Positions 1-64,000 of a stretch of DNA of 64,000 nt are shown here, piece after piece. The notes beneath the pieces were generated by a model. It had not been told where the DNA came from, ran no database searches, and worked only from the letters and a program-made list of their open reading frames with translations. The stretch comes from Dyella thiooxydans. GTDB lineage: Bacteria > Pseudomonadota > Gammaproteobacteria > Xanthomonadales > Rhodanobacteraceae. The stretch lies in assembly GCF_001641285.1 (NCBI RefSeq), contig NZ_CP014841.1:1798001-1862000 (forward strand), read 5' to 3'. The position numbers were made by a program, and so were the translations under genes. The first letter of the stretch is position 1. Each line of letters opens with the position of its first letter.

Positions 1-270
1 CAGGCCGTTCGCCTCGAACCAGTCACCCAGGGTCACCGCGTCGCAGGGCATGCCCTTGTTCGCCAGCTCGGTGATGGCGCGCCAGATCAGGCGGTGGTCC
101 TTGCGGTAGAAATCGCCCTCGGACAGGCGGTCGGCGACCTTGTCCAGCGCGTCGGGCGCCAGCATCAGGCCGCCCAGCACCGCCTGCTCGGCGTCGATGG
201 AGTGCGGCGGCACGCGCAGCGACTCGATGCTGGGCGCGCGCTCGCCTTTGCGCTCGGAAACGAAGGACAT
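1..270 (-). CDS. dnaB: Replicative DNA helicase DnaB, N-terminal part (runs off the left edge)
   Basis: The first 90 residues of the hexameric helicase that unwinds DNA at the replication fork and recruits primase. The translation from the ATG at 268-270 contains the DnaB N-terminal hallmark PPHSIDAEQAVLGGLM followed by the helical N-domain (DFYRKDHRLIWRAI). The RecA-like ATPase domain lies beyond the window. It sits downstream of rpsF-rpsR-rplI on the same strand, a common arrangement, but a terminator-like hairpin at 457-484 separates them, so it probably has its own promoter in 271-456. No clear -35/-10 pair is visible there. Confidence 0.93.
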   Translation of the reverse strand, partial: MSFVSERKGERAPSIESLRVPPHSIDAEQAVLGGLMLAPDALDKVADRLSEGDFYRKDHRLIWRAITELANKGMPCDAVTLGDWFEANGL

Positions 271-456
271 GGAGCGATACCTCACAAGGGAACGGCCGCG
301 CGGGTGACGCGCGCAGGCGAAGGGTACTGACGAACCAGCATACGCGGGCGCGTCGCGCGGAACGAGACAACAACTCTGTGGTCAGCTTGTGGATAAGCTG
401 TGGCCAGCCGTGGATAACCCGGCCCGGCAACGCCCGCCATCCAGCGGCCACCAACG

Positions 457-484
457 AAAACGGGCGCCTCGCGGCGCCCGTTTC
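457..484 (-). terminator. Rho-independent terminator of the rpsF-rpsR-rplI operon
   Basis: An 11-bp GC-rich stem (458-468 pairs with 473-483) closes on a four-base loop. On the minus strand it is followed by a short T run, just after the rplI stop codon. Confidence 0.75.
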
Positions 485-506
485 CAAACCCGGGAAGGGG
501 GTTGGC

Positions 507-956
507 TTACTTCTCGCCGACCACGATCACCTTGACGGTGGTCTGGATGTCGGCGTGGAGCGACACCACGACCTCGTACTCGCCGGTGTTGCGGATCGGG
601 CCTTCGCCCTGGATCACTTCGTTCTTGTGCACGTCGTGGCCGGCCGCCTGCAGGGCGTCGGCGATCTCGCGCGGACCGACCGAGCCGTACAGCTTGCCCT
701 CGGGGCTGGCATTGGCTTCGATGGTCACCTCGACGCCTTCCAGCTTGGCCTTGCGGCCTTCGGCGCCCGACAGCTGCGAGGCAGCCTTGGCTTCGTACTC
801 GGCACGACGCTTCTCGAAGGCTTCGAGGTTGGCGGCGGTGACCGGCACGGCCTTGCCCTGCGGCAGCAGGTAGTTACGGCCATAACCCGGCTTCACGCTG
901 ACCTTGTCGCCCAGGTTGCCGAGGTTGCGGACTTTCTCGAGAAGAATCAGTTCCAT
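507..956 (-). CDS. rplI: 50S ribosomal protein L9
   Basis: Structural protein of the large ribosomal subunit that binds 23S rRNA. The 149-residue product has the normal L9 length. It starts with the diagnostic [28 protein letters not shown]-domain (residues 1-29), then the long connecting helix and the C-domain. Last gene of the rpsF-rpsR-rplI operon, about 107 bp after rpsR, and followed by a hairpin terminator. Confidence 0.98.
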
Positions 957-1063
957 GGTTTTTTCCTTTCGTTAGCACCGGTGTGGCCCGGCGCAGCCGT
1001 GGACGGTTGTCCGAAGAGTGAGCGCCCGCGCGCCGGACCGGAGCCCGGCACGCGGGATACGAC

Positions 1064-1294
1064 TTAGACGTCGTGGTTGTCGGTGTACGGCAGCAGGGCC
1101 AGGAAACGGGCGCGCTTGATCGCGGTCGCCAGCTGACGCTGGTAGCGCGCCTTGGTGCCGGTGATGCGGCTCGGCACGATCTTGCCGTTCTCGGTGACGT
1201 ACTGGCGCAGCGTGTTGAGATCCTTGTAGTCGATCTCCTTCACCTTTTCGGCGGTGAAGCGGCAGAACTTGCGGCGGCGGAAGAACTTGGACAT
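1064..1294 (-). CDS. rpsR: 30S ribosomal protein S18
   Basis: Small-subunit protein that pairs with S6 on the central domain of 16S rRNA. The 76-residue product starts [18 protein letters not shown] and contains the S18 core ([33 protein letters not shown]). It follows rpsF after 17 nt. The primosomal gene priB, which sits between rpsF and rpsR in enterics, is absent. Confidence 0.98.
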
Positions 1295-1311
1295 GGCTTG
1301 TGTGCTCCTGA

Positions 1312-1734
1312 TCAGTCGTCGCTGTCGCGATCGTTGTCGCGGCTGCCGCGGCGGTCGTCGCCGTCGTTGTCGTCGTCACGGCGACGCGAACCCTTGGCGT
1401 CGTCCTTTTCCTTCGACTTCAGGATGAAGGACGGCTCGGTGTCGGCCTCGTCGCGGCGGATGCACAGGTGGCGCAGCACGGCGTCGTTGAAGCGGAAGCC
1501 CGACTCGAGCTCGTTCAGCGCGTTCTGGGTGACCTCGATGTTCAGCAGCACGTAGTGCGCCTTGGCCAAGTCGACGATCGGGTACGCCAGCTGGCGGCGG
1601 CCCCAGTCCTCGAGGCGGTGGATCTTGCCGCCGTCGGCCTCGATCAGCGCCTTGTAGCGCTCGATCATCGCCGGCACCTGCTCGCTCTGGTCAGGGTGGA
1701 CCAGGAACACAACTTCGTAATGACGCAGGGTCAT
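1312..1734 (-). CDS. rpsF: 30S ribosomal protein S6
   Basis: Small-subunit protein, partner of S18. The start is placed at the ATG at 1732-1734 ([19 protein letters not shown]), which fits all S6 proteins and has an AAGGAG-like ribosome site a few bases upstream; the frame stays open further upstream but without S6 similarity. The product is 140 residues. The last 30 or so form a highly charged Asp/Arg-rich tail ending DSDD, longer than the acidic tail of enteric S6. First gene of the operon. Confidence 0.97.
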
Positions 1735-1842
1735 TGTTGGGTAACTCCTTGTGGATGCAGCCTTTTTCAGGCCTGGCAGCCTCCCGTCGGTGCGGTGAGG
1801 CAAGGTTCCGTCCGGAGCCTTTGCGCTCTGGACAGAAGCGGA

Positions 1843-1872
1843 ATTGTACGGCGCGCCCGGTGGCGACCGCAA
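1843..1872 (-). promoter_or_regulatory. Probable sigma-70 promoter of the rpsF operon
   Basis: On the minus strand a TTGCGG box (1867-1872) and a TACAAT box (1843-1848) are 18 bp apart, about 108 bp upstream of the rpsF start. The -10 matches consensus at five of six positions; the -35 is weaker. Confidence 0.45.
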
Positions 1873-1915
1873 GCGATTGATTCGAGGGGAAACGGCGGCA
1901 AGCCGCCGGGGCCGG

Positions 1916-2242
1916 TCAGCCGACCGTGAAGCTCTCGCCGCAGCCGCACTCGCCGGTGGCGTTGGGGTTGTGGAAGACGAAGCTGGCGTTGAGCCCCTGA
2001 CGCTGGAAGTCGATCACGGTGCCGTCGACCAGCGGCAGGCTCTTGGCGTCGACCACCACCGACAGGCCGTCGATCTCGATCACCTGGTCGTCGGCCGCCA
2101 CCGCGTCGGCCAGATCGACCACGTAGGCGAAGCCGGAGCAGCCGGTGCGCTTGACGCCGAAACGCACGCCCGGCGCCGTCGGCGTCTGGTCGAGAAAGTG
2201 GCGCATGCGCTGGCTGGCAGCGGGGGTGATGGAAATCGTCAT
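1916..2242 (-). CDS. A-type iron-sulfur carrier protein (IscA/ErpA family)
   Basis: Carrier that receives Fe-S clusters from the assembly scaffold and hands them to apoproteins. The product from the ATG at 2240-2242 is 108 residues, the family length. It has the three ligand cysteines: Cys35 in TGCSGFAY, and Cys99 and Cys101 in ECGCGESF. The N-terminus (MTISITPAA) and the CGCGESF ending look closer to IscA than to ErpA. No other isc gene is adjacent, so which carrier it replaces cannot be decided from context. Confidence 0.9.
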
Positions 2243-2406
2243 GGCGTGCAACCGTTTACGTGGCGACCGGCAAAGGCTCGCGGGTCCGTCGGAACCTACA
2301 TTATCATGCGGGTTTGGCCGGTTCCGATCCCGTCGGCATCCCGCCCGGCCATCTCTTCCCACAGTTCATGCGTCCAGATGCGGCGCGGCAGCAGGAGTTT
2401 CAATCC

Positions 2407-3822
<1,416 letters not shown>

Positions 3823-3841
3823 CCTTCGCGAGTCCCCAAGC

Positions 3842-4636
3842 ATGCGCGTGCTGCTGAAAATTCCCGCCCTGCTCGTCGCCCTCGGCCTGTGCTTGGCCCT
3901 CGGCGCGTGCCACAGCGCCAAGGTATTCGTGCCGCCGAACCTGCGCCCGCCGACCGACACCGGCGACGCGCTGAAGCTGGCCCAGCAGCACCTGCAGGAC
4001 GCCACGCCCTGCTGCACCAGTTTCGCGGACTTTTCGTACGGCACCCTGCTGCCCTGGCGGCCGAAGAAATTCCAGCTTGGCCCGAACAGCCCGGTGGCCA
4101 ATCTCAACGGTGTGCGCAGCCACTTCCTCGCGTTCAAGCTGCCGCCGGACCTGAAGATGCCCTACCGCGTGGCGATCAAGTCTGAATTGAACGGCCGCTG
4201 GCTGCACTCGGCCTACCTGTTCGCCCCGACCACGGTCGTGCTCGACGAGGCGTTCCAGCCGATCGAAGGCAAGGACATTCCGCTGTGCGAATACATGGGC
4301 TGGAGCAAGTCCAGCACCGGCGCATTCGGCAGCACCACGATCGACAACCCGAAGGCCCGCTACCTGGTGATCTATTCCTCGTCCGACCAGCAGTCCGGCA
4401 ACACCTACTGGGAGCAGTCGCCCGCGGCCTTCTCGGCCGAGGCACCGGTCAACATGACGTCCAAGGGAAGCTTCAAGATTCCGCACGGGCCCGACGGCAC
4501 GATCTGGGTCGGGCTGATGAACGATGGCTACAAGACTGCGGTCGACCAGGCCGTGTGTGGCGAGGCGCCCAAGGGCGACGGTCTGCTCAAGACGCTGAGC
4601 ACGCTGCCCAGCCACTGGACCGGGAGTGCCCCCTGA
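3842..4636 (+). CDS. MalM-like outer-membrane or periplasmic lipoprotein
   Basis: A 264-residue exported protein. Its N-terminal hydrophobic stretch ends in a lipobox (ALGAC, Cys at about residue 23), so it should be lipidated. The segment CCTSFADFSYGTL followed by a beta-rich domain (SHFLAFKLPPDL, then LFAPTTVVLDEAFQPI) resembles the maltose-operon periplasmic protein MalM, whose biochemical role is unclear. No maltose genes are nearby, so a maltose role is not implied. Its stop overlaps the next start (TGATG), so the two genes are translationally coupled. Confidence 0.6.
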   Translation: MRVLLKIPALLVALGLCLALGACHSAKVFVPPNLRPPTDTGDALKLAQQHLQDATPCCTSFADFSYGTLLPWRPKKFQLGPNSPVANLNGVRSHFLAFKLPPDLKMPYRVAIKSELNGRWLHSAYLFAPTTVVLDEAFQPIEGKDIPLCEYMGWSKSSTGAFGSTTIDNPKARYLVIYSSSDQQSGNTYWEQSPAAFSAEAPVNMTSKGSFKIPHGPDGTIWVGLMNDGYKTAVDQAVCGEAPKGDGLLKTLSTLPSHWTGSAP

Positions 4637-4959
4637 TGCCGTTGGGCCTCCTCTACCTGGTTCTGCTGCTGGCCGGTGTGGCCAGCTTCCTGCTGCACTA
4701 CGTGGCACTGGGCCGGCTGGCCAGCCGCCTGCGCCAGCAGCATCCGGACAAATGGAAAATCATCGCGCAGGACGAGCGGGGGCTCGCAGTCAGCACGCCG
4801 ATGCGCTGGATGCGCCTGCAGAATGCGCTGCGCTCGCCGGTGATGCCCGCACTGGAGGATCCCGTGCTCAACCGCTGGCGGCGGTTGTGGCGAATCCTCC
4901 CCCTGCTAGCCTGGGCCTTCCTGATCGCCGCTTTCGCACTGCGCTGGATCACTCGCTGA
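4636..4959 (+). CDS. Small two-helix membrane protein, function unknown
   Basis: A 107-residue protein with a transmembrane helix at each end (residues about 3-23 and 85-104) around a basic soluble loop. Size and topology recall universal stress protein B (UspB), but I see no convincing sequence match. The ATG overlaps the stop codon of the preceding lipoprotein gene, so the two are probably one operon and may act together at the envelope. Confidence 0.7.
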   Translation: MPLGLLYLVLLLAGVASFLLHYVALGRLASRLRQQHPDKWKIIAQDERGLAVSTPMRWMRLQNALRSPVMPALEDPVLNRWRRLWRILPLLAWAFLIAAFALRWITR

Positions 4960-4978
4960 CCGCACCCGGAGGCATCCG

Positions 4979-5767
4979 ATGCATCTGAGCCTGGAAGGAC
5001 GACACGCACTGGTGTGCGGGGCCTCGCAGGGTATCGGGCGTGCCACGGCGGTCGAACTGGCCCAACTGGGAGCACGCGTGAGTCTGCTGGCACGTTCGGC
5101 AGACACGCTCGAAGCCCTGGCGCAATCCCTGCCCTGCCAGCACGGCCAGCAGCATGACTGGCGCGCCGTGGACATGGCCGACACCGCGGCGCTGGCGGAG
5201 GCCGCCACGGCACTCGTATCGGCCGGCCCGGTGCACATCCTGGTCAACAACACCGGCGGCCCGCCCGGTGGCAGCGCGCATCAAGCGGATCGCGCCGCGT
5301 ACGAGGCCGCCTTCCGGCAACATGTGCTGGCCGCGCAGACGCTGTTGCAGGCGGTGCTGCCCGGCATGCGCGCGGAAGGCTACGGTCGCCTGGTCAACGT
5401 GATCTCCACTTCGGTGAAAGAGCCGATCCCCGGCCTGGGCGTGTCCAACACCATCCGCGCGGCCATGGCCGGCTGGGCCAAGACGCTGGCCGGGGAGCTC
5501 GCCGCCGACGGCATTACCGTGAACAACGTGCTGCCCGGCTACACCCGCACGGCACGTCTGGACGGCCTGCTTGCCGCGAAGGCCGCCGCGTCGGGCCGCC
5601 CGCTCGAGGAGATCGCCGACGAGCTGGCCGCGTCGGTGCCGGCACGCCGCTTCGGCGAGGCCTCGGAGGTGGCGGCCATGGTCGCTTTTCTTTGCACGCC
5701 TGCCGCTGCGTACATCAACGGCACCAGCATCCCGGTCGATGGCGGCCGAACCCGCGCGCTGAACTGA
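4979..5767 (+). CDS. SDR-family protein with altered catalytic residues (BKR-like)
   Basis: A short-chain dehydrogenase/reductase fold of 262 residues. The Rossmann motif CGASQGIG (residues 13-20) and LVNNTGGPPGG are recognisable. The YxxxK catalytic motif is not: aligning PGLGVSNTIRAAMAGWAKTLAGELA with normal SDRs puts Ser156 at the tyrosine and Arg160 at the lysine. This fits a known subgroup annotated as 3-oxoacyl-ACP-reductase-like without a proper tetrad, so calling it FabG would mislead. A GGAGG ribosome site precedes the ATG. It lies 4 bp before nei. Confidence 0.85.
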   Translation: MHLSLEGRHALVCGASQGIGRATAVELAQLGARVSLLARSADTLEALAQSLPCQHGQQHDWRAVDMADTAALAEAATALVSAGPVHILVNNTGGPPGGSAHQADRAAYEAAFRQHVLAAQTLLQAVLPGMRAEGYGRLVNVISTSVKEPIPGLGVSNTIRAAMAGWAKTLAGELAADGITVNNVLPGYTRTARLDGLLAAKAAASGRPLEEIADELAASVPARRFGEASEVAAMVAFLCTPAAAYINGTSIPVDGGRTRALN

Positions 5768-5771
5768 CGCC

Positions 5772-6563
5772 ATGCCGGAAGGCCCCGAGATCCGTCGCGC
5801 CGCCGATGCACTGGCCAAGGCCGTGGCCGGCGAACCGCTGGTGCAGGCCTGGTTCGCACCTCCGGCGCTGAAGCGCCACGAGAAAAAGCTGGTCGGCCGC
5901 CGCATTGAGGCCATCACCCCGCACGGCAAAGCCCTGCTCACCCGTTTCGACAACGGCCTCACGCTCTATTCGCACAACCAGCTCTACGGCGTCTGGCGCG
6001 TGGCCGGCGCCGGCGAGCGGCCGGCCACCGGGCGCAGCCTGAAGGTGGCGCTGGAGACGTCGCGCAAGGCGATCCTGCTGTACAGCGCCACCGACATCGA
6101 GATGTGGCCGACCGCACAGGTGCACGAGCATCCGTTCCTGCAGCGGCTCGGACCGGACGCGCTCGATGCCTCGCTCGAGACAGGCACCGTCGAAGCAAGG
6201 CTGCGCGATCCGCGCTTCGCCCGGCGCCGGCTCGGCGCACTGCTGCTGGACCAGGCCTTCATCGCCGGACTGGGCAATTACCTGCGTGTGGAGATCCTGT
6301 GGGAGGCCGGACTGGACCACGACCGCCGCCCCTGTGACCTGGACGACACCGAGCGTGCCCTGCTGGCCGGGGCGATTCTCGATCTGCCGCGCCGCTCGTA
6401 CCGCACCCGCGGCCGTCGCGGCGCCGGGCACCTGCAGGACACGCCGTTCCGCTTCCGCGCATACGGGCGCGCCGGCGAAGCCTGCGAGCGCTGCCTCACG
6501 CCGATCGAGAAGTCGATGGTGGCCAGCCGACCGTTCTACGCCTGCCCGCACTGCCAGCGCTGA
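5772..6563 (+). CDS. nei: Endonuclease VIII-type DNA glycosylase/AP lyase
   Basis: Base-excision repair enzyme that removes oxidised pyrimidines and nicks the abasic site. The 263-residue protein starts with the Fpg/Nei catalytic sequence MPEGPEIR (Pro2 is the Schiff-base nucleophile, Glu3 the acid). It has the conserved lysine in HGKALL, the helix-two-turn-helix region (GLGNYLRVEILWEAGL) and a C-terminal zinc finger made of CERC and CPHC. PEGPEIR favours Nei over MutM (PELPEVE). Four bases after the SDR stop, so probably co-transcribed. Confidence 0.95.
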   Translation: MPEGPEIRRAADALAKAVAGEPLVQAWFAPPALKRHEKKLVGRRIEAITPHGKALLTRFDNGLTLYSHNQLYGVWRVAGAGERPATGRSLKVALETSRKAILLYSATDIEMWPTAQVHEHPFLQRLGPDALDASLETGTVEARLRDPRFARRRLGALLLDQAFIAGLGNYLRVEILWEAGLDHDRRPCDLDDTERALLAGAILDLPRRSYRTRGRRGAGHLQDTPFRFRAYGRAGEACERCLTPIEKSMVASRPFYACPHCQR

Positions 6564-6642
6564 GCACACGGCCGGCTCGGGTTACCATGGCGGTCCATGC
6601 GCAGGGCGTTCCGCCTTTCGGCGCGCCCGCCCAGGAATATCC

Positions 6643-7314
6643 ATGAGTCGCAATCCGTTGCAGGACCTGATCGACAGCAACCGGCGCTGGTCGGCCAACG
6701 TCCGCGAGGAAGACCCCGCCTTTTTCGAACGGCTGGCCGGGCAGCAGTCGCCCAAGTACCTGTGGATCGGCTGTTCCGATTCGCGCGTACCGGCCACCCA
6801 GATCGTCGACCTGCCGCCGGGAGAGATCTTCGTCCAGCGCAACGTCGCCAACGTGGTCTCGCACACCGACCTGAACTGTCTGAGCACGATCCAGTTCGCC
6901 GTCGACGTGCTGAAGGTCGAGCACATCATCGTGGTCGGCCACTACGGCTGCGGTGGCGTGCAGGCGGTGCTGGACCAGCGCCGGATGGGCCTGGTCGACA
7001 ACTGGCTGCGGCATGTCGGTGACGTCGCGCAGAAGCACAACGACATGCTCGCCGGACTCCAGAACATGATCGACCGCAACGTTCGCCTGTGCGAGCTCAA
7101 TGCGCTCGAGCAGGTGGTGAACGTGTGCCACACCACGATGGTGATGGACGCCTGGGAACGCGGCCAGAACCTGACCGTGCACGCCTGGTGCTACAGCCTC
7201 ACCAATGGCCACATGAACGACCTCGGCGTGCACATCCGCAGCCACGAGGCGCTCTGGCCCACCTACCACGACGCCCTGGAGCGCCTGACGCAGCGGGTCG
7301 GCGAGCCGGCTTGA
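6643..7314 (+). CDS. can: Beta-class carbonic anhydrase
   Basis: Zinc enzyme interconverting CO2 and bicarbonate, needed to supply bicarbonate at low CO2. The 223-residue product has the beta-class ligands and dyad: Cys44, Asp46 and Arg48 in CSDSRVP, and His100 and Cys103 in GHYGCGG. The start at 6643 (MSRNPLQDLIDSNRRW) is the canonical Can N-terminus; the frame is open upstream but overlaps nei. It converges with hutG with only 10 bp between stops. Confidence 0.97.
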   Translation: MSRNPLQDLIDSNRRWSANVREEDPAFFERLAGQQSPKYLWIGCSDSRVPATQIVDLPPGEIFVQRNVANVVSHTDLNCLSTIQFAVDVLKVEHIIVVGHYGCGGVQAVLDQRRMGLVDNWLRHVGDVAQKHNDMLAGLQNMIDRNVRLCELNALEQVVNVCHTTMVMDAWERGQNLTVHAWCYSLTNGHMNDLGVHIRSHEALWPTYHDALERLTQRVGEPA

Positions 7315-7324
7315 GCCGGCGCAA

Positions 7325-8116
7325 TCAGGCCGCGTCGAGGCAACCGCGCAGGAGTTCGCCGATCAGCACCTGCACTGGTGCGGCGAGCTCCGGGCGGTAC
7401 TCCAGCGTGTCCTCGTCCATGTAGTTGCACTGCGCCAGCTCCAGCTGGACCGCCTGCACTCCCTCGGCCGGACGCCCGTACTGCCGGGTGATGTAGCCGC
7501 CCTTGAAGCGCCCGTTCACGACATGGGTGTAGGTGTCCTGGGCCGCCAGCCGGTCGGCGAGGCGCTGCTGCAGCGCCTCGCCGCAACTCGCCCCGTCGGC
7601 AGTACCCAGGTTGAAGTCCGGCAGGCGCCCGTCGAACAGCATCGGGACCACGCTGCGGATGGAGTGGCCTTCCCACAGCACGACGCGACCGTGCTCGGCC
7701 CTCAGCCGCGCGAGTTCGTGCTGCAGCGCCTGGTGATAGGGATGCCAGAACACATCGACGCGCCGGCCGATCTCGTCGGCATCGGGTTCGCTGCCATCCG
7801 GATAGAGCGATGCGCCATCGAAGCCGATGGTCGATACCAACCCGGTCTCGCGCCGCCCCGGATACAGCGCGTGGCCGTCGGCCGGGCGGTTGAGGTCCAC
7901 CACGTAGCGCGACATCGCCGGGCGCAGCAGGCTTGCGCCCAACGCCTTGGCCAGCGGGGCATAGAGCTGGCCGACGTGCCAGTCGGTGTCGACCGAGCGC
8001 CGGGCCGATGGATGCATGCGTGCGGCGATGTCGTCGGGAATCGTGCTGCCGTCGTGCGGCAGGCTGATCAGCAGCGGCGCGGTACCGCGCTCGAGGGTGA
8101 AGGTCGGGATATCCAT
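7325..8116 (-). CDS. hutG: N-formylglutamate deformylase
   Basis: Hydrolyses N-formylglutamate to glutamate and formate, the last step of one histidine-degradation route. The 263-residue product has the family features LLISLPHDG near the N-terminus, ATDWH-like VDTDWHVG, YVVDLNRPADG, LWEGHSIRS and the C-terminal VQLELAQCNYMDE segment. No other hut gene is present, so the gene either works with a hut operon elsewhere or acts on another formyl amino acid. Confidence 0.92.
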   Translation of the reverse strand: MDIPTFTLERGTAPLLISLPHDGSTIPDDIAARMHPSARRSVDTDWHVGQLYAPLAKALGASLLRPAMSRYVVDLNRPADGHALYPGRRETGLVSTIGFDGASLYPDGSEPDADEIGRRVDVFWHPYHQALQHELARLRAEHGRVVLWEGHSIRSVVPMLFDGRLPDFNLGTADGASCGEALQQRLADRLAAQDTYTHVVNGRFKGGYITRQYGRPAEGVQAVQLELAQCNYMDEDTLEYRPELAAPVQVLIGELLRGCLDAA

Positions 8117-8226
8117 CGCATCAGTGTAACCGCCGTCACCCTTGCCACTCCCGTACCTGGGCCGCAGCGACTCGAACGCACGGCTCCCCGCGCCGTGGAT
8201 CCGGGAAAGGAACGCTTGCGTCCATC

Positions 8227-8266
8227 AAATTACAGATGTAATTTCACTTCGAATTACATTCGTAAT
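8227..8266 (+). promoter_or_regulatory. Double dyad operator upstream of the BlaI-type regulator
   Basis: Two inverted repeats lie just upstream of the regulator start: AAATTACAGATGTAATTT (8227-8244) and ATTACATTCGTAAT (8253-8266). Their centres are 24 bp apart, and the second ends 16 bp before the ATG. BlaI/MecI/CopY repressors bind TACA-TGTA dyads, so this is the expected autoregulatory operator. A near copy occurs at 21354-21393. Confidence 0.8.
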
Positions 8267-8282
8267 CCTTGAGGGCGAGTCG

Positions 8283-8666
8283 ATGAACCCAGCGGTCCCG
8301 AGCATCACTGACGCCGAGAGCCAGGTCATGGCCGTGCTGTGGGAGCAGGCCCCGCGCAGCTCGGAGGAGATCGTCGCCGCACTGGCCGATACCGGCTGGC
8401 ACGAGAAGACCATCCGCACCCTGCTCAACCGCCTGCTCGGCAAGCAGGCGGTGGCCGCCGACCGCGACGGGCGCCGCTACCTGTACCGGCCGCTGCTGAG
8501 CCGCGAGCAGTGGCAATCGCAGGAGAGCCGCAGCCTGCTCGACCGCGTGTTCGGCGGCCGCGTGGCGCCCCTGCTGGCGCACTTCAGCCGCCACGAAAAA
8601 CTCAGCGAGAAAGACATCGCCGAGCTGCGTGCGCTGATCGACGCCATCGAGCGCAAGGAGCGCTGA
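8283..8666 (+). CDS. BlaI/MecI/CopY-family transcriptional repressor
   Basis: Winged-helix repressor of 127 residues. The N-terminal DNA-binding half is typical: ITDAESQVMAVLWEQAPRSSEEIVAAL and the recognition region HEKTIRTLLNRLLGKQAV, then RRYLYRPL of the wing. The C-terminal half is the dimerisation helix region. It is one base upstream of an M56 membrane peptidase gene, the standard BlaI/BlaR1 arrangement. Double dyads before the gene indicate autorepression. No beta-lactamase gene is nearby, so the effector and main target are probably not penicillin resistance. Confidence 0.93.
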   Translation: MNPAVPSITDAESQVMAVLWEQAPRSSEEIVAALADTGWHEKTIRTLLNRLLGKQAVAADRDGRRYLYRPLLSREQWQSQESRSLLDRVFGGRVAPLLAHFSRHEKLSEKDIAELRALIDAIERKER

Positions 8667-8667
8667 G

Positions 8668-9918
8668 ATGTCGGCCCTCCTGCTCGATATGACCCTCGGA
8701 TTGCTGCTGGTACTGATCCTGCGCCGCCCGGTGCGGCGCCTGCTTGGCGCCGGCCCGGCTTTCACGCTGTGGCTGTGGCCGCCGATGCTCGCCGCCATGG
8801 CATGGCTGCCGATCCCGGCGATATCGGAGTACGCGCTGCCGCCGGTGCTGGTGCAGGCACGGCAGGCCACGGCCGCTGCGCTGGCGGCAAGTCCAAGCTC
8901 CCGCGAGATGGGGTTGCTGCTGTGGGGCACGGGCACCGCCCTGGCACTGCTGCGGCTCGTGGTCGTCTACGTCCGCCTGCGCCGCGAGGCCCGGCCAGCA
9001 CCTGCCGCCCTGCAGGCCATGGTGGCCGCCGTGGCGCCGACGCTCGATCCACGGCGGCTGCGGGTCCACCCGATGGGGCCGGCCGTGCTGTGGGCTCCCC
9101 GCAGCCTCGTGCTGCTGCCGCCCGATTTCGCCCGTGATGGCGACCGCGACCGCGAGCGCATGCGCATGGTGCTGGCCCACGAATGCACCCACCTGCGCCG
9201 GCTCGATCCGCTGTGGACGCTGCTGGCGGAGATCCTGGCCGCCGTGCTGTGGTTCCACCCGCTGGCCTGGCTGGCCCTGCCCCGCTTCCGCCTCGATCAG
9301 GAACTGGCCTGCGACGAGCGCACCCTGCGCGCCCACGGTGCGGACGCCCCCGCTTATGCGCGCACCCTGCTTTCCAGCGCCGGCATGGATGCTGCGCCGG
9401 TGCTGATCCCCTGGCTCGCCGAGCCGCAGCTGAAGGAACGACTGACCATGATCCGACGCCACCGCACCCGCACCCCGCTTCGCGTCGCCGGCACGCTCGG
9501 CCTGGCACTGGCCGGCACCGGCCTCTCCCTGGCGGCACGAACCATGCCCCCGGCCCAGCCAGCGGCAGGCGCCTCGCAGGACCTGGCCTTCAACGCCCGC
9601 GTGCAGCCGCACTATCCGAAAGCCTCCATCGCGAACAGGGAGCAAGGCACGGTGATGCTCAAGATCCTGGTCAACCCGGACGGCTCGGTGAAGCAGGTGG
9701 ATTACGACCCCAAGGCCAGCGACACCACGTCGGGCAACCTGATCGCCGCCGCCAGCGAGGCGGCCATGCAATGGCACTTCATCCCGGCCATGCGCGGCGG
9801 CCACGCCATCGAGAGCTACGCCCGGGTTCCGGTCAACTTTTCGCTGGACCGATTACCCACGCCCGTCAGCAAGGCCGAAGCCGAGAAAAAGGCTTCGGAA
9901 TATGCAAAAAAGCACTGA
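8668..9918 (+). CDS. M56-family (BlaR1-type) membrane metallopeptidase with C-terminal TonB domain
   Basis: A 416-residue membrane protein that probably senses an envelope signal and inactivates the adjacent BlaI-type repressor. It has N-terminal transmembrane helices (about 1-20, 32-50, 82-102). The zinc motif is HECTH at 171-175 with a further acidic ligand in the QELACDE segment (211-217). A transmembrane helix at 273-291 is followed by an extracytoplasmic TonB C-terminal-like domain (about 308-400, PHYPKASIANREQGTVMLKILVNPDGSV). Canonical BlaR1 has a penicillin-binding sensor there; this protein has the TonB fold instead. AAGGAG lies inside the preceding gene. Confidence 0.9.
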   Translation: MSALLLDMTLGLLLVLILRRPVRRLLGAGPAFTLWLWPPMLAAMAWLPIPAISEYALPPVLVQARQATAAALAASPSSREMGLLLWGTGTALALLRLVVVYVRLRREARPAPAALQAMVAAVAPTLDPRRLRVHPMGPAVLWAPRSLVLLPPDFARDGDRDRERMRMVLAHECTHLRRLDPLWTLLAEILAAVLWFHPLAWLALPRFRLDQELACDERTLRAHGADAPAYARTLLSSAGMDAAPVLIPWLAEPQLKERLTMIRRHRTRTPLRVAGTLGLALAGTGLSLAARTMPPAQPAAGASQDLAFNARVQPHYPKASIANREQGTVMLKILVNPDGSVKQVDYDPKASDTTSGNLIAAASEAAMQWHFIPAMRGGHAIESYARVPVNFSLDRLPTPVSKAEAEKKASEYAKKH

Positions 9919-9976
9919 TTTGAAAGTGTTTTGATGGCTTTGGTAGGCTCATGCCATCCGGGTATGGGCCTACCGC

Positions 9977-10546
9977 ATGATGCCGCTCACCAACGCCTCG
10001 CCAAATCACCCCGCACGGCCATCCGGTCGCTGGGTGCTCGCTGCGCTCGCATGCCTTGCGCTGGCGGCCTGCTCCAGCGCGCCGCACCGCCGTGAACCGA
10101 CCTTCAAGGCCTCCCATTCCGACCTCGCCGACCTGCCCGCCCGTGCGCCTTCGGCGGCCACGGCGCAGGTCGCCAACGACGTGCTGTTCCGCGCGATGGC
10201 ACTGGTCGGCACGCCCTACAAATGGGGTGGCAACACGCCGGAATCCGGCTTCGACTGCAGCGGCCTGGTCGACTACATCTACCGCCACGCCGCGGACATC
10301 CTGCTGCCGCACAGCTCGCGCGAGATGGCCGCGATGGACGGGCGCAAGATCCGGCACATGACCGACCTGGCCAGCGGCGACCTGGTGTTCTTCGGCAGCC
10401 GCGGCGGCATCAGCCACGTCGGCGTCTACGTCGGCAAGGGACGCTTCGTGCATGCACCGAACAGCGGCGGCACGGTGCGCCTGGACGACATCGACGGCCC
10501 GTACTGGCGCGACCACTTCGAGTTCGGAAAACGCCTGCTGGACTGA
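9977..10546 (+). CDS. NlpC/P60-family cell-wall hydrolase lipoprotein
   Basis: A probable DL-endopeptidase that cleaves peptidoglycan cross-links (MepS/Spr type). The 189-residue protein has a lipobox LALAAC with Cys32 as the lipidated residue. The NlpC/P60 domain covers about 70-185: catalytic Cys94 in FDCSGL, His147 in ISHVGVYVG and a third polar residue near His159 (RFVHAPN). It follows the BlaI/M56 pair on the same strand but 58 bp away. Followed by a strong terminator. Confidence 0.9.
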   Translation: MMPLTNASPNHPARPSGRWVLAALACLALAACSSAPHRREPTFKASHSDLADLPARAPSAATAQVANDVLFRAMALVGTPYKWGGNTPESGFDCSGLVDYIYRHAADILLPHSSREMAAMDGRKIRHMTDLASGDLVFFGSRGGISHVGVYVGKGRFVHAPNSGGTVRLDDIDGPYWRDHFEFGKRLLD

Positions 10547-10563
10547 CCGGGCACGTGTCGCTG

Positions 10564-10600
10564 AACAAAAAACGGCGCCCGAGGGCGCCGTTTTTTTGTT
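10564..10600. terminator. Bidirectional terminator between the NlpC/P60 gene and slyD
   Basis: A GC stem (GGCGCC core) with flanking A and T runs lies between two convergent genes. It closes on a three-base loop and can serve both strands. Confidence 0.88.
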
Positions 10601-10621
10601 CATCCCGCAGATGGGGCGAGC

Positions 10622-11107
10622 TCAGTGGGCCGCGCCGCCCGGCGGATGCGCGTGACCGTGCTGGATCTCTTCCTCGGTGCCCTCGCGCACCTCGTTGACG
10701 GTGACGTCGAAGATGAGCGCCTTGCCGGCCATCGGGTGGTTCAGATCCACGTCCACCGTGGTCATGCCCACCTTCTGCACCACCACCACGCGATGGCCGC
10801 CCTGCTTGAGCGCCAGCGTCGTGGCCATGCCCGGCTTGAGCTTGTTCGCCTGCTGGAAGTACTTCTTCGGCACGCGCTGGGTCTGGCCCTCCTGGCGTTC
10901 ACCGTAAGCTTCCGCCGGCGGCACCTCGACCTGGAACGACTCGCCTGCCTCGCGCTCTTCCAGCGCCTTCTCCAGCCCCGGGATCAACTGCCCGTGGCCG
11001 AGCAGAACCCACAGCGGCTCGTTGCCGTCCAGCGAGCTTTCCACCTTCTCGCCGTCCACCGTGAGGGTGTAGTGCAGCGAGATCACCTTGTCCTTGCCAG
11101 CCTTCAT
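10622..11107 (-). CDS. slyD: FKBP-type peptidyl-prolyl isomerase SlyD
   Basis: Proline isomerase and chaperone, also a metallochaperone in enterics. The 161-residue product starts MKAGKDKVISLHYTL. It has the FKBP core split by the insert-in-flap chaperone domain (about 70-130), with DLNHPMAGKALIFDVTV at the domain return. The tail is short and histidine-containing (HGHAHPPGGAAH), much less metal-rich than in E. coli. The start at 11107 is chosen by homology. Confidence 0.95.
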   Translation of the reverse strand: MKAGKDKVISLHYTLTVDGEKVESSLDGNEPLWVLLGHGQLIPGLEKALEEREAGESFQVEVPPAEAYGERQEGQTQRVPKKYFQQANKLKPGMATTLALKQGGHRVVVVQKVGMTTVDVDLNHPMAGKALIFDVTVNEVREGTEEEIQHGHAHPPGGAAH

Positions 11108-11145
11108 GTCGGTCTCTTTCGGGTCGTGCAAAGCGGGCGATTGTA

Positions 11146-12378
11146 TCAGGCCTGCCCGCCGCCGAAGCGCACGCCCCGCACCTCCGGCCCGAGCCAGGCC
11201 AGCAGCGCCAGCAGCACCGCCACCGCAGCCATCCACGGCGCCATCACCATGGCGTAGTTGCCGCCGTGGGCCTCGGCCAGCCAGGCCTGCGCGTAGGCGG
11301 TACTGGCCGCCAGCAGGTTGCCGAGCTGGTAGGCGAAACCGGGCAGCGTACCGCGCACCTCGTCCGGCGACATCTCGTTGAGGTAGGACGGCACCACGCC
11401 CCAGGCCCCCTGCACCATCACCTGGATCAGGAACGCCCCCAGGCCAAGCAGCACCAGCGAGCCGCCGAAGGCCCACAACGGGATGCACGGCAGCGCCAGC
11501 AGGGCCGCCACCACCATCGCCCGCCGCCGCCCCACCCGCTCCGACCACGCGCCGAAGAACAGGCCGCCGACGATGGCACCGGCATTGAGCAGCATGGTCA
11601 GCAGGGTCACCTCGCCGGTACCCAGGTGCAGCTGCGACTTGAGGAAGGTCGGATACATGTCCTGCGAGCCGTGGCTGAACATGTTGAACGCCGCCATCAG
11701 CAGCATCATGTAGACCAGCCGCTTCCAGTGCCCGCGCATCGCATGCAGCACATGGCGGGGCTTCCCGGCCTGGCGGCGCGCCTCCCACACCGGCGACTCC
11801 GGCACCCTGGCGCGCAGGTACAGCACCAGCAGCGCAGGCAGCGCGCCAACGACGAACATCGCGCGCCAGCCGAAGCCGAACACCCCGAACACCAGCCAGT
11901 ACGCCAGCGCGCCCAGGAAGTAGCCGCAGGGATAGCCGCTCTGCAGCAGACCGGACACCGCGCCGCGCGAGCCGGCCGGGATCGACTCCATCACCAGCGA
12001 GGCGCCGATGCCCCACTCGCCGCCCATCGCGATGCCGAACAGGAAGCGCAGCACCAGCAGCACGGTCAGCGAGGGCGCGAAGGCACAGGCCAGCTCCAGC
12101 ACCGAAAACAGCAGCACGTCGACCATCAGCACGGGCCGACGGCCATAGCGGTCAGCCAGGCGGCCAAACAGCAGCGCCCCGATGGGCCGCGCCGCAAGCG
12201 TCAGCAGGATGCTGAAGGCGACCTCCTTCGTCGCGACCCCGAACTCCCCGGCAATGTTGCCGATCACGAAGACCAGCAGGAAGAAGTCGAAGGCGTCGAG
12301 GGTCCAGCCCAGAAAGCTGGCCAGCACCGTGTGCCGCTGGCGGGAATCAAGGGCGCGAAACGCGGCAACCAGGGACAT
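11146..12378 (-). CDS. Major facilitator superfamily transporter (carboxylate/sialate-type MFS)
   Basis: A 410-residue inner-membrane permease with about 12 transmembrane helices. The N-terminus TLDAFDFFLLVFVIGNIAGEFG resembles metabolite:H+ and sialate/lactate symporters. MFS loop motifs occur at FGRLADRYGRRPVLM (helix 2-3) and FGAWSERVGRRRAM (helix 8-9). The substrate cannot be assigned; a monocarboxylate or sugar acid is the likeliest guess. The start at 12378 (MSLVAAFRALDSRQRHTVLASFLGW) follows family practice. It ends 38 bp before slyD on the same strand. Confidence 0.85.
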   Translation of the reverse strand: MSLVAAFRALDSRQRHTVLASFLGWTLDAFDFFLLVFVIGNIAGEFGVATKEVAFSILLTLAARPIGALLFGRLADRYGRRPVLMVDVLLFSVLELACAFAPSLTVLLVLRFLFGIAMGGEWGIGASLVMESIPAGSRGAVSGLLQSGYPCGYFLGALAYWLVFGVFGFGWRAMFVVGALPALLVLYLRARVPESPVWEARRQAGKPRHVLHAMRGHWKRLVYMMLLMAAFNMFSHGSQDMYPTFLKSQLHLGTGEVTLLTMLLNAGAIVGGLFFGAWSERVGRRRAMVVAALLALPCIPLWAFGGSLVLLGLGAFLIQVMVQGAWGVVPSYLNEMSPDEVRGTLPGFAYQLGNLLAASTAYAQAWLAEAHGGNYAMVMAPWMAAVAVLLALLAWLGPEVRGVRFGGGQA

Positions 12379-12666
12379 GCTCGGCTCCTCGGCGGAAAGG
12401 CTGCCGAGGCTAGCATGTGCCCTCCGGACACCGTGGATTGACGCACGGCAACAAGCCCGGCCGCTTTGCGCTACACTTGTACGGTTCGTAGACGCCTCCG
12501 ACTCCCTAACGGAGATTTCGGCGAGGGTTGAACCCTTGCCCATTTCCCCACCCCGGTAGCGCGCGCGACACCCGGCCAGCCCACCTTCCCCCGGTGCGCA
12601 GCCGCCGATGTTCATTTGCCTGGCGCGCGGTATCAGGGAGCGCGAAGGGCCACCTCAGGAGTTTCC
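12379..12666 (+). other. Intergenic region with a long rhlE leader
   Basis: This 288-bp gap separates the divergent MFS gene and rhlE. A TACACT -10-like hexamer lies at 12472-12477 on the plus strand, without a good -35. It would give rhlE an untranslated leader of roughly 185 nt, which is long for this genome. Small inverted repeats are present (for example GGGTTGAACCC near 12525), but I cannot assign a defined riboregulator. Confidence 0.35.
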
Positions 12667-14001
12667 ATGTCCTTCGAATCGCTGGGCCTTGCGCCCGCGT
12701 TGCTGCGTGCGCTGACCGACCAGGGCTACGCCGAACCCACGCCGGTGCAGGCCGGCTCCATCCCGCTGGTGATCGCCGGTCACGACCTGCTGGCCGCCGC
12801 CCAGACCGGTACCGGCAAGACCGCCGCGTTCGCCCTGCCGGTGATCCACAAGCTGATCGACGCCGGCGCCCCGCAGACCCGTCGCCCGCGCGTGCTGGTG
12901 CTCACCCCGACCCGCGAGCTGGCCGCCCAGGTCAACGACAACTTCCGCGACTACGCCAAATACGTCCGCGTCGCCACCACCACCATCTTCGGCGGCGTCG
13001 GCATGGGGCCCCAGATCAACGCCCTGCGCCGCGGCGTGGACGTGGTGATCGCGACCCCGGGCCGGCTGATCGACCACATGCAGCAGCGCACGATCGACCT
13101 CGGCGGCATCGACACGCTGGTACTGGACGAGGCCGACCGCATGCTCGACATGGGCTTCCTGCCGGCGCTCAAGCGGGTGCTCTCGGCGCTGCCGAAGCAG
13201 CGCCAGACGCTGCTGTTCTCGGCGACCTTCGCCCCGGCGATCAAGGCGCTGGCCATGCAGTTCATGCGCGAGCCGAAGGAAGTCTCGGTGACCCCGCCGA
13301 ACACCGTGGCGCCGCTGGTCAGCCACCACGTGCATCCGGTGGATGCGGCGCGCAAGCGCGACCTGCTGCTGCACGTGCTGGCCGGTGACAGCCGCCGCCA
13401 GACGCTGGTTTTCAGCCGCACCAAGCACGGCGCCGACAAGCTGGTGAAGTTCCTGGAGGTGTCCGGCGTGCGCTCCGCCGCGATCCACGGCAACAAGAGC
13501 CAGAACGCACGCACCCGTGCCCTGAGCGACTTCAAGAGCGGGCGGATCACCGTGCTGGTGGCCACCGACATCGCCGCCCGCGGCATCGACATCGACCAGC
13601 TGCCGATGGTGATCAATTTCGACCTGCCGATGGTCGCCGAGGACTACGTGCACCGCATCGGCCGCACCGGTCGCGCCGGCTCCACCGGCCTGGCGGTGTC
13701 GCTGGTCAGCCACGACGAGTCGGGCCTCCTGCGCGACATCCTCAAGCTGGTCAAGCAGGAGATCGCGATCGATCCGGTCGCCGGCTTCGAACCGTCGGCG
13801 CCGCTGCGGCTGGATCCGGGTGCGCCCAAGCCGGTGCAGGGCAATCAGCGCCAGGGTCGCCCGGGCAACCGGCCTTCGGGCCAGGGCAAGGCGAACCCGG
13901 GCCACCGTCCGCACGGTCACGTGCAGGCTGGCGCCGGCGGCGAACATGCCGCGGGCAATCGCACACGGCGTCGCCGCGGGCGTCCGGCGGCCAAGGCCTG
14001 A
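12667..14001 (+). CDS. rhlE: DEAD-box ATP-dependent RNA helicase RhlE
   Basis: RNA helicase for ribosome maturation and RNA decay. The 444-residue product starts MSFESLGLAPALLRALTDQGY, the RhlE signature. Motifs in order: Q motif, AQTGTGKT (45-52), PTREL, TPGR, DEAD (about 155-158), SAT, then helicase domain 2 with HRIGRTGRAG. A low-complexity basic C-terminus (about 380-444, Gln/Gly/Arg-rich) probably binds RNA. The ATG at 12667 is preceded by CAGGAG. Confidence 0.94.
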   Translation: MSFESLGLAPALLRALTDQGYAEPTPVQAGSIPLVIAGHDLLAAAQTGTGKTAAFALPVIHKLIDAGAPQTRRPRVLVLTPTRELAAQVNDNFRDYAKYVRVATTTIFGGVGMGPQINALRRGVDVVIATPGRLIDHMQQRTIDLGGIDTLVLDEADRMLDMGFLPALKRVLSALPKQRQTLLFSATFAPAIKALAMQFMREPKEVSVTPPNTVAPLVSHHVHPVDAARKRDLLLHVLAGDSRRQTLVFSRTKHGADKLVKFLEVSGVRSAAIHGNKSQNARTRALSDFKSGRITVLVATDIAARGIDIDQLPMVINFDLPMVAEDYVHRIGRTGRAGSTGLAVSLVSHDESGLLRDILKLVKQEIAIDPVAGFEPSAPLRLDPGAPKPVQGNQRQGRPGNRPSGQGKANPGHRPHGHVQAGAGGEHAAGNRTRRRRGRPAAKA

Positions 14002-14015
14002 GATCGCCCCATCGC

Positions 14016-14041
14016 GTGGCGGCACGGCAACGTGCCGCCAC
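14016..14041. terminator. Hairpin between convergent rhlE and rimJ
   Basis: An 11-bp perfect stem (14016-14026 with 14031-14041) and a GCAA tetraloop lie between the two stop codons. There is no following T tract, so termination may be partial or the hairpin may only stabilise the 3' end. Confidence 0.5.
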
Positions 14042-14046
14042 TCCGT

Positions 14047-14598
14047 TCAATCCGGCGCGATCTTCGCCGTGAGCACGTGGTCTTCCCACACGCCGGCGAT
14101 CTGCAGGTAGCGCCGCGCCAGTCCCTCTCGTTCGAACCCCAGCGAGGCCAGCAGCCGGCCGCTGCGCTCGTTGCGTGGAAGGTAGTTGGCCATCACCCGA
14201 TGCAGGCCCAGCGTGTCGAAGGCCCAGTCCATCGCCGGCGCCAGCGCTTCACGCATCAATCCCCGGCCCTCATGCTCCGCCGCCAGGCCGTAGCCCAGCA
14301 GGCAGGCCTGGAAGGGACCTCGCACCACATTCGAGAAAGTGAAGCTGCCGAGCACTTCGCGCTCGTCCGGATCGAACATCAGGATCGGATAGGCGCGATC
14401 CTGCGCCACGCCGAGCATCCACTCCTCCAGCGTCCGCCGACTGTGGGCGGGTGTGTAGTAGGCCTCGTCGCGCAGAGGCTCCCACGGTGCCAGATGGTCG
14501 CGATTGGCCGTGCGATAGCGCCACAGCGCTTCGGCGTCGTCCGGCCTGGCGAGACGACAGGACAAGCGCGCCGTGCGCCAGGCGATTCCACCGCTCAC
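14047..14598 (-). CDS. rimJ: Ribosomal protein S5 alanine N-acetyltransferase (RimJ type)
   Basis: GNAT enzyme that acetylates the N-terminal alanine of ribosomal protein S5. The 183-residue product matches RimJ throughout: HLAPWEPLRDEAYY, EVLGSFTFSNVVRGPFQACLLGYGL, GLMREAL (acetyl-CoA site), HRVMANYLPRNERSGRLLASLGFEREG and WEDHVLTA. The start is a GTG at 14596-14598 overlapping the TGA of fghA (GTGA), so translation is coupled to fghA. Confidence 0.9.
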   Translation of the reverse strand: MSGGIAWRTARLSCRLARPDDAEALWRYRTANRDHLAPWEPLRDEAYYTPAHSRRTLEEWMLGVAQDRAYPILMFDPDEREVLGSFTFSNVVRGPFQACLLGYGLAAEHEGRGLMREALAPAMDWAFDTLGLHRVMANYLPRNERSGRLLASLGFEREGLARRYLQIAGVWEDHVLTAKIAPD

Positions 14599-15443
14599 GC
14601 CAGCCCGAGCGCCTGCGCATGATGGCGCATGTGGTCCTCGACGAAGGTGCTGATGAACCAGTAGCTGTGGTCGTAGCCAGGATGCCGGCGCAGCAGCAGC
14701 GCCTGCCCCGCTTCTGCACAGGCCTGGTCGAACAGCTCCGGCTTGAGCTGGCCCTCGAGGAATTTGTCCGCCTCGCCCTGGTCGATGAGGATCGTGCCCG
14801 GGAAGGTCTGCCGCGCGACCAGCTCACAGGCATCGTAGTCGGCCCAGGCTGCGCGGTCCTCGCCCAGATAACGCGGCAGCGCCTTGAGTCCCCACGGCAC
14901 CTGGCTGGGCGCCACGATCGGCGCGAAAGCCGACACCGAGCGATAGCGATCCGGATGGCGCAGCGCGATGGTCAGCGCGCCGTGGCCCCCCATCGAGTGG
15001 CCGAAGACGCTGCTGTGGGTTGGGTCGACCGGAAAATGTCGCGCGACCAGCGCCGGCAGCTCCTCGACCACGTAGCTGTACATGCGGAACCGGGCGGCAT
15101 AAGGCGCCTGCGTGGCATCGACGTAGAAGCCGGCCCCTTCGCCGAACTCCCAGTCGCCGGTCGCCCCATCGATGCCGGTGTCGCGCGGACTGGTGTCCGG
15201 CATCACCAGCACCATGCCGTACTGGGCGGCCAACCGTTGCGCGCCGGCCTTGATGGTGGCGGTTTCCTCGGTGCAGGTGAGACCGGCCAGGTAGTACAGC
15301 ACCGGTCGCCGTCCCTGCACCGCCTGCGGGGGTTGGTACACGGCGAAGCGCATCGGCCCTCCGCACACGACCGAATCGTGCCGGTAGAAGCCCTGCACGC
15401 CGCCGAAGCATGCCTGCTCGGAAAGGGTCTCGAAGCCGCTCAT
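14595..15443 (-). CDS. fghA: S-formylglutathione hydrolase
   Basis: Esterase-fold hydrolase that releases formate from S-formylglutathione in glutathione-dependent formaldehyde detoxification. The 282-residue product has the nucleophile elbow GHSMGG with Ser150, the Asp in ILIDQGEADKFLE and the His in HPGYDHSYWFI. The start at 15443 (MSGFETLSEQACFGGVQGFYRH) is canonical; an ATG further upstream adds only MARPQEAR. The usual partner, formaldehyde dehydrogenase (adhC/frmA), is not adjacent. It overlaps rimJ by 4 nt. Confidence 0.94.
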   Translation of the reverse strand: MSGFETLSEQACFGGVQGFYRHDSVVCGGPMRFAVYQPPQAVQGRRPVLYYLAGLTCTEETATIKAGAQRLAAQYGMVLVMPDTSPRDTGIDGATGDWEFGEGAGFYVDATQAPYAARFRMYSYVVEELPALVARHFPVDPTHSSVFGHSMGGHGALTIALRHPDRYRSVSAFAPIVAPSQVPWGLKALPRYLGEDRAAWADYDACELVARQTFPGTILIDQGEADKFLEGQLKPELFDQACAEAGQALLLRRHPGYDHSYWFISTFVEDHMRHHAQALGLA

Positions 15444-15507
15444 CCTTGCCTCCTGAGGCCTGGCCAAACACCGATCATACCCCTGCCACCCGAACCGCCC
15501 CTTGCGG

Positions 15508-16257
15508 TCAACGCTCCTGGTCGGTGGGTCGCATCAGCAATTCGTTGATGTTCACGTGCGGCGGGCGGGTGACGCAGAACGCGATCGCCTCGGCCACGTC
15601 GTGCGACTGCAGCTGTCGCATGCTGTCGGCCCATGCGTTCAGCGCGTCCCTGGTCGCAGCGTGGCCGATGTGGTCGCGCAGCTCGGTCTCCACCACGCCC
15701 GGCTCGATCACGGTGACACGGATGCCGTGCCTGTAGACCTCGCGGCGCAGCGCCTCGGAGAACGCCACCACGCCGAACTTGGTCGCCGAGTAGGCGGCCG
15801 CGTTGGGGTTGGCGATGCGCCCGGCGGTGGAGGAGACGTTGACGATGTGACCATCGCCACGCGCGGTCATGCCGGCCAGCGCCGCCTGGGTCGAAGCGAT
15901 CAGGCTGAGCACGTTGAGCTCCAGCATCCGGCGCCAGCGGCCGAGATCGGCCTCGGCCACCGGCTCCAGGTACATCACGCCGGCGTTGTTGACCAGGACG
16001 TCCAGACGTCCATAGTGTGCTTCGGTCTCGCGCACCACGCGCTGGGCCTCGTGCTCGTCGAGCAGATCCGCCTCCAGCACCAGCGGCTCGGCACCCAGCC
16101 CGGCGAGGGTTTCCGCCAGCTTTTCCAGCCGGTCGCGGCGGCGCGCGGTCACCGCGACCCGCGCCCCCTCCTCGGCCAACGCGATCGCCGTCGCTTCGCC
16201 GATACCCGAGGACGCCCCGGTCACCAGCGCCACCTTGCCCACCAGACGCTTCGCCAT
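15508..16257 (-). CDS. Short-chain dehydrogenase/reductase (YdfG-like)
   Basis: Classical SDR oxidoreductase of 249 residues using NAD(P)H. It has an intact TGASSGIG cofactor motif (about 13-20), NNAG, catalytic Ser142/Ser143 and Tyr156-x3-Lys160 (AAAYSATKFG). The overall sequence resembles YdfG-type serine/3-hydroxy acid dehydrogenases, but the substrate is not established. AGGAGA precedes the ATG at 16257. Divergent from deaD. Confidence 0.88.
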   Translation of the reverse strand: MAKRLVGKVALVTGASSGIGEATAIALAEEGARVAVTARRRDRLEKLAETLAGLGAEPLVLEADLLDEHEAQRVVRETEAHYGRLDVLVNNAGVMYLEPVAEADLGRWRRMLELNVLSLIASTQAALAGMTARGDGHIVNVSSTAGRIANPNAAAYSATKFGVVAFSEALRREVYRHGIRVTVIEPGVVETELRDHIGHAATRDALNAWADSMRQLQSHDVAEAIAFCVTRPPHVNINELLMRPTDQER

Positions 16258-16312
16258 GCCTGAATCTCCTGTGCCTTGAACGTATTACCGCGCGGGCCGG
16301 CGGCCCGCGGAC

Positions 16313-16321
16313 TGCTACAAT
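16313..16321 (+). promoter_or_regulatory. Extended -10 promoter element of deaD
   Basis: TGCTACAAT (16313-16321) matches an extended -10 (TGn plus TACAAT). No -35 is evident upstream. Transcription would start near 16328, about 43 nt before the deaD ATG. Confidence 0.45.
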
Positions 16322-16370
16322 AGCCGTCATTCTCCCGCACGCCGACCGGCGTGCCACCCCGAGGTTCCCC

Positions 16371-18200
16371 ATGTCATCCCCGTCTTCCGACTCCGTACCG
16401 GCAGCCGCCGGCTTCACCGCGCTTGGCCTCGCACCGGACCTGCTGCGCGCCCTCGCCGATGTCGGCTACGAGTCGCCCTCGCCGATCCAGGCCGCCACCA
16501 TCCCGCCGCTGATGGAAGGCCGCGACGTGCTCGGCCAGGCGCAGACCGGCACCGGCAAGACCGCCGCATTCGCCCTGCCGATCCTGTCGCGCATCGAGCT
16601 CAAGCCCGGCAAGCCGCAGGCGCTGGTGCTGGCGCCGACGCGCGAGCTGGCGATCCAGGTCGCCGAGGCATTCCAGCGCTACGCCACCTATCTGCCCGGC
16701 CTGCAGGTGCTGCCGATCTACGGCGGCCAGAGCTACGGCCCGCAGCTGCAGGCGCTGCGCCGCGGCGTGCAGATCGTGGTCGGTACTCCCGGCCGCGTGA
16801 TCGACCACCTGGACAAGGGCACGCTGGACCTGTCGGAACTGAAGTACCTGGTGCTCGACGAGGCCGACGAGATGCTGCGCATGGGCTTCATCGACGACGT
16901 CACCAAGGTGCTCGAGGCGACCCCGCCGACCCGCCAGGTGGCGCTGTTCTCGGCCACCATGCCCACGGTGATCCGCAAGATCGCGCAGCAGCACCTGAAG
17001 GATCCGGTCGAGGTCACCATCAAGTCCTCCACCACCACCGCGGCCAACATCCGCCAGCGCTACTGGTTCGTCTCCGGCCTGCACAAGCTGGACGCGATGA
17101 CGCGCATCCTGGAGGCCGAGCCGTTCGACGCGATGATCATCTTCGCGCGCACCAAGCAGGCCACCGAGGAGCTGGCCGAGAAGCTGTCCGCGCGCGGCTT
17201 CGCCGCGGCCGCGATCAACGGCGACATCGCCCAGCCGCAGCGCGAGCGGGTGATCCAGCAGCTCAAGGACGGCAAGCTCGACATCCTGGTCGCCACCGAC
17301 GTGGCGGCGCGCGGCCTGGACGTGGAGCGCATCAGCCACGTCATGAACTACGACATCCCGTACGACACCGAGAGCTACGTGCATCGCATCGGCCGCACCG
17401 GCCGCGCGGGCCGCAACGGCGAGGCGATCCTGTTCGTCACCCCGCGCGAGAAGGGCATGCTGCGGGCGATCGAACGCGCCACGCGCCAGCCGATCGAGGA
17501 GATGAAGCTGCCCACCGTCGAGGCGGTGAACGATGTGCGCATCGGCAAGTTCAAGCAGCGCATCAGCGATACCCTGGCGCAGGGCGGCCTGGAGTTCTTC
17601 CAGCAGCTGATCGAGCAGTACGAGACCGAACACAACGTGCCGGCGATCGAGATCGCCGCCGCCCTGGCGCGGATCGCCCAGGGCGACCAGCCGCTGCTGC
17701 TGACTCCGCCGCCGAAGCGCGAGTTCGAGCCGCGCGAGCGGCCGGCCCGCGCCGAGCGCGAGCCGCGGGATGCACGCGACAGCCGTGGCCGCGACGGCGC
17801 ACCGCGCGAAGGCTTCCGTCCCGCTGTGCGCGCCCACGTCACCGAGCCGGGCAAGCGCACCTACCGCATCGAAGTGGGCCACGAGCACGGCGTGAAGCCG
17901 GGCAACATCATCGGCGCCATCGCCAACGAGGCCGGCCTGGAAAGCAGCCACATGGGCCGACTGAGCATCCGCGGCGACTACAGTCTGATCGACCTGCCCG
18001 ACGGCATGCCGAAAGACATCTTCGAGCACCTGAAGAAGGTCTGGGTGGTGCAGCGCCAGCTGCGCATCCACGAGTGGGACGGCCAGGACGACGGTGCCGC
18101 CGACCGTCCGCCGCCGCGCCGCAGCGGTCCGCGCCCGGGCGGCTTCAAGGGCAAGCCCCGGCCGGGCGGACACGGCAAGCCGCCGCGGCGTCATTCCTGA
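16371..18200 (+). CDS. deaD: DEAD-box ATP-dependent RNA helicase DeaD (CsdA)
   Basis: Cold-shock-type RNA helicase acting on structured mRNA and 50S assembly. The 609-residue product has AQTGTGKT (57-64), PTREL, DEAD, SAT and HRIGRTGRAG. It is followed by a DeaD dimerisation-like segment, a charged RE/RD-rich linker (about 450-490) and a DbpA-type RNA-binding domain (about 500-580, TYRIEVGHEHGVKPGNIIGAIANEAGLESSHMGRLSI). The tail is Arg/Gly/Pro-rich. The full C-terminus separates it from the shorter rhlE at 12.7 kb. Confidence 0.95.
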   Translation: MSSPSSDSVPAAAGFTALGLAPDLLRALADVGYESPSPIQAATIPPLMEGRDVLGQAQTGTGKTAAFALPILSRIELKPGKPQALVLAPTRELAIQVAEAFQRYATYLPGLQVLPIYGGQSYGPQLQALRRGVQIVVGTPGRVIDHLDKGTLDLSELKYLVLDEADEMLRMGFIDDVTKVLEATPPTRQVALFSATMPTVIRKIAQQHLKDPVEVTIKSSTTTAANIRQRYWFVSGLHKLDAMTRILEAEPFDAMIIFARTKQATEELAEKLSARGFAAAAINGDIAQPQRERVIQQLKDGKLDILVATDVAARGLDVERISHVMNYDIPYDTESYVHRIGRTGRAGRNGEAILFVTPREKGMLRAIERATRQPIEEMKLPTVEAVNDVRIGKFKQRISDTLAQGGLEFFQQLIEQYETEHNVPAIEIAAALARIAQGDQPLLLTPPPKREFEPRERPARAEREPRDARDSRGRDGAPREGFRPAVRAHVTEPGKRTYRIEVGHEHGVKPGNIIGAIANEAGLESSHMGRLSIRGDYSLIDLPDGMPKDIFEHLKKVWVVQRQLRIHEWDGQDDGAADRPPPRRSGPRPGGFKGKPRPGGHGKPPRRHS

Positions 18201-18208
18201 CCCCTCCG

Positions 18209-18236
18209 ACACCGCGCTCCGGCGCGGTGTTTTTTT
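18209..18236 (+). terminator. Rho-independent terminator of deaD
   Basis: A 9-bp stem (ACACCGCGC with GCGCGGTGT) and four-base loop are followed immediately by a run of T residues, 9 bp after the deaD stop. Confidence 0.9.
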
Positions 18237-18306
18237 GAATTGGGGACTCGTCGGTGACCGCCTGCGACCCGTAACATCGTGCGATGACCCGCGCCCGCCC
18301 TCCCGC

Positions 18307-19893
18307 ATGAGCACCTCCCCGGATCCGCGCATGGCCGGCCTGTCCGCCTCCGAGCGCGAGCGGCTGCACGCCGCCGCCCGCGCCATCCGCGACGGCCAGC
18401 TCGACGCCGCCGACCAGTTGCTCGAGCAGCTGCACCGCCTGGTACCAAGGCAGGCCGAGGTACTCCGGCTGCAGGGCATCGCGGCCACCCGCCGCGGCCG
18501 CTTCGACGACGCCGTCGCCGTGCTGCGCAAGGGGCTGGCGCTGGCTCCGGACGACGCGCTGGCAATGAACGATCTGGCCAGCGCGCTGGCCCGGCGCGGC
18601 GAATCGGATGAAGCACTGACCGTCTGGCGACAGGCCTGCGTCGCCGCACCCGACTACCCGATGGCCTGGTTCAACCTCGGTCGCAACCTGCAGCAGCTCG
18701 GCGACAGCGAGGAAGCCGTGCGCGCGCTGGAACGCGCCGCCGTACTGGCGCCGGACCTGCTGCCCGCGCACATCCTGGCCGGCGACGCGCTGGTGCACCT
18801 GGGCCGCTTCGACGATGCCGCCGCGCACTACCGCGCCGCGCTCGCCGTCCATCCGTGCTGCGGCGACGCCTGGCGCGGACTGGGCAACATCAAGACGCGC
18901 CCGCTTTCGAGCGATGACATTGCAGCACTGCAGGCGCAGCTGGCGCGGCAGGACCTCGTCGACAGCGACCGCATCGCGATGGGCTTCGCGCTGGGCAAGG
19001 CGCTGGAGGACCATGGGCGCCATCCCGAGGCGTTCGCCGCGCTGGCCGAGGCCAACGCCCGCATGCGCCGGCTCGCGCCGTGGCAGGCGCCTGCCTTCAG
19101 CGCGCACGTGGCGCGGCTGGTCGAGGCCACGCGACACCTGCCCGCACCCGTCGATCCGGCGCTGGGCGAAGAGGTGATCTTCATCGTCGGGCTGCCGCGT
19201 TCGGGCTCCACGTTGTTCGAGCAGATCCTCGCCGCGCACCCGCAGGTCGAGGGCGCCAGCGAGCTGGACGATCTCGACGCGGTGATCGCCGAGGAGTCGA
19301 ACCGGCGCCGTCAGCCCTTGCCGGCGTGGCTGGCCGCGGCGAGCGCCGGGGACTGGGCACGGCTCGGCCGCCGCTACCTGGAACGCACCGCGCGCTGGCG
19401 CACGCGACGGCCACGGCACACCGACAAGCTGCCTGAGAACTGGCTGCATGCCGGCCTGCTTGCCGCGATGCTGCCCGGCGCGCACATCGTCGATGTGCGG
19501 CGCGATGCCATGGAGGCCGGCTGGTCGTGCTTCAAGCAGCAGTTCTACCGGCTGCCGCACTTCGCCTGCGACCTGGCCGACATCGCTGCCTACACCCGCG
19601 ACTACGAGCGGGCGATGGGCGACTGGCAGGCCGCCCGCCCGCGACGGGTGCGCATTCAGCGCTACGAGGCGTTGCTGGAGCGGCCGGAGGACGAGATCCG
19701 TGCCCTGCTCGACTTCTGCGGCCTGCCGTTCGACCCGGCCTGCCTCGACTACCACCGCGCCATGCGCAGCGTGCGCACGCCCAGCGCCTCGCAGGTGCGC
19801 CAGCCGCTGCGCAGCGACACCGCCCGCGCCGACCATTACGGCCCCCTGCTGGATCCGCTGCGCAAGGGGCTGGCCGCCCGCACCGGACCCTGA
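18307..19893 (+). CDS. TPR-repeat sulfotransferase family protein
   Basis: A 528-residue two-part protein. Residues about 15-270 are tetratricopeptide repeats (for example AWFNLGRNLQQLGDSEEAVRALERAAVLAPD). Residues about 288-510 are a sulfotransferase domain. The PAPS 5'-phosphate loop is GLPRSGSTLFEQIL (295-308) and a 3'-phosphate-binding region lies near VDVRRDAMEAGWSCFKQQF. Such proteins are predicted to transfer sulfate from PAPS to a protein or glycan; the acceptor is unknown. No PAPS synthesis genes are adjacent. The start at 18307 excludes an upstream stretch that overlaps the deaD terminator. Confidence 0.85.
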   Translation: MSTSPDPRMAGLSASERERLHAAARAIRDGQLDAADQLLEQLHRLVPRQAEVLRLQGIAATRRGRFDDAVAVLRKGLALAPDDALAMNDLASALARRGESDEALTVWRQACVAAPDYPMAWFNLGRNLQQLGDSEEAVRALERAAVLAPDLLPAHILAGDALVHLGRFDDAAAHYRAALAVHPCCGDAWRGLGNIKTRPLSSDDIAALQAQLARQDLVDSDRIAMGFALGKALEDHGRHPEAFAALAEANARMRRLAPWQAPAFSAHVARLVEATRHLPAPVDPALGEEVIFIVGLPRSGSTLFEQILAAHPQVEGASELDDLDAVIAEESNRRRQPLPAWLAAASAGDWARLGRRYLERTARWRTRRPRHTDKLPENWLHAGLLAAMLPGAHIVDVRRDAMEAGWSCFKQQFYRLPHFACDLADIAAYTRDYERAMGDWQAARPRRVRIQRYEALLERPEDEIRALLDFCGLPFDPACLDYHRAMRSVRTPSASQVRQPLRSDTARADHYGPLLDPLRKGLAARTGP

Positions 19894-19973
19894 GCGCGCC
19901 GTTCGCACGGAGCAACAGTCTGTGCGCGGGGCCGGCCGCGCACTCGCCGCGATCAGCCCCCATCATGTAGCGC

Positions 19974-20765
19974 ATGAACCATCTGCCCAGCCTGTACATC
20001 TCCCACGGCTCGCCGATGACGGCACTGCAGCCCGGCCTGACCGGCACGCGGCTGGCCGAGCTGGCCGCGGCGCTCCCGCGCCCGCGTGCCATTGTCGTGG
20101 CCAGTGCCCACTATCTGGCGCGGTCGCCGCTCGTCGGCGGTGCCGGACAACCGTCGACCGTGCACGATTTCGGCGGCTTCCCGCAGGAACTCTATGAATT
20201 GCAGTATCCCGCCCCCGGCGATCCCGGACTGGCTGCACGCATCGCGAACAGGCTCGACCAGGCCGGGCTTCCCGCACAGGTGGATCCGCAGCGCGGACTC
20301 GATCACGGCATATGGGTGCCGCTGCGACTGATGTACCCCAAGGCCGACATCCCGGTCGTGCCGCTGTCGATCCAGCCGATGCTCGGGCCGGCGCACCAGT
20401 ACGCGCTGGGCCAGGCGCTTGCCGGGCTTGGTGGCGAGGGCGTGCTGCTGATCGGTTCCGGCTCGATCACCCACAACCTGCACGATTTCCGCGCTGGTTA
20501 CGACGCTGACCACGAGGCCCCCTACGTACGCCCCTTCATCGAGTGGGTCGAACAGCGGCTCGCGCAGGGCGATACCGCCGCCCTGCTCGACTACCGCCGC
20601 CAGGCACCGTTCGCCGAGCGCGCCCATCCCACCGACGAACACCTGCTGCCGCTGTTCGTGGCGCACGGCGCCGCCGGCGAAGGCGCCCGGGCGCAGCGGC
20701 TGGATGCGGGCGTCGACCTGGGCTTCCTGGCCATGGACATCTACCGCTTCGACGCGGCGGCCTGA
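19974..20765 (+). CDS. ygiD: Extradiol ring-cleavage dioxygenase of the DODA/YgiD type
   Basis: Class III extradiol dioxygenase; the E. coli homologue cleaves L-DOPA (4,5-DOPA dioxygenase). The 263-residue product has the expected histidine sites: SHGSPM near residue 12, ASAHYL, VHDFGGFP, GLDHGIWVPLRLMYP and GSITHNLHDF. The physiological substrate is unknown. It converges with the TonB-C lipoprotein gene, with adjoining stops. Confidence 0.9.
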   Translation: MNHLPSLYISHGSPMTALQPGLTGTRLAELAAALPRPRAIVVASAHYLARSPLVGGAGQPSTVHDFGGFPQELYELQYPAPGDPGLAARIANRLDQAGLPAQVDPQRGLDHGIWVPLRLMYPKADIPVVPLSIQPMLGPAHQYALGQALAGLGGEGVLLIGSGSITHNLHDFRAGYDADHEAPYVRPFIEWVEQRLAQGDTAALLDYRRQAPFAERAHPTDEHLLPLFVAHGAAGEGARAQRLDAGVDLGFLAMDIYRFDAAA

Positions 20766-21341
20766 TCAGCCGGCCGCGACCTTGTCGCCTGCGCTCACCT
20801 GCGCGCTGCCGGCGTGGCAGGTGAAGCGGAACACATAGTCCAGGCTGAAGGGCTCGGTACGGCTGTCCACCACATGGCTTTCGCCGTTGGCATCGGCCGA
20901 CCAGTGGTTGATCTGCAACGGGGCGAACCGCCACTGCATCGCCGCGGCGCGGGTTGCCGCGAGGAACGGGCGACGTTCCGGCGCGGCCGCATCCGCATTG
21001 CCTGGCTGCACCTCGATCACGCGCCCATGGGTGTCGACGATCAGCCGGGCGATCACCTCCACCGCGGGCGGACACGCGGCCAGCTCGCCACCGGGATACG
21101 CCGGAGCCACCCGCGCCGCCACCGTCCCGCCACTGGAGACCTCACCCAGCGCCAGCTGGTAATGCACGGTGTCAGGCTGCTCGACCGCGTGCCAGGAAGC
21201 GGATCCTTCATGGGCCGGCGGCCGTGCGGGCTGCCTCGGCGACGAAGCGCATCCGCCCAGCGCCGTGATCAGGCCCGCCAGCAGGAGCCCACGCCCGGCC
21301 GACGGCCATCGACCGTCCCGCCTCGATCCGCCCTGAGCCAT
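20766..21341 (-). CDS. Lipoprotein with TonB C-terminal-like domain, probable BlaI-type regulon member
   Basis: A 191-residue exported protein. The signal sequence ends in a lipobox (ALGGC, Cys31). Residues about 80-150 (VEVIARLIVDTHGRVIEVQPGNAD, then FLAATRAAAMQWRFAP) resemble the C-terminal fold of TonB, as does the tail of the M56 protein at 8.7 kb. It lacks the N-terminal anchor and Pro-rich spacer of true TonB, so it is unlikely to energise receptors. The double operator directly upstream is almost the same as that of the BlaI-type gene at 8.3 kb, which argues for shared repression. Confidence 0.72.
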   Translation of the reverse strand: MAQGGSRRDGRWPSAGRGLLLAGLITALGGCASSPRQPARPPAHEGSASWHAVEQPDTVHYQLALGEVSSGGTVAARVAPAYPGGELAACPPAVEVIARLIVDTHGRVIEVQPGNADAAAPERRPFLAATRAAAMQWRFAPLQINHWSADANGESHVVDSRTEPFSLDYVFRFTCHAGSAQVSAGDKVAAG

Positions 21342-21353
21342 GCGACGCCTCCA

Positions 21354-21393
21354 GGATTACGCATGTAATTCGCACTGAAATTACACGCGTAAT
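21354..21393 (-). promoter_or_regulatory. Second copy of the BlaI-type double operator
   Basis: Two dyads, ATTACGCATGTAAT (21356-21369) and ATTACACGCGTAAT (21380-21393), have centres 24 bp apart. Read on the minus strand, 34 of 40 bases match the operator before the regulator gene at 8229-8268 by hand alignment. The differences fall mostly in the dyad centres and the linker. The lipoprotein ATG is 14 bp away. Confidence 0.82.
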
Positions 21394-21445
21394 CCATTTG
21401 CCGCAAGCACCTCCCCCGGACCGCACTGATCGGATGGGTCGGCGA

Positions 21446-21832
21446 TCAGGCGCTGCGCGGCAGTGGCGGCACGCCGGCGCCGCTTGGATCGATCCAGTCT
21501 TCCGGCGTCAGTGGCAGCAGCCCGTGCGCCACGCGCGCCTTGTCGCATTGCGCGCTGATCTCACCGAACTCCCACGACGGGGCCACCTCGCGGCACACCG
21601 AGGGACGCTGCGGGTAGATGCCGCAACTGGCCTGCACACCGACCTCGCCCTGCAAGGCCACGCAGCGCACGGCCTTCGCCTCGGTGCCACGCATGGCCAG
21701 GCGGTGCGGATCGAGCTTGGTGGTGAGCGCTTCGGGCACGGTACCGCCGAGGAACGACTCGGCCTCGGACCAGTGAAAAGCCACCCGGAAATAGGCGCAG
21801 CAGGCGCCGCAGGCGAGGCAGGGATGGACCAT
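21446..21832 (-). CDS. YkgJ-family cysteine-cluster protein
   Basis: A 128-residue cytoplasmic protein with the YkgJ pattern: CLACGACCAYFRV at residues 5-17, then later cysteines in RCVALQG, CGIYPQRPSVCREV and QCDKARVAHGL. The cysteines probably hold an Fe-S cluster or zinc. Function is unknown; the family is widespread. Confidence 0.85.
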   Translation of the reverse strand: MVHPCLACGACCAYFRVAFHWSEAESFLGGTVPEALTTKLDPHRLAMRGTEAKAVRCVALQGEVGVQASCGIYPQRPSVCREVAPSWEFGEISAQCDKARVAHGLLPLTPEDWIDPSGAGVPPLPRSA

Positions 21833-21969
21833 GGAGCGGACCGGGAAGGCGCACCCCTCGGCGCGCAGCCGGCGGATTCTATCCAGAGTCCCCGCTGTCG
21901 GAACATGGGTCGCCGACGTCTCGCAACGCGCCCTTTAGCCGGCGTTGCCGATCGCCCGGCGGGCGTCGC

Positions 21970-22851
21970 TCAAAGCGGCCCGGCGAAGGTGTTGCAGCTG
22001 GCCATGTCGCCGCTCTGGAAGCCGGTCCTGAACCACTTCACGCGCTGCGCCGAAGTGCCGTGGGTGAACGAGTCCGGCACCACCGTGCCGCGCGCCTCAC
22101 GCTGCAGGGTGTCGTCACCGATCTGGCTGGCGGCGTTGAGAGCCGACTCGATGTCGCCCTGCTGCAGCCAGTTCAGCCGCTGCTGGCTGCGGTTCGCCCA
22201 GACGCCGGCGAAACAGTCCGCCTGCAGTTCCTGGCGCACCGACAGGCCGGTCGCTCCCTCCATCGCTGCCCCCTGGCGACGCGCCTGCTCGGTCTTGTCG
22301 AACACGCCGATCAGCTTCTGCACGTGATGCCCGACCTCGTGCGCGATCACGTAGGCGCGGGCGAAATCGCCGGCGGCGTGGAAGCGGTCCTGCAGCTCCT
22401 GGAAGAAGTCCAGGTCGAGGTAGACCTTCTGGTCGCCCGGGCAGTAGAACGGCCCGACCGCAGTCGACGCCGCACCGCAGGCGGTCTGCACGCTGCCGCG
22501 GAACAGGTGCAGCTTCGGCTGCACGTACCGGGCGTTGTGCTCGGCGAAGATCTGCCCCCAGGTGTCCTCGGTGGCGCCGAACACCCGGCAGACGAAATCG
22601 ATCTGCTGGTTCGCCGGATTGTGGCAGTCCACTGCCGTGGTGGGCTGGATCTGGCCGCTGGTCTGCTGGGATCCGGTGCCCTCGCCGGACAGGAACGGCG
22701 TGATCAGGTCGCGCTTGAAGACCAGGCTGAGGATCACCAGCACCACCAGCCCGCCGAGCCCCAGCCGGCCGCCGCCGCGCGGGGAGAACCCGCCGCCACC
22801 GCCGCTGCCCTGCTCCACGTTGTCGCTCGAACGCCCCTTGCCCCAGTCCAT
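21970..22851 (-). CDS. ypfJ: YpfJ-family neutral zinc metallopeptidase
   Basis: A 293-residue membrane-anchored protein. A Gly-rich N-terminus is followed by one transmembrane helix (about 31-46). The extracytoplasmic domain has the zinc motif HEVGHH at 171-176, preceded by YCPGDQKVYLDLDFF, a constant block of the family. The start at 22851 (MDWGKGRSSDNVEQ) gives the typical MxW/RGxxxSxNVED-like N-terminus. Substrate unknown. Divergent from the MAPEG gene. Confidence 0.88.
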   Translation of the reverse strand: MDWGKGRSSDNVEQGSGGGGGFSPRGGGRLGLGGLVVLVILSLVFKRDLITPFLSGEGTGSQQTSGQIQPTTAVDCHNPANQQIDFVCRVFGATEDTWGQIFAEHNARYVQPKLHLFRGSVQTACGAASTAVGPFYCPGDQKVYLDLDFFQELQDRFHAAGDFARAYVIAHEVGHHVQKLIGVFDKTEQARRQGAAMEGATGLSVRQELQADCFAGVWANRSQQRLNWLQQGDIESALNAASQIGDDTLQREARGTVVPDSFTHGTSAQRVKWFRTGFQSGDMASCNTFAGPL

Positions 22852-22962
22852 CGCCCGCCCCGTTCTCGCATCGTTGGCGGCGACGATAGCCGCTTGCCAC
22901 CACACTCGCCACGGCACCGGCTAATGTAGGCGGCTACACCCCTGATCGGACGCCGCACCAGC

Positions 22963-23358
22963 ATGCTCGCTCAATTGCCCGCCCTCGTGACCTTTCTCAA
23001 CGTCCTGCTGCTCTCCGCCACCGCGTTCGCGGTGGGCAAGGCCCGTGCCACATACGGCATCAAGGCGCCGGCCACGACCGGCCACGAGGGCTTCGAGCGC
23101 GCCTACCGCGTGCAGATGAACACGCTGGAGCAGACGGTGATGTTCCTGCCGGCGCTGTGGCTGGCCGCCACGCATGGCTTCGCCGGCTGGGCGGGCATCG
23201 CCGGGCTGGTGTGGATCGTCGGTCGCGTCTGGTACATGGCGGGTTATCTGCGCGACCCGGCCAAGCGCGAGGGCGGCTTCGCCGTGGGCATGCTGGCCTG
23301 GCTGGCAGTGCTGGTGCTCGCCGGCATCGGCGTGGTCCGGGCCATGCTGGCCGGCTGA
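22963..23358 (+). CDS. MAPEG-family membrane protein
   Basis: A 131-residue protein with four transmembrane helices. It carries the MAPEG signature region EGFERAYRVQMNTLEQTVMFLPALWLAA (residues about 42-70). Eukaryotic members are glutathione transferases or eicosanoid enzymes; bacterial roles are mostly unknown. It converges with the TerC/CBS gene with 14 bp between stops. Confidence 0.85.
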   Translation: MLAQLPALVTFLNVLLLSATAFAVGKARATYGIKAPATTGHEGFERAYRVQMNTLEQTVMFLPALWLAATHGFAGWAGIAGLVWIVGRVWYMAGYLRDPAKREGGFAVGMLAWLAVLVLAGIGVVRAMLAG

Positions 23359-23372
23359 GCCGCCGACTCTGC

Positions 23373-24938
23373 CTAGTCGGCCGCCGGCACCACCCGCAGG
23401 CGGCCGATGCGGGCTCCATCCATCGCCACCACCTCGAAGCGCCAACCGTCGGCGGTCACGCTGTCGCCCACCTCCGGCAGGCGGCCGAGGCGTTCGAGTA
23501 CCAGCCCGGCCAGGGTGGAGAAACTGTCGTCCACCTGGAGACGCCGGCCCAGCAGCTGCTCGGCACGACGCACGTCCAGGCCAGCGTCGAGCAGCCAGGC
23601 ACCGTCCTCGTCCTGGCTGGCCGACGGATCCCCGCCCAGCGCATCCGGGAACTCGCCGGCGATCACCTCCAGCACATCGCTGGGCGTGACCAGGCCGAGC
23701 AGGCTGCCGTATTCGTCCACCACCAGCGCCACCTGCAGCGGAGCACGCCGGAACTCCTCGATCAGGCGCAGCACGCTCAGCGACTCGAGCACCATCAGCG
23801 GCTTGCGCGCCACCGGCTCCAGCTCGATGCGACCGTGGTCGAGCAGGCAGCCGAGCAGGTCGCGGGTGGAAGCCACGCCCAGCAGTTCGTCCAGATCGTC
23901 GTGGGCCAGCGGCAGCCAGTCGTGGCCGGCCTCGGCCAGTTCGCGGCGCACGGTGTCGACGTCGTCGCGCGGATCGATCCAGCGGATCTCCGGCCGCGGA
24001 GTCATGATCGAGCGTACCGGGCGCTGGGCCAGGTCGAGCACGCCCTGCACCATGGAAAGCTCATCCTTGCCGAACACCGCCACTGCCGGCGCGTCCTCGT
24101 CCATGCCGGTGGACGGCTTGGCCGGCTCGCCATCCTCTTCCACGCCACCGGCGCCGAGCAGCCGCAGTACGGCCTGCGCGGTGCGGTCGCGCAGATGCCG
24201 CGCGCTGCCGAGCAGGCTGCGCTGGCGGTTGCGCCGCATGGTCTGGTTGAACACCTCGATCATGATCGAGAAGCCGATCGCCGCGTACAGGTAGCCCTTC
24301 GGGATGTGGAAGCCGAAGCCTTCGGCGACCAGGCTGAAGCCGATCATCAGCAGGAACGACAGGCACAGCACGATCACCGTCGGTCGCGCGTTGACGAAGG
24401 CAGTCAGCGGTTTGCTGGCACTGATCATCAGCACCATCGCGGCGACCACCGCGATCATCATCACCGACAGCTGATCGACCATGCCGACCGCGGTGATCAC
24501 CGAGTCCAGGGAAAACACCGCGTCCAGCGCCACGATCTGCGCGACCACCAGCCAGAAGCGCGAAGGTGCGCGGCTGCCGTGCTCGCTGATGCCGCCGGAC
24601 TCGAGCCGCTCGTGCAGCTCCAGTGTGGCCTTGAACAGCAGGAAGGCGCCGCCGAGCAGCAGGATGATGTCGCGCCAGGACAACGCGAAGCCGTGCCACT
24701 GGACAATCGGCGCGGTCAGCTTGACCAGCCAGCTCATCGCGCCGAGCAGCACCAGCCGCATGACCAGGGCGATCGCCAGGCCGCTCACCCGCGCCCGGTC
24801 GCGCTGCCCCGGCGGCAGCCGGTCGGCAAGGATCGCCACGAAGACGAGGTTGTCGATGCCCAGCACCACCTCCAGCACCAGCAGGGTGAGGAGGCCGGCC
24901 CAGGCGGTGGGGTCGGCAAGCCAGTCGAATGCGAACAT
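23373..24938 (-). CDS. TerC-family membrane protein with CBS and CorC/HlyC domains (YoaE/YegH type)
   Basis: A 521-residue inner-membrane protein. Residues about 1-240 are a TerC-like transmembrane domain ([22 protein letters not shown]), with conserved Asp residues implicated in metal ion transport. Two CBS domains follow (about 300-420, [23 protein letters not shown] onward), then a CorC_HlyC domain (about 430-515, [23 protein letters not shown]). The architecture equals E. coli YoaE/YegH, which are thought to affect metal homeostasis or efflux. Divergent from the CPBP gene. Confidence 0.9.
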
Positions 24939-25089
24939 GGGTAGCGCGAGGGCGCCCGGGTCCTCCGTGCTCAGGAAACCACACTATACAAGCAGGGCCG
25001 GATCGGCCATGACCGATGGCAGGGATTGCCGGAGCACGAGCCGTCCGGCTAGCTTGGCCGCGTCCATCGCCTCTCGGAACACCCCCATC

Positions 25090-25944
25090 GTGAATGCCGC
25101 CGCCGACGCACTGGCCGCACCACCGCCGTTGCCGCCCGCGACCCGCCCTGTCCACGCACCGGGCGTGGTCGAGGCGCTGGCGCTGCTGGTGCTGTATTTC
25201 TGCCTGCAGCTGGTGATCGGCTTCGGCGCCGCCTTCCTCGCCGGCCTGACCCTGGCGACCGCTCCGGGCGAGCATCCGGACAACCCGTTGCAGTCGGCGA
25301 TGGCGAACCCCGACGTGCGCACGGCCGTGACCGCGGCCACCCTGCTGCTCGCCGCCGGCATCACCCTGTGGCTGGTGCACCGGCGCTGGCCGCGACAGTG
25401 GTCGGTGGCGGTGGCCTGGCAAGGTTTCGGTTTCACGCCCAGCGCCAACCCGGCGTTCTATGCCGCGGCGCTGGCGCTCGGTGTGGGGGTGCCGGTGTTC
25501 GGCGGCCTGCTGACCCACTGGCTGGCCGGGTCCCACCCGGTCACCCAGACCATCTCGCAGATGGGCCATGAGGCCGCGCTGCCGGGCCGAATCGCGCTGG
25601 CGGCGCTGGCCGTGACGCTGGGCCCACTGGTGGAGGAAACGATGTTCCGCGGCGTGCTGTTCTCCTCACTGCTGGATTTCCGGCAACGCATGTCGACCCG
25701 GCGCGACCTCGGCGGCACGCGCGTCGCCGCCGCCATGCTGCTGAGCGCCGCACTGTTCGCCACGGTGCACCTGCCCGACCTGGATTGGCATTGGTACGCC
25801 CTGCCCAATCTGGCCCTGCTCGGGCTGGGCTGCGCCTGGTTGCGCCTGCACTCCGGCTCGCTGTGGCCCGCAGTGCTCGCCCACGCCATCAACAACGCAC
25901 TGGCCGTAGCCAGCTGGTTTCTCTTGCTTCACCCGGCCGCCTGA
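25090..25944 (+). CDS. CPBP-family intramembrane metalloprotease
   Basis: A 284-residue polytopic protein of the CAAX-protease/bacteriocin-processing (Rce1-like) family. Its three motifs are present: EETMFRG (EExxxR), FATVHL (FxxxH) and HAINNAL (HxxxN). No in-frame ATG is near the family start, so GTG at 25090 is chosen (VNAAADALAAPPPLPP). An ATG at 25009 would add 27 residues with no family resemblance. Substrate unknown. Confidence 0.82.
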   Translation: MNAAADALAAPPPLPPATRPVHAPGVVEALALLVLYFCLQLVIGFGAAFLAGLTLATAPGEHPDNPLQSAMANPDVRTAVTAATLLLAAGITLWLVHRRWPRQWSVAVAWQGFGFTPSANPAFYAAALALGVGVPVFGGLLTHWLAGSHPVTQTISQMGHEAALPGRIALAALAVTLGPLVEETMFRGVLFSSLLDFRQRMSTRRDLGGTRVAAAMLLSAALFATVHLPDLDWHWYALPNLALLGLGCAWLRLHSGSLWPAVLAHAINNALAVASWFLLLHPAA

Positions 25945-25959
25945 GCACCGGGCGAAGCC

Positions 25960-26520
25960 TCAGGCACCGAAGCGCGCCAGCAGTCGGGCGGTCTCGAATA
26001 CCGGCAATCCCATCACGCCGGAGTAGCTGCCATCCAAGTGCTCGACCAGGGTCGCACCGCGTCCCTGTATGGCATAGGCGCCCGCCTTGCCGAAGGGCTC
26101 GGCGGTGGCGACGTAGGTGGCGATGGTGACCTCGTCCAGCTCGGCAAAGCGCACGCGTGACACGCACAGCTCGCTGTCCTCGTGCCGCTCGCCAACCAGC
26201 CACACCGCCGAGATCACCTCGTGCGTGCGTCCGGACAGCCGGCGCAACATGGCCGCGGCATCGGCGGCATCGGCCGGCTTGCCGAACACCTCGTCGTCCA
26301 GCACCACCTCGGTGTCGCTGCCGAGCACGACCGCCCCCGGATCGCCGACGCGAGCCAGCCCTGCCTGCGCCTTGTCGCGCGCGACCCGGCTGACGTAATG
26401 GCGGGGCGACTCTTCCGGCGAGCGCTGTTCGGGTATGTCCACGTGGACGACTTCGAAGGCGACGCCGATCTGCTCGAGCAGCTGGCGACGACGCGGCGAT
26501 TGCGAGGCGAGATAGAGCAT
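25960..26520 (-). CDS. maf: Maf-family nucleoside triphosphate pyrophosphatase
   Basis: House-cleaning enzyme that hydrolyses non-canonical or dTTP/UTP-type nucleotides. The 186-residue product has [16 protein letters not shown] at residues 3-18, [18 protein letters not shown], and [28 protein letters not shown]. The start at 26520 ([11 protein letters not shown]) is canonical. It is the last gene of the rsfS-rlmH-GNAT-maf run. Subtype (YhdE versus YceF) is inferred from the Q-G-RGA motif and leans to YhdE. Confidence 0.92.
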
Positions 26521-26545
26521 AGGTGGTCCGCATCGCCCGGAGGGC

Positions 26546-26992
26546 TCAGAGGGCAAGACCGTACCCGCAGAACTGCGTGTCGCGCACCCAGCCCAGCGAT
26601 TCGTACAGCGCCTGCGCCGGCGCATTGTCCAGCGCGGTGGACAGACTCAGACTGGCTGCTCCGCGCGCCCGCGCCTGCGCCGCGGCCTCCTGCAACAGCG
26701 CCCGTCCGGCACCGCCGCGGCGCGCCGACGGAGCCACGAACAGATCGTTGAGCAGCCAGGTACGCACCGTGCGCACGGAGGAGAACAGGGGATAGAGCTG
26801 GGTGAAGCCGATCGCCTCGCCGTCCAGCTCGGCCAGCAGTACCAGCGACTCCTGCCGGGCCAGACGCTCGGCGAGGAAGTCGCGGGCCCGTGCCAGATCG
26901 GCCGGCTGGCGGTAGAACTGGCGGTAGGCGTCGAACAGCGGCGCCAGTCGATCGAGATCGTGGATGTCGGCGATACGTACAGAGAGAGTCAT
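26546..26992 (-). CDS. GNAT-family N-acetyltransferase
   Basis: A 148-residue acetyltransferase fold. The acetyl-CoA-binding segment is [24 protein letters not shown] (about residues 79-103), followed by [24 protein letters not shown]. The substrate is not predictable. It lies between rlmH and maf on the same strand (54 bp after rlmH, 25 bp before maf), probably co-transcribed. Confidence 0.85.
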
Positions 26993-27046
26993 CGGCGGGA
27001 GGTCGTCGAGGAAACCGGCAGCATAGCCGCCCGGCGCCCGGCCGGC

Positions 27047-27517
27047 CTAGGCACGATGGTAGGGATGTCCGGCCACGATGGTGGTAGCCCGGTACAACTG
27101 TTCGGCCAGCACCAGCCGCACCAGCATGTGCGGCAGCGTCAACGGCCCCAGCGACCAGCGCTGGTCGGCCCGCGCCAGCACCTCGGGCGCGTGGCCGTCG
27201 GGTCCGCCGATCAGGAAGGCCAGGTCGCGACCGGCCATGCGCCATTGCTGAAGCTGGGCGGCGAGATCCTCGCTGGACCAGGTCCTGCCTCGGCCGTCGA
27301 GCGCGACCACGTGGGTGTCCCGACCGATCGCGGCGAGGATCGCCGCACCCTCGTCGAGGATCGCCTTCGCGTCGTCGCGGCCCTTGCCACGAGCACCGGG
27401 CTTGAGCTCCACCAACTCAAGCGGCAGCTCGTGCGAGAGTCGCTTGCGGTATTCGGCGAAGCCCTCGGCCACCCAGCCGGGCATGCGCTCACCGACGGCG
27501 ATCAGCCGTGCGCGCAT
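27047..27517 (-). CDS. rlmH: 23S rRNA (pseudouridine-1915 N3) methyltransferase
   Basis: SPOUT-class methyltransferase acting on helix 69 of 23S rRNA. The 156-residue product has VALDGRGRTWSSEDLAAQL, the SAM-knot motif FLIGGPDGH, and the C-terminal LPHMLVRLVLAEQLYRATTIVAGHPYHRA. The length is normal. It follows rsfS after 12 bp, the usual pairing. Confidence 0.97.
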   Translation of the reverse strand: MRARLIAVGERMPGWVAEGFAEYRKRLSHELPLELVELKPGARGKGRDDAKAILDEGAAILAAIGRDTHVVALDGRGRTWSSEDLAAQLQQWRMAGRDLAFLIGGPDGHAPEVLARADQRWSLGPLTLPHMLVRLVLAEQLYRATTIVAGHPYHRA

Positions 27518-27529
27518 CGATGCGGGGAA

Positions 27530-27919
27530 TCAGCCGACGCTGGCGGCGCCGGCATCGGGCTCACGATCGCCCACCGTCCACAGCCGCTCGAGCCCGTAGA
27601 ACTCGCGGATGCGCGGCAGCATCACGTGGACGATCACGTCGCCGAGATCCACCAGCACCCACTCGGCCTCCTGCTCGCCTTCCACGCCCAGCGGCATCAC
27701 ACCGGCCTTCTTGGCGAACTTCACCACCTCGTCGGCGATCGACTTCACGTGCCGGGTCGAAGTGCCCGAGGCGACCACCAGCAGATCGGCGATCGAGGTG
27801 CGGCCGCGGACGTCGATCTCGCGGATGTCCTTGGCCTTCAGGTCCTCCAGCGCCTGCAGCACTTGCTGGCGCAGCCTGGAGGTGGAAACCGGCGTGTCGT
27901 TGCGGGCGGAATTAGCCAA
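27530..27919 (-). CDS. rsfS: Ribosome silencing factor RsfS
   Basis: Binds L14 and blocks subunit joining when nutrients are low. The core is unmistakable: LEDLKAKDIREIDVRGRTSIADLLVVASGTSTRHVKSIADEVV, then GVEGEQEAEWVLVDLGDVIVHVM. The start is uncertain. An ATG exists at 27965-27967, but it overlaps a perfect TATAAT (27966-27971), which as a -10 would put it outside the transcript. I prefer the TTG at 27917-27919 (129 residues), nearer the family start. The ATG would add 16 residues. Confidence 0.88.
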   Translation of the reverse strand: MANSARNDTPVSTSRLRQQVLQALEDLKAKDIREIDVRGRTSIADLLVVASGTSTRHVKSIADEVVKFAKKAGVMPLGVEGEQEAEWVLVDLGDVIVHVMLPRIREFYGLERLWTVGDREPDAGAASVG

Positions 27920-27965
27920 GAGGAGAGGCCTCGGTACGGAGAGCAGCGCGGGATCGCGCGCCGCC

Positions 27966-27971
27966 ATTATA
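27966..27971 (-). promoter_or_regulatory. TATAAT -10 element upstream of rsfS
   Basis: A perfect -10 hexamer on the minus strand, with no obvious -35 at the right distance. It sits at the boundary between rsfS and the accessory genes and would give rsfS-rlmH a promoter of their own, independent of leuS-nadD. Confidence 0.45.
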
Positions 27972-28061
27972 GCGCCCCGTACCTGCCGGGATCGGCCTCG
28001 GCCCGGAATCGTCGGCCCCGGTGCGGTGCGGCTCGCCGGCACCCGCCCGGGGCCGGACGCG

Positions 28062-28385
28062 TCACATGCCGCCGCCGCTCATCGCGTCGTCGTGCTTCAT
28101 CGAATCGTGCTTCATCGAATCGCCCTTCATGGCGTCGTGCTTCATCGAGTCGTGCTTCATCGAATCGCCCTTCATGGCGTCGTGCTTCATCGAATCGTGC
28201 TTCATCGAGTCGCCCTTCATGGCGTCGTGCTTCATCGAGTCGTGCTTCATCGAGTCACCCTTCATGGCGTCGTGCTTCATGCCGGTGTCCTGGGCCATGC
28301 TGTCCTGCGCGAGCGCAGCGCTGGCAAAGCCACCGGCGAGGCCGGCGAAAGCGAGACCGAGGGCGAGCTTGGCGAGAATTTTCAT
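28062..28385 (-). CDS. Secreted methionine-rich MxKDx-type pentapeptide-repeat protein
   Basis: A 107-residue small exported protein. Residues 1-26 are a signal peptide ending in ALA. The mature part (81 residues) holds 16 methionines and no cysteine. From Met36 to Met96 there is a methionine exactly every fifth residue, in four perfect copies of a 15-residue unit built from KHDAM, KGDSM and KHDSM. This resembles the family named pentapeptide MXKDX repeat protein, of unknown function. It follows the anti-sigma gene by 73 bp and has its own sigma-F-type promoter. Likely a periplasmic oxidant sink; metal binding by Met/His/Asp is the alternative. CAGGAG precedes the start. Confidence 0.85.
   Translation of the reverse strand: MKILAKLALGLAFAGLAGGFASAALAQDSMAQDTGMKHDAMKGDSMKHDSMKHDAMKGDSMKHDSMKHDAMKGDSMKHDSMKHDAMKGDSMKHDSMKHDDAMSGGGM
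28098..28277 (-). repeat. Four 45-bp in-frame tandem repeats inside the Met-rich gene
   Basis: Four head-to-tail 45-bp units encode residues 37-96. The copies give identical peptides and differ only at synonymous positions (GAC/GAT for Asp), which suggests recent expansion or continuing homogenisation under selection on the protein sequence. Confidence 0.93.
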
Positions 28386-28436
28386 GCGGCGTTACTCCTG
28401 GAAAAGGGACGTGCGACCGTTGCCGCACACCTGCCT

Positions 28437-28462
28437 TTCGCCCGGAGCCGGCCGGTGGTTAC
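28437..28462 (-). promoter_or_regulatory. SigF-type ECF promoter of the Met-rich peptide gene
   Basis: On the minus strand GTAACC (28457-28462) and CGAA (28437-28440) are separated by exactly 16 bp. The -35 overlaps the stop codon of the anti-sigma gene. Transcription would begin near 28430, about 45 nt before the Met-rich start codon. Confidence 0.8.
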
Positions 28463-29130
28463 ATGCCGCCGACCGGGCGACGCGGACGCAGCAGGCGTCC
28501 CCCGCACAACGCATTCACCCCGATCACCAGACCCACGGCCAGGGCGTGCACGGCCAGGTCGGTCGCCGCCGCATCGAACTCGTGGCAGATCTCCAGCAGG
28601 CTGGCCGAACCGGCGGCACTGGCCACGCCGATCATCGCCGCGGTCAGCACCGGGCGCAGTGGATACGCGCGGCGCAGCCACACCACCAGCACCGCCGACA
28701 AGGGCAGCGAGAAGGCCAGGATGAACTCCAGGCAGCCGCGCGCACCGGCCATCGTGGCGACCACCGTATCCGGCGCCACCCAGCTGCGCAGGCAGCCCAC
28801 ACCACTGGCGCCGATCCACAGCAACGCCGGCGGCAGTACCAGCCAGGCACGCGATACCGGTCGTCCTGGTACGCCCAGCGAGAACGCCACCCAGCCGGCC
28901 ACCAGCGCGGTGAGCACGGCACCGACGCCGGCCCAGGCCAGATCGGGCGCACCACGCCAGCGGGTCAGCATCGGCGTGAGCCCGTAATGCCAGACCAGCA
29001 GTGCGGCCATCGCGGTCAGCAACAGCGTCCAGCCCAGCGCCCGCCACAGCGGTGGGCGCAGGCGCCGGACCGGCGCCAGATCGGCACCCAGCGCGTGGAT
29101 CAGCGACTGGTGGTTGGGCGCATCGGCCAC
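28459..29130 (-). CDS. nrsF: NrsF-family membrane anti-sigma factor
   Basis: A 223-residue protein with about six transmembrane helices and a short cytoplasmic N-terminus (VADAPNHQSLIHALGADLAPVRRLRPP). It matches the NrsF/DUF1109 anti-sigma factors that hold SigF-type ECF sigma factors at the membrane. Two cysteines lie in or near helices (GVGCLRSW and ICHEF); Cys pairs of this kind are implicated in NrsF sensing. The GTG start at 29128-29130 follows the sigma stop by one base, so the pair is translationally coupled. Confidence 0.87.
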   Translation of the reverse strand: MADAPNHQSLIHALGADLAPVRRLRPPLWRALGWTLLLTAMAALLVWHYGLTPMLTRWRGAPDLAWAGVGAVLTALVAGWVAFSLGVPGRPVSRAWLVLPPALLWIGASGVGCLRSWVAPDTVVATMAGARGCLEFILAFSLPLSAVLVVWLRRAYPLRPVLTAAMIGVASAAGSASLLEICHEFDAAATDLAVHALAVGLVIGVNALCGGRLLRPRRPVGGM

Positions 29131-29131
29131 G

Positions 29132-29791
29132 TCAGTGTTCTCCGTGGAGTCGGTTGCGCAGCGCCTTGAGAGCACGGTGCAGGTTTACCTTCAGGGCGCC
29201 GGTGGATCGCCCGGTCAAGGCCGACGCCTCGGCCAGCGTATGTTCGTGAAGCCCCAACTGCTCGACCGCCTCGCGCTGGCCCGGCGGCAGCGTAGCGATG
29301 GCCGCGCGCAACGCCGCCGCCCGCTCGGACTGCTCGGCGGCGTCGTTCGCCTGCCGCTCGTCGGCATGCTGTTCGACGGCCAGCGGCTCGTGCAGCTCGC
29401 GGCGACCGCGCCGACCGCTCTGGCGCAGACTGTCGATGGCCCGGCGACTGGCGATGGCCGAGAGCCAGGCATGGTACGAACGGGCCGGGTCGTAGGTGTG
29501 CCGGACACGATGGATGGTGATCAGGGTCTCCTGCACCACGTCGTCGAGCAGGTCGGCAGGCACACCCTGGCGTCGGGCCACTGCGCGGACCAGCCCGACC
29601 GATTCCCCCAGCACCCGCTCGTAGGCCACGCGGTCGCCCGTCTGCGCGGCCGCCATCCAGGCGGCGCGGCGCAGGTCGGCCTGCTGGTTGTCGCTGAGCG
29701 AAGAATCGTCCACGGCGCGGACGGCGTCCTGATACGAGGCAAGGCCGCCATCTACACCGATCACGAGGGCATTGGTCAAGATGGCGGACAT
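29132..29791 (-). CDS. sigF: ECF RNA polymerase sigma factor, SigF type
   Basis: A 219-residue ECF sigma factor. Region 2 is DLLDDVVQETLITIHRVRHTYDPARSYHAWLSAIASRRAIDSLR (about 80-125). Region 4 is LPPGQREAVEQLGLHEHTLAEASALTGRSTGALKVNLHRALKALR (about 166-212). The N-terminal start at 29791 (MSAILTNALVIG) is uncertain; a start nearer the ADLRRAAWMAAA segment is possible. Co-encoded with NrsF and preceded by its own GTAACC-N16-CGAA site, indicating autoregulation. The name is by analogy with SigF/NrsF pairs. Confidence 0.87.
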   Translation of the reverse strand: MSAILTNALVIGVDGGLASYQDAVRAVDDSSLSDNQQADLRRAAWMAAAQTGDRVAYERVLGESVGLVRAVARRQGVPADLLDDVVQETLITIHRVRHTYDPARSYHAWLSAIASRRAIDSLRQSGRRGRRELHEPLAVEQHADERQANDAAEQSERAAALRAAIATLPPGQREAVEQLGLHEHTLAEASALTGRSTGALKVNLHRALKALRNRLHGEH

Positions 29792-29822
29792 GCACGGGCT
29801 CTTCGGGCGGATCTTCGTGCGA

Positions 29823-29848
29823 TTCGCTGCATCGCCCCGCGCGGTTAC
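29823..29848 (-). promoter_or_regulatory. SigF-type ECF promoter of the sigma-nrsF operon
   Basis: On the minus strand GTAACC (29843-29848) and CGAA (29823-29826) are 16 bp apart, about 32 bp upstream of the sigma ATG. An exact motif match, divergent from the msrB promoter 16 bp away. Confidence 0.82.
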
Positions 29849-29864
29849 CGCGTACAGCACCGGC

Positions 29865-29890
29865 GTAACCTGCCCTCCGGCCCGGACGAA
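29865..29890 (+). promoter_or_regulatory. SigF-type ECF promoter of msrB
   Basis: On the plus strand GTAACC (29865-29870) and CGAA (29887-29890) are 16 bp apart. Transcription would start near 29897, about 30 nt before the proposed msrB ATG. Confidence 0.82.
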
Positions 29891-29927
29891 TGGCCGGAGT
29901 ACCCGTCCTGTGCCGGAGAAGCGCCGC

Positions 29928-30545
29928 ATGTCCTCAAACCAGGAAATCGTGATGATCGAGCGCCGCCGCCTGCTGCGGATGGCTCTGGCCGGTGGTGCGC
30001 TGGCGACGATCGCCGGGCTGGCCGCGGTCCCCCGCCTGTTCGCCCGCGAGCGCGGCCCTGCTGCCGGCACGAGCCCCGGCAGCGCCACCGAGGTGCGCCT
30101 GCAGTGCTTTGCCGACGACGGCCGCGCACTGGGGGCGTGCACCGTGCGGCGGGTCGTCCTGAGCGATGCCGAATGGCGCCGCCGGCTGTCACCGATGGCC
30201 TACTACGTGCTGCGCCAGGACGGTACCGAGCGCGCTTTCAGCGGCGACCACGAAAAGCCTGCGCGGCCCGGCCTGTTCCGCTGCGTCGGCTGCGCCACTG
30301 CGCTGTTCGATGCCGCCACCGAATTCGACTCTGGCACCGGCTGGCCCAGCTTCTGGCAGCCGATCGCCGCGTCCAACGTGATCGAGAAGCGCGATACCAG
30401 CTTCGGCATGGTCCGCACCGAAGTGCGCTGCGCCCGCTGCGACGGCCACCTCGGCCACGTCTTCGACGACGGCCCGCGGCCGACCGGGCTGCGCTACTGC
30501 ATGAATTCGGTGGCGCTGAAGTTCGTGCCGCATGCGGCAGCCTGA
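29928..30545 (+). CDS. msrB: Exported peptide-methionine (R)-S-oxide reductase MsrB
   Basis: Reduces R-methionine sulfoxide in proteins. The 205-residue product has an N-terminal Tat-like signal or anchor (ERRRLLRMALAGGALATIAGLAAVPRLFA, about 11-39), so it should work in the periplasm. The MsrB domain spans about 75-200: structural zinc cysteines 119, 122, 168 and 171, the substrate block FDSGTGWPSFW, and catalytic Cys191 in RYCMNS. The start at 29928 has GGAGAA upstream; an ATG at 29952 is equally possible and is also followed by the signal. Divergent from the sigma operon and under the same promoter type. Confidence 0.92.
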   Translation: MSSNQEIVMIERRRLLRMALAGGALATIAGLAAVPRLFARERGPAAGTSPGSATEVRLQCFADDGRALGACTVRRVVLSDAEWRRRLSPMAYYVLRQDGTERAFSGDHEKPARPGLFRCVGCATALFDAATEFDSGTGWPSFWQPIAASNVIEKRDTSFGMVRTEVRCARCDGHLGHVFDDGPRPTGLRYCMNSVALKFVPHAAA

Positions 30546-30706
30546 TTCTCCCGCATCGAGCCCGACGCCCTGACTGGACATGAGCCAAGGTCGTCCCGCT
30601 GCCCCTGCCGAATGTGTGGAGGGCAGAGATAGGGTGGTGTCATCCCCCATGTACCAGGCGTTTCTCCGCTGCCGCGATCACTTCATTCCCAGGGAACTGG
30701 CGAAAG

Positions 30707-30738
30707 AAAAAAGGCGGGCCTTGCGGCCCGCCTTTTTT
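30707..30738. terminator. Bidirectional terminator between msrB and the TonB-dependent receptor
   Basis: A GGCGGGCC/GGCCCGCC stem with a TTGC loop is flanked by an A run and a T run. It suits the receptor gene on the minus strand and possibly msrB on the plus strand. Confidence 0.88.
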
Positions 30739-30760
30739 GCTTTGCACTTGATGGTCGGGA

Positions 30761-33655
30761 TCAGAACTTCTGCGTGTAGCCCACGTAGAAGTAACGGTCC
30801 AGATCCAGGTTCGGATCAACCGACGACGCGCTGTTGTAGCCCAGCTGGTTCGCCAGATAGTTCACCGAAGGCTGCTTGTTGAACACGTTGTTGATACCCA
30901 CGCGGAACTGACCGTTCCACGGCGCATTCCAGCGGAACTGGACGTCGTTGAACGCCGTGGCACCGTGGCGGTTCGCACCCATGTAACCCCAGCTCGGGCT
31001 GGTGTAGTTGGGCTGGTTGCACTCGTTGGCGCTGTAGCAGACGTCCCGGATCGAGCTGTAGTAGCGGACGGTCCAGGTGGCACCGAAGTCACCCTTCGAC
31101 CAGTCCAGCGACACGTTGGCGCGGTTGCGGTAGATCGGGTACTGACCCACCGACTCCTGCACCACGGCACCCGGCGAGCTCTGCTGCTCGTACTTGGACA
31201 CGTAGCTGCCGCCCAATTGCGCGACGAGGCGACCGAACGAATACTCAGGCAGGCGGTAGCGGATCGAGTAGTCGTAGCCTTCCGTCTCGAGGTAACCCAG
31301 GTTCGCGTTGCCACGATTGAGGTTGACCACCTGGTGGGTGTCCGGGTCACGCGAGAACTGGCCACAGTACTGCTGCGAACCCTGCGAGTAGCACTGGTCA
31401 AGCACGTAGCCGGCGCTGATCGCGGAGATCAGGTTGCTGACTCGGATGCTGTACCAGTCCAGCGACATGTCCAGGCCGGGCACGTAATCCGGGCTGTACA
31501 CCAGGCCCAGGGTACGGGTGATGGCCGTCTCCGGCTTCAGGTTGGCATTGCCAGCGCCTGCATTGAATGCGGTCAGGCCTTGCGCACCGTTCACGCTGGT
31601 GATCGTGCTCTTGTCCTGCTTGAGCTGACGGTAGCCGGCGGGCACGCCATCGGCCGTGCAGCGTGCTGCCACCTGGGCATTGGTCGCTGCAGCACCATAG
31701 ACCGTATCGCACGGGTCGAGGAACGTGTCGAAGCTCTGCGAACCACCGCCGAAGGTATCGTCCAGCGTCGGGGCGCGGAAGCCCTCGGCGTAGTTGCCGC
31801 GCACCAGCAGGTCGTCGATCGGCCTCCAGCTGAATCCGTACTTGTTGTTGGTGGTGCTGCCGAAGTTGCTGTAGTGCGAGTAGCGACTGGCCACGTCGAC
31901 GCTCAACGACTTGGCACCCGGCAGATCCTTCAGGATCGGCGCGTTGAACTCGACATAACCTTCGTTCACGCGGTAACGGCCGGCCGTGGAGTTGGCAGCC
32001 AGATCGGTGGTGTTGCCCGACTGGCTGGCGAGATCCGGGTACAGGTAACCCTTCTCCTGACGGCTCTCGATGCCAGCGGCGAAGCTGAACTCGCCGGCCG
32101 GCAGATTGAACAGACCGCCGGTGATGTTGGCGGTGGCCGAACGCTCGCTGGAGCCGTAGCGGGTGGTGGTAAGCGCGTTGATGAACTTGAGCGCGTCCGC
32201 GGTCGAGGCAGAGGGACCACCGGCGATGTCGAACGGCGTGCACTGACCTTGGTTGATGCTGGTGCCCAGCGGCAGCGGGTTGGTCGGAGTCCCGCACTGC
32301 ACGACGCCATCGGCATTGAGGAACGACGGCCCCAACGCCAGCGCCATCGCTTGGCGGTTAAGGTTGCCCGAACCCGCCAGAGTGCCTTCGTTACGGTTGT
32401 AGGCGATGCCGGCATCCCAGTTCCACTCGTGCTCGCCGACGTTGAAATAACCCTCAAGACCGGCATCCAGATGCATCGTGTTGGTGTTGTTGCGAGTCTG
32501 GCGCGGCAACTCGACGGTGCGACGGTAGACCTGGAAGTTGGTACCCGGATACGGGTTGTAGTAGCTCTGGCCCGACAGCAGCACCGGATCGGTGAACGCG
32601 CCGGAGCTGAACGGATAACCGGCGATCTGCGAAAACGCGTGGCGCTGCGAGTACATCGCGGTGCCCTTGAACGTCACGTTGTCGGTGAGGTTGTAGGTGC
32701 CGTGCGTGAAGATCGAATTCAGCGTGGTCGGCGTGCGCTCGAGCATCTGGCTGGAGGCATTGAACGAGTCCGCGACGCGGCCATCCCAGTCGTGGTAGCT
32801 GGCCGGGTCATTGGACGGCGAGGCACCCACGCCATTGGCATGGTTCAGCACGATGTCGGTACCCGAGTTCGGATCGTACAACTCGCCCCACGGCCCCAGG
32901 AACAGGCGGTTCTCATGGTACGGACCGTCGTTGCCGTTGGTCAGCGCACGCTTGCTCGCCCACACCGGACCCTGCTTGTTGTAGGTGTAGTTGAAGACGA
33001 TCGAGCCCTTCTCGTTGTTCTGGCCCAGTGTCAGGCTGTAGTTGGTGGTCTTGCCGTCACCCTTCTGGTTCACGCCATAGGTGCCGTCGAACTGGGCGCC
33101 CTGGAAGTGATCGTTGAGGATGAAGTTGATCACACCGGCGATCGCGTCGGAGCCGTAGACCGACGAGGCGCCGTCCTTCAGCACTTCGACGCGCTGGATC
33201 AGCGCGGCAGGAATGTTCGACACATCGGTGTAGCCGGCAACGCTGGTCGACCAGCGCTTACCGTTCACCAGCACCAGTACGCGCTGCGCACCGAGGTTGC
33301 GCATGTCAACGTAGGAGCCGCCCTGCTCGGAGTTGGAAGCCAGCACCGAGGCGCTGGTGAAGTCCGGGGTGCCGACCATCGACATGCGGCTGACGATGTC
33401 ACCGACGGTGGTCAGGCCGGTCTTCTTGATGTCGTCCTGGGTCATCACGAATACCGGCTGCTGGGTCTCGATGTCGACACTCCGGATGCGCGAGCCGGTG
33501 ACCGTGATGGTCTGAAGCTGCTGGGCCTTGGAAGCATCTGCCTTCTGATCGGTGGACGAGGCGTCCTGGGCAAACGCCGAGGTGGCGACCGCGCTCACGC
33601 CAATGGCCAGCGCAAACTTCACGGCGAGCGATAGCTTGTTGGATCCAATCTTCAT
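30761..33655 (-). CDS. TonB-dependent outer-membrane receptor, substrate unknown
   Basis: A 964-residue outer-membrane transporter. The signal peptide ends AFA at residue 29. A TonB-box-like ITVTGSRI lies around residues 50-57. The plug domain follows (QQPVFVMTQDDIKKTGLTTVGDIVSRM, then VLKDGASSVYGSDAIAGVINFIL), then a long 22-strand barrel ending in the C-terminal aromatic YTQKF. The sequence resembles the large Xanthomonas/Caulobacter-type receptors used for peptides or carbohydrates rather than classical siderophore receptors. No substrate enzyme is adjacent. The ATG at 33655 has CAGGAG upstream. Confidence 0.9.
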   Translation of the reverse strand: MKIGSNKLSLAVKFALAIGVSAVATSAFAQDASSTDQKADASKAQQLQTITVTGSRIRSVDIETQQPVFVMTQDDIKKTGLTTVGDIVSRMSMVGTPDFTSASVLASNSEQGGSYVDMRNLGAQRVLVLVNGKRWSTSVAGYTDVSNIPAALIQRVEVLKDGASSVYGSDAIAGVINFILNDHFQGAQFDGTYGVNQKGDGKTTNYSLTLGQNNEKGSIVFNYTYNKQGPVWASKRALTNGNDGPYHENRLFLGPWGELYDPNSGTDIVLNHANGVGASPSNDPASYHDWDGRVADSFNASSQMLERTPTTLNSIFTHGTYNLTDNVTFKGTAMYSQRHAFSQIAGYPFSSGAFTDPVLLSGQSYYNPYPGTNFQVYRRTVELPRQTRNNTNTMHLDAGLEGYFNVGEHEWNWDAGIAYNRNEGTLAGSGNLNRQAMALALGPSFLNADGVVQCGTPTNPLPLGTSINQGQCTPFDIAGGPSASTADALKFINALTTTRYGSSERSATANITGGLFNLPAGEFSFAAGIESRQEKGYLYPDLASQSGNTTDLAANSTAGRYRVNEGYVEFNAPILKDLPGAKSLSVDVASRYSHYSNFGSTTNNKYGFSWRPIDDLLVRGNYAEGFRAPTLDDTFGGGSQSFDTFLDPCDTVYGAAATNAQVAARCTADGVPAGYRQLKQDKSTITSVNGAQGLTAFNAGAGNANLKPETAITRTLGLVYSPDYVPGLDMSLDWYSIRVSNLISAISAGYVLDQCYSQGSQQYCGQFSRDPDTHQVVNLNRGNANLGYLETEGYDYSIRYRLPEYSFGRLVAQLGGSYVSKYEQQSSPGAVVQESVGQYPIYRNRANVSLDWSKGDFGATWTVRYYSSIRDVCYSANECNQPNYTSPSWGYMGANRHGATAFNDVQFRWNAPWNGQFRVGINNVFNKQPSVNYLANQLGYNSASSVDPNLDLDRYFYVGYTQKF

Positions 33656-34145
33656 GTAAAGCCAAACTCCTGCAATAAGTGCACGTCCCAAGCGAGGGAC
33701 AAAAAAAGCATGGCGCGGCTTCGCAACGCGGGGCCGGGGCCAGTTAGATGACGCTCTTGTTATCCGCCTTCGTAGTCCGCGGAGCGGTTGGTCCGACGAA
33801 CTGGGGGATGAAGGCGAAGCTTCGACTTAACCATGTGGTAACAATCGTGTCAAATGGCTGATGACGCTCTGCTACCGACATCAAAGTCGCAAGCAGTTAT
33901 TCACCTACTTTGATGAAGCGCATCAGCTCACGCCCGCGCAAAGTTACCGTTGCCGTGCAGGCGCTCGCGTGGACAAGCTGCGGGCACGAATCCTCACCGC
34001 TCTTTCGACCCGGCACCTGACTGCATCATTTGAGGCATCGCCGCCTTCTCACTCGGGCACGCCTACTGCAAGCGGCGACCGCTCGGATCGTGACTGCGTA
34101 CGCCGCAGCCCCGACTCCATCCGCCGCCTCACCTCAATGCAAGAC
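33656..34145. other. 490-bp region without a supportable gene
   Basis: It contains the receptor promoter (33825-33853) and about 160 nt of leader. From about 33860 to 34145 I see no ORF with family resemblance or good codon use. The sequence is less GC-rich than its surroundings and may be a remnant. Confidence 0.5.
33825..33853 (-). promoter_or_regulatory. Sigma-70 promoter of the TonB-dependent receptor gene
   Basis: On the minus strand a perfect TTGACA (33848-33853) is followed after 17 bp by TTAAGT (33825-33830). Transcription would start near 33818, leaving a leader of about 163 nt before the receptor ATG. Confidence 0.6.
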
Positions 34146-34469
34146 TCAGGCAGAATCGACGCGCACGCCCAGCCGCAGATAGCCATGCTGCCCGACCGGG
34201 CCGCCATGATCGGGCAGGGAATCACCGGTCGCCCGGCCCACGTACCGCACCAACGGACCGCCCCCGATCACGGCCATCAGCAGCAGTGGCAGAGGCACCC
34301 CGGTCAGCGGGATCCCAAGCCGCAGCCGCAGGCCATCGATGCTCAGCACATCGACCAGGGTGTCAAGGGGGGAAAACTCCAGAAACGCGCCCAGGGCCAG
34401 CAGCGGGACCACGGTAGCCGCCACCAGCGCGCGACACTGCCACGTCGCTGCGTCCAGTTGCCTCATCAC
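34146..34469 (-). CDS. Hypothetical small membrane protein
   Basis: A possible 107-residue protein with two hydrophobic segments (residues about 13-32 and 49-76, rich in Leu/Val/Pro) and a polar tail. No family is recognised. It lies between nadD and the receptor on the same strand. No strong ribosome site or promoter is visible, so it may be spurious or a remnant. Confidence 0.4.
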   Translation of the reverse strand: MMRQLDAATWQCRALVAATVVPLLALGAFLEFSPLDTLVDVLSIDGLRLRLGIPLTGVPLPLLLMAVIGGGPLVRYVGRATGDSLPDHGGPVGQHGYLRLGVRVDSA

Positions 34470-34536
34470 CGGCCGCTCACCGGTTGGCTACGCCATCACG
34501 TCAGGACAACGACCGGCCGACATCCCGTGGCACGCG

Positions 34537-35178
34537 TCAGCCCGGACTCCGCCGATAGACTTCAAGCCACCCTGGCACGTCGAACACCCCCTCCGGCAGC
34601 AGGTAGCGCGGCACCCGTCCCTCGGCGAGCAGCCGGCGGATGCGAGTGGCGGATATCTCCAGCGGCGTCACCTCCAGCTGCAACACGGAACCGGCTTCCC
34701 TGACGTACCAGTCACCGGCCGGATCGACCAGGCGCCCGGTGATCGCTGCGTCCAGGTCCGCCGGCCACGCGGCCTTGAACCCCGGCCGGGTGAACACGCC
34801 CAGGTGCGCCAGCTCGAACAGGCGTGACCATCGATGCCAGCTCGGCAGGCTTGCGAAGGCGTCGGCGCCCATCAGCAGCACCAGTGGGCGATCACCCTGC
34901 TCGGCACGCAGCGCCTCGAGCGTGTCCACGCTGTACGAAGGACCGTCACGCCCGAGTTCGCGCGGGTCCAGTTGCAGGCGGTCCTGGCCGGCCAGGGCGG
35001 CGCGCAGCAGGGCGACGCGCTGCTCTGCCGAGGCCACCGGCGGCGTGCGGTGTGGCGGCACGCCGGCAGGCATCAGCCGCACCTCGGCATCGAGCAGTTC
35101 GGAGGCTTCCCAGGCCACGCACAGGTGCCCGATGTGCACCGGGTCGAAGGTTCCGCCGAGGATCGCCAGCGGCTTCAT
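34537..35178 (-). CDS. nadD: Nicotinate-nucleotide adenylyltransferase
   Basis: Makes deamido-NAD from nicotinate mononucleotide and ATP in NAD synthesis. The 213-residue product starts MKPLAILGGTFDPVHIGHL, the nucleotidyltransferase GxFDPxHxGH motif. It ends with ISATRIRRLLAEGRVPRYLLPEGV, the second conserved nucleotide-binding motif. The ATG at 35178 overlaps the holA stop (ATGA). Normally followed by rsfS, which here is 6.6 kb away. Confidence 0.96.
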   Translation of the reverse strand: MKPLAILGGTFDPVHIGHLCVAWEASELLDAEVRLMPAGVPPHRTPPVASAEQRVALLRAALAGQDRLQLDPRELGRDGPSYSVDTLEALRAEQGDRPLVLLMGADAFASLPSWHRWSRLFELAHLGVFTRPGFKAAWPADLDAAITGRLVDPAGDWYVREAGSVLQLEVTPLEISATRIRRLLAEGRVPRYLLPEGVFDVPGWLEVYRRSPG

Positions 35179-36188
35179 GCCAGTGCCGCGGCGGAACGCG
35201 GCTCGGCCATCGCGGCGATCAGTCGCTCGGCTTCGCGCCACGCATCGCCCTGCTCGCGCCCCTTGGCGATGCGGTCGATGCGGGCGGCACGTGCCAGGCA
35301 CTTCAGCCAGTGCTCGCGCGGCGCGCGGCGCAGCGCCTGGCGAAACAACTGCTCACGCGACTGCCACAGCCGCTCGGCCTTGGCCTGGGCGCCGAAGTCG
35401 CGCGCATTGGCCAGGCGCAGCGCGAGCTGCAGCTGGTTGACCACCCAGCCCATCAGCGGGATCAGGTCTTCACCCTCGGCACGCAGCCCGGCCAGCACGC
35501 GCAGCGCGCGACCGCCGTCTCCGGCCAGCGCCGCGTCGGTGAGCTTGAAGGCGTCGTAGCGGGCGCTGTCGGCAACCAGCTGCTCCATCTCGGCCGCATC
35601 GATGCGGCTCTTGCCGTCGTGCAGCACCACCAGCTTGTCGATCTCCTGCGCGGCGGCAAGCAGGTTACCCTCCACGCGCTGCGCCAGCAGGGCTGCCGCG
35701 TCGGGCGTGGCACTCAGCCCACGGGACGCCAGCCGCGCGCCGATCCAGCCGGCCCATTCATGCGGGCGCGGCGCGTTGAACACCACCATGGCGCCGGCCG
35801 CGTCGACCTTCTTGGTCCACGCGCCTTCGTGCTTGCTGCTCCACTCGGTGGCGGTGATCAGCAGGGTGACATCCGGCGGCAGGTCCTCGCAGAAGGCCCC
35901 AATGGCCTTGGCGCCTTCCACGCCGGGGCGGCCGGTGGGCAGGCGCAGATCGAGCAGGCGGCGCGTGGCGAACAGCGACAGGCCGGCCGCGGAACGGGCC
36001 AGGTCATCCCAGTCGAAATGCTGGCCAGCCTCGAGCACCTCGCGCTCGGTGTAGCCGAGCTCGCGCGCCCGTGCACGCGCCGCATCGGCCGCCTCCAGCA
36101 CCAGCAGCTCCTCGCCCGCCAGCAGATAGACGCCCTGCAGCCGATCGGCCGCCAGCGTCTTTTGCCACTGGGCGGGTGCCAGCGGCAT
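35175..36188 (-). CDS. holA: DNA polymerase III subunit delta
   Basis: Clamp-loader subunit that opens the beta sliding clamp. The 337-residue product has the delta features: N-terminal VYLLAGEELLVLEAADAAR, then TLLITATEWSSKHEGAWTKKVDAAGAMVVF and the C-terminal helical collar region. It sits between lptE and nadD in the standard order, overlapping nadD by 4 nt and 5 bp after lptE. Confidence 0.95.
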   Translation of the reverse strand: MPLAPAQWQKTLAADRLQGVYLLAGEELLVLEAADAARARARELGYTEREVLEAGQHFDWDDLARSAAGLSLFATRRLLDLRLPTGRPGVEGAKAIGAFCEDLPPDVTLLITATEWSSKHEGAWTKKVDAAGAMVVFNAPRPHEWAGWIGARLASRGLSATPDAAALLAQRVEGNLLAAAQEIDKLVVLHDGKSRIDAAEMEQLVADSARYDAFKLTDAALAGDGGRALRVLAGLRAEGEDLIPLMGWVVNQLQLALRLANARDFGAQAKAERLWQSREQLFRQALRRAPREHWLKCLARAARIDRIAKGREQGDAWREAERLIAAMAEPRSAAALA

Positions 36189-36193
36189 CGCGC

Positions 36194-39474
<3,281 letters not shown>

Positions 39475-39523
39475 CTAGCCGAAGCGCCGACGGCTCGCCA
39501 AGCTGAAAACAGTGTGGGGGCGC

Positions 39524-40141
39524 TCAGCCTCCAGGGCAGCGGGCATCCCCGGCGGCGAGATCGCGGGCCGCCTGGGCCACCTGGTCGGCCAGCCGACCCA
39601 GTGCTTGCTGGTGACCCTGGACCAGCGCGTCATAACCGGCCCCCACCGGCTGGTTGAAGGTGCTGGCGCAGGCCAGGCTGCGTGAGGTGCTGTCGCCATC
39701 GATCAGGCGCAGGCTCCATCCGGCTTCCAGCAGGGCATAGCCGCCGGGCTGCGAGTCGAAACGGCGCACATCCACCTTGATCCGCACCACCGGCTCGCCC
39801 GGATGCGCCAGCCCGGACACGTCCGGATGGCCCAGCGCACCGGCGAGGTCGGCCGACAGCGCGCTGCGGATCTCGTCCGCCAGCGGCGCGATCCAGCGCT
39901 CACCCTGCAGCAGCGCCACGCCCTGCCCGCCCTGGCGCACGACCAGCTGCGGCTGGTCGTCCTGGGCGGGGATGCTCACCGGCAACAGCTCGAACGCCGG
40001 CCCGATGCCGCCCTGCCCGGATGCGGCGGAAGCCGGCGGCACCAGGGTGTAGTAATGCGTCGGCGCGGAGGCACAGGCACCGAGCGCCAGCGCGGCGCCC
40101 AGCGCCACGAGCCGGCCGGACAGGTTGCGCAGGCGCGTCAT
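39524..40141 (-). CDS. pqiC: PqiC-type lipoprotein (ABC-type transport auxiliary)
   Basis: A 205-residue outer-membrane lipoprotein with lipobox ALGAC, then ASAPTHYYTLVPP, the family start. In E. coli PqiC anchors the PqiB needle at the outer membrane for inter-membrane lipid transport. Its ATG overlaps the pqiB stop by 4 nt. Last gene of the pqiA-pqiA-pqiB-pqiC operon. Confidence 0.88.
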   Translation of the reverse strand: MTRLRNLSGRLVALGAALALGACASAPTHYYTLVPPASAASGQGGIGPAFELLPVSIPAQDDQPQLVVRQGGQGVALLQGERWIAPLADEIRSALSADLAGALGHPDVSGLAHPGEPVVRIKVDVRRFDSQPGGYALLEAGWSLRLIDGDSTSRSLACASTFNQPVGAGYDALVQGHQQALGRLADQVAQAARDLAAGDARCPGG

Positions 40142-41811
40142 GGCTTGTTTCCTTGCTTGGAGGGTTGGGTCTCGTTCGCGGGTTTCGCCGGCGCGGGGTC
40201 GCTCTTGCGCCCGCGGATCAGCGCCTCCGGATGCGTGCCGAGGTAATCGCTGAACACCCGCAACGAGCGCGCCATGCGCTGCAGTTCCTGCAGCGTGCCC
40301 TGCAGGTTCTGCTGCAGTGGCGAATCCGGCGAGAGCGCATTGTCGGTCGTGCCCAGCGTCCGGCGCGCATCCTTCAGCGTGCCCTTGAACTCGGGCAGCA
40401 CCTGGCCGTTGACCTGCTTGAGCGTGCCATCGAGGTCGGCAAGCGTCTGGTCCAGATGCTTGCCGATGCTGTCGAACGGGATCTTCTGCACCTTGTCCAC
40501 GATCTCCGCGAGCTGCTCCTGCAGCTTGTCGAAGCTGCCCGGAGCGGTGGGGATCTGCAGCGGGCGGACCGTCGGGTCGAAGGCGACCTTAGGCGCCTTC
40601 GGCAGGAAATCCATCGCGATGTAGAGCTGGCCGGTCAGCAGGTTGCCGGTGCGCGCCTGCGCGCGCAGGCCATGGGCGACCAGCTTGCCCATGATCGGGG
40701 CCAGGTCGGGACTGCCGTTCTGCTCCTGCGCCTGGGCCACCAGCTTGTCGTAGGCACGACCAAGCCGCTGCGGATAGACCACGGCGCCCACGGTCACCGG
40801 GAAACTCTCACGCTTGGCGTCGTAGTCCATGGTGATCGACACCACCCGGCCGATGTTGATGCCGAGGAACTCCACCGGCGCGTCCACCGCCAGCCCGCGC
40901 AGCGACTGGTCGAAACGCATGCGGATGTACTGCGGCGGACCATCCGGCGGCGCCATCGCGGTGGCCTTGTCGTCGAACAGGCGGTAGGAGGCCCCCTGCT
41001 GCGCCGGGGTGGCGTCGTGCGGACCGGCCGGATCCTGGAACGCCACGCCACCGGCCAGCACGGTGGCCAGCGACTGGGTGTTCACCTTCAGGCCGTTCGC
41101 TCCCAGCGAGACATCCAGGCCACTGGCGTTCCAGAAGCGGGAGGACCGGGTGACGAACTGGTCGTAGGGACCGTCGATGAAGATGGTGAAGGTGACACCC
41201 TTGCCGTCCTTGTCCAGCTCGTAGGACGCCACGCGGCCCACCTGCACGCGGCGGAAGTACAGCGGCGAGCCGATGTCCAGCGAGCCGAGGTCCTCGGCAT
41301 GCAGGACGAAGCTCTTGCCCGGCGCCCCGTAGGTGACCGCCGGCGGATTCTCCAGCCCCTTGAAGTCGTAACGCGTCTCGTCCGATGTGCCGACGTCGGC
41401 ACCGATGAAGGCGCCGGACAGCAGCGTGTCGACCCCCGACACGCCCCCCAGGCCGATCCGCGGACGCACCACCCAGAAGCGGGTGTCGGCGCGGGCGAAG
41501 CCCTCGGCACTCTTGTCCAGCGCCACCTTGACCAGCACCTTGCTGCGATCCGGGCTGAGCCGGATGTGGGTGACCTTGCCGATCACCACGTTCTTGTACT
41601 TTACCGTGGTCTTGCCGGCGTCCAGACCCTCAGCGGACTGGAAACTGATGGTGATCGACGGCCCTGCCTGCATCCAGCTGTGCACCACCAGCGACAGCCC
41701 CACCACGGCGGCGAGGATCGGCACCAGCCAGATCAGCGAGGCACCCAGCCGGCGCCGGTGCACCACCGGCTGCGGCAACTCGTCGCCCGCAGGATTGGTT
41801 TCTTCAGTCAT
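40138..41811 (-). CDS. pqiB: MlaD/MCE-domain protein PqiB
   Basis: A 557-residue inner-membrane-anchored protein that forms a periplasmic lipid tunnel. One N-terminal transmembrane helix (about 28-48) is followed by three MCE domains: ISFQSAEGLDAGKTTVKYKNVVIGKV, FVLHAEDLGSLDIGSPLYFRRVQVGRV, and LAVDAPVEFLGINIGRVVSI. The C-terminus is a helical needle region (about 440-530). The length and three MCE repeats match PqiB rather than YebT. It overlaps the upstream pqiA-like gene by 8 nt. Confidence 0.94.
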   Translation of the reverse strand: MTEETNPAGDELPQPVVHRRRLGASLIWLVPILAAVVGLSLVVHSWMQAGPSITISFQSAEGLDAGKTTVKYKNVVIGKVTHIRLSPDRSKVLVKVALDKSAEGFARADTRFWVVRPRIGLGGVSGVDTLLSGAFIGADVGTSDETRYDFKGLENPPAVTYGAPGKSFVLHAEDLGSLDIGSPLYFRRVQVGRVASYELDKDGKGVTFTIFIDGPYDQFVTRSSRFWNASGLDVSLGANGLKVNTQSLATVLAGGVAFQDPAGPHDATPAQQGASYRLFDDKATAMAPPDGPPQYIRMRFDQSLRGLAVDAPVEFLGINIGRVVSITMDYDAKRESFPVTVGAVVYPQRLGRAYDKLVAQAQEQNGSPDLAPIMGKLVAHGLRAQARTGNLLTGQLYIAMDFLPKAPKVAFDPTVRPLQIPTAPGSFDKLQEQLAEIVDKVQKIPFDSIGKHLDQTLADLDGTLKQVNGQVLPEFKGTLKDARRTLGTTDNALSPDSPLQQNLQGTLQELQRMARSLRVFSDYLGTHPEALIRGRKSDPAPAKPANETQPSKQGNKP

Positions 41812-42427
41812 CGTTGTCCCTGTTGTCCCAGATCAGGCGCGGATCGAAACTCATCGATGCGAACATCGTCGCCACCACGGTCAGGCCGAAGTACACCACC
41901 CCCGGCAACGGCTCCACCTGGCTGAGTACGTTGAAACGCACCAGCGCGGTCAGCAGCGCCACCACGAACACGTCGAGCATCGACCAGTAGCCGATGAACT
42001 CGACCAGCCGGTAGAGCATGGTGCGCTGGCGCTGCGCCCACAGGCTGCGGCGCTGGACGGATACCAGCAGCGTCCCCAGCACCAGGAATTTGAGCATGGG
42101 CACCACGATGCTCGCCGTGAAGACGATGACCGCCAGGTCCGGCGAGCCCTTGACCCACAGTTCGACCACGCCGCTGAGAATGGTGTTGTCGTCCACGTCG
42201 CCCAGGCTCACCGTGCGCATGATCGGCAACAGGTTGGCCGGAAGATAGAAGATGAACGCGGTGATCAGCCACGCCCAGGTGCGGCTGGCACTGGCCGACT
42301 TGCGCCGGTGCAGGCGCGCGCCGCAGCGCGGGCAGGCCTGGTCGTGCACGTGGCCGTCGCGGCACACCAGGCCGCACACGTGGCAGCCGATCAGGCCCAG
42401 CTCGTCGGCCCGCGGCAGCGCGCTCAC
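41804..42427 (-). CDS. PqiA-family protein, second half-gene
   Basis: A 207-residue inner-membrane protein. An N-terminal zinc-ribbon-like CHVCGLV and CPRCGARLHRR is followed by four transmembrane helices with the PqiA block FYLPANLLPIMRTVSLGDVDDNTILSGVVELW. It equals the C-terminal half of the ~417-residue E. coli PqiA. It starts at GTG 42425-42427, overlapping the stop of the first half by 4 nt (GTGA), so the two are made in coupled fashion. Probably the inner-membrane partner of PqiB. Confidence 0.88.
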   Translation of the reverse strand: MSALPRADELGLIGCHVCGLVCRDGHVHDQACPRCGARLHRRKSASASRTWAWLITAFIFYLPANLLPIMRTVSLGDVDDNTILSGVVELWVKGSPDLAVIVFTASIVVPMLKFLVLGTLLVSVQRRSLWAQRQRTMLYRLVEFIGYWSMLDVFVVALLTALVRFNVLSQVEPLPGVVYFGLTVVATMFASMSFDPRLIWDNRDNDD

Positions 42428-43080
42428 CGCGACCGCTCCCGCGTGACGTCCCACAGCTGGCGCAGGTCGACCGTGCCGAACACGGTGATCAGCAGCATCA
42501 GCGCACCGTAGGCGAAGATGCCGGGATCCGGCACCACCTGGAAATACACCCGCGCCTTGACGATGGCGACCATCGCGCCGAGCACGAACACCTCGCTCAT
42601 CGTCCAGGGCCCGAGGTAATGCAGCACGATCATCGCGCTGCGGAAGCCCGGGCCGCGCTCGCCGCGCCGGGCGAACCAGAACACCCAGCCGAACAGCAGC
42701 ATCTTCGCCATCGGGAAGAAGAACAGCGTGAGCGCGGCGAGCACCGCCACCACCTCGGCGTGCTGCTGCCACATCGTGACGATGGTGCCCCACAGCGTGG
42801 CGCTGCTCGGCCGGCCGTTGAGCTCGAGCGTCACGATCGGCCAGATGTTGGCCTGCACGAAGACCACCATCGCGGTGAAGGTGAGTGCCAGCAGCTGGTC
42901 CGGTCCGAGCCGCGCATGCCGCTCGAGGATGTTGTGGCAGCGCTCGCAGCAGGCCACCTCGCCCCGCGACAGCGGGCGCCGGCGATACACCGTGTCGCAG
43001 TGCTCGCAGATCAGCAGCCCTGCCGTGGTGGGTGGCGTGTTCGCGCCCATGCGTGTGGTGCCGTGTCCCGGGCTGGTCAT
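42424..43080 (-). CDS. PqiA-family protein, first half-gene
   Basis: A 218-residue inner-membrane protein. The zinc-ribbon CEHCDTVYRR and CCERCHNILERHARLGPDQ precede four helices, with ALTFTAMVVFVQANIWPIVTLELNG as the PqiA domain. It corresponds to the N-terminal half of PqiA. First gene of the Pqi operon and divergent from cnoX. Two short PqiA-like genes in place of one long gene is the odd feature here. Confidence 0.88.
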   Translation of the reverse strand: MTSPGHGTTRMGANTPPTTAGLLICEHCDTVYRRRPLSRGEVACCERCHNILERHARLGPDQLLALTFTAMVVFVQANIWPIVTLELNGRPSSATLWGTIVTMWQQHAEVVAVLAALTLFFFPMAKMLLFGWVFWFARRGERGPGFRSAMIVLHYLGPWTMSEVFVLGAMVAIVKARVYFQVVPDPGIFAYGALMLLITVFGTVDLRQLWDVTRERSR

Positions 43081-43208
43081 CCATGGATTCTCGCAAATCT
43101 CGGCGCGTGGCGCTGAACCGGCTTCGACCGCACCGGCCGGTCGCCATGCCCTTGATATGCTGCCGTCCGGCCCAGATCTGGGGCGCCATTGACCACCGGA
43201 GCGACACC

Positions 43209-44078
43209 GTGACCGACACCGCCCACCCGCACGTCTTCGACGTCACCGAGAGCAACTTCGAGAGCGACGTACTGCAGGCCTCGCTCGACACCCCGGTGCT
43301 GGTGGACTTCTGGGCGACCTGGTGCGGTCCATGCCGCACCCTGGGCCCGATGCTCGAGAAGCTGGCAGCCGAGTTCAACGGCGCCTTCCGCCTCGGCAAG
43401 GTCGACGTGGACGCCAACCAGCAGCTGGCGGCGATGTTCGGCATCCGCTCCATTCCCACGGTGATGCTGGTCAAGGACGGGCAGATCCTCGACGGCTTCG
43501 CCGGCGCACTGCCGGAAGGCCAGCTGCGCGAGTTCCTGGCCCGCCACGTGCAGCCGCTCGACGGCGAGGCCGCCGACGCGGCTGACGAAGCCACCGCCCC
43601 CGCCGAGTCGCCGACCGAGGCGGTCAACCGCCTGCAGCAGGCGATCGCGGCGGCCCCCGACCAGCCGGAGCTGAAGCTCGACCTGGCGGTGGCGCTGATG
43701 CGCCTGGGCAACGTGGACGCCGCGCAGGCCGAGCTCGATGCCCTGCCCGCCAACCTCGCCACCGACACTCGCGCCGTGCGCCTGCGCCATCAGCTCGAGC
43801 TGGCCGGTGCCCTGGCTGGTGCGCCGACGATGGAGGCCCTGCGCCAGCGGGTAGCCGCCGATCCGACCGACTGGGAAGCGCGCGACCTGCTCGGCGTGCG
43901 CCTGCTGATCGAGGACGAGCCGGCGGCTGGGCTCGAGCAGTTCCTGGTCATCCTGGAGAAGGCCCGCGACTGGAACGACGGCGCTGCCAAGAAGCGCCTG
44001 ATCGCCGCCTTCGCCACCCTCGACGACGCCGAACTCGTCGGCCGCTACCGGCGCCGCATGGCTTCGCTCTTGTTCTGA
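43209..44078 (+). CDS. cnoX: Thioredoxin-TPR chaperedoxin CnoX (YbbN)
   Basis: A 289-residue cytoplasmic protein with an N-terminal thioredoxin domain (about 8-110). The active site is WCGPC (Cys39 and Cys42). A TPR-like C-terminal half follows (ELKLDLAVALMRLGNVDAAQAELDALP onward). CnoX protects proteins during bleach stress and hands them to GroEL. E. coli CnoX has an inactive SQHC site, whereas this one keeps CGPC and could be redox-active. No ATG is near the domain, so GTG at 43209 is chosen (VTDTAHPHVFDVTESNF). Confidence 0.9.
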   Translation: MTDTAHPHVFDVTESNFESDVLQASLDTPVLVDFWATWCGPCRTLGPMLEKLAAEFNGAFRLGKVDVDANQQLAAMFGIRSIPTVMLVKDGQILDGFAGALPEGQLREFLARHVQPLDGEAADAADEATAPAESPTEAVNRLQQAIAAAPDQPELKLDLAVALMRLGNVDAAQAELDALPANLATDTRAVRLRHQLELAGALAGAPTMEALRQRVAADPTDWEARDLLGVRLLIEDEPAAGLEQFLVILEKARDWNDGAAKKRLIAAFATLDDAELVGRYRRRMASLLF

Positions 44079-44156
44079 CCAGATCAGCAAGACGCAACAT
44101 ACGCATGCGTATGCTCAGATAGACTGGCGGTCCTCTTCGCCAGCCGATGTTCTCGC

Positions 44157-44666
44157 ATGCGTCCGAACACCTTCCGCCGCCTCATCAACCTGTGGCCCCC
44201 ATTCCTGGCCAACAGCATCCGCGTGCAGTCGATCGCGCCGGACTGGAGCGAAGCGCGCGTGCTCCTTCGGCTGCGGCCATGGAACCGCAACTACGTGCGG
44301 ACCCAGTTCGGCGGCAACCTGTTCGCGATGAGCGATCCGTTCTGGATGCTGCTGGCGATGCATCGGCTGGGGCGCGACTACCTCGTATGGGACAAGTCCG
44401 GCGCGATCGACTTCGTGGCGCCTGGCCGCGCCACCGTCCACGCGGCGTTCCGGATGCCGGACGCCGTGGTCGACGAGCTGCGCTCGGCGGCGGCCGGCGG
44501 CGACAAGGTGCTGCGCTGGTTCGAGACCGAGATCACCACCGCGAACGGCGAGGTGGTGGCGCGCGTCCGCAAGCAGCTCTATGTCCGCCTGAAGCCTGCC
44601 GTGCGCGAGCGCAACGCCGCGGCGGGCATGAACCCTCACCGGCGGGAGCAATTGCAGGACCGCTGA
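44157..44666 (+). CDS. DUF4442 hotdog-fold thioesterase-like protein
   Basis: A 169-residue protein of the DUF4442 family (INLWPPFLANSIRVQSIAPDWSEARVLLRLRPWNRNYVRTQFGGNLFAMSDPFW). The hotdog fold and the GGNLFAM segment, at the position of thioesterase helices, suggest an acyl-thioester hydrolase, but no activity is established. It stands alone between cnoX and the glycosyltransferases. Confidence 0.82.
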   Translation: MRPNTFRRLINLWPPFLANSIRVQSIAPDWSEARVLLRLRPWNRNYVRTQFGGNLFAMSDPFWMLLAMHRLGRDYLVWDKSGAIDFVAPGRATVHAAFRMPDAVVDELRSAAAGGDKVLRWFETEITTANGEVVARVRKQLYVRLKPAVRERNAAAGMNPHRREQLQDR

Positions 44667-44743
44667 AAACGTCCTGAAAGAGTGGGGAGGGACAGTGGGG
44701 TAGCCGCAGGCAGGACGCCCCCTTCTCAAGCGATCCACCCCAC

Positions 44744-46441
44744 ATGATGAGTGCACACTCCGGTGCTCCTGCGCACCGTACCGTTCCCGTCCACGTCGAG
44801 CGCGCCGGCTTGCTGTCGCTGCTCGTCACCCTGCTGTGGGGCGTGGCGTGGATCGCCGGACTGATGCGCAGTGGCCTGGGCGAGCCGGACGAGGGTCGTT
44901 ACGCCGAGGTCGCGCGGGAGATGCTCGCCAGCGGCGACTGGATCACGCCGCGCCTCGACGGCTTCCTGTTCTTCGACAAGCCTCCCCTGCACTACTGGGG
45001 AACGGCGGCTGCATACGCGCTGCTCGGCACCGAGCCCTGGGTGGCACGTCTGTGGGGTGCACTGGCCGGCCTGCTGGCGATCGCCGCTGTGGCCTGGGCC
45101 GGGTGGCGGGTGTGGGGGCGTGCGACCGGCTTCTATGCCGCGACGATCCTCGGCAGCAGCCTGCTGTTCGCGGTGAGCGCGCACGTGGGCACGCTGGACC
45201 TCGGCGTCGCCGCCTTCCTGGCACTGGGCATGGCCTGTTTCGTGGTGGCGCAGTTCGACCCGGCGTCGGCGTCCCACCGCACGGCGATCAACCTCGGAAT
45301 GTGGGCGGCGCTGGCGTTGGCGGTGCTGTCCAAGGGACTGATCGGCGTGGTGCTGCCCGGCATGGTGCTGGCGGTGTACATGCTGTGGCAGCGCGACTGG
45401 CGCGTGCTCGGGCGCGTCTCGCTGCTGCCGGGCCTGGTCCTGCTGCTGGTGGTGTCGGCCCCGTGGTTCATCGAGGTGACGCGGCGGCACCCGGAGTTCT
45501 TCGATTACTTCTTCATCCGCGAACATTTCACGCGCTTCCTCACCTCGGCCGACAACCGCGGCAAGCCGCCCGGCTTCTTCCTCCCGGTGGTGCTGCTGGG
45601 ACTGTTTCCATGGACCGCGCTGGTGCCGTTCACCCGCCTCGGCTGGCGGGCGATGTGGAGCGGCGCACCGGTGGATCGGCTGCTGCTGGCCTGGGTCGGC
45701 GTGGTGTTCGTGTTCTTCTCGATCTCGCATTCGCAGTTGCCGTTCTACATCCTGCCGCTGTTCCCCGCGGCCGCCCTGCTGCTCGGCCGCATCGCCGCCC
45801 GACTGCCGCATGAGGCGCTGGCGCGTCGCATGCGCGTGACCGCCTGGGCGGCCGCCATCGGCGCGGCCGCCGCGCTGGCCGCTGCGCTCATGCAGCGCCA
45901 CCACCCGGCGCACGCAGGCATGCCGACCGCGCTCGGCGGACTGGCCGCGAGCCTGGCGATCATGGCGTTCGCGGCGGGCTACGCGACCCGCCGGCTGACC
46001 CGGCACCGCCATCACGATGCGGCGATGCATGCGCTGGCACTGGCCGGCATCGTCGGCTGGACGATCACCCTGCTGGCGTCGCAGGCCTGGGTCGGCCCAC
46101 GCTCGGGCGAGCCGGTGGCGCGGCTGATGGCGCCGGCGCTCACCGTGGACACGCCGGTCTACATGGTCGGCGGCTTCGTCCGCGGCCTGCCGTTCTACCT
46201 GGAGCGCCCGGTGACCATCGTGGCGCAGGACCGCGACGACCTCACGCCCTTCATCGACTCCCGTCCCGGCGGCTATCTGCCGACGCTCGAAGCCTTCGAG
46301 GCGCGCTGGCGCACCTCCGCCCACGGCGTCGCCCTGGTTGACGCACACGCGATGGCGGTGCTGCAGCAACACCGGCTGCCGTACGTCTTGCTCGGCCGCC
46401 TGCCCACGGGTTTCGTCATCGCCCGCCAGCCTGCCCGGTGA
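44744..46441 (+). CDS. ArnT-like GT39/PMT-family membrane glycosyltransferase
   Basis: A 565-residue protein with 12-13 predicted transmembrane helices. The first periplasmic loop has GEPDEGRYAEVAREML (Asp49-Glu50), the acidic motif of polyprenyl-phosphate-sugar transferases such as ArnT. FFDKPPLHYWGTAAAY also matches the family. It probably moves a sugar from an undecaprenyl carrier to an envelope acceptor such as lipid A. No arn biosynthesis genes are adjacent, so aminoarabinose is not implied. Its stop overlaps the next start. Confidence 0.85.
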   Translation: MMSAHSGAPAHRTVPVHVERAGLLSLLVTLLWGVAWIAGLMRSGLGEPDEGRYAEVAREMLASGDWITPRLDGFLFFDKPPLHYWGTAAAYALLGTEPWVARLWGALAGLLAIAAVAWAGWRVWGRATGFYAATILGSSLLFAVSAHVGTLDLGVAAFLALGMACFVVAQFDPASASHRTAINLGMWAALALAVLSKGLIGVVLPGMVLAVYMLWQRDWRVLGRVSLLPGLVLLLVVSAPWFIEVTRRHPEFFDYFFIREHFTRFLTSADNRGKPPGFFLPVVLLGLFPWTALVPFTRLGWRAMWSGAPVDRLLLAWVGVVFVFFSISHSQLPFYILPLFPAAALLLGRIAARLPHEALARRMRVTAWAAAIGAAAALAAALMQRHHPAHAGMPTALGGLAASLAIMAFAAGYATRRLTRHRHHDAAMHALALAGIVGWTITLLASQAWVGPRSGEPVARLMAPALTVDTPVYMVGGFVRGLPFYLERPVTIVAQDRDDLTPFIDSRPGGYLPTLEAFEARWRTSAHGVALVDAHAMAVLQQHRLPYVLLGRLPTGFVIARQPAR

Positions 46442-48087
46442 GCGGGGTGCAGTCGCATGCAGGTCCGGCGTCGCCGGCCCCTGCGTCACCGTGGAACCGC
46501 CGCCTGGCCGGATGGCTGGCGCTGTGGTTCGGCGTGGCGCTGGTGGCGATCTTCCAGCACGGTCCGGTGCCGATGTACTCCACCCGCACCCTCGCGGTGG
46601 CGTGGGAGATGTGGCAGCGGCACAGCCTCCTGGTGCCCTACCTCAACGGAGCGCCCTACAGCGACAAGGCGCCGCTGCTGTTCTGGCTGATCCACGCCGG
46701 CTGGGCCGTCGTGGGTGTCGGCGACGGCTGGCCGCGCCTGCTCGAAGTGCTGCTCGGCGGGCTCCAGTTGCTGCTGTGCATCCGGCTCGCGCGGCGGCTG
46801 TTTCCGGCGCAGGCGGCGATCGCGTACGCCGCGCCGCTGCTGTTGATGAGCTTCAGCTACGCGTTCGAGTTCGGCCTGCAGTCGATGTACGAGGTGCTGC
46901 TCGCCGACTGCGTGCTGGCGGCGCTGCTGGCGCTGCGCCCCGGGCCCGGCGAGGTACGACCGAACCTGCCCGGCTTCGCCGCCGCCATGGCGCTCGGGCT
47001 GCTGGCCAAGGGTCCGGTGATGCTGCTGCATGCCGGCCTGCCCTGGCTGCTCGGCCCGCTGTGGCAGCCGTGGGCATCGCGCCATCGTGCACGCTGGTAC
47101 GGCACCGGTGCGCTGGCGGTGCTGGCTGCGCTGGCCGTGCTGCTGGCCTGGGCACTGAGCGCCAGCGCTGTGGGCGGGGAGGTCTATCGACAGCAGTTGC
47201 TGTTCCACCAGACTGCCGGGCGGGTGGTCGACGCGTTCGCGCACCGGCAACCGATCTGGTGGTACCTGCCGGTGTTGCCGGTACTGGTGTTCCCGTTCGT
47301 GCTGTGGCCGCGCCCCTGGCTCGGCATCGCTGCCCTGCCGCTAGGTCGCGACGATGGCCTGCGCTTCCTCGCCGCCTGGCTGCTGCCGGTGCTGCTCGGC
47401 TTTTCGTTGGTCTCCGGCAAGCAGGCGTACTACCTGTTGCCCGAGTACGCCGGCTTCGCGCTGCTGCTGGCGGCGGCGCTGGCGTACGCCCCGTCGGGGA
47501 GCCCGCGTGGACTCGGGCCGTGGCCGCTGGCCCTGTTCACTCTGCTGCTGGGGATCGGGCTGCTGGCGCTGCCCACGCTGGTGGCACGCGGCGTGGCGCA
47601 GTCGCCGATGCTGCAGTCCTTCGCCACCCACAGCCGCGGCTTCGGCGGGCTGTTCGTGCTGCTGGCCGCGCTGCTCGCCACCCGCGGGGCAGAGCTGGAG
47701 AAGATCGTGCTCTCGGCCCTTGTCGGTGTGCTGGCGATCAACACCCTGTTCACCCTGACCTGGTGGCACGCCTTCGACCTGCGCGAGGCCTCCGTGGTGC
47801 TGGCGAAAGCCGAGGCGGAGCACCGGCCGATCTTCAACAACGAGGGCTACAACGGGCAGTTCACCTTCGCCGGGCGGCTGACCCTGCGGATCGACGAGGG
47901 CGCCGGCCCCGTGACGCTGCGCCAGTGGGCCGCTGCGCATCCGCAGGGCGTGGTGGTGACCTACCCGAAAACCGAGGCCGAAGCCCGCGCCTGCCCCGCG
48001 CTGCATGTGCAGCGATTCCGCGGGGTATGGCTGGCGATCCGGGCGGCGTCAGCGTACCTGCCACAGGCGACGACACCCTGCCCCTGA
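46438..48087 (+). CDS. Second ArnT-like membrane glycosyltransferase lacking the DE motif
   Basis: A 549-residue polytopic protein with the same overall pattern (YLNGAPYSDKAPLLFWLIHAGWAV, then AMALGLLAKGPVMLL). The acidic loop motif of the first gene is replaced by MYSTRTLAVAWEMW, with no Asp-Glu pair, so its chemistry may differ or it may depend on its neighbour. It begins at GTG overlapping the preceding stop (GTGA), so the two proteins are translationally coupled. Confidence 0.8.
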   Translation: MSGVQSHAGPASPAPASPWNRRLAGWLALWFGVALVAIFQHGPVPMYSTRTLAVAWEMWQRHSLLVPYLNGAPYSDKAPLLFWLIHAGWAVVGVGDGWPRLLEVLLGGLQLLLCIRLARRLFPAQAAIAYAAPLLLMSFSYAFEFGLQSMYEVLLADCVLAALLALRPGPGEVRPNLPGFAAAMALGLLAKGPVMLLHAGLPWLLGPLWQPWASRHRARWYGTGALAVLAALAVLLAWALSASAVGGEVYRQQLLFHQTAGRVVDAFAHRQPIWWYLPVLPVLVFPFVLWPRPWLGIAALPLGRDDGLRFLAAWLLPVLLGFSLVSGKQAYYLLPEYAGFALLLAAALAYAPSGSPRGLGPWPLALFTLLLGIGLLALPTLVARGVAQSPMLQSFATHSRGFGGLFVLLAALLATRGAELEKIVLSALVGVLAINTLFTLTWWHAFDLREASVVLAKAEAEHRPIFNNEGYNGQFTFAGRLTLRIDEGAGPVTLRQWAAAHPQGVVVTYPKTEAEARACPALHVQRFRGVWLAIRAASAYLPQATTPCP

Positions 48088-48202
48088 GGTCCAGCGTGGT
48101 CCTGCCCGCTCGTACGGAAGCGGAGAGTGCCCGCTGCTCCGCCTCCGGTGAAAACGCTGCGTGCGCGAGCATCCGGCATGGCGTACCCGACGAGCGACCG
48201 CT

Positions 48203-48880
48203 TCAGCCATTCTCCCGCTCGAAGCGGATCACCGCGTCCAGCTCGGCCTCCGCCCGTTGCACCGCCTTGCCGGCGGCCTGGTTCGCCAGCCAGCGCAGCA
48301 GCCCCAGGCGACGCAGCACGAGGTAGGCCATGCCGACCACAGCCAGCGAAACCACCGCCGACAGCACCAGCCAGGTCACGAACCCGGGACGGACGTGGTC
48401 CCACAGGCTCACGCCGGCACGGTCGCCCGCGTATTGCGCGAACATCAGCAGGGCGGGAATCCAGATCACGCTGCCCAGCACCGCGAACAGCGGCGCCTCC
48501 ACCTTGACCCGCCAGGCGCGCAGATCGGCGATGCGCCGCTGGATCTCCAGCACCGGCGCGGCATAGTCGATGCCTTGGACCATCGCCAGCGTCCGCGCCG
48601 CAACGATCACCGCCAGCGTACCGAACACCTGCATGGCGATGCCGCAGGCCATGGAGCGCACGTCGCCCAGGTGACCGGACCAGAAGCTGATCCCCCACAG
48701 CATCAGCGCGATGCCCAGCGGAAGCTGCAGCATCAGGCCCCAGACCAGCGGCCGCAGTCGTCGCTGCACACGCTCCATACCGCTGTCGCGAAACAGCTGC
48801 AGATGCAGCGTCTGCTGCCGCGCCAGGCGCTGGTCCAGCGCCTGCCAGGCCAGCTTCATCTCATCCAGTTCCATGCTCAC
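48203..48880 (-). CDS. Membrane protein encoded with an ECF sigma factor, possible anti-sigma factor
   Basis: A 225-residue protein. A charged N-terminus (MELDEMKLAWQALDQRLARQQTLHLQLFRDSG) is followed by two helices (about 48-68, 75-95), a cytoplasmic stretch and two more helices (about 130-150, 170-192), then a charged tail. The ATG at 48880 overlaps the sigma stop (ATGA). Position and topology suggest an anti-sigma factor, but no zinc-binding HxxxCxxC motif is seen and I recognise no named family. Confidence 0.75.
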   Translation of the reverse strand: MSMELDEMKLAWQALDQRLARQQTLHLQLFRDSGMERVQRRLRPLVWGLMLQLPLGIALMLWGISFWSGHLGDVRSMACGIAMQVFGTLAVIVAARTLAMVQGIDYAAPVLEIQRRIADLRAWRVKVEAPLFAVLGSVIWIPALLMFAQYAGDRAGVSLWDHVRPGFVTWLVLSAVVSLAVVGMAYLVLRRLGLLRWLANQAAGKAVQRAEAELDAVIRFERENG

Positions 48881-49398
48881 GCTCCGGTGGGGGCCGCGGC
48901 GGCCATCCGGCCGCGCAGCGTCTGCTTGATGCGGCCGATCTTGGTGGCCACGTTGGTTTCGGTGATGCCGAGGATCTCGGCGATCTCCGCGTAGGAGCGC
49001 TCGTCCAGGTACAGCACGATCAGTGCCCGGTTGAGCGGGTCGAGCCGGCCGATGAAGGCGTGCAGCTCGGCGATCCGCTCGTCCGGTTCGGGCGCCGGCT
49101 CGCCGGCCACGGTGTCGAGGTGGTGGGCATCAAGCGGCTCCAGCTTCGTGCGCCACGCCGCCTCGCCGCGACGCAGGTGCGAGATCGCCACGTTCAGCGC
49201 GACCCGGTACAGCCAGGTGGAGAACTTCGCGCGGGCCGGGTCGTAGCGGGCGAACGAGCGCCACGCCTGCAGGCCGATCTCCTGTGCCAGGTCGCGCCGG
49301 TCCTCGGCGTGCGGGGCGTAGATCGCCGCGACCTTGAGCACGATGCCCTGGTGCTCGTGGAGCAGGTGCTGGAAACGTTCGGGATCGGGACGGGTCAT
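48877..49398 (-). CDS. ECF-family RNA polymerase sigma factor
   Basis: A 173-residue sigma factor. Region 2 is HAEDRRDLAQEIGLQAWRSFARYDPARAKFSTWLYRVALNVAISHLRR. Region 4 is LDPLNRALIVLYLDERSYAEIAEILGITETNVATKIGRIKQTLR. The ATG at 49398 is preferred over a TTG two codons upstream. It is unrelated in detail to the SigF-type factor at 29 kb. Its target promoters are not evident; no GTAACC-N16-CGAA site lies upstream. Confidence 0.88.
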   Translation of the reverse strand: MTRPDPERFQHLLHEHQGIVLKVAAIYAPHAEDRRDLAQEIGLQAWRSFARYDPARAKFSTWLYRVALNVAISHLRRGEAAWRTKLEPLDAHHLDTVAGEPAPEPDERIAELHAFIGRLDPLNRALIVLYLDERSYAEIAEILGITETNVATKIGRIKQTLRGRMAAAAPTGA

Positions 49399-49505
49399 CG
49401 GCAAGGGTCGACAAGGGACTCGCAGGGATGATTCGCTAGCTCGGGAAAAAAATCACAGCCACCGGCCGCCATACAATCCGGGGCTGGCCTTTTCGGGGAA
49501 CCTCC

Positions 49506-50159
49506 ATGCGACCGCTGCGCGTCAAACGCTACGTACTCACCGGCCTGCTCACCTTCCTGCCGCTGTGGGTGACCTGGCTGGTGTTCAAGTTCGTGTTCGG
49601 CGTACTGGCCGGGGTCGGCGCGCCGATGGCCACCCTGGTGCGCCGCGCGCTCGGCCTGGCTGCTCCGGATGCGGCGGCGGCGCTGGACCACGGCTGGGTG
49701 CTGGCGATCATGGCGCTGGTGCTGACCCTGCTCGGGCTGTACACGGTGGGCTGGCTGGCCAGCCGCATGGTCGGCCGTCGCCTGATCGATGCCTTCGACG
49801 GCCTGCTCACCCGCATCCCGCTGGTGCAGACCATCTATGGCGGCACCAAGAAGCTGATGGCGGTGCTGCAGCAGAAACCCTCCAACACCCAGCGCGTGGT
49901 GCTGATCGACTTTCCCCGCCCCGGCATGAAGGTGGCCGGCTTCGTCACCCGGGTGATGACCGAGGAAGGCAGCGGTCGCGAGATGGCCGCGGTGTACATC
50001 CCGACCACGCCGAACCCCACCGGCGGCTATCTGGTGGTGGTGCCGGTGGACGAGCTCACGCCGACCGACTGGAGCATGGACCAGGCGATGGCCTTCATCA
50101 TCTCCGGCGGTGCCGTGGCGCCGGATACCCTGCCCGCCAGCCGCACCCTTCCACGGTAG
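49506..50159 (+). CDS. DUF502-family membrane protein
   Basis: A 217-residue inner-membrane protein with two transmembrane helices (about 9-31 and 63-86) and the conserved blocks IPLVQTIYGGTKKLMAVL, FPRPGMKVAGFVT and PTTPNPTGGYLVVVP. Function unknown; related to plant LIKE COV proteins. A TACAAT hexamer at 49472-49477 may be its -10. The stop codon lies inside a REP-like repeat arm. Confidence 0.87.
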   Translation: MRPLRVKRYVLTGLLTFLPLWVTWLVFKFVFGVLAGVGAPMATLVRRALGLAAPDAAAALDHGWVLAIMALVLTLLGLYTVGWLASRMVGRRLIDAFDGLLTRIPLVQTIYGGTKKLMAVLQQKPSNTQRVVLIDFPRPGMKVAGFVTRVMTEEGSGREMAAVYIPTTPNPTGGYLVVVPVDELTPTDWSMDQAMAFIISGGAVAPDTLPASRTLPR

Positions 50160-50345
50160 GAGCGCACCCTGTGCGCGACCTCGCAGTGGCAGCGCCACGG
50201 AACGCGATGACACCCATGCGCCACGGCTCCGCGAGTCGTCATTCCCGCGAGAACCGGAATGACGGTCTGGAAGGAGTGCCCCGCAGGAAGGCCTGTTCGT
50301 TTCATGAGCCGACACCAGGCGGTCGCGCACACGGTGCGCTCCTGC
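50156..50345. repeat. REP-like composite repeat element with inverted arms
   Basis: Two arms of about 25 bp, 50156-50180 and 50321-50345, are near-perfect inverted copies of each other. Each is itself a small palindrome with GCGCAC/GTGCGC cores. Between them at 50237-50264 is another stem, CGTCATTCC/GGAATGACG. Arms of this type recur through many Xanthomonadales and Pseudomonas genomes. The left arm includes the DUF502 stop codon. No transposase is encoded. Confidence 0.75.
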
Positions 50346-50380
50346 AGTCCAGCCGATATCGCTCTCATCCAGGACACCTC

Positions 50381-52198
50381 ATGCCCCGACTGATCCTCGC
50401 CGGCCTGCTCGGCCTCGCCGCCCTGGGCGCCCATGCCACCGACTGGACCACGCCCGCGGAGGCGACGCACTTCCGCACCACGCCCAGCTATGCCGATACG
50501 GTCGCCTACCTCGAACGCCTGCGTCACGCCGCGCCGGATCGGCTGAAGCTGGTGACGTTCGGCACCACGCCAGAGGGCCGGCCGATGACCGCGGTGATCG
50601 CCAGCGGCGACGGCACGTTCGACCCGGCCGCCGCACGCGCCGCGCACAAGGCCGTGGTGCTGGTGCAGGCCGGCATCCATCCGGGCGAGATCGAGGGCAA
50701 GGACGCCGGCCTGATGCTGCTGCGCGATATCGCCGTCACCGGCCGGTGGCCGCACCTGCTCGACCACGTGGTGCTGGTGTTCATCCCGGTGTTCAGCGTG
50801 GACGGCCACGAGAACAGCTCGCCGTACCACCGCATCAACCAGAATGGCCCGGAAAGCCAGGGCTTCCGCGGCCAGTCGCAGTACCTCAACCTCAACCGCG
50901 ACTACATCAAGGCGGACGCGCCGGAGATGCGCGCGTGGCTGAAGCTCTGGCAGCGCTGGCTGCCGGACTTCCTGATCGACGTCCACACCACCGACGGCGC
51001 CGACTACCCCTACGACCTGACCTGGTACACCGAGGACCCGCACAAGCTCGAACCCGGCGTCGCCGCGTGGCAGCAGGCGCTGATGGACCGGACGCTGCCG
51101 GCCTACGAGAAGCGCGGTCACCTCGCCTCGATCTACCTGGAATTCAAGGACGGCCGCGATCCGACCAAGGGTATCGAGAACTTCGGCTCCGGTCCTCGCT
51201 TCTCCACCGGCTACGCCGCGTTGCAGAACCGGCCCGCCCTGCTGATCGAAACGCACATGCTCAAGCCGTACGCGGTGCGCGTGCGCGCCGTCTACGACCT
51301 GGTGCAGCTGCTGCTGGCGCGGATCGACGCCGATCCGACATCCCTGCTGGCCGTCGATGCCGCCGCCGACGCGCGCGTGATCGCCCGGGCGGGCCAGCCC
51401 GACGCACGCGTGCCGCTCACCTTCAGGCTGTCGCCCGAATCCACGCCCTACACCTTCAGGGGCTACGCGTTCACCGTCACGCCCAGCGACATCTCGGGGG
51501 CGGGCTGGATCCACTACGACCCCGGCAAGCCGCGCACCTGGACCATCCCGAACTGGAACACGCTGCTGCCGGATCTTTCCGTCACGCCGCCGGCCGCCTA
51601 CGCGGTGCCGGCGCAGTGGACGGCGGTGATCGACCGCCTCGCCGCCCACGGCGTCGCCATGCAGCGGCTCGACCACGCCGTCACGCTGACCGCGGGCGGC
51701 TACCAGCTCGACCATCCGGTCTGGGGCGCGTCGCCGTTCGAGGGCCATCACATGCTGCGCTCGGTGGACGTGACGCCGGCCACCCGCACCGTCACCCTGC
51801 CACCGGAGTCGGTGATCGTGCCGATGGACCAGCGTGCGGCCAACGTCGCCATCGAACTGCTGGAACCGCAGGCGCCCGACTCGCTGCTGCGCTGGGGCTG
51901 CCTGGATGCTGTGTTCGAGGCCAAGGAGTACGGCGAGCCCCGGGTGCTGGAGCAGCTCGCCCGCGACATGCTGGCCCGCGATCAGGCGCTGGCCACCGCG
52001 TTCCGCGACCGCCTCGCCACCGACCCGTCGTTCGCCGCCGATCCCCGTGCGCGGCTGGACTGGTTCTACCGCCGCTCGCCCTGGTATGCCGCGCAGGGCG
52101 TGGGCGCCTACCCCGTCCTCCGTCTCGACCCCACCCAGCTGCGCACGCTGCGCGGCGCCGACGCCCGATCGGACGCCTCCCCCACCCCTGACCTTTGA
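50381..52198 (+). CDS. M14-family zinc carboxypeptidase, secreted
   Basis: A 605-residue exported metallopeptidase. The signal peptide ends AHA at about residue 19. Zinc ligands are His100 and Glu103 (GIHPGEIEGKD) and His202 (IDVHTTDGADY). A likely catalytic glutamate lies in ALLIETHMLKPYAVR. The C-terminal half (about 330-600) is a beta-rich accessory region of unknown role. Probably a periplasmic or secreted peptidase acting on peptides or cell-wall fragments. The start at 50381 was set by the signal peptide. Confidence 0.87.
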   Translation: MPRLILAGLLGLAALGAHATDWTTPAEATHFRTTPSYADTVAYLERLRHAAPDRLKLVTFGTTPEGRPMTAVIASGDGTFDPAAARAAHKAVVLVQAGIHPGEIEGKDAGLMLLRDIAVTGRWPHLLDHVVLVFIPVFSVDGHENSSPYHRINQNGPESQGFRGQSQYLNLNRDYIKADAPEMRAWLKLWQRWLPDFLIDVHTTDGADYPYDLTWYTEDPHKLEPGVAAWQQALMDRTLPAYEKRGHLASIYLEFKDGRDPTKGIENFGSGPRFSTGYAALQNRPALLIETHMLKPYAVRVRAVYDLVQLLLARIDADPTSLLAVDAAADARVIARAGQPDARVPLTFRLSPESTPYTFRGYAFTVTPSDISGAGWIHYDPGKPRTWTIPNWNTLLPDLSVTPPAAYAVPAQWTAVIDRLAAHGVAMQRLDHAVTLTAGGYQLDHPVWGASPFEGHHMLRSVDVTPATRTVTLPPESVIVPMDQRAANVAIELLEPQAPDSLLRWGCLDAVFEAKEYGEPRVLEQLARDMLARDQALATAFRDRLATDPSFAADPRARLDWFYRRSPWYAAQGVGAYPVLRLDPTQLRTLRGADARSDASPTPDL

Positions 52199-52315
52199 CA
52201 CTGTCTGGACCATGACTCTTGACCTAGCGTCGAAAGTCATGCCTGGCGGTCCGATGCCGCCGGGCCCGCCGCTTTCCGTTCCATCCGTATACGGATCATC
52301 CACAGAGGGAATCCC

Positions 52316-54439
52316 ATGACCAAGCCGTTCCTGAAACCGCTGGCGCTCGGCGTCAGCCTCGCGCTCTCGCTCTCGGCCTGTGGCAAGCACGAGGACGCGG
52401 CCAAGCCTGCCGAAACCGCACCGGCCAAGGCCGCAACGGTCGCCAAGGCCGCCGCCCCGGCCGCGCCCAAGAGCGTGTTCGACGTCGGCGAACTGGGCCC
52501 GTCCAGCGAGGCGTGCCAGGACTTCAACACCTTCGTCAATGCCAAGTGGATCGCCGCCAACCCGATCCCGGCCGACCAGACCTCGTGGGGCTCGTTCAAC
52601 GTGCTCTATGAAAAGAGCCTGGCCGACCAGCACCAGCTGGTCGAGGACGCCGCCAAGAACGCCGACAGCGCCAAGGCCGGCTCGATCGAGCAGAAGATCG
52701 GCTGGCTGTACTCCTCCGCGATGGACATGGATGCACGCAACAAGGCCGGCTTCGACCCGATCAAATCGGACCTGGCCGGGATCGACGCGCTGAAGTCGAA
52801 CAAGGACCTGCCCGCCTGGCTCAACCAGTCCTTCGCCAAGGGGGATGGCGCGGTGTTCGGATTCGGCTCCGGCGCCGACTTCAAGGATGCCAAGATCCAG
52901 ATCGGCTACGCAGAGCAGGGCGGTCTGGGCCTGCCCACCCCGGATTACTACAGCAACCCGAAGCAGAAGGATCTGCGCGACGCCTACGTGAAGTACCTCG
53001 CCAAGCTGTTCGAACTGACCGGTGACAAGCCGGCCGATGCGGCCAAGCAGGCCGACCTGGCGATGAAGTTCGAAACCGAGCTGGCCGCGCACTCGGTGCC
53101 GCGCGTGGAGATGCGCAAGCCGGAAAACCAGTATCACTTCGTGACGGTGAAGGAAGCGGACAAGGTCACCCCGCACTTCGACTGGAACGGCTTCTTCAAG
53201 GCGCAGGGCGTGACCGTCGACAAGGGCTTCTCGCTGTCGCAGCCGAAGTTCTTCGCCGAGTTCGACCAGTTGCTGGCCAAAGCCCCGCTGGCCGAGTGGA
53301 AAGCCTACCTCAAGGCCCGCACGATCTCCGGCGCCGCCTCCGCGCTGTCGCAGCCGTTCGTCGACGCGCAGTTCGACTTCTACGGCAAGACCCTGCGCGG
53401 CCAGCCGCAGCAGAAGCCGCAGTGGAAGCTGGCGCTGGGGTCGGTCAACGGCGCGATGGGCATGGCGCTGGGCGAACTGTACGTCGCCAAGTACTTCCCG
53501 CCGGAAGCCAAGGAGCGCGCGGAGAAGCTGGTCGACAACGTGCGCAATGCGCTGAAGACCCGCATCGAGAATCTCGACTGGATGAGCGCCGAGACCAAGG
53601 CCAAGGCGCTGGACAAGTGGTCCAAGTTCCTGCCGAAGATCGGCTACCCGGACAAGTTCCGCAGCTGGGACGGCCTGACCATCAGCAAGGGCGACTACTA
53701 CGCCAACATGGAAGCGGCGGGCAAGTTCAACTACGACTACGACATCGCCAAGATCGGCAAGCCGACCGACCGCAAGGAATGGGGCATGACCCCGCAGACG
53801 GTCAACGCCTATTACAACCCGACCGACAACACGATCAACTTCCCGGCCGCGATCCTGCAGCCGCCGTTCTTCGATGCGAATGCCGATGACGCGATCAACT
53901 ACGGCGGTATCGGTGCGGTGATCGGCCACGAGGCCAGCCACGGCTTCGACGACCAGGGCAGCCAGTTCGATGGCGACGGCAACAACGAGAACTGGTGGAC
54001 CAAGGAAGACCGCGCCAAGTTCGACGCCCGCACCGACAAGCTGGTCAAGCAGTTCGACGCCTATGCGCCGATCCCCAGCCATCCGGACCTCCACGTCAAC
54101 GGCAAGCTGACCCTGGGCGAGAACATCGCCGACCTGGGCGGCCTGAACATCGCCTACGACGCGCTGCAGACCGCGCTGAAGAACCACCCCGAGGAAGCCG
54201 GCAAGAAGATCGACGGCTACACCGAGGACCAGCGCTTCTTCCTCAACTGGGCCCGCGTGTGGCGTGGCTCGATCCGCGACAAGGCGCAGATGGTCTACCT
54301 CAACGCCGACCCGCATTCGCCGGAGAAATTCCGCGCGATCGGCGCGCCGTCGAACATGCCGGCGTTCGCCACCGCGTTCCAGTGCAAGCCGACCGATCCG
54401 ATGGTCCGCTCCGGCGACCAGCAGGTGAAGATCTGGTAA
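52316..54439 (+). CDS. pepO: M13-family (PepO/neprilysin-like) metallopeptidase lipoprotein, copy 1
   Basis: A 707-residue zinc endopeptidase. A lipobox (LSLSAC, about residue 22) is followed by an Ala/Lys/Pro linker. The M13 N-domain begins at ACQDFNTFVNAKWIAANPIP. The catalytic domain has HEASH at 538-542, Glu602 in GENIADLGG as the third zinc ligand, and NAYYNPTDNTINFPAAILQPPFF as the conserved substrate strand. It ends CKPTDPMVRSGDQQVKIW. An adjacent paralogue of equal length follows. Confidence 0.93.
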   Translation: MTKPFLKPLALGVSLALSLSACGKHEDAAKPAETAPAKAATVAKAAAPAAPKSVFDVGELGPSSEACQDFNTFVNAKWIAANPIPADQTSWGSFNVLYEKSLADQHQLVEDAAKNADSAKAGSIEQKIGWLYSSAMDMDARNKAGFDPIKSDLAGIDALKSNKDLPAWLNQSFAKGDGAVFGFGSGADFKDAKIQIGYAEQGGLGLPTPDYYSNPKQKDLRDAYVKYLAKLFELTGDKPADAAKQADLAMKFETELAAHSVPRVEMRKPENQYHFVTVKEADKVTPHFDWNGFFKAQGVTVDKGFSLSQPKFFAEFDQLLAKAPLAEWKAYLKARTISGAASALSQPFVDAQFDFYGKTLRGQPQQKPQWKLALGSVNGAMGMALGELYVAKYFPPEAKERAEKLVDNVRNALKTRIENLDWMSAETKAKALDKWSKFLPKIGYPDKFRSWDGLTISKGDYYANMEAAGKFNYDYDIAKIGKPTDRKEWGMTPQTVNAYYNPTDNTINFPAAILQPPFFDANADDAINYGGIGAVIGHEASHGFDDQGSQFDGDGNNENWWTKEDRAKFDARTDKLVKQFDAYAPIPSHPDLHVNGKLTLGENIADLGGLNIAYDALQTALKNHPEEAGKKIDGYTEDQRFFLNWARVWRGSIRDKAQMVYLNADPHSPEKFRAIGAPSNMPAFATAFQCKPTDPMVRSGDQQVKIW

Positions 54440-54448
54440 TCGCCCTTG

Positions 54449-54488
54449 CCGCCCCGTCATGCCGCCCACCGGCGGCATGACGGGGCGG
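54449..54488. terminator. Long hairpin between the two M13 genes
   Basis: A perfect 18-bp stem (54449-54466 with 54471-54488) closes on a CACC loop and is followed by a T-rich stretch. It can act as a terminator or a 3'-end stabiliser between the duplicated genes. Confidence 0.75.
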
Positions 54489-54539
54489 TTGTCTTTTCCG
54501 GTCTCCGGACCGGCTCCCGTTTCCGCCAGAGAGATATCC

Positions 54540-56663
54540 ATGTCCCATTCCTTCCTGAAGCCGACCGCGCTTGCGCTCGCACTCACCCTGTCCCTCACCG
54601 CGTGCGGCAAGCATGAGCAGGCTGCAACGCCGGCCCCGACCGCACCGGCCAAGGCCTCCACTGCAGCCACCGCTGCCGCAGCGCCTGCCACCAAGAGCGT
54701 GTTCGACGTGAGTGAACTCGGCCCGGCCAGCGAGGCCTGCCAGGACTTCAACACCTTCGTCAACGCCAAGTGGGTGGCCGCCAACCCGATTCCTTCCGAC
54801 CGCACCCGCTGGGGCGCCTTCGACAAGCTGGCCGAGGACAGCCTCAACACCCAGCACGAGATCGTCGAGAACGCCGCCAAGAACGCCACCACCGCCCCGG
54901 CCGGCTCGATCGAGCAGAAGATCGGCTACCTGTACCAGTCCGGCATGGACGAGGCGGCCCGCGACAAGGCCGGCTTCGCTCCGATCAAGCCCAAGCTCGA
55001 GGCGATCGCCGGCCTGAAGAACGGCAAGGACGTGGCCGACTACCTGATGAAGAGCTTTGCCGACGGCGACCAGCAGGTGTTCGCGTTCGGCTCCGGTGCC
55101 GACTTCAAGCACGCCGAGACGCAGATCGGCTACACCTTCCAGAGCGGCCTGGGTCTGCCGACGAAGGACTACTACCTCGATCCGAAGCACGCCGAAGAGC
55201 GCAAGGCCTACCTCGACTACATCGCCAAGACGCTGCAGCTGACCGGCGTATCCGAGGCCGACGCGAAGAAGCAGGCCGACCAGGTGATGGCGTTCGAGAC
55301 CGAGCTGGCCAAGGCGTCGCTGGCGCCGGTGGATCTGCGCGAGCCGTCGAACCAGTACCACTTCGTCAGCGTGAACGAGGCGGACAAGGTCACCCCGCAC
55401 TTCCAGTGGGAGGAGTTCTTCAAGGACCAGGGCGTGACCATCGACAAGGGCTTCTCGCTGTCGCAGCCGGCGTTCTTCGCCGAGTTCGACAAGCTGCTGG
55501 CCAAGGCGCCGGTGTCGCAGTGGCAGGCCTACCTGCGCTTCCACGTGATCGACGACGCCTCGCCGTATCTCAGCACCGCGTTCCAGGACAACAAGTTCGA
55601 CTTCTACGGCAAGACGCTGTCCGGCCAGCCGGAGCAGAAGCCGCTGTGGAAGCGCGTGCTGGGCACGGTGAACGGCGCGATGGGCATGGCGCTGGGCGAG
55701 CTGTACGTGAAGAAGGAGTTCACCCCCGAAGCCAAGGCCCGCGCGCAGGAGCTGGTCGACAACGTGCGCAACGCGCTGAAGGCGCGCATCGAGAACCTCG
55801 ACTGGATGAGCGCCGAGACCAAGGAAAAGGCGATCGCCAAGTGGAACACCTTCCTGCCGAAGATCGGCTACCCGGACAAGTGGCGCAGCTGGGACGGCCT
55901 GAGCGTCACCCCGGACAACTTCTACGCCAACGTGATGGCGGCCGGTAAGTTCAACTACCGCTACGACATCGACAAGATCGGCAAGCCGACCGACCGCAAG
56001 GAGTGGGGCATGACCCCGCAGACGGTCAACGCCTACTACAACCCGACCGACAACACGATCAACTTCCCGGCCGCGATCCTGCAGCCGCCGTTCTTCGACG
56101 CCAAGGCGGACGACGCGATCAACTACGGCGGCATCGGCGCGGTGATCGGCCACGAGGCCAGCCACGGCTTCGACGACGAGGGCAGCCAGTTCGACGGCGC
56201 CGGCAACAACGTGAACTGGTGGACCAAGGACGACCGCGCCAAGTTCGACGCCCGCACCGACAAGCTGGTGGCGCAGTTCAACGCCTACACGCCGATCAAG
56301 GACAAGCCGGACGCGCACGTCAACGGCAAGCTGACCCTGGGCGAAAACATCGCCGACCTGGGCGGCCTGAACGTGGCCTACGACGCCCTGCAACAGGCGC
56401 TGAAGCAGCATCCGGAGGAAGCCGGCAAGAAGATCGACGGCTACACCGAGGACCAGCGCTTCTTCCTCAACTGGGCCCGCGTGTGGCGCGGCAACATCCG
56501 CGAGAAGGAAGCGCTGCTGCGCCTGAACACCGATCCGCACGCCCCGGCTTCGCTGCGTGCGATCGGTGCGCCGTCGAACATGCCGGCCTTCGCCACCGCG
56601 TTCCAGTGCAAGCCGACCGATCCGATGGTCCGCTCCGGCGACCAGCAGGTGAAGATCTGGTAA
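54540..56663 (+). CDS. pepO: M13-family metallopeptidase lipoprotein, copy 2
   Basis: A tandem paralogue of the preceding gene, also 707 residues, with the same lipobox-linker-M13 layout, HEASH at 538-542 and an identical C-terminal 30 or so residues. The start at 54540 (MSHSFLKPTALALALTLSLTACGKHE) matches copy 1. The copies differ mainly in the linker and in surface segments of the N-domain (EIVENAAKNATTAP, HAEERKAYLDYIAK), so substrate range may differ. AGAGA lies shortly upstream. Confidence 0.93.
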   Translation: MSHSFLKPTALALALTLSLTACGKHEQAATPAPTAPAKASTAATAAAAPATKSVFDVSELGPASEACQDFNTFVNAKWVAANPIPSDRTRWGAFDKLAEDSLNTQHEIVENAAKNATTAPAGSIEQKIGYLYQSGMDEAARDKAGFAPIKPKLEAIAGLKNGKDVADYLMKSFADGDQQVFAFGSGADFKHAETQIGYTFQSGLGLPTKDYYLDPKHAEERKAYLDYIAKTLQLTGVSEADAKKQADQVMAFETELAKASLAPVDLREPSNQYHFVSVNEADKVTPHFQWEEFFKDQGVTIDKGFSLSQPAFFAEFDKLLAKAPVSQWQAYLRFHVIDDASPYLSTAFQDNKFDFYGKTLSGQPEQKPLWKRVLGTVNGAMGMALGELYVKKEFTPEAKARAQELVDNVRNALKARIENLDWMSAETKEKAIAKWNTFLPKIGYPDKWRSWDGLSVTPDNFYANVMAAGKFNYRYDIDKIGKPTDRKEWGMTPQTVNAYYNPTDNTINFPAAILQPPFFDAKADDAINYGGIGAVIGHEASHGFDDEGSQFDGAGNNVNWWTKDDRAKFDARTDKLVAQFNAYTPIKDKPDAHVNGKLTLGENIADLGGLNVAYDALQQALKQHPEEAGKKIDGYTEDQRFFLNWARVWRGNIREKEALLRLNTDPHAPASLRAIGAPSNMPAFATAFQCKPTDPMVRSGDQQVKIW

Positions 56664-56703
56664 GACCCCCGCCGGGCAGCCGCCCGGCACGGTTGAGCCA
56701 ACG

Positions 56704-56735
56704 GGCCCCGCACGCGAGTGCGGGGCCTTTTCTTT
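56704..56735 (+). terminator. Rho-independent terminator after the second M13 gene
   Basis: A GGCCCCGCAC/GTGCGGGGCC stem with a GCGA loop is followed by TTTTCTTT. It isolates the M13 genes from the iron-uptake genes. Confidence 0.9.
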
Positions 56736-56754
56736 GCCATCATTGCGAATATTG

Positions 56755-56773
56755 TTGCAAATCATTCTCATTT
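56755..56773. promoter_or_regulatory. Fur-box-like operator upstream of the siderophore receptor
   Basis: TTGCAAATCATTCTCATTT resembles the Fur 19-mer (GATAATGATAATCATTATC), especially the AATCATTCTCATTT half commonly found before siderophore receptor genes. It lies about 158 bp before the receptor start, in an AT-rich stretch that stands out in this GC-rich region. Confidence 0.65.
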
Positions 56774-56930
56774 AGATAACATGAGGACATCCGCGCACAG
56801 CCCGCCCCACGGTCGCCAGCGCATCACACCGCCCCGGTCTCCGATGCCTCCTCGAGGAGCTCATCGGAAGGTGACGCTTTGCCTGCAACAGCCGACCGGA
56901 CCGGCGAACCGAAGCAACAAGGACATCGGC

Positions 56931-59222
56931 ATGGCTTTCATCACCGCGCGCAAGCACACCCTTCCCACCGCCGCCGCCCTGCTCGCCGGCATGGCGGCCG
57001 CCCAGACCGCCGGCGCTGTCGACACCGACGCGCAGATCGCACAGGCCCGCACCCTGCCCGGCCTCAAGGTCGAGGCCAACCGCGCGCCGGACTATCGCGT
57101 CGATACGCTGTCCTCGCCCAAGTTCACCCAGCCGCTGCTGGACACGCCGCAGACCATCACCGTGATCAGCAAGGAGCTGCTGCAGGAACAGGGCGCGACC
57201 ACGCTGACCGAGGCGCTGCGCAACAGCCCCGGCGTGGGCACGTTCTACGTCGGCGAGAACGGCTCGACCAGCACCGGCGACGCCATCTACATGCGCGGCT
57301 TCGACACCTCCGGCAGCATCTTCGTCGATGGTGTGCGCGACCTCGGCTCGATCTCGCGCGACGTGTTCAACATCGAGCAGGTCGAAGTGACCAAGGGACC
57401 GGACGGCACCGAGTACGGCCGCACCGCTCCCACCGGCGCGGTCAACCTGGTCAGCAAGCAGCCGGAGCTGGGCCAAGGCGTGACGGCCTCGGTCTCCTAC
57501 GGCAGTGGCCAGCACAGGCGCAGCACCGCTGACTGGAATCAGCAGACCGGTGAGCATTCGGCCTTCCGCCTCAACGTGATGGGCCAGAACAGCGGCGTGC
57601 CGGGCCGCGACCGGGTGAAGAACGACCGCTGGGGCGTCGCGCCCTCGCTCGCCTTCGGCATCGGCACCCCGACCCGTGTCTATCTCGATGCGCTGCACGT
57701 GAAGCAGACCAACGTGCCGGATGGCGGCGTCTCCACCATCGGCCTGCCCGGCTACACCAGCCCGGACCCGTCCCGCCCCTTCATCGGTGACGCACCGAAG
57801 GTCGACCCGGGCAATTTCTACGGCACCTCGCAGGACCACGACGACGTCACCGCGGACATGTTCACCGCGATCGTGCAGCACGACGTCTCGCCGGACGTGG
57901 CGCTGAGCAACACCACCCGCTGGGGCCGCACCCGGCAGGACTACCTGCTGACCTCGTTCATGGCCTCGGCGGCGAACCTGCTCACCCCGGATCCGGCCGA
58001 TCCGTCGACCTGGACCGTCGCCCGCAGCAACCCGACGTTCAAGCACCAGGCCAACCGCATCCTGGCCAACCAGACCAATGTCACCGCGCACTTCGACGGC
58101 GACACCGTGGCGCAGGACCTCAGCGCCGGCGTCGAGCTGTCGCAGGAGAAGGCCACCACGATCGGCATCGCCACGATCGACGGCAGCACCTGGCCGGCGG
58201 CCAATCTCTATCACCCCGATGCCGGCGTCGGCGGCCTGCGGTATGCACGCAACGGAGCCTACAGCTCCGGCAAGACCAACACCGTGGCGGCCTACCTGTT
58301 CGACACGTTGAAATTCGGCCAGCACTGGCAGGTCAACGCCGGCGCGCGACTGGACCGCTACAGCACCGACTTCTCCAGCATGGTGGTCTGTGGCGGACGT
58401 CGCGGCCCGGCCTGCGGCAGCCTGCCGGCGGGCAGCATCGTGCCCGGCGTGGATGCCCGCAAGCGCGGCACCCTGCCCAACTACAAACTCGGCGTGCTGT
58501 ACAAGCCGACGACCAACAGCAGCATCTACCTCAACCTCGCACAGTCGCAGGAGCCGCCGGGCGGCAGCACGCTCACCCTGAGCGGTTCGGCCAACAGCCT
58601 GGACAACCCCAACCTCGATCCGCAGAAGGCCCGCACGATCGAGCTGGGCAGCAAGTGGAACCTGCTCGACGGCCGCCTGCTGGTCACCGGCGCGCTGTAC
58701 CGCACCGCGGTGAGCAACGAGCTGGTGCAGGACCCGGTCGACACCTCGGTCTACTACCAGATCGGCAAAAAGCGGGTGCAGGGCGTGGAGCTGACCGCAG
58801 TCGGCGAAATCACCAGGAACTGGGCAGTCAGCGCCGGCCTCACCACGATGGACGCGACCGTGCAGAACGGCATCGCGGTGGCCGAAGACGGCTCCGATGC
58901 ACTGGCCTACACCCCGAAGAGCGCGTTCACCGCGTGGACCACCTACCACCTGCCGTTCGGCCTGACCATCGGTGGCGGCGCGCGCTACTCGGGCAAGCTC
59001 AAGCGCGGCAGCGATGGCGCGATCGGCACGCCGGCCTACGCCGATGCCTACTGGGTGGTCGACGCGATGGCCAGCTACCCGGTGAGCAGGCACCTCGACC
59101 TGCAGTTGAACCTCTACAACCTGTTCGACCGCTCCTACGTCGCCGCGATCAACAAGAGCGGCTACCGCTATACCCCGGGGGCGCCGCGCTCGGCGATGCT
59201 GACCGTCAATTTCCGCTTCTGA
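56931..59222 (+). CDS. fiu: TonB-dependent catecholate siderophore receptor (Fiu type)
   Basis: A 763-residue outer-membrane receptor. The signal peptide ends AGA at about residue 29. The plug domain has [39 protein letters not shown] and [29 protein letters not shown]. The barrel ends in the aromatic NFRF. Similarity and the adjoining piuC gene point to monocatecholate or catecholate-type iron uptake (Fiu/PiuA). The start at 56931 gives a normal signal peptide; the frame is open upstream into the Fur region. Fur control is inferred from the box. Confidence 0.9.
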
Positions 59223-59238
59223 TCCGGACGAGGTTCCC

Positions 59239-59916
59239 ATGCTTCTGCATCTTCCCGGCGTATTGAGCGCAGCGCAGGTCGACCCGTTGCGACAGGCGCT
59301 GGAAGCGGCCGACTGGACCGACGGTCGCGAGACCGTCGGTGCCCAGGGCGCCCGGGTCAAGCGCAACGAGCAGCTGCCGGACAGCTCGCCGCTGCGCCAT
59401 GAACTGGGCGCAGTGGTGCAGGCGGCGCTGTCCCGGCATCCACTGTTCCATGCCGCCGCGCTGCCGGCGCGTCAATTGCCGCCCCGCTTCAACCGCTACC
59501 GGGGCGGCGGCGAGTACGGCTTCCATGTCGACGGTGCCGTGATGGCGCTGGCCGATGGCAGCCAGCTGCGCAGCGACGTGTCCTGCACGGTGTTCCTCAA
59601 CGAACCGGAAGACTATGACGGCGGCGAGCTGGTGGTCAGCGACACCTACGGCGAGCACGCAGTGAAGCTGCCCGCAGGCGACGCCATCCTCTACCCGTCC
59701 AGCAGCCTGCATCGGGTCACCCCGGTCACCCGCGGCGCGCGACTGGCGGCCTTCTTCTGGATCCAGAGCCTGGTCCGCGACCTGGCGCACCGGCGCACCC
59801 TGCTGGAGCTGGACCAGGCCATCTCGCGACTGCGCGCGGCCGGCGGCGACGAGGTGGCGGTGCTGCAGCTCACCGGCGTCTACCACAACCTGCTGCGCGA
59901 GTGGTCGCAGACCTGA
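59239..59916 (+). CDS. piuC: PKHD-type Fe(II)/2-oxoglutarate-dependent hydroxylase PiuC (YbiX)
   Basis: A 225-residue dioxygenase. The iron facial triad is His96 and Asp98 ([10 protein letters not shown]) and His158 ([10 protein letters not shown]), with Arg168 (ARLAAFFW) as the likely 2-oxoglutarate anchor. These genes accompany Fiu/PiuA receptors (16 bp after fiu here) and may process a siderophore; the true substrate is unknown. The shared operon implies iron regulation. Confidence 0.93.
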
Positions 59917-59952
59917 TCGCACGCCGCTGTTCCCTGCGCGCGACAAGGGGCG

Positions 59953-59958
59953 GATAAT
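59953..59958 (+). promoter_or_regulatory. Possible -10 element of rapA
   Basis: GATAAT lies 31 bp upstream of the rapA ATG. A weak TTCCCT is 17 bp further upstream. Confidence 0.3.
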
Positions 59959-59988
59959 CGACGCCCTTTATCGACACGCGGTTTTTCA

Positions 59989-62829
59989 ATGTTCGTACCC
60001 GGTCAACGCTGGATCTCCACTGCCGAGCCGGAGCTCGGCCTCGGCACCGTGCTGCGCGTCCAGGGACGCAGCGTGCAGGTGCTGTTCGCCAAGGCCGGCG
60101 TGCTCAGGCCGTATGCGATGGAGTCCGCGCCACTGGTCCGCGCCGAATTCCGTCCCGGCCAGCGCATCGCCGGCAAGGGCATCTCCTTCCTGGTCGAGCG
60201 CGTGGACGTGCGCGAGGGTCTGCTGGTGTACCGCGGCGAGGGTCGCGAGATGGAGGAAGGTCAGCTCGACGACGAGCAGGCCGTAAGCCAGGCCGACGAC
60301 CGCCTGATCGGCGGCCGCACCGATCCGGTATCCCATTTCGAGCAGCGCCTGGATGCGCTGCGCCGGCGCGCCGAGGCCCGCCGCTCGCCGAGCTGGGGGC
60401 TGGGTGCGGCGCGTGTCGGACTGGTCCCGCACCAGCTGCGCGTGGCCGGCATCGCCTCCGCGCGCCGGCCGCCCCGCGTGCTGCTGGCCGACGAAGTGGG
60501 CCTGGGCAAGACCATCGAGGCCGGCATGATCCTGGCCCGCCAGCTCGCCACTGGCCGCGCGTCGCGTGCACTGGTGCTGCTGCCGGACACGCTGGTGTAC
60601 CAGTGGTTCGTCGAGCTGCTGCGCCGTTTCAACCTGAGCTTCGCGATCTACGACGAGGAGCGCTGCGAGGCGCTGGAGCAGTCCGAGCCGGGCAGCAACC
60701 CGTTCGAGGACGAGCAGCTGGTGATCGCCGACTTCGCTTTCCTGGAGTCCTCGCCCAAGCGCGCGCAGCAACTGCTCGACGCCGGCTGGGATCTGCTGGT
60801 GGTGGACGAAGCGCACCACCTGGAGTGGACCCCGGAAGCGGCCAGCCCGCGCTACACGCTGGTCGAGCAGCTCGCCGCGAAGACGCCGGGCGTGATCCTG
60901 CTCACCGCCACGCCGGAGCAGCTCGGTCGCAGCGGCCACTTCGCCCGCCTGCGCCTGCTCGACCCGCAGCGCTACAGCGACCTGGACGCCTACCTGGCCG
61001 AATCGGACGGCTTCCAGGCCCTGTCGCAGGTGGCCGACCGGCTGACCCAGGGCCAGCCGCTCACCGTGGAGGACCGCAGCCTGCTGGCCAGCGTGCTGGC
61101 CGACGATGCCGAGCTCACCGGCCAGCTCGCCGAGACCGTGGCACCCGAGCACGCCCGTGCCATCCTCGCCGCGCTGATCGACCGCCACGGCACCGGCCGC
61201 GCGATGTTCCGCAACCGCCGTGCCGGCATCGGCGGCTTCCCGCAGCGTGTACCGGCCTGGCACCTGATCGACGCGGACACGCTTGACGACAGTCGCCGCC
61301 AGGCGCTGCTGGCCGAGTTCCATGCCGACATCCAGCAGCCGCCGCCCGCGCTTACCCTGGACTATGCCGACGATCCGCGCCTGCAGGCCCTGGTCGATCT
61401 GCTGGAGGCGCACCCGCAGGCCAAGTTCCTGCTGATCTGCCGCAGCCAGGCCAAGGTGCTGGCGCTGGAAGAAGCCTTGCGCACGCGTACCGGCGCCGGC
61501 ATTGCCCGTTTCCACGAAGGGCTGGGGATCGTGCAGCGCGACCGCAACGCGGCGTTCTTCGCCCAGCCCGACGGTGCGCGCCTGCTGCTGTGCTCGGAGA
61601 TCGGCTCGGAGGGCCGCAATTTCCAGTTCGCCCACCATCTGGTGCTGTGGGACCTGCCACTGGATCCGGATCTGCTCGAGCAGCGCATCGGCCGACTGGA
61701 CCGCATCGGCCAGCGTCACGACATCTCGATCCATGTGCTCGCCGTGGAGGGCAGCGCACAGCACGTGCTGGCGCGCTGGTACGACGAGGGCCTGGATGCG
61801 TTCCGCGTGAGTCCGTCCGACGGTCGTGAGCTGCTGCGACGCTATGGCGAGCCACTCGCCCGCCTGGCCGACGAGCACGCGCGCAGCGCCGATGGCCGCG
61901 ACCAGGAACTGGACGTGCTGGTTGCCGAGACCCGCGCCAGCCATGAGGAGCTGGCCGCGCTGATCCGCGAGGGTCGCGACCACCTGCTGGAACTGGCCTC
62001 CAGCCGCGACCTGCACGCCGAGGAACTGGCCCAGGCGTTCCGCCGCGAGGATGTCGACCCGGCCCGCGATGCCTTCATCCAGCGCCTGCTCGAGCAGTTC
62101 GGCATCCACGCCGAGGAGCTGGGGCCGAAGGTGCTGCTGCTCGACCCGCAGTACCTGTCCACCGATGCCCTGCCCGGCTTCGCGGAAGGCCCGATCTCGG
62201 TCACCTTCGACCGCGACACCGCGCTGGCCCGCGAAGAGCTGCCGCTGCTGCGGCTGGACCATCCGCTGGTGCTCGGCGCGATGGACCTGGTGCTGTCCGG
62301 CGAACAGGGCAATGCCGCGTTCATGGTGGACGACGCGCTGGGGCCGCGCAGCGCCCTGCTGCAGGCGGTGTTCGTGCTGGAGTGCGTGGCCGACCGCGCA
62401 CTCGACGCCGAACGCTTCCTGCCGGTGCTGCCGCTGCCGGTGACCATCGACACCCGGCTGGCCGAGCGGCCCGACTTCCAGCCCAGCGAGATCGCGTTGC
62501 GCAAGGCCGCCGACCGCAACATCGAGGTGGCTCGCTACCGCAAATTCCTCAACAAGCTGGTGCCGCCGATGCTGGAAAAGGCCGAAGCCGTCGCCACCGC
62601 GCAGGCGCAGGAACGGGTGGCCGAAGCCACGGCGCTGGCCGGCGAGACGCTGGACGCCGAACTGGCCCGGCTGCAGGCGTTGAGGGCGGTGAACCCGTCG
62701 ATCAGCGCGGCCGAGATCGCCCTGGTGCAGGCCGAGCGCAACGCCCTGCTCGACGCGCTGCCCAAGGCCCGCCTGCGGCTGGATGCGGTGCGCTTCGTGG
62801 TCAGCGCGGACTTCCTCGCGCTGCGCTGA
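59989..62829 (+). CDS. rapA: RNA polymerase-associated SWI2/SNF2 ATPase RapA
   Basis: Recycles RNA polymerase after transcription. The 946-residue product begins MFVPGQRWISTAEPELGLGTV. It has the N-terminal tandem Tudor-like domains (about 1-105), ATPase lobe 1 with DEVGLGKTIEAG (168-179) and DEAH (273-276), lobe 2 with LLLCSEIGSEGRNFQFAHHLVLWDLP and QRIGRLDRIGQ, and a long C-terminal region including the Rapa C domain. Full length and intact motifs. Confidence 0.97.
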   Translation: MFVPGQRWISTAEPELGLGTVLRVQGRSVQVLFAKAGVLRPYAMESAPLVRAEFRPGQRIAGKGISFLVERVDVREGLLVYRGEGREMEEGQLDDEQAVSQADDRLIGGRTDPVSHFEQRLDALRRRAEARRSPSWGLGAARVGLVPHQLRVAGIASARRPPRVLLADEVGLGKTIEAGMILARQLATGRASRALVLLPDTLVYQWFVELLRRFNLSFAIYDEERCEALEQSEPGSNPFEDEQLVIADFAFLESSPKRAQQLLDAGWDLLVVDEAHHLEWTPEAASPRYTLVEQLAAKTPGVILLTATPEQLGRSGHFARLRLLDPQRYSDLDAYLAESDGFQALSQVADRLTQGQPLTVEDRSLLASVLADDAELTGQLAETVAPEHARAILAALIDRHGTGRAMFRNRRAGIGGFPQRVPAWHLIDADTLDDSRRQALLAEFHADIQQPPPALTLDYADDPRLQALVDLLEAHPQAKFLLICRSQAKVLALEEALRTRTGAGIARFHEGLGIVQRDRNAAFFAQPDGARLLLCSEIGSEGRNFQFAHHLVLWDLPLDPDLLEQRIGRLDRIGQRHDISIHVLAVEGSAQHVLARWYDEGLDAFRVSPSDGRELLRRYGEPLARLADEHARSADGRDQELDVLVAETRASHEELAALIREGRDHLLELASSRDLHAEELAQAFRREDVDPARDAFIQRLLEQFGIHAEELGPKVLLLDPQYLSTDALPGFAEGPISVTFDRDTALAREELPLLRLDHPLVLGAMDLVLSGEQGNAAFMVDDALGPRSALLQAVFVLECVADRALDAERFLPVLPLPVTIDTRLAERPDFQPSEIALRKAADRNIEVARYRKFLNKLVPPMLEKAEAVATAQAQERVAEATALAGETLDAELARLQALRAVNPSISAAEIALVQAERNALLDALPKARLRLDAVRFVVSADFLALR

Positions 62830-62848
62830 GCGGACTACCCCCGCACTA

Positions 62849-62880
62849 CGAAAAAGGCGGCCACCCGGCCGCCTTTTTCG
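62849..62880. terminator. Bidirectional terminator between rapA and the rhomboid gene
   Basis: A stem AAAGGCGGCC/GGCCGCCTTT with an ACCC loop and flanking A and T runs lies between two convergent genes. Confidence 0.9.
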
Positions 62881-62895
62881 TGTCCCGGCGAAACC

Positions 62896-63510
62896 TCACC
62901 ACATTAGCCGTCGCCGCGGTTTGATCGGCAGCTTGCCGCGCCAGTACTGGATCAGCACCCAGCCGCCGAGCATCCCGCCGAGATGGGCGAAGTGCGCCAC
63001 GCCCGGCATCCAGCCGAATACGCCCGACAAAAGCTCCAGCCCGCCGTAGAGGATCACGAACAGCCAGGCCGGCATCGGGATCGGCAGCAGGATGAAGTAG
63101 ACCTTCTCGTGCGGATAGAACATGCCGAAGGCGAGCAGCAGGCCGAAGATCGCCCCGGACGCGCCCACCGTCGGTGTCTGGAAGTCGTGCATGAACCAGC
63201 GCAGCACCACCAGCTGCAGCAGCGAGGACACCACCAGGCAGGTGAAGTAGTACACGGTGAACTGGCGCGAGCCGAACAGCCGCTCGATCTGGCTGCCGAA
63301 CATGTACAGCGCCAGCATGTTGAACGCGATGTGGGCGAAGCCGCCGTGCAGGAACCCGCCGGTGACGATCTGCCACGGCTCGAAGTACCCGCTGCCCAGC
63401 GGCCACAGCGCCAGCCAGCCGGCGATGCCGGGCATCACCATCTGCAACAGGAAGATCGCCACGTTGGCGATCAGCAGGTTCCGGGTCACCGGGGCAAGCG
63501 AGAGGGGCAT
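62896..63510 (-). CDS. Rhomboid-family intramembrane serine protease
   Basis: A 204-residue six-helix membrane protein. The catalytic serine is in GASGAIFG (about residue 118), the histidine in AHFAHLGG (about 175), and the loop-1 structural motif is GGFLHGGFAHIAFNMLALYMFG. It is shorter than E. coli GlpG and lacks its cytosolic N-domain, as is common in Xanthomonadales. Substrate unknown. Confidence 0.9.
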   Translation of the reverse strand: MPLSLAPVTRNLLIANVAIFLLQMVMPGIAGWLALWPLGSGYFEPWQIVTGGFLHGGFAHIAFNMLALYMFGSQIERLFGSRQFTVYYFTCLVVSSLLQLVVLRWFMHDFQTPTVGASGAIFGLLLAFGMFYPHEKVYFILLPIPMPAWLFVILYGGLELLSGVFGWMPGVAHFAHLGGMLGGWVLIQYWRGKLPIKPRRRLMW

Positions 63511-63574
63511 CGATGCGTTTCCAGTCGGGGGACGGGCGTGGCACGGACCGCGCCACGTCGCGGCGGTTCCGGAC

Positions 63575-64000
63575 TCAGCCGACGAAACGCGCCGGCTGCA
63601 GGATCTCGATCCAGTAGCCGTCCGGATCCTTGATGAAGGCGATGTGCTTCATGCGCCCGTCGGAAAGGCGCTTCTGGAACGGCACCCCCAGCGCCTCGAA
63701 GCGCGCGCAGGCGGCATGCACATCCGGCACCGACACACACAGGTGGCCGAAGCCGCGCGGCTCGCCGTTGCCGTCGTGGTAGTGGAAATCCGGGTCGTCC
63801 TCGGTGCCGTGGTTGTAGGTCAGTTCGAGCACGCCGGGCTGGCCCAGCACCCACTCCAGCCGCTCGGCGTCGTCGTCGGGGATCGCCGCGCGATCGGCCC
63901 GCAGCATCAGGTAGTAGATGGTGAACTTCGCCTCCTCGAATACCTGCCGGTGCACCGGCGTGAAGCCGAGCACGCGCGTGTAGAAGTCCAGCGAGGCCGC
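63575..64000 (-). CDS. gloA: Lactoylglutathione lyase (glyoxalase I), 5' end outside the window
   Basis: Isomerises the methylglyoxal-glutathione hemithioacetal. The frame is open to the right edge: AASLDFYTRVLGFTPVHRQVF precedes the retained part, so the protein starts beyond position 64000. Later motifs are VLELTYNHG, GFGHLCVSVPDV (metal-binding His) and DPDGYWIEILQP (metal-binding Glu). These match the GloA C-terminal two-thirds. The first metal-binding residue is not in view. Confidence 0.9.
   Translation of the reverse strand, partial: AASLDFYTRVLGFTPVHRQVFEEAKFTIYYLMLRADRAAIPDDDAERLEWVLGQPGVLELTYNHGTEDDPDFHYHDGNGEPRGFGHLCVSVPDVHAACARFEALGVPFQKRLSDGRMKHIAFIKDPDGYWIEILQPARFVG

Follow-up and report, generated by a model that had tools for sequence, protein, structure and literature searches.

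What brings together, within 2.5 kb of the chromosome of a Dyella-group bacterium, an ECF sigma factor, an NrsF-type membrane anti-sigma factor, a methionine-rich exported peptide and an exported methionine sulfoxide reductase? We favour the reading, at a probability of roughly 0.7, that the locus serves as the regulatory hub of a regulon that repairs methionine sulfoxide in the envelope under a SigF-type sigma factor, and we read the sacrificial peptide as an optional part of it; one stress sensor appears to control both the secreted peptide and the exported repair enzymes. Such systems are known in outline from Brucella, Azospira and Bradyrhizobium, and what is new is that exact SigF-type promoters tie the peptide, sigma-nrsF and msrB to distant repair genes. 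The identities of the genes, their export signals, the conservation of the promoters and the link between promoter and nrsF were computed directly; the window referred to below is the whole 64-kb stretch of DNA analysed.

The sigma factor (29132..29791, minus strand; 219 amino acids) is over the cut-offs of the Pfam domains Sigma70_r2 and r4_2 and scores 74.2 bits against TIGR02937, with no NCBIfam sigma equivalog over cut-off among the 25 matches listed. Directly after it is encoded an anti-sigma factor of the NrsF family (28459..29130, minus strand; PF06532, 67.8 bits, cut-off 26.8), whose GTG start lies one base past the sigma stop and which is the single NrsF that a profile search found in the genome. 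Its Cys113, Cys133 and Cys182 are kept in 30/30, 30/30 and 29/30 sequences, respectively, own included, and can be set beside C131/C181 of Caulobacter NrsF and C129/C179 of OsrA by position only. The peptide gene (28062..28385, minus strand) contains an array of 45-bp units in 4.3 copies and encodes 107 amino acids, 81 of them past the presumed cleavage site; by translation and composition this mature part holds 16 Met, 9 His and no Cys, and the product scores 94.3 bits against TIGR02953 (penta_MxKDx, pentapeptide MXKDX repeat protein), above the curated cut-off of 41. Divergent from these genes is msrB (29928..30545, plus strand; 205 amino acids), which encodes an R-specific methionine sulfoxide reductase scoring 180 bits against TIGR00357 (cut-off 113). 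Its alignment to PDB 2k8d spans both CxxC pairs and RYCMNS, so that the SelR domain contains both the RxCxN motif, which we take to be catalytic, and the CxxC pairs, presumably zinc ligands; the enzymes in general have solved-structure relatives by sequence. A preliminary description of this DNA had named all four genes, an 81-residue MxKDx-type peptide with 16 methionines, and an MsrB with an export signal and complete cysteines, and each of these assignments held at the positions given, with every family over its cut-off and a Tat-like leader (ERRRLLRM) on MsrB.

GTAACC-N16-CGAA is reported as the SigF promoter of Caulobacter (PMC3511200). The window contains three exact matches, all inside the 2.5-kb module, against none for the reversed control pattern: one for the peptide gene (28437..28462, minus strand), overlapping the nrsF end 51 nt before the ATG, one for sigma-nrsF (29823..29848, minus strand), predicting autoregulation, and a divergent one for msrB (29865..29890, plus strand). 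The three promoters support the view that the local genes form one SigF-type unit, and the motif before the sigma operon and predicted targets is, at the level of sequence, the promoter trait of SigF/NrsF (ECF16-type) systems. No RNA element matched Rfam above its gathering score at 26000-33000. Among 79 named NrsF loci of relatives, the exact motif stands before sigma in 48 and is absent in 31, and the divergent one, on the msrB side, is found in 61. The whole genome holds eight exact motifs against two for the reversed control, the five outside the module preceding an msrA lipoprotein gene, an MsrP-like molybdoenzyme with cytochrome b561, moeA-moaA and cutA-dsbD-tlpA, or lying at the his operon. 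Allowing spacers of 15 to 17 gave 16 matches against 10 (eight of the 16 with spacers other than N16), and NrsF-positive genomes carry a mean of 7.41 motifs, weakly above the 6.22 of the reversed control. A one-mismatch scan intended to widen the regulon was dropped as dominated by background (150 matches against 120); one such match was seen before a thioredoxin-like gene. Genome-level counts were rejected as proof because they are weak, and we therefore rely on motif positions upstream of orthologs.

In 70/79 NrsF loci msrB is found in divergent orientation no more than 5 kb away, an adjacency that, judged across these loci, is more than chance. An RRx[FLI][LIMF] leader was present in all 28 MsrB loci read (RRRFL in 23), these being the 30 fetched minus L129 and L151, which were excluded because of orientation or a contig end. 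The exact motif was found upstream of none of nine Tat-MsrB homologs in NrsF-negative genomes. Most relatives have a DipZ-like gene, predicted to carry thiol electrons, next to msrB: in 67/79 loci it occurs at most 5 kb away and on the same strand as msrB. The Dyella genome was also searched for a complete DipZ at another site, and this was rejected, the match (to a query without the N-terminal part) covering the thioredoxin domain only.

Among the distant genes is msrA, whose products carry a lipobox in their leaders. The exact motif precedes msrA in 53/56 NrsF-positive and 0/16 NrsF-negative genomes (Fisher 2e-13, kinship ignored), the sample being every one of the 72 matches that reach 236 bits (30 NrsF-positive and 13 NrsF-negative, then 26 and 3), beyond which lie weaker matches that include several NrsF-negative ones at 53 to 55% identity. 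Of the 59 NrsF-positive genomes, G006, G064 and G068 have no match at this score. The three NrsF-positive msrA genes without the exact motif are L116, L125 and L390, and within the single genus g24 the motif is present in 3/3 NrsF-positive against 0/2 NrsF-negative genomes. An S-specific partner for MsrB had been predicted to exist elsewhere in the genome, and this lipoprotein MsrA, with the same SigF-type promoter, answers to it. The MsrP-like operon carries the motif in 8/12 NrsF-positive against 0/11 NrsF-negative genomes (p=0.001; 3/3 against 0/3 in genus g24), counted over 23 orthologs sharing 59% identity or more, after removal of a 21-residue fragment and of matches that did not exceed 41%. 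Its enzyme scores 106 bits against the MsrP model, under the cut-off of 207, and its membrane partner is a PF01292 cytochrome b561 rather than MsrQ; the earlier statement that YedYZ is absent is thus right for the locus but not for the predicted regulon. The dsbD motif was found in 7/30 genomes (the 30 best orthologs, all NrsF-positive) and in 3/4 of the own genus, and the moeA motif in 5/15 (orthologs sharing 54% identity or more, each from an NrsF-positive genome), its boxes being kept in 4/4 genomes of the own genus, own included, with diverged spacers. These two look like lineage additions. In genus g13, catalase-family, peroxiredoxin and DoxX genes follow the motif.

The peptide is distributed differently. 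It was found beside nrsF in 23/79 loci, a lower bound given that the scan missed one Met-rich ORF at L011 (same locus as L324), against 70/79 for MsrB; some genomes carry it elsewhere. This sparseness implies that the sink is not the core of the system. TIGR02953 is over cut-off in 14/117 genomes, all 14 NrsF-positive, and 12 of these have an exact motif within 500 nt upstream of the peptide gene. In four genomes of genus g18 the gene is far from nrsF (on another contig, or 1.2 Mb away) and the exact promoter is still present in 4/4, which, with the restriction to NrsF-positive genomes, makes the peptide look like a selected regulon member where it occurs. It looks like an accessory part of the system, probably an expendable methionine sink that the repair enzymes re-reduce.

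From these patterns we infer the regulation itself, induction by oxidants, oxidation of the peptide and its re-reduction by MsrA and MsrB. NrsF would tether sigma to the inner membrane until NrsF itself is altered, perhaps at the conserved cysteines, by reactive chlorine or some other strong oxidant of the envelope, and the freed sigma would transcribe from GTAACC-N16-CGAA its own operon, the peptide, Tat-exported MsrB for the R epimer and lipoprotein MsrA for the S epimer. It would also transcribe the MsrP-like molybdoenzyme with cytochrome b561 and the Moco genes moeA-moaA, and drive a membrane thiol-electron route, cutA-dsbD-tlpA here and the DipZ-like protein beside msrB in most relatives. 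The Met-rich peptide would soak up oxidant and then be re-reduced by the Msr enzymes. More tentatively, at a little under even confidence for the parts jointly, these genes may form a closed two-epimer envelope Met redox cycle under one sigma: the MxKDx peptide would take the oxidant hit, Tat-MsrB and lipoprotein MsrA would re-reduce the R and S forms, electrons would come from an inducible DipZ-like carrier or, in this clade, from DsbD/TlpA with a stand-alone exported thioredoxin, and the molybdoenzyme would be a backup drawing on quinols via a hydrogenase-type cytochrome b561 that replaces YedZ. The promoter-defined gene list would fill what a periplasmic MsrB leaves wanting, namely an S-epimer enzyme and an electron source, and suggests that the regulon may swap parts (DipZ-like for DsbD/TlpA) yet keep its logic. 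Dyella, Rhodanobacter and Frateuria are tractable genera with and without the peptide beside sigma, in which the worth of a sacrificial peptide could be separated from that of repair.

Much of this pattern could also arise if, as with EcfF/OsrA of Bradyrhizobium, the core were ordinary repair of the envelope, set off by H2O2 or singlet oxygen. The peptide would then have a minor role, such as that of a Met-rich reporter that, once oxidised, signals back to NrsF or the Msr enzymes. The near-universal MsrB and DipZ-like genes beside a peptide found in 23/79 loci fit that account, as does EcfF/OsrA control of three Msr and a DsbD-like pair (PMC3420878), but we consider it rather unlikely given the promoter retained by the relocated g18 peptide genes and the confinement of over-cut-off peptides to NrsF-positive genomes. 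It seems distinctly unlikely that the true targets are limited to the local module and msrA, with the moeA-moaA, cutA-dsbD-tlpA and MsrP-like sites being chance matches. The reversed control does predict about two exact matches in the genome, the his-operon motif, antisense and one of the eight, looks accidental, the moeA and dsbD matches are limited to a few genera, and 31 of 60 fetched motif-bearing relative regions have no reference gene downstream; these regions were selected for holding a motif and show what follows it, not ortholog frequency. However, the moeA and dsbD motifs recur within the genus (4/4, despite diverged spacers, and 3/4), the MsrP-like motif occurs only with NrsF (8/12 against 0/11), and of the 15 motif regions that the three congeners have beyond the module, 11 lie ahead of one of the distant-site genes.

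It is improbable that the peptide is instead a buffer for Cu, Ag or Cr acting through Met and His, with NrsF sensing metal and MsrA/MsrB mending metal-driven oxidation as a side task. The window peptide has, besides its nine His, eight HxxM/MxxH spacings by composition count, and this spacing resembles that of SilE-type silver-binding peptides. But no such spacing occurs in 7/26 peptides compared, which hold 6 to 12 Met, and we rejected the argument from HxxM spacing as this is not conserved; nor does any of the 26 contain Cys (the 26 are a selection of the peptides found, and the pattern that fixed their mature ends truncated some, such as G018). Bufferin and DUF2282 metal-buffering peptides have a Cys-bearing precursor and a DUF692 partner, and our peptides differ from that class in lacking Cys, with no DUF692 (MNIO) match among the four module proteins. 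A reading by eye of the ORFs after exact motifs in the own genome recognised no metal pump or metal oxidase, the sole metal-named one being CutA, which heads the dsbD operon, and the genes after the g13 motif also speak against metal. In its favour, Caulobacter SigF is reported to answer Cr and Cd (PMC3511200), and Cu induces gigPABT beside rpoQ-rsqA in Cupriavidus, RpoQ control being unproven according to PMC10304878. Metal binding by the peptide is on balance less likely than methionine repair.

Several published systems share elements with the envelope repair regulon proposed here. Caulobacter SigF/NrsF has the same sigma/NrsF pair, the same promoter and a YedY-like target, whereas its other targets are DUF2282/DUF692/DUF2063/DoxX operons, and it is reported to respond to Cr and Cd but not to H2O2, tBOOH, paraquat or diamide (PMC3511200). 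Haemophilus influenzae RpoE2/HrsE-msrAB likewise places a periplasmic Msr under an ECF sigma and is HOCl-inducible, but has a cytoplasmic 67-aa anti-sigma and MsrAB in one operon, and the available text does not contain the term 'methionine-rich' (PMC7907618). Bradyrhizobium japonicum EcfF/OsrA, with a DUF1109 (NrsF-type) anti-sigma responding to H2O2 and singlet oxygen, uses the same promoter class to control three Msr, of which one has a signal predicted to be periplasmic, together with a DsbD-like and thioredoxin pair; in contrast to Dyella, the text examined reports neither a Met-rich peptide nor an MsrP-like enzyme nor Moco genes (PMC3420878). The Azospira suillum SigF/NrsF-YedYZ-MrpX system shares with Dyella the sigma/anti-sigma pair, a Met-rich peptide and periplasmic Met cycling, and two perchlorate islands also hold msrA and msrB, predicted exported (PMC4623255, PMC8315932). 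TIGR02953 and promoter matches give Dyella the MrpX-like trait of an exported Met-rich peptide with a sigma-type promoter, but its module is without YedYZ, its Msr genes are scattered on the chromosome and joined by a common promoter, and inspection by eye of the ORFs at 26000-33000 revealed no perchlorate genes. Brucella melitensis BcrS/AbcS-bcrXQP is an HOCl-inducible system with an ECF16 sigma, an NrsF-family anti-sigma and the MXKDX-repeat protein BcrX (PMC8315932). The preliminary description took the MxKDx peptide, together with MsrB as the repair enzyme, as the mark of an independent version of the cycle without YedYZ; with BcrX published the peptide type is not the novelty, and that phrase must be softened further by the MsrP-like enzyme in the predicted regulon. 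Both systems have an MXKDX peptide, an NrsF-family anti-sigma, GTAAC...CGAA promoters and periplasmic Met-sulfoxide repair, but repair in Brucella is by MsrQP within the peptide operon (PMC8315932), whereas in Dyella it would fall to a thiol-type MsrB and, elsewhere on the chromosome, a lipoprotein MsrA and an MsrP-like enzyme with cytochrome b561.

The four module genes named in the preliminary description are all present, as confirmed by coordinates and family models. The minus strand encodes an ECF sigma factor (29132-29791) and, from a GTG start one base past the sigma stop, an anti-sigma factor of the NrsF family (28459-29130; PF06532, 67.8 bits). It also encodes an exported MxKDx peptide (28062-28385; TIGR02953, 94.3 bits), whose DNA contains 4.3 copies of a 45-bp unit and whose mature form has 16 methionines in 81 residues. 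The divergent msrB (29928-30545, plus strand; SelR, 163 bits; TIGR00357, 180 bits) encodes a protein whose CxxC pairs and RYCMNS are covered by its alignment with the MsrB structure 2k8d, and a Tat-like leader was found in all 28 MsrB loci read. The SigF promoter of Caulobacter is given as GTAACC-N16-CGAA in excerpts of PMC3511200, and ECF16 sigma factors are described as using a nearly identical promoter (excerpts of PMC3511200, PMC8315932, PMC3420878). This exact pattern occurs three times in the 64-kb window, always inside the module: before the peptide gene (28437-28462, minus strand, 51 nt from the start), the sigma gene (29823-29848, minus strand, 31 nt) and msrB (29865-29890, plus strand, 37 nt). 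The reversed control pattern has no match in the window. The position of the motifs before these genes suggests that the sigma factor probably drives its own operon and that the peptide gene and msrB are probably direct sigma targets, each with its own promoter.

Across the genome, the motif with a spacer of exactly 16 matches 8 times versus 2 for the control (16 versus 10 with spacers of 15-17; the matches characterised are those with N16). Outside the module, N16 matches lie upstream of a cytochrome b561 gene with an MsrP-like molybdoenzyme gene, of a gene for MsrA with a lipobox, of moeA-moaA (moaA named by eye) and of cutA-dsbD-tlpA, and one antisense match within the his operon is probably due to chance. 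Protein families of the predicted distant targets were checked by family-model searches. The MsrP-like protein is, by its sequence, a relative rather than a member of MsrP, as it scores 106 bits on the MsrP model against a cut-off of 207; its best solved match is the bacterial sulfite oxidase 1xdq, which we take to be E. coli YedY. MsrA contains GCFWG and can be aligned with MsrA chains of known structure, and a lipobox was found by pattern in 27 of 30 MsrA leaders and by eye in three more (L110, L124 and L125, the latter two imperfect). Two moeA-like genes separated by about 4 kb are present in the genome (contig C1, 1127589-1128791 and 1132853-1134055), with the exact motif upstream of the second only.

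Promoter conservation was examined across 117 family genomes, 59 of which are NrsF-positive at E <= 0.001 (G006 and G064 weakly). The exact motif precedes the MsrA ortholog in 53/56 NrsF-positive versus 0/16 NrsF-negative genomes (pooled from two sets, 28/30 and 25/26 versus 0/13 and 0/3), the three misses being near variants (GTAACT in L116 and L125, GTAACG in L390), and the MsrP-like operon in 8/12 versus 0/11. Fisher tests give 2e-13 for msrA and 0.001 for the MsrP-like operon, values that overstate independence because the genomes are related to each other. Within the single genus g24, the respective fractions are 3/3 versus 0/2 for msrA and 3/3 versus 0/3 for the MsrP-like operon. Tat-MsrB homologs in nine NrsF-negative genomes all lack the motif (0/7 and 0/2). 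Among orthologs the promoter boxes are kept and the spacer sequences have diverged. The genome-wide excess is slight, with mean counts of 7.41 versus 6.22 for the control in NrsF-positive genomes and 3.19 versus 4.00 in NrsF-negative ones. Of the motif regions fetched from the three congeners and lying outside the module, 11 of 15 stand ahead of a predicted regulon gene; over the whole set of 60 fetched regions the figure is 29 if four weak cases are included (a dsbD at a distance of 946 nt and three second MsrA genes of ~40% identity). In three g13 genomes (L073, L084, L091) the exact motif lies before a second MsrA gene, ~40% identical to the lipoprotein MsrA. The motif precedes moeA in 4/4 genomes of the own genus and 5/15 orthologs overall, and dsbD in 7/30 orthologs; these counts, from NrsF-positive orthologs alone, suggest that both sites are lineage additions. 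In g13, the exact motif is also found before peroxiredoxin-like, catalase-family, DoxX, DUF1223 and AraC-type genes (L072, L090, L080, L094, L069, L088, L063, L070, L079, L095; one per gene type domain-scanned), a broader range than the window's clade shows, and before a small protein in L074, L082 and L089, where the motif is conserved and the one protein scanned (L074) has no Pfam match.

Three relatives read have a gene of ~590 aa between sigma and msrB, encoding a hydrophobic half with LSPCILPVLPF followed by a thioredoxin half. We call this gene DipZ-like; a 488-aa piece of one such protein has Redoxin and Thioredoxin_10 domains, and the domain assignment concerns the thioredoxin half. 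WTYSCINC was found in this gene upstream of msrB in 16/30 loci by a crude longest-ORF reading, and in 67 of the 79 named NrsF loci tblastn of the 488-aa piece placed a DipZ-like gene no more than 5 kb away, on the same strand as msrB. The window's clade has no DipZ-like gene beside msrB; a full match is absent from the own genome, G003 and G045, and G029 has a partial match elsewhere in its genome. In the own genome, the gene that matches best encodes an exported thioredoxin-like protein resembling the thioredoxin half (L380:869-1369). It has a one-mismatch promoter in 4/4 genomes of the genus (GTAACC-N16-CGAT in the own genome, G045 and G029; CGTA in G003), which is absent in NrsF-positive G077 and two NrsF-negative genomes; one-mismatch sites are common in the own genome. 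From this post-hoc observation, the exported thioredoxin-like protein and dsbD-tlpA may stand in for DipZ in the window's clade.

The peptide bears both on the proposed envelope methionine-sulfoxide repair regulon and on a less likely rival, metal buffering. TIGR02953 exceeds its cut-off in 14/117 genomes, all 14 NrsF-positive, with an exact promoter within 500 nt in 12 (misses in G013 and G038; the distance in G019 is 223 nt). In four g18 genomes the peptide gene is separated from nrsF, by 1.2 Mb or by its placement on a different contig, and its promoter is kept ~95 nt ahead of the start that was matched. Among ten genomes with sub-cut-off matches only, the promoter is found in 4/6 NrsF-positive and 0/4 NrsF-negative ones. 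At least 23 of the 79 named loci have a Met-rich ORF after nrsF, 16 of these with the exact promoter. The peptide appears dispensable over evolution, which counts against the regulon reading. Across 26 hand-picked peptides there are 6-18 Met, 1-10 His and 0-9 HxxM/MxxH spacings, and no Cys, Trp or Tyr. Methionine is the feature kept, which makes a redox role more likely than a Met-His metal site, but would also be compatible with metal binding by Met alone. Two known systems count against an oxidant signal: excerpts of PMC3511200 report responses of Caulobacter SigF to Cr and Cd and to none of four oxidants, and those of PMC10304878 describe copper induction of Cupriavidus gigPABT beside rpoQ and rsqA.

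Of the named records, 69/79 are labelled Dyella, Rhodanobacter, Frateuria or Fulvimonas, those closest over NrsF being Dyella lutea (98%) and D. ginsengisoli (97%); since the two query peptide patterns came from Rhodanobacteraceae NrsF, the scan does not display the full taxonomic range. A contig labelled Candidatus Eremiobacteraeota (L338, CAJCJD010000205.1) carries a Rhodanobacteraceae-like sigma/NrsF/DipZ-like/MsrB module (NrsF 53%, MsrB 68% identity) and may be misbinned or reflect horizontal transfer. Loci labelled Lichenicoccus and uncultured Alphaproteobacteria (L347, L348) have related sigma/NrsF pairs and no MsrB within 5 kb.

Among the matches listed from the open-licence literature, no paper was found on the combination seen here, and the sole one naming Dyella and Rhodanobacter concerns, judging by title and opening of the abstract, root microbiota (PMC12817675). 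According to excerpts, Azospira MrpX occurs with YedYZ (via PMC4623255, PMC8315932), msrA and msrB of two perchlorate islands are predicted to be exported (PMC4623255), and in Bradyrhizobium three Msr and a DsbD-like pair are under the control of EcfF/OsrA (PMC3420878). In Brucella, an ECF16 system that is induced by HOCl and includes MsrQP has an MXKDX peptide, BcrX (excerpt of PMC8315932). Like the window's peptide, BcrX is of MXKDX type in an ECF sigma/NrsF-type system, that of Brucella having MsrQP.
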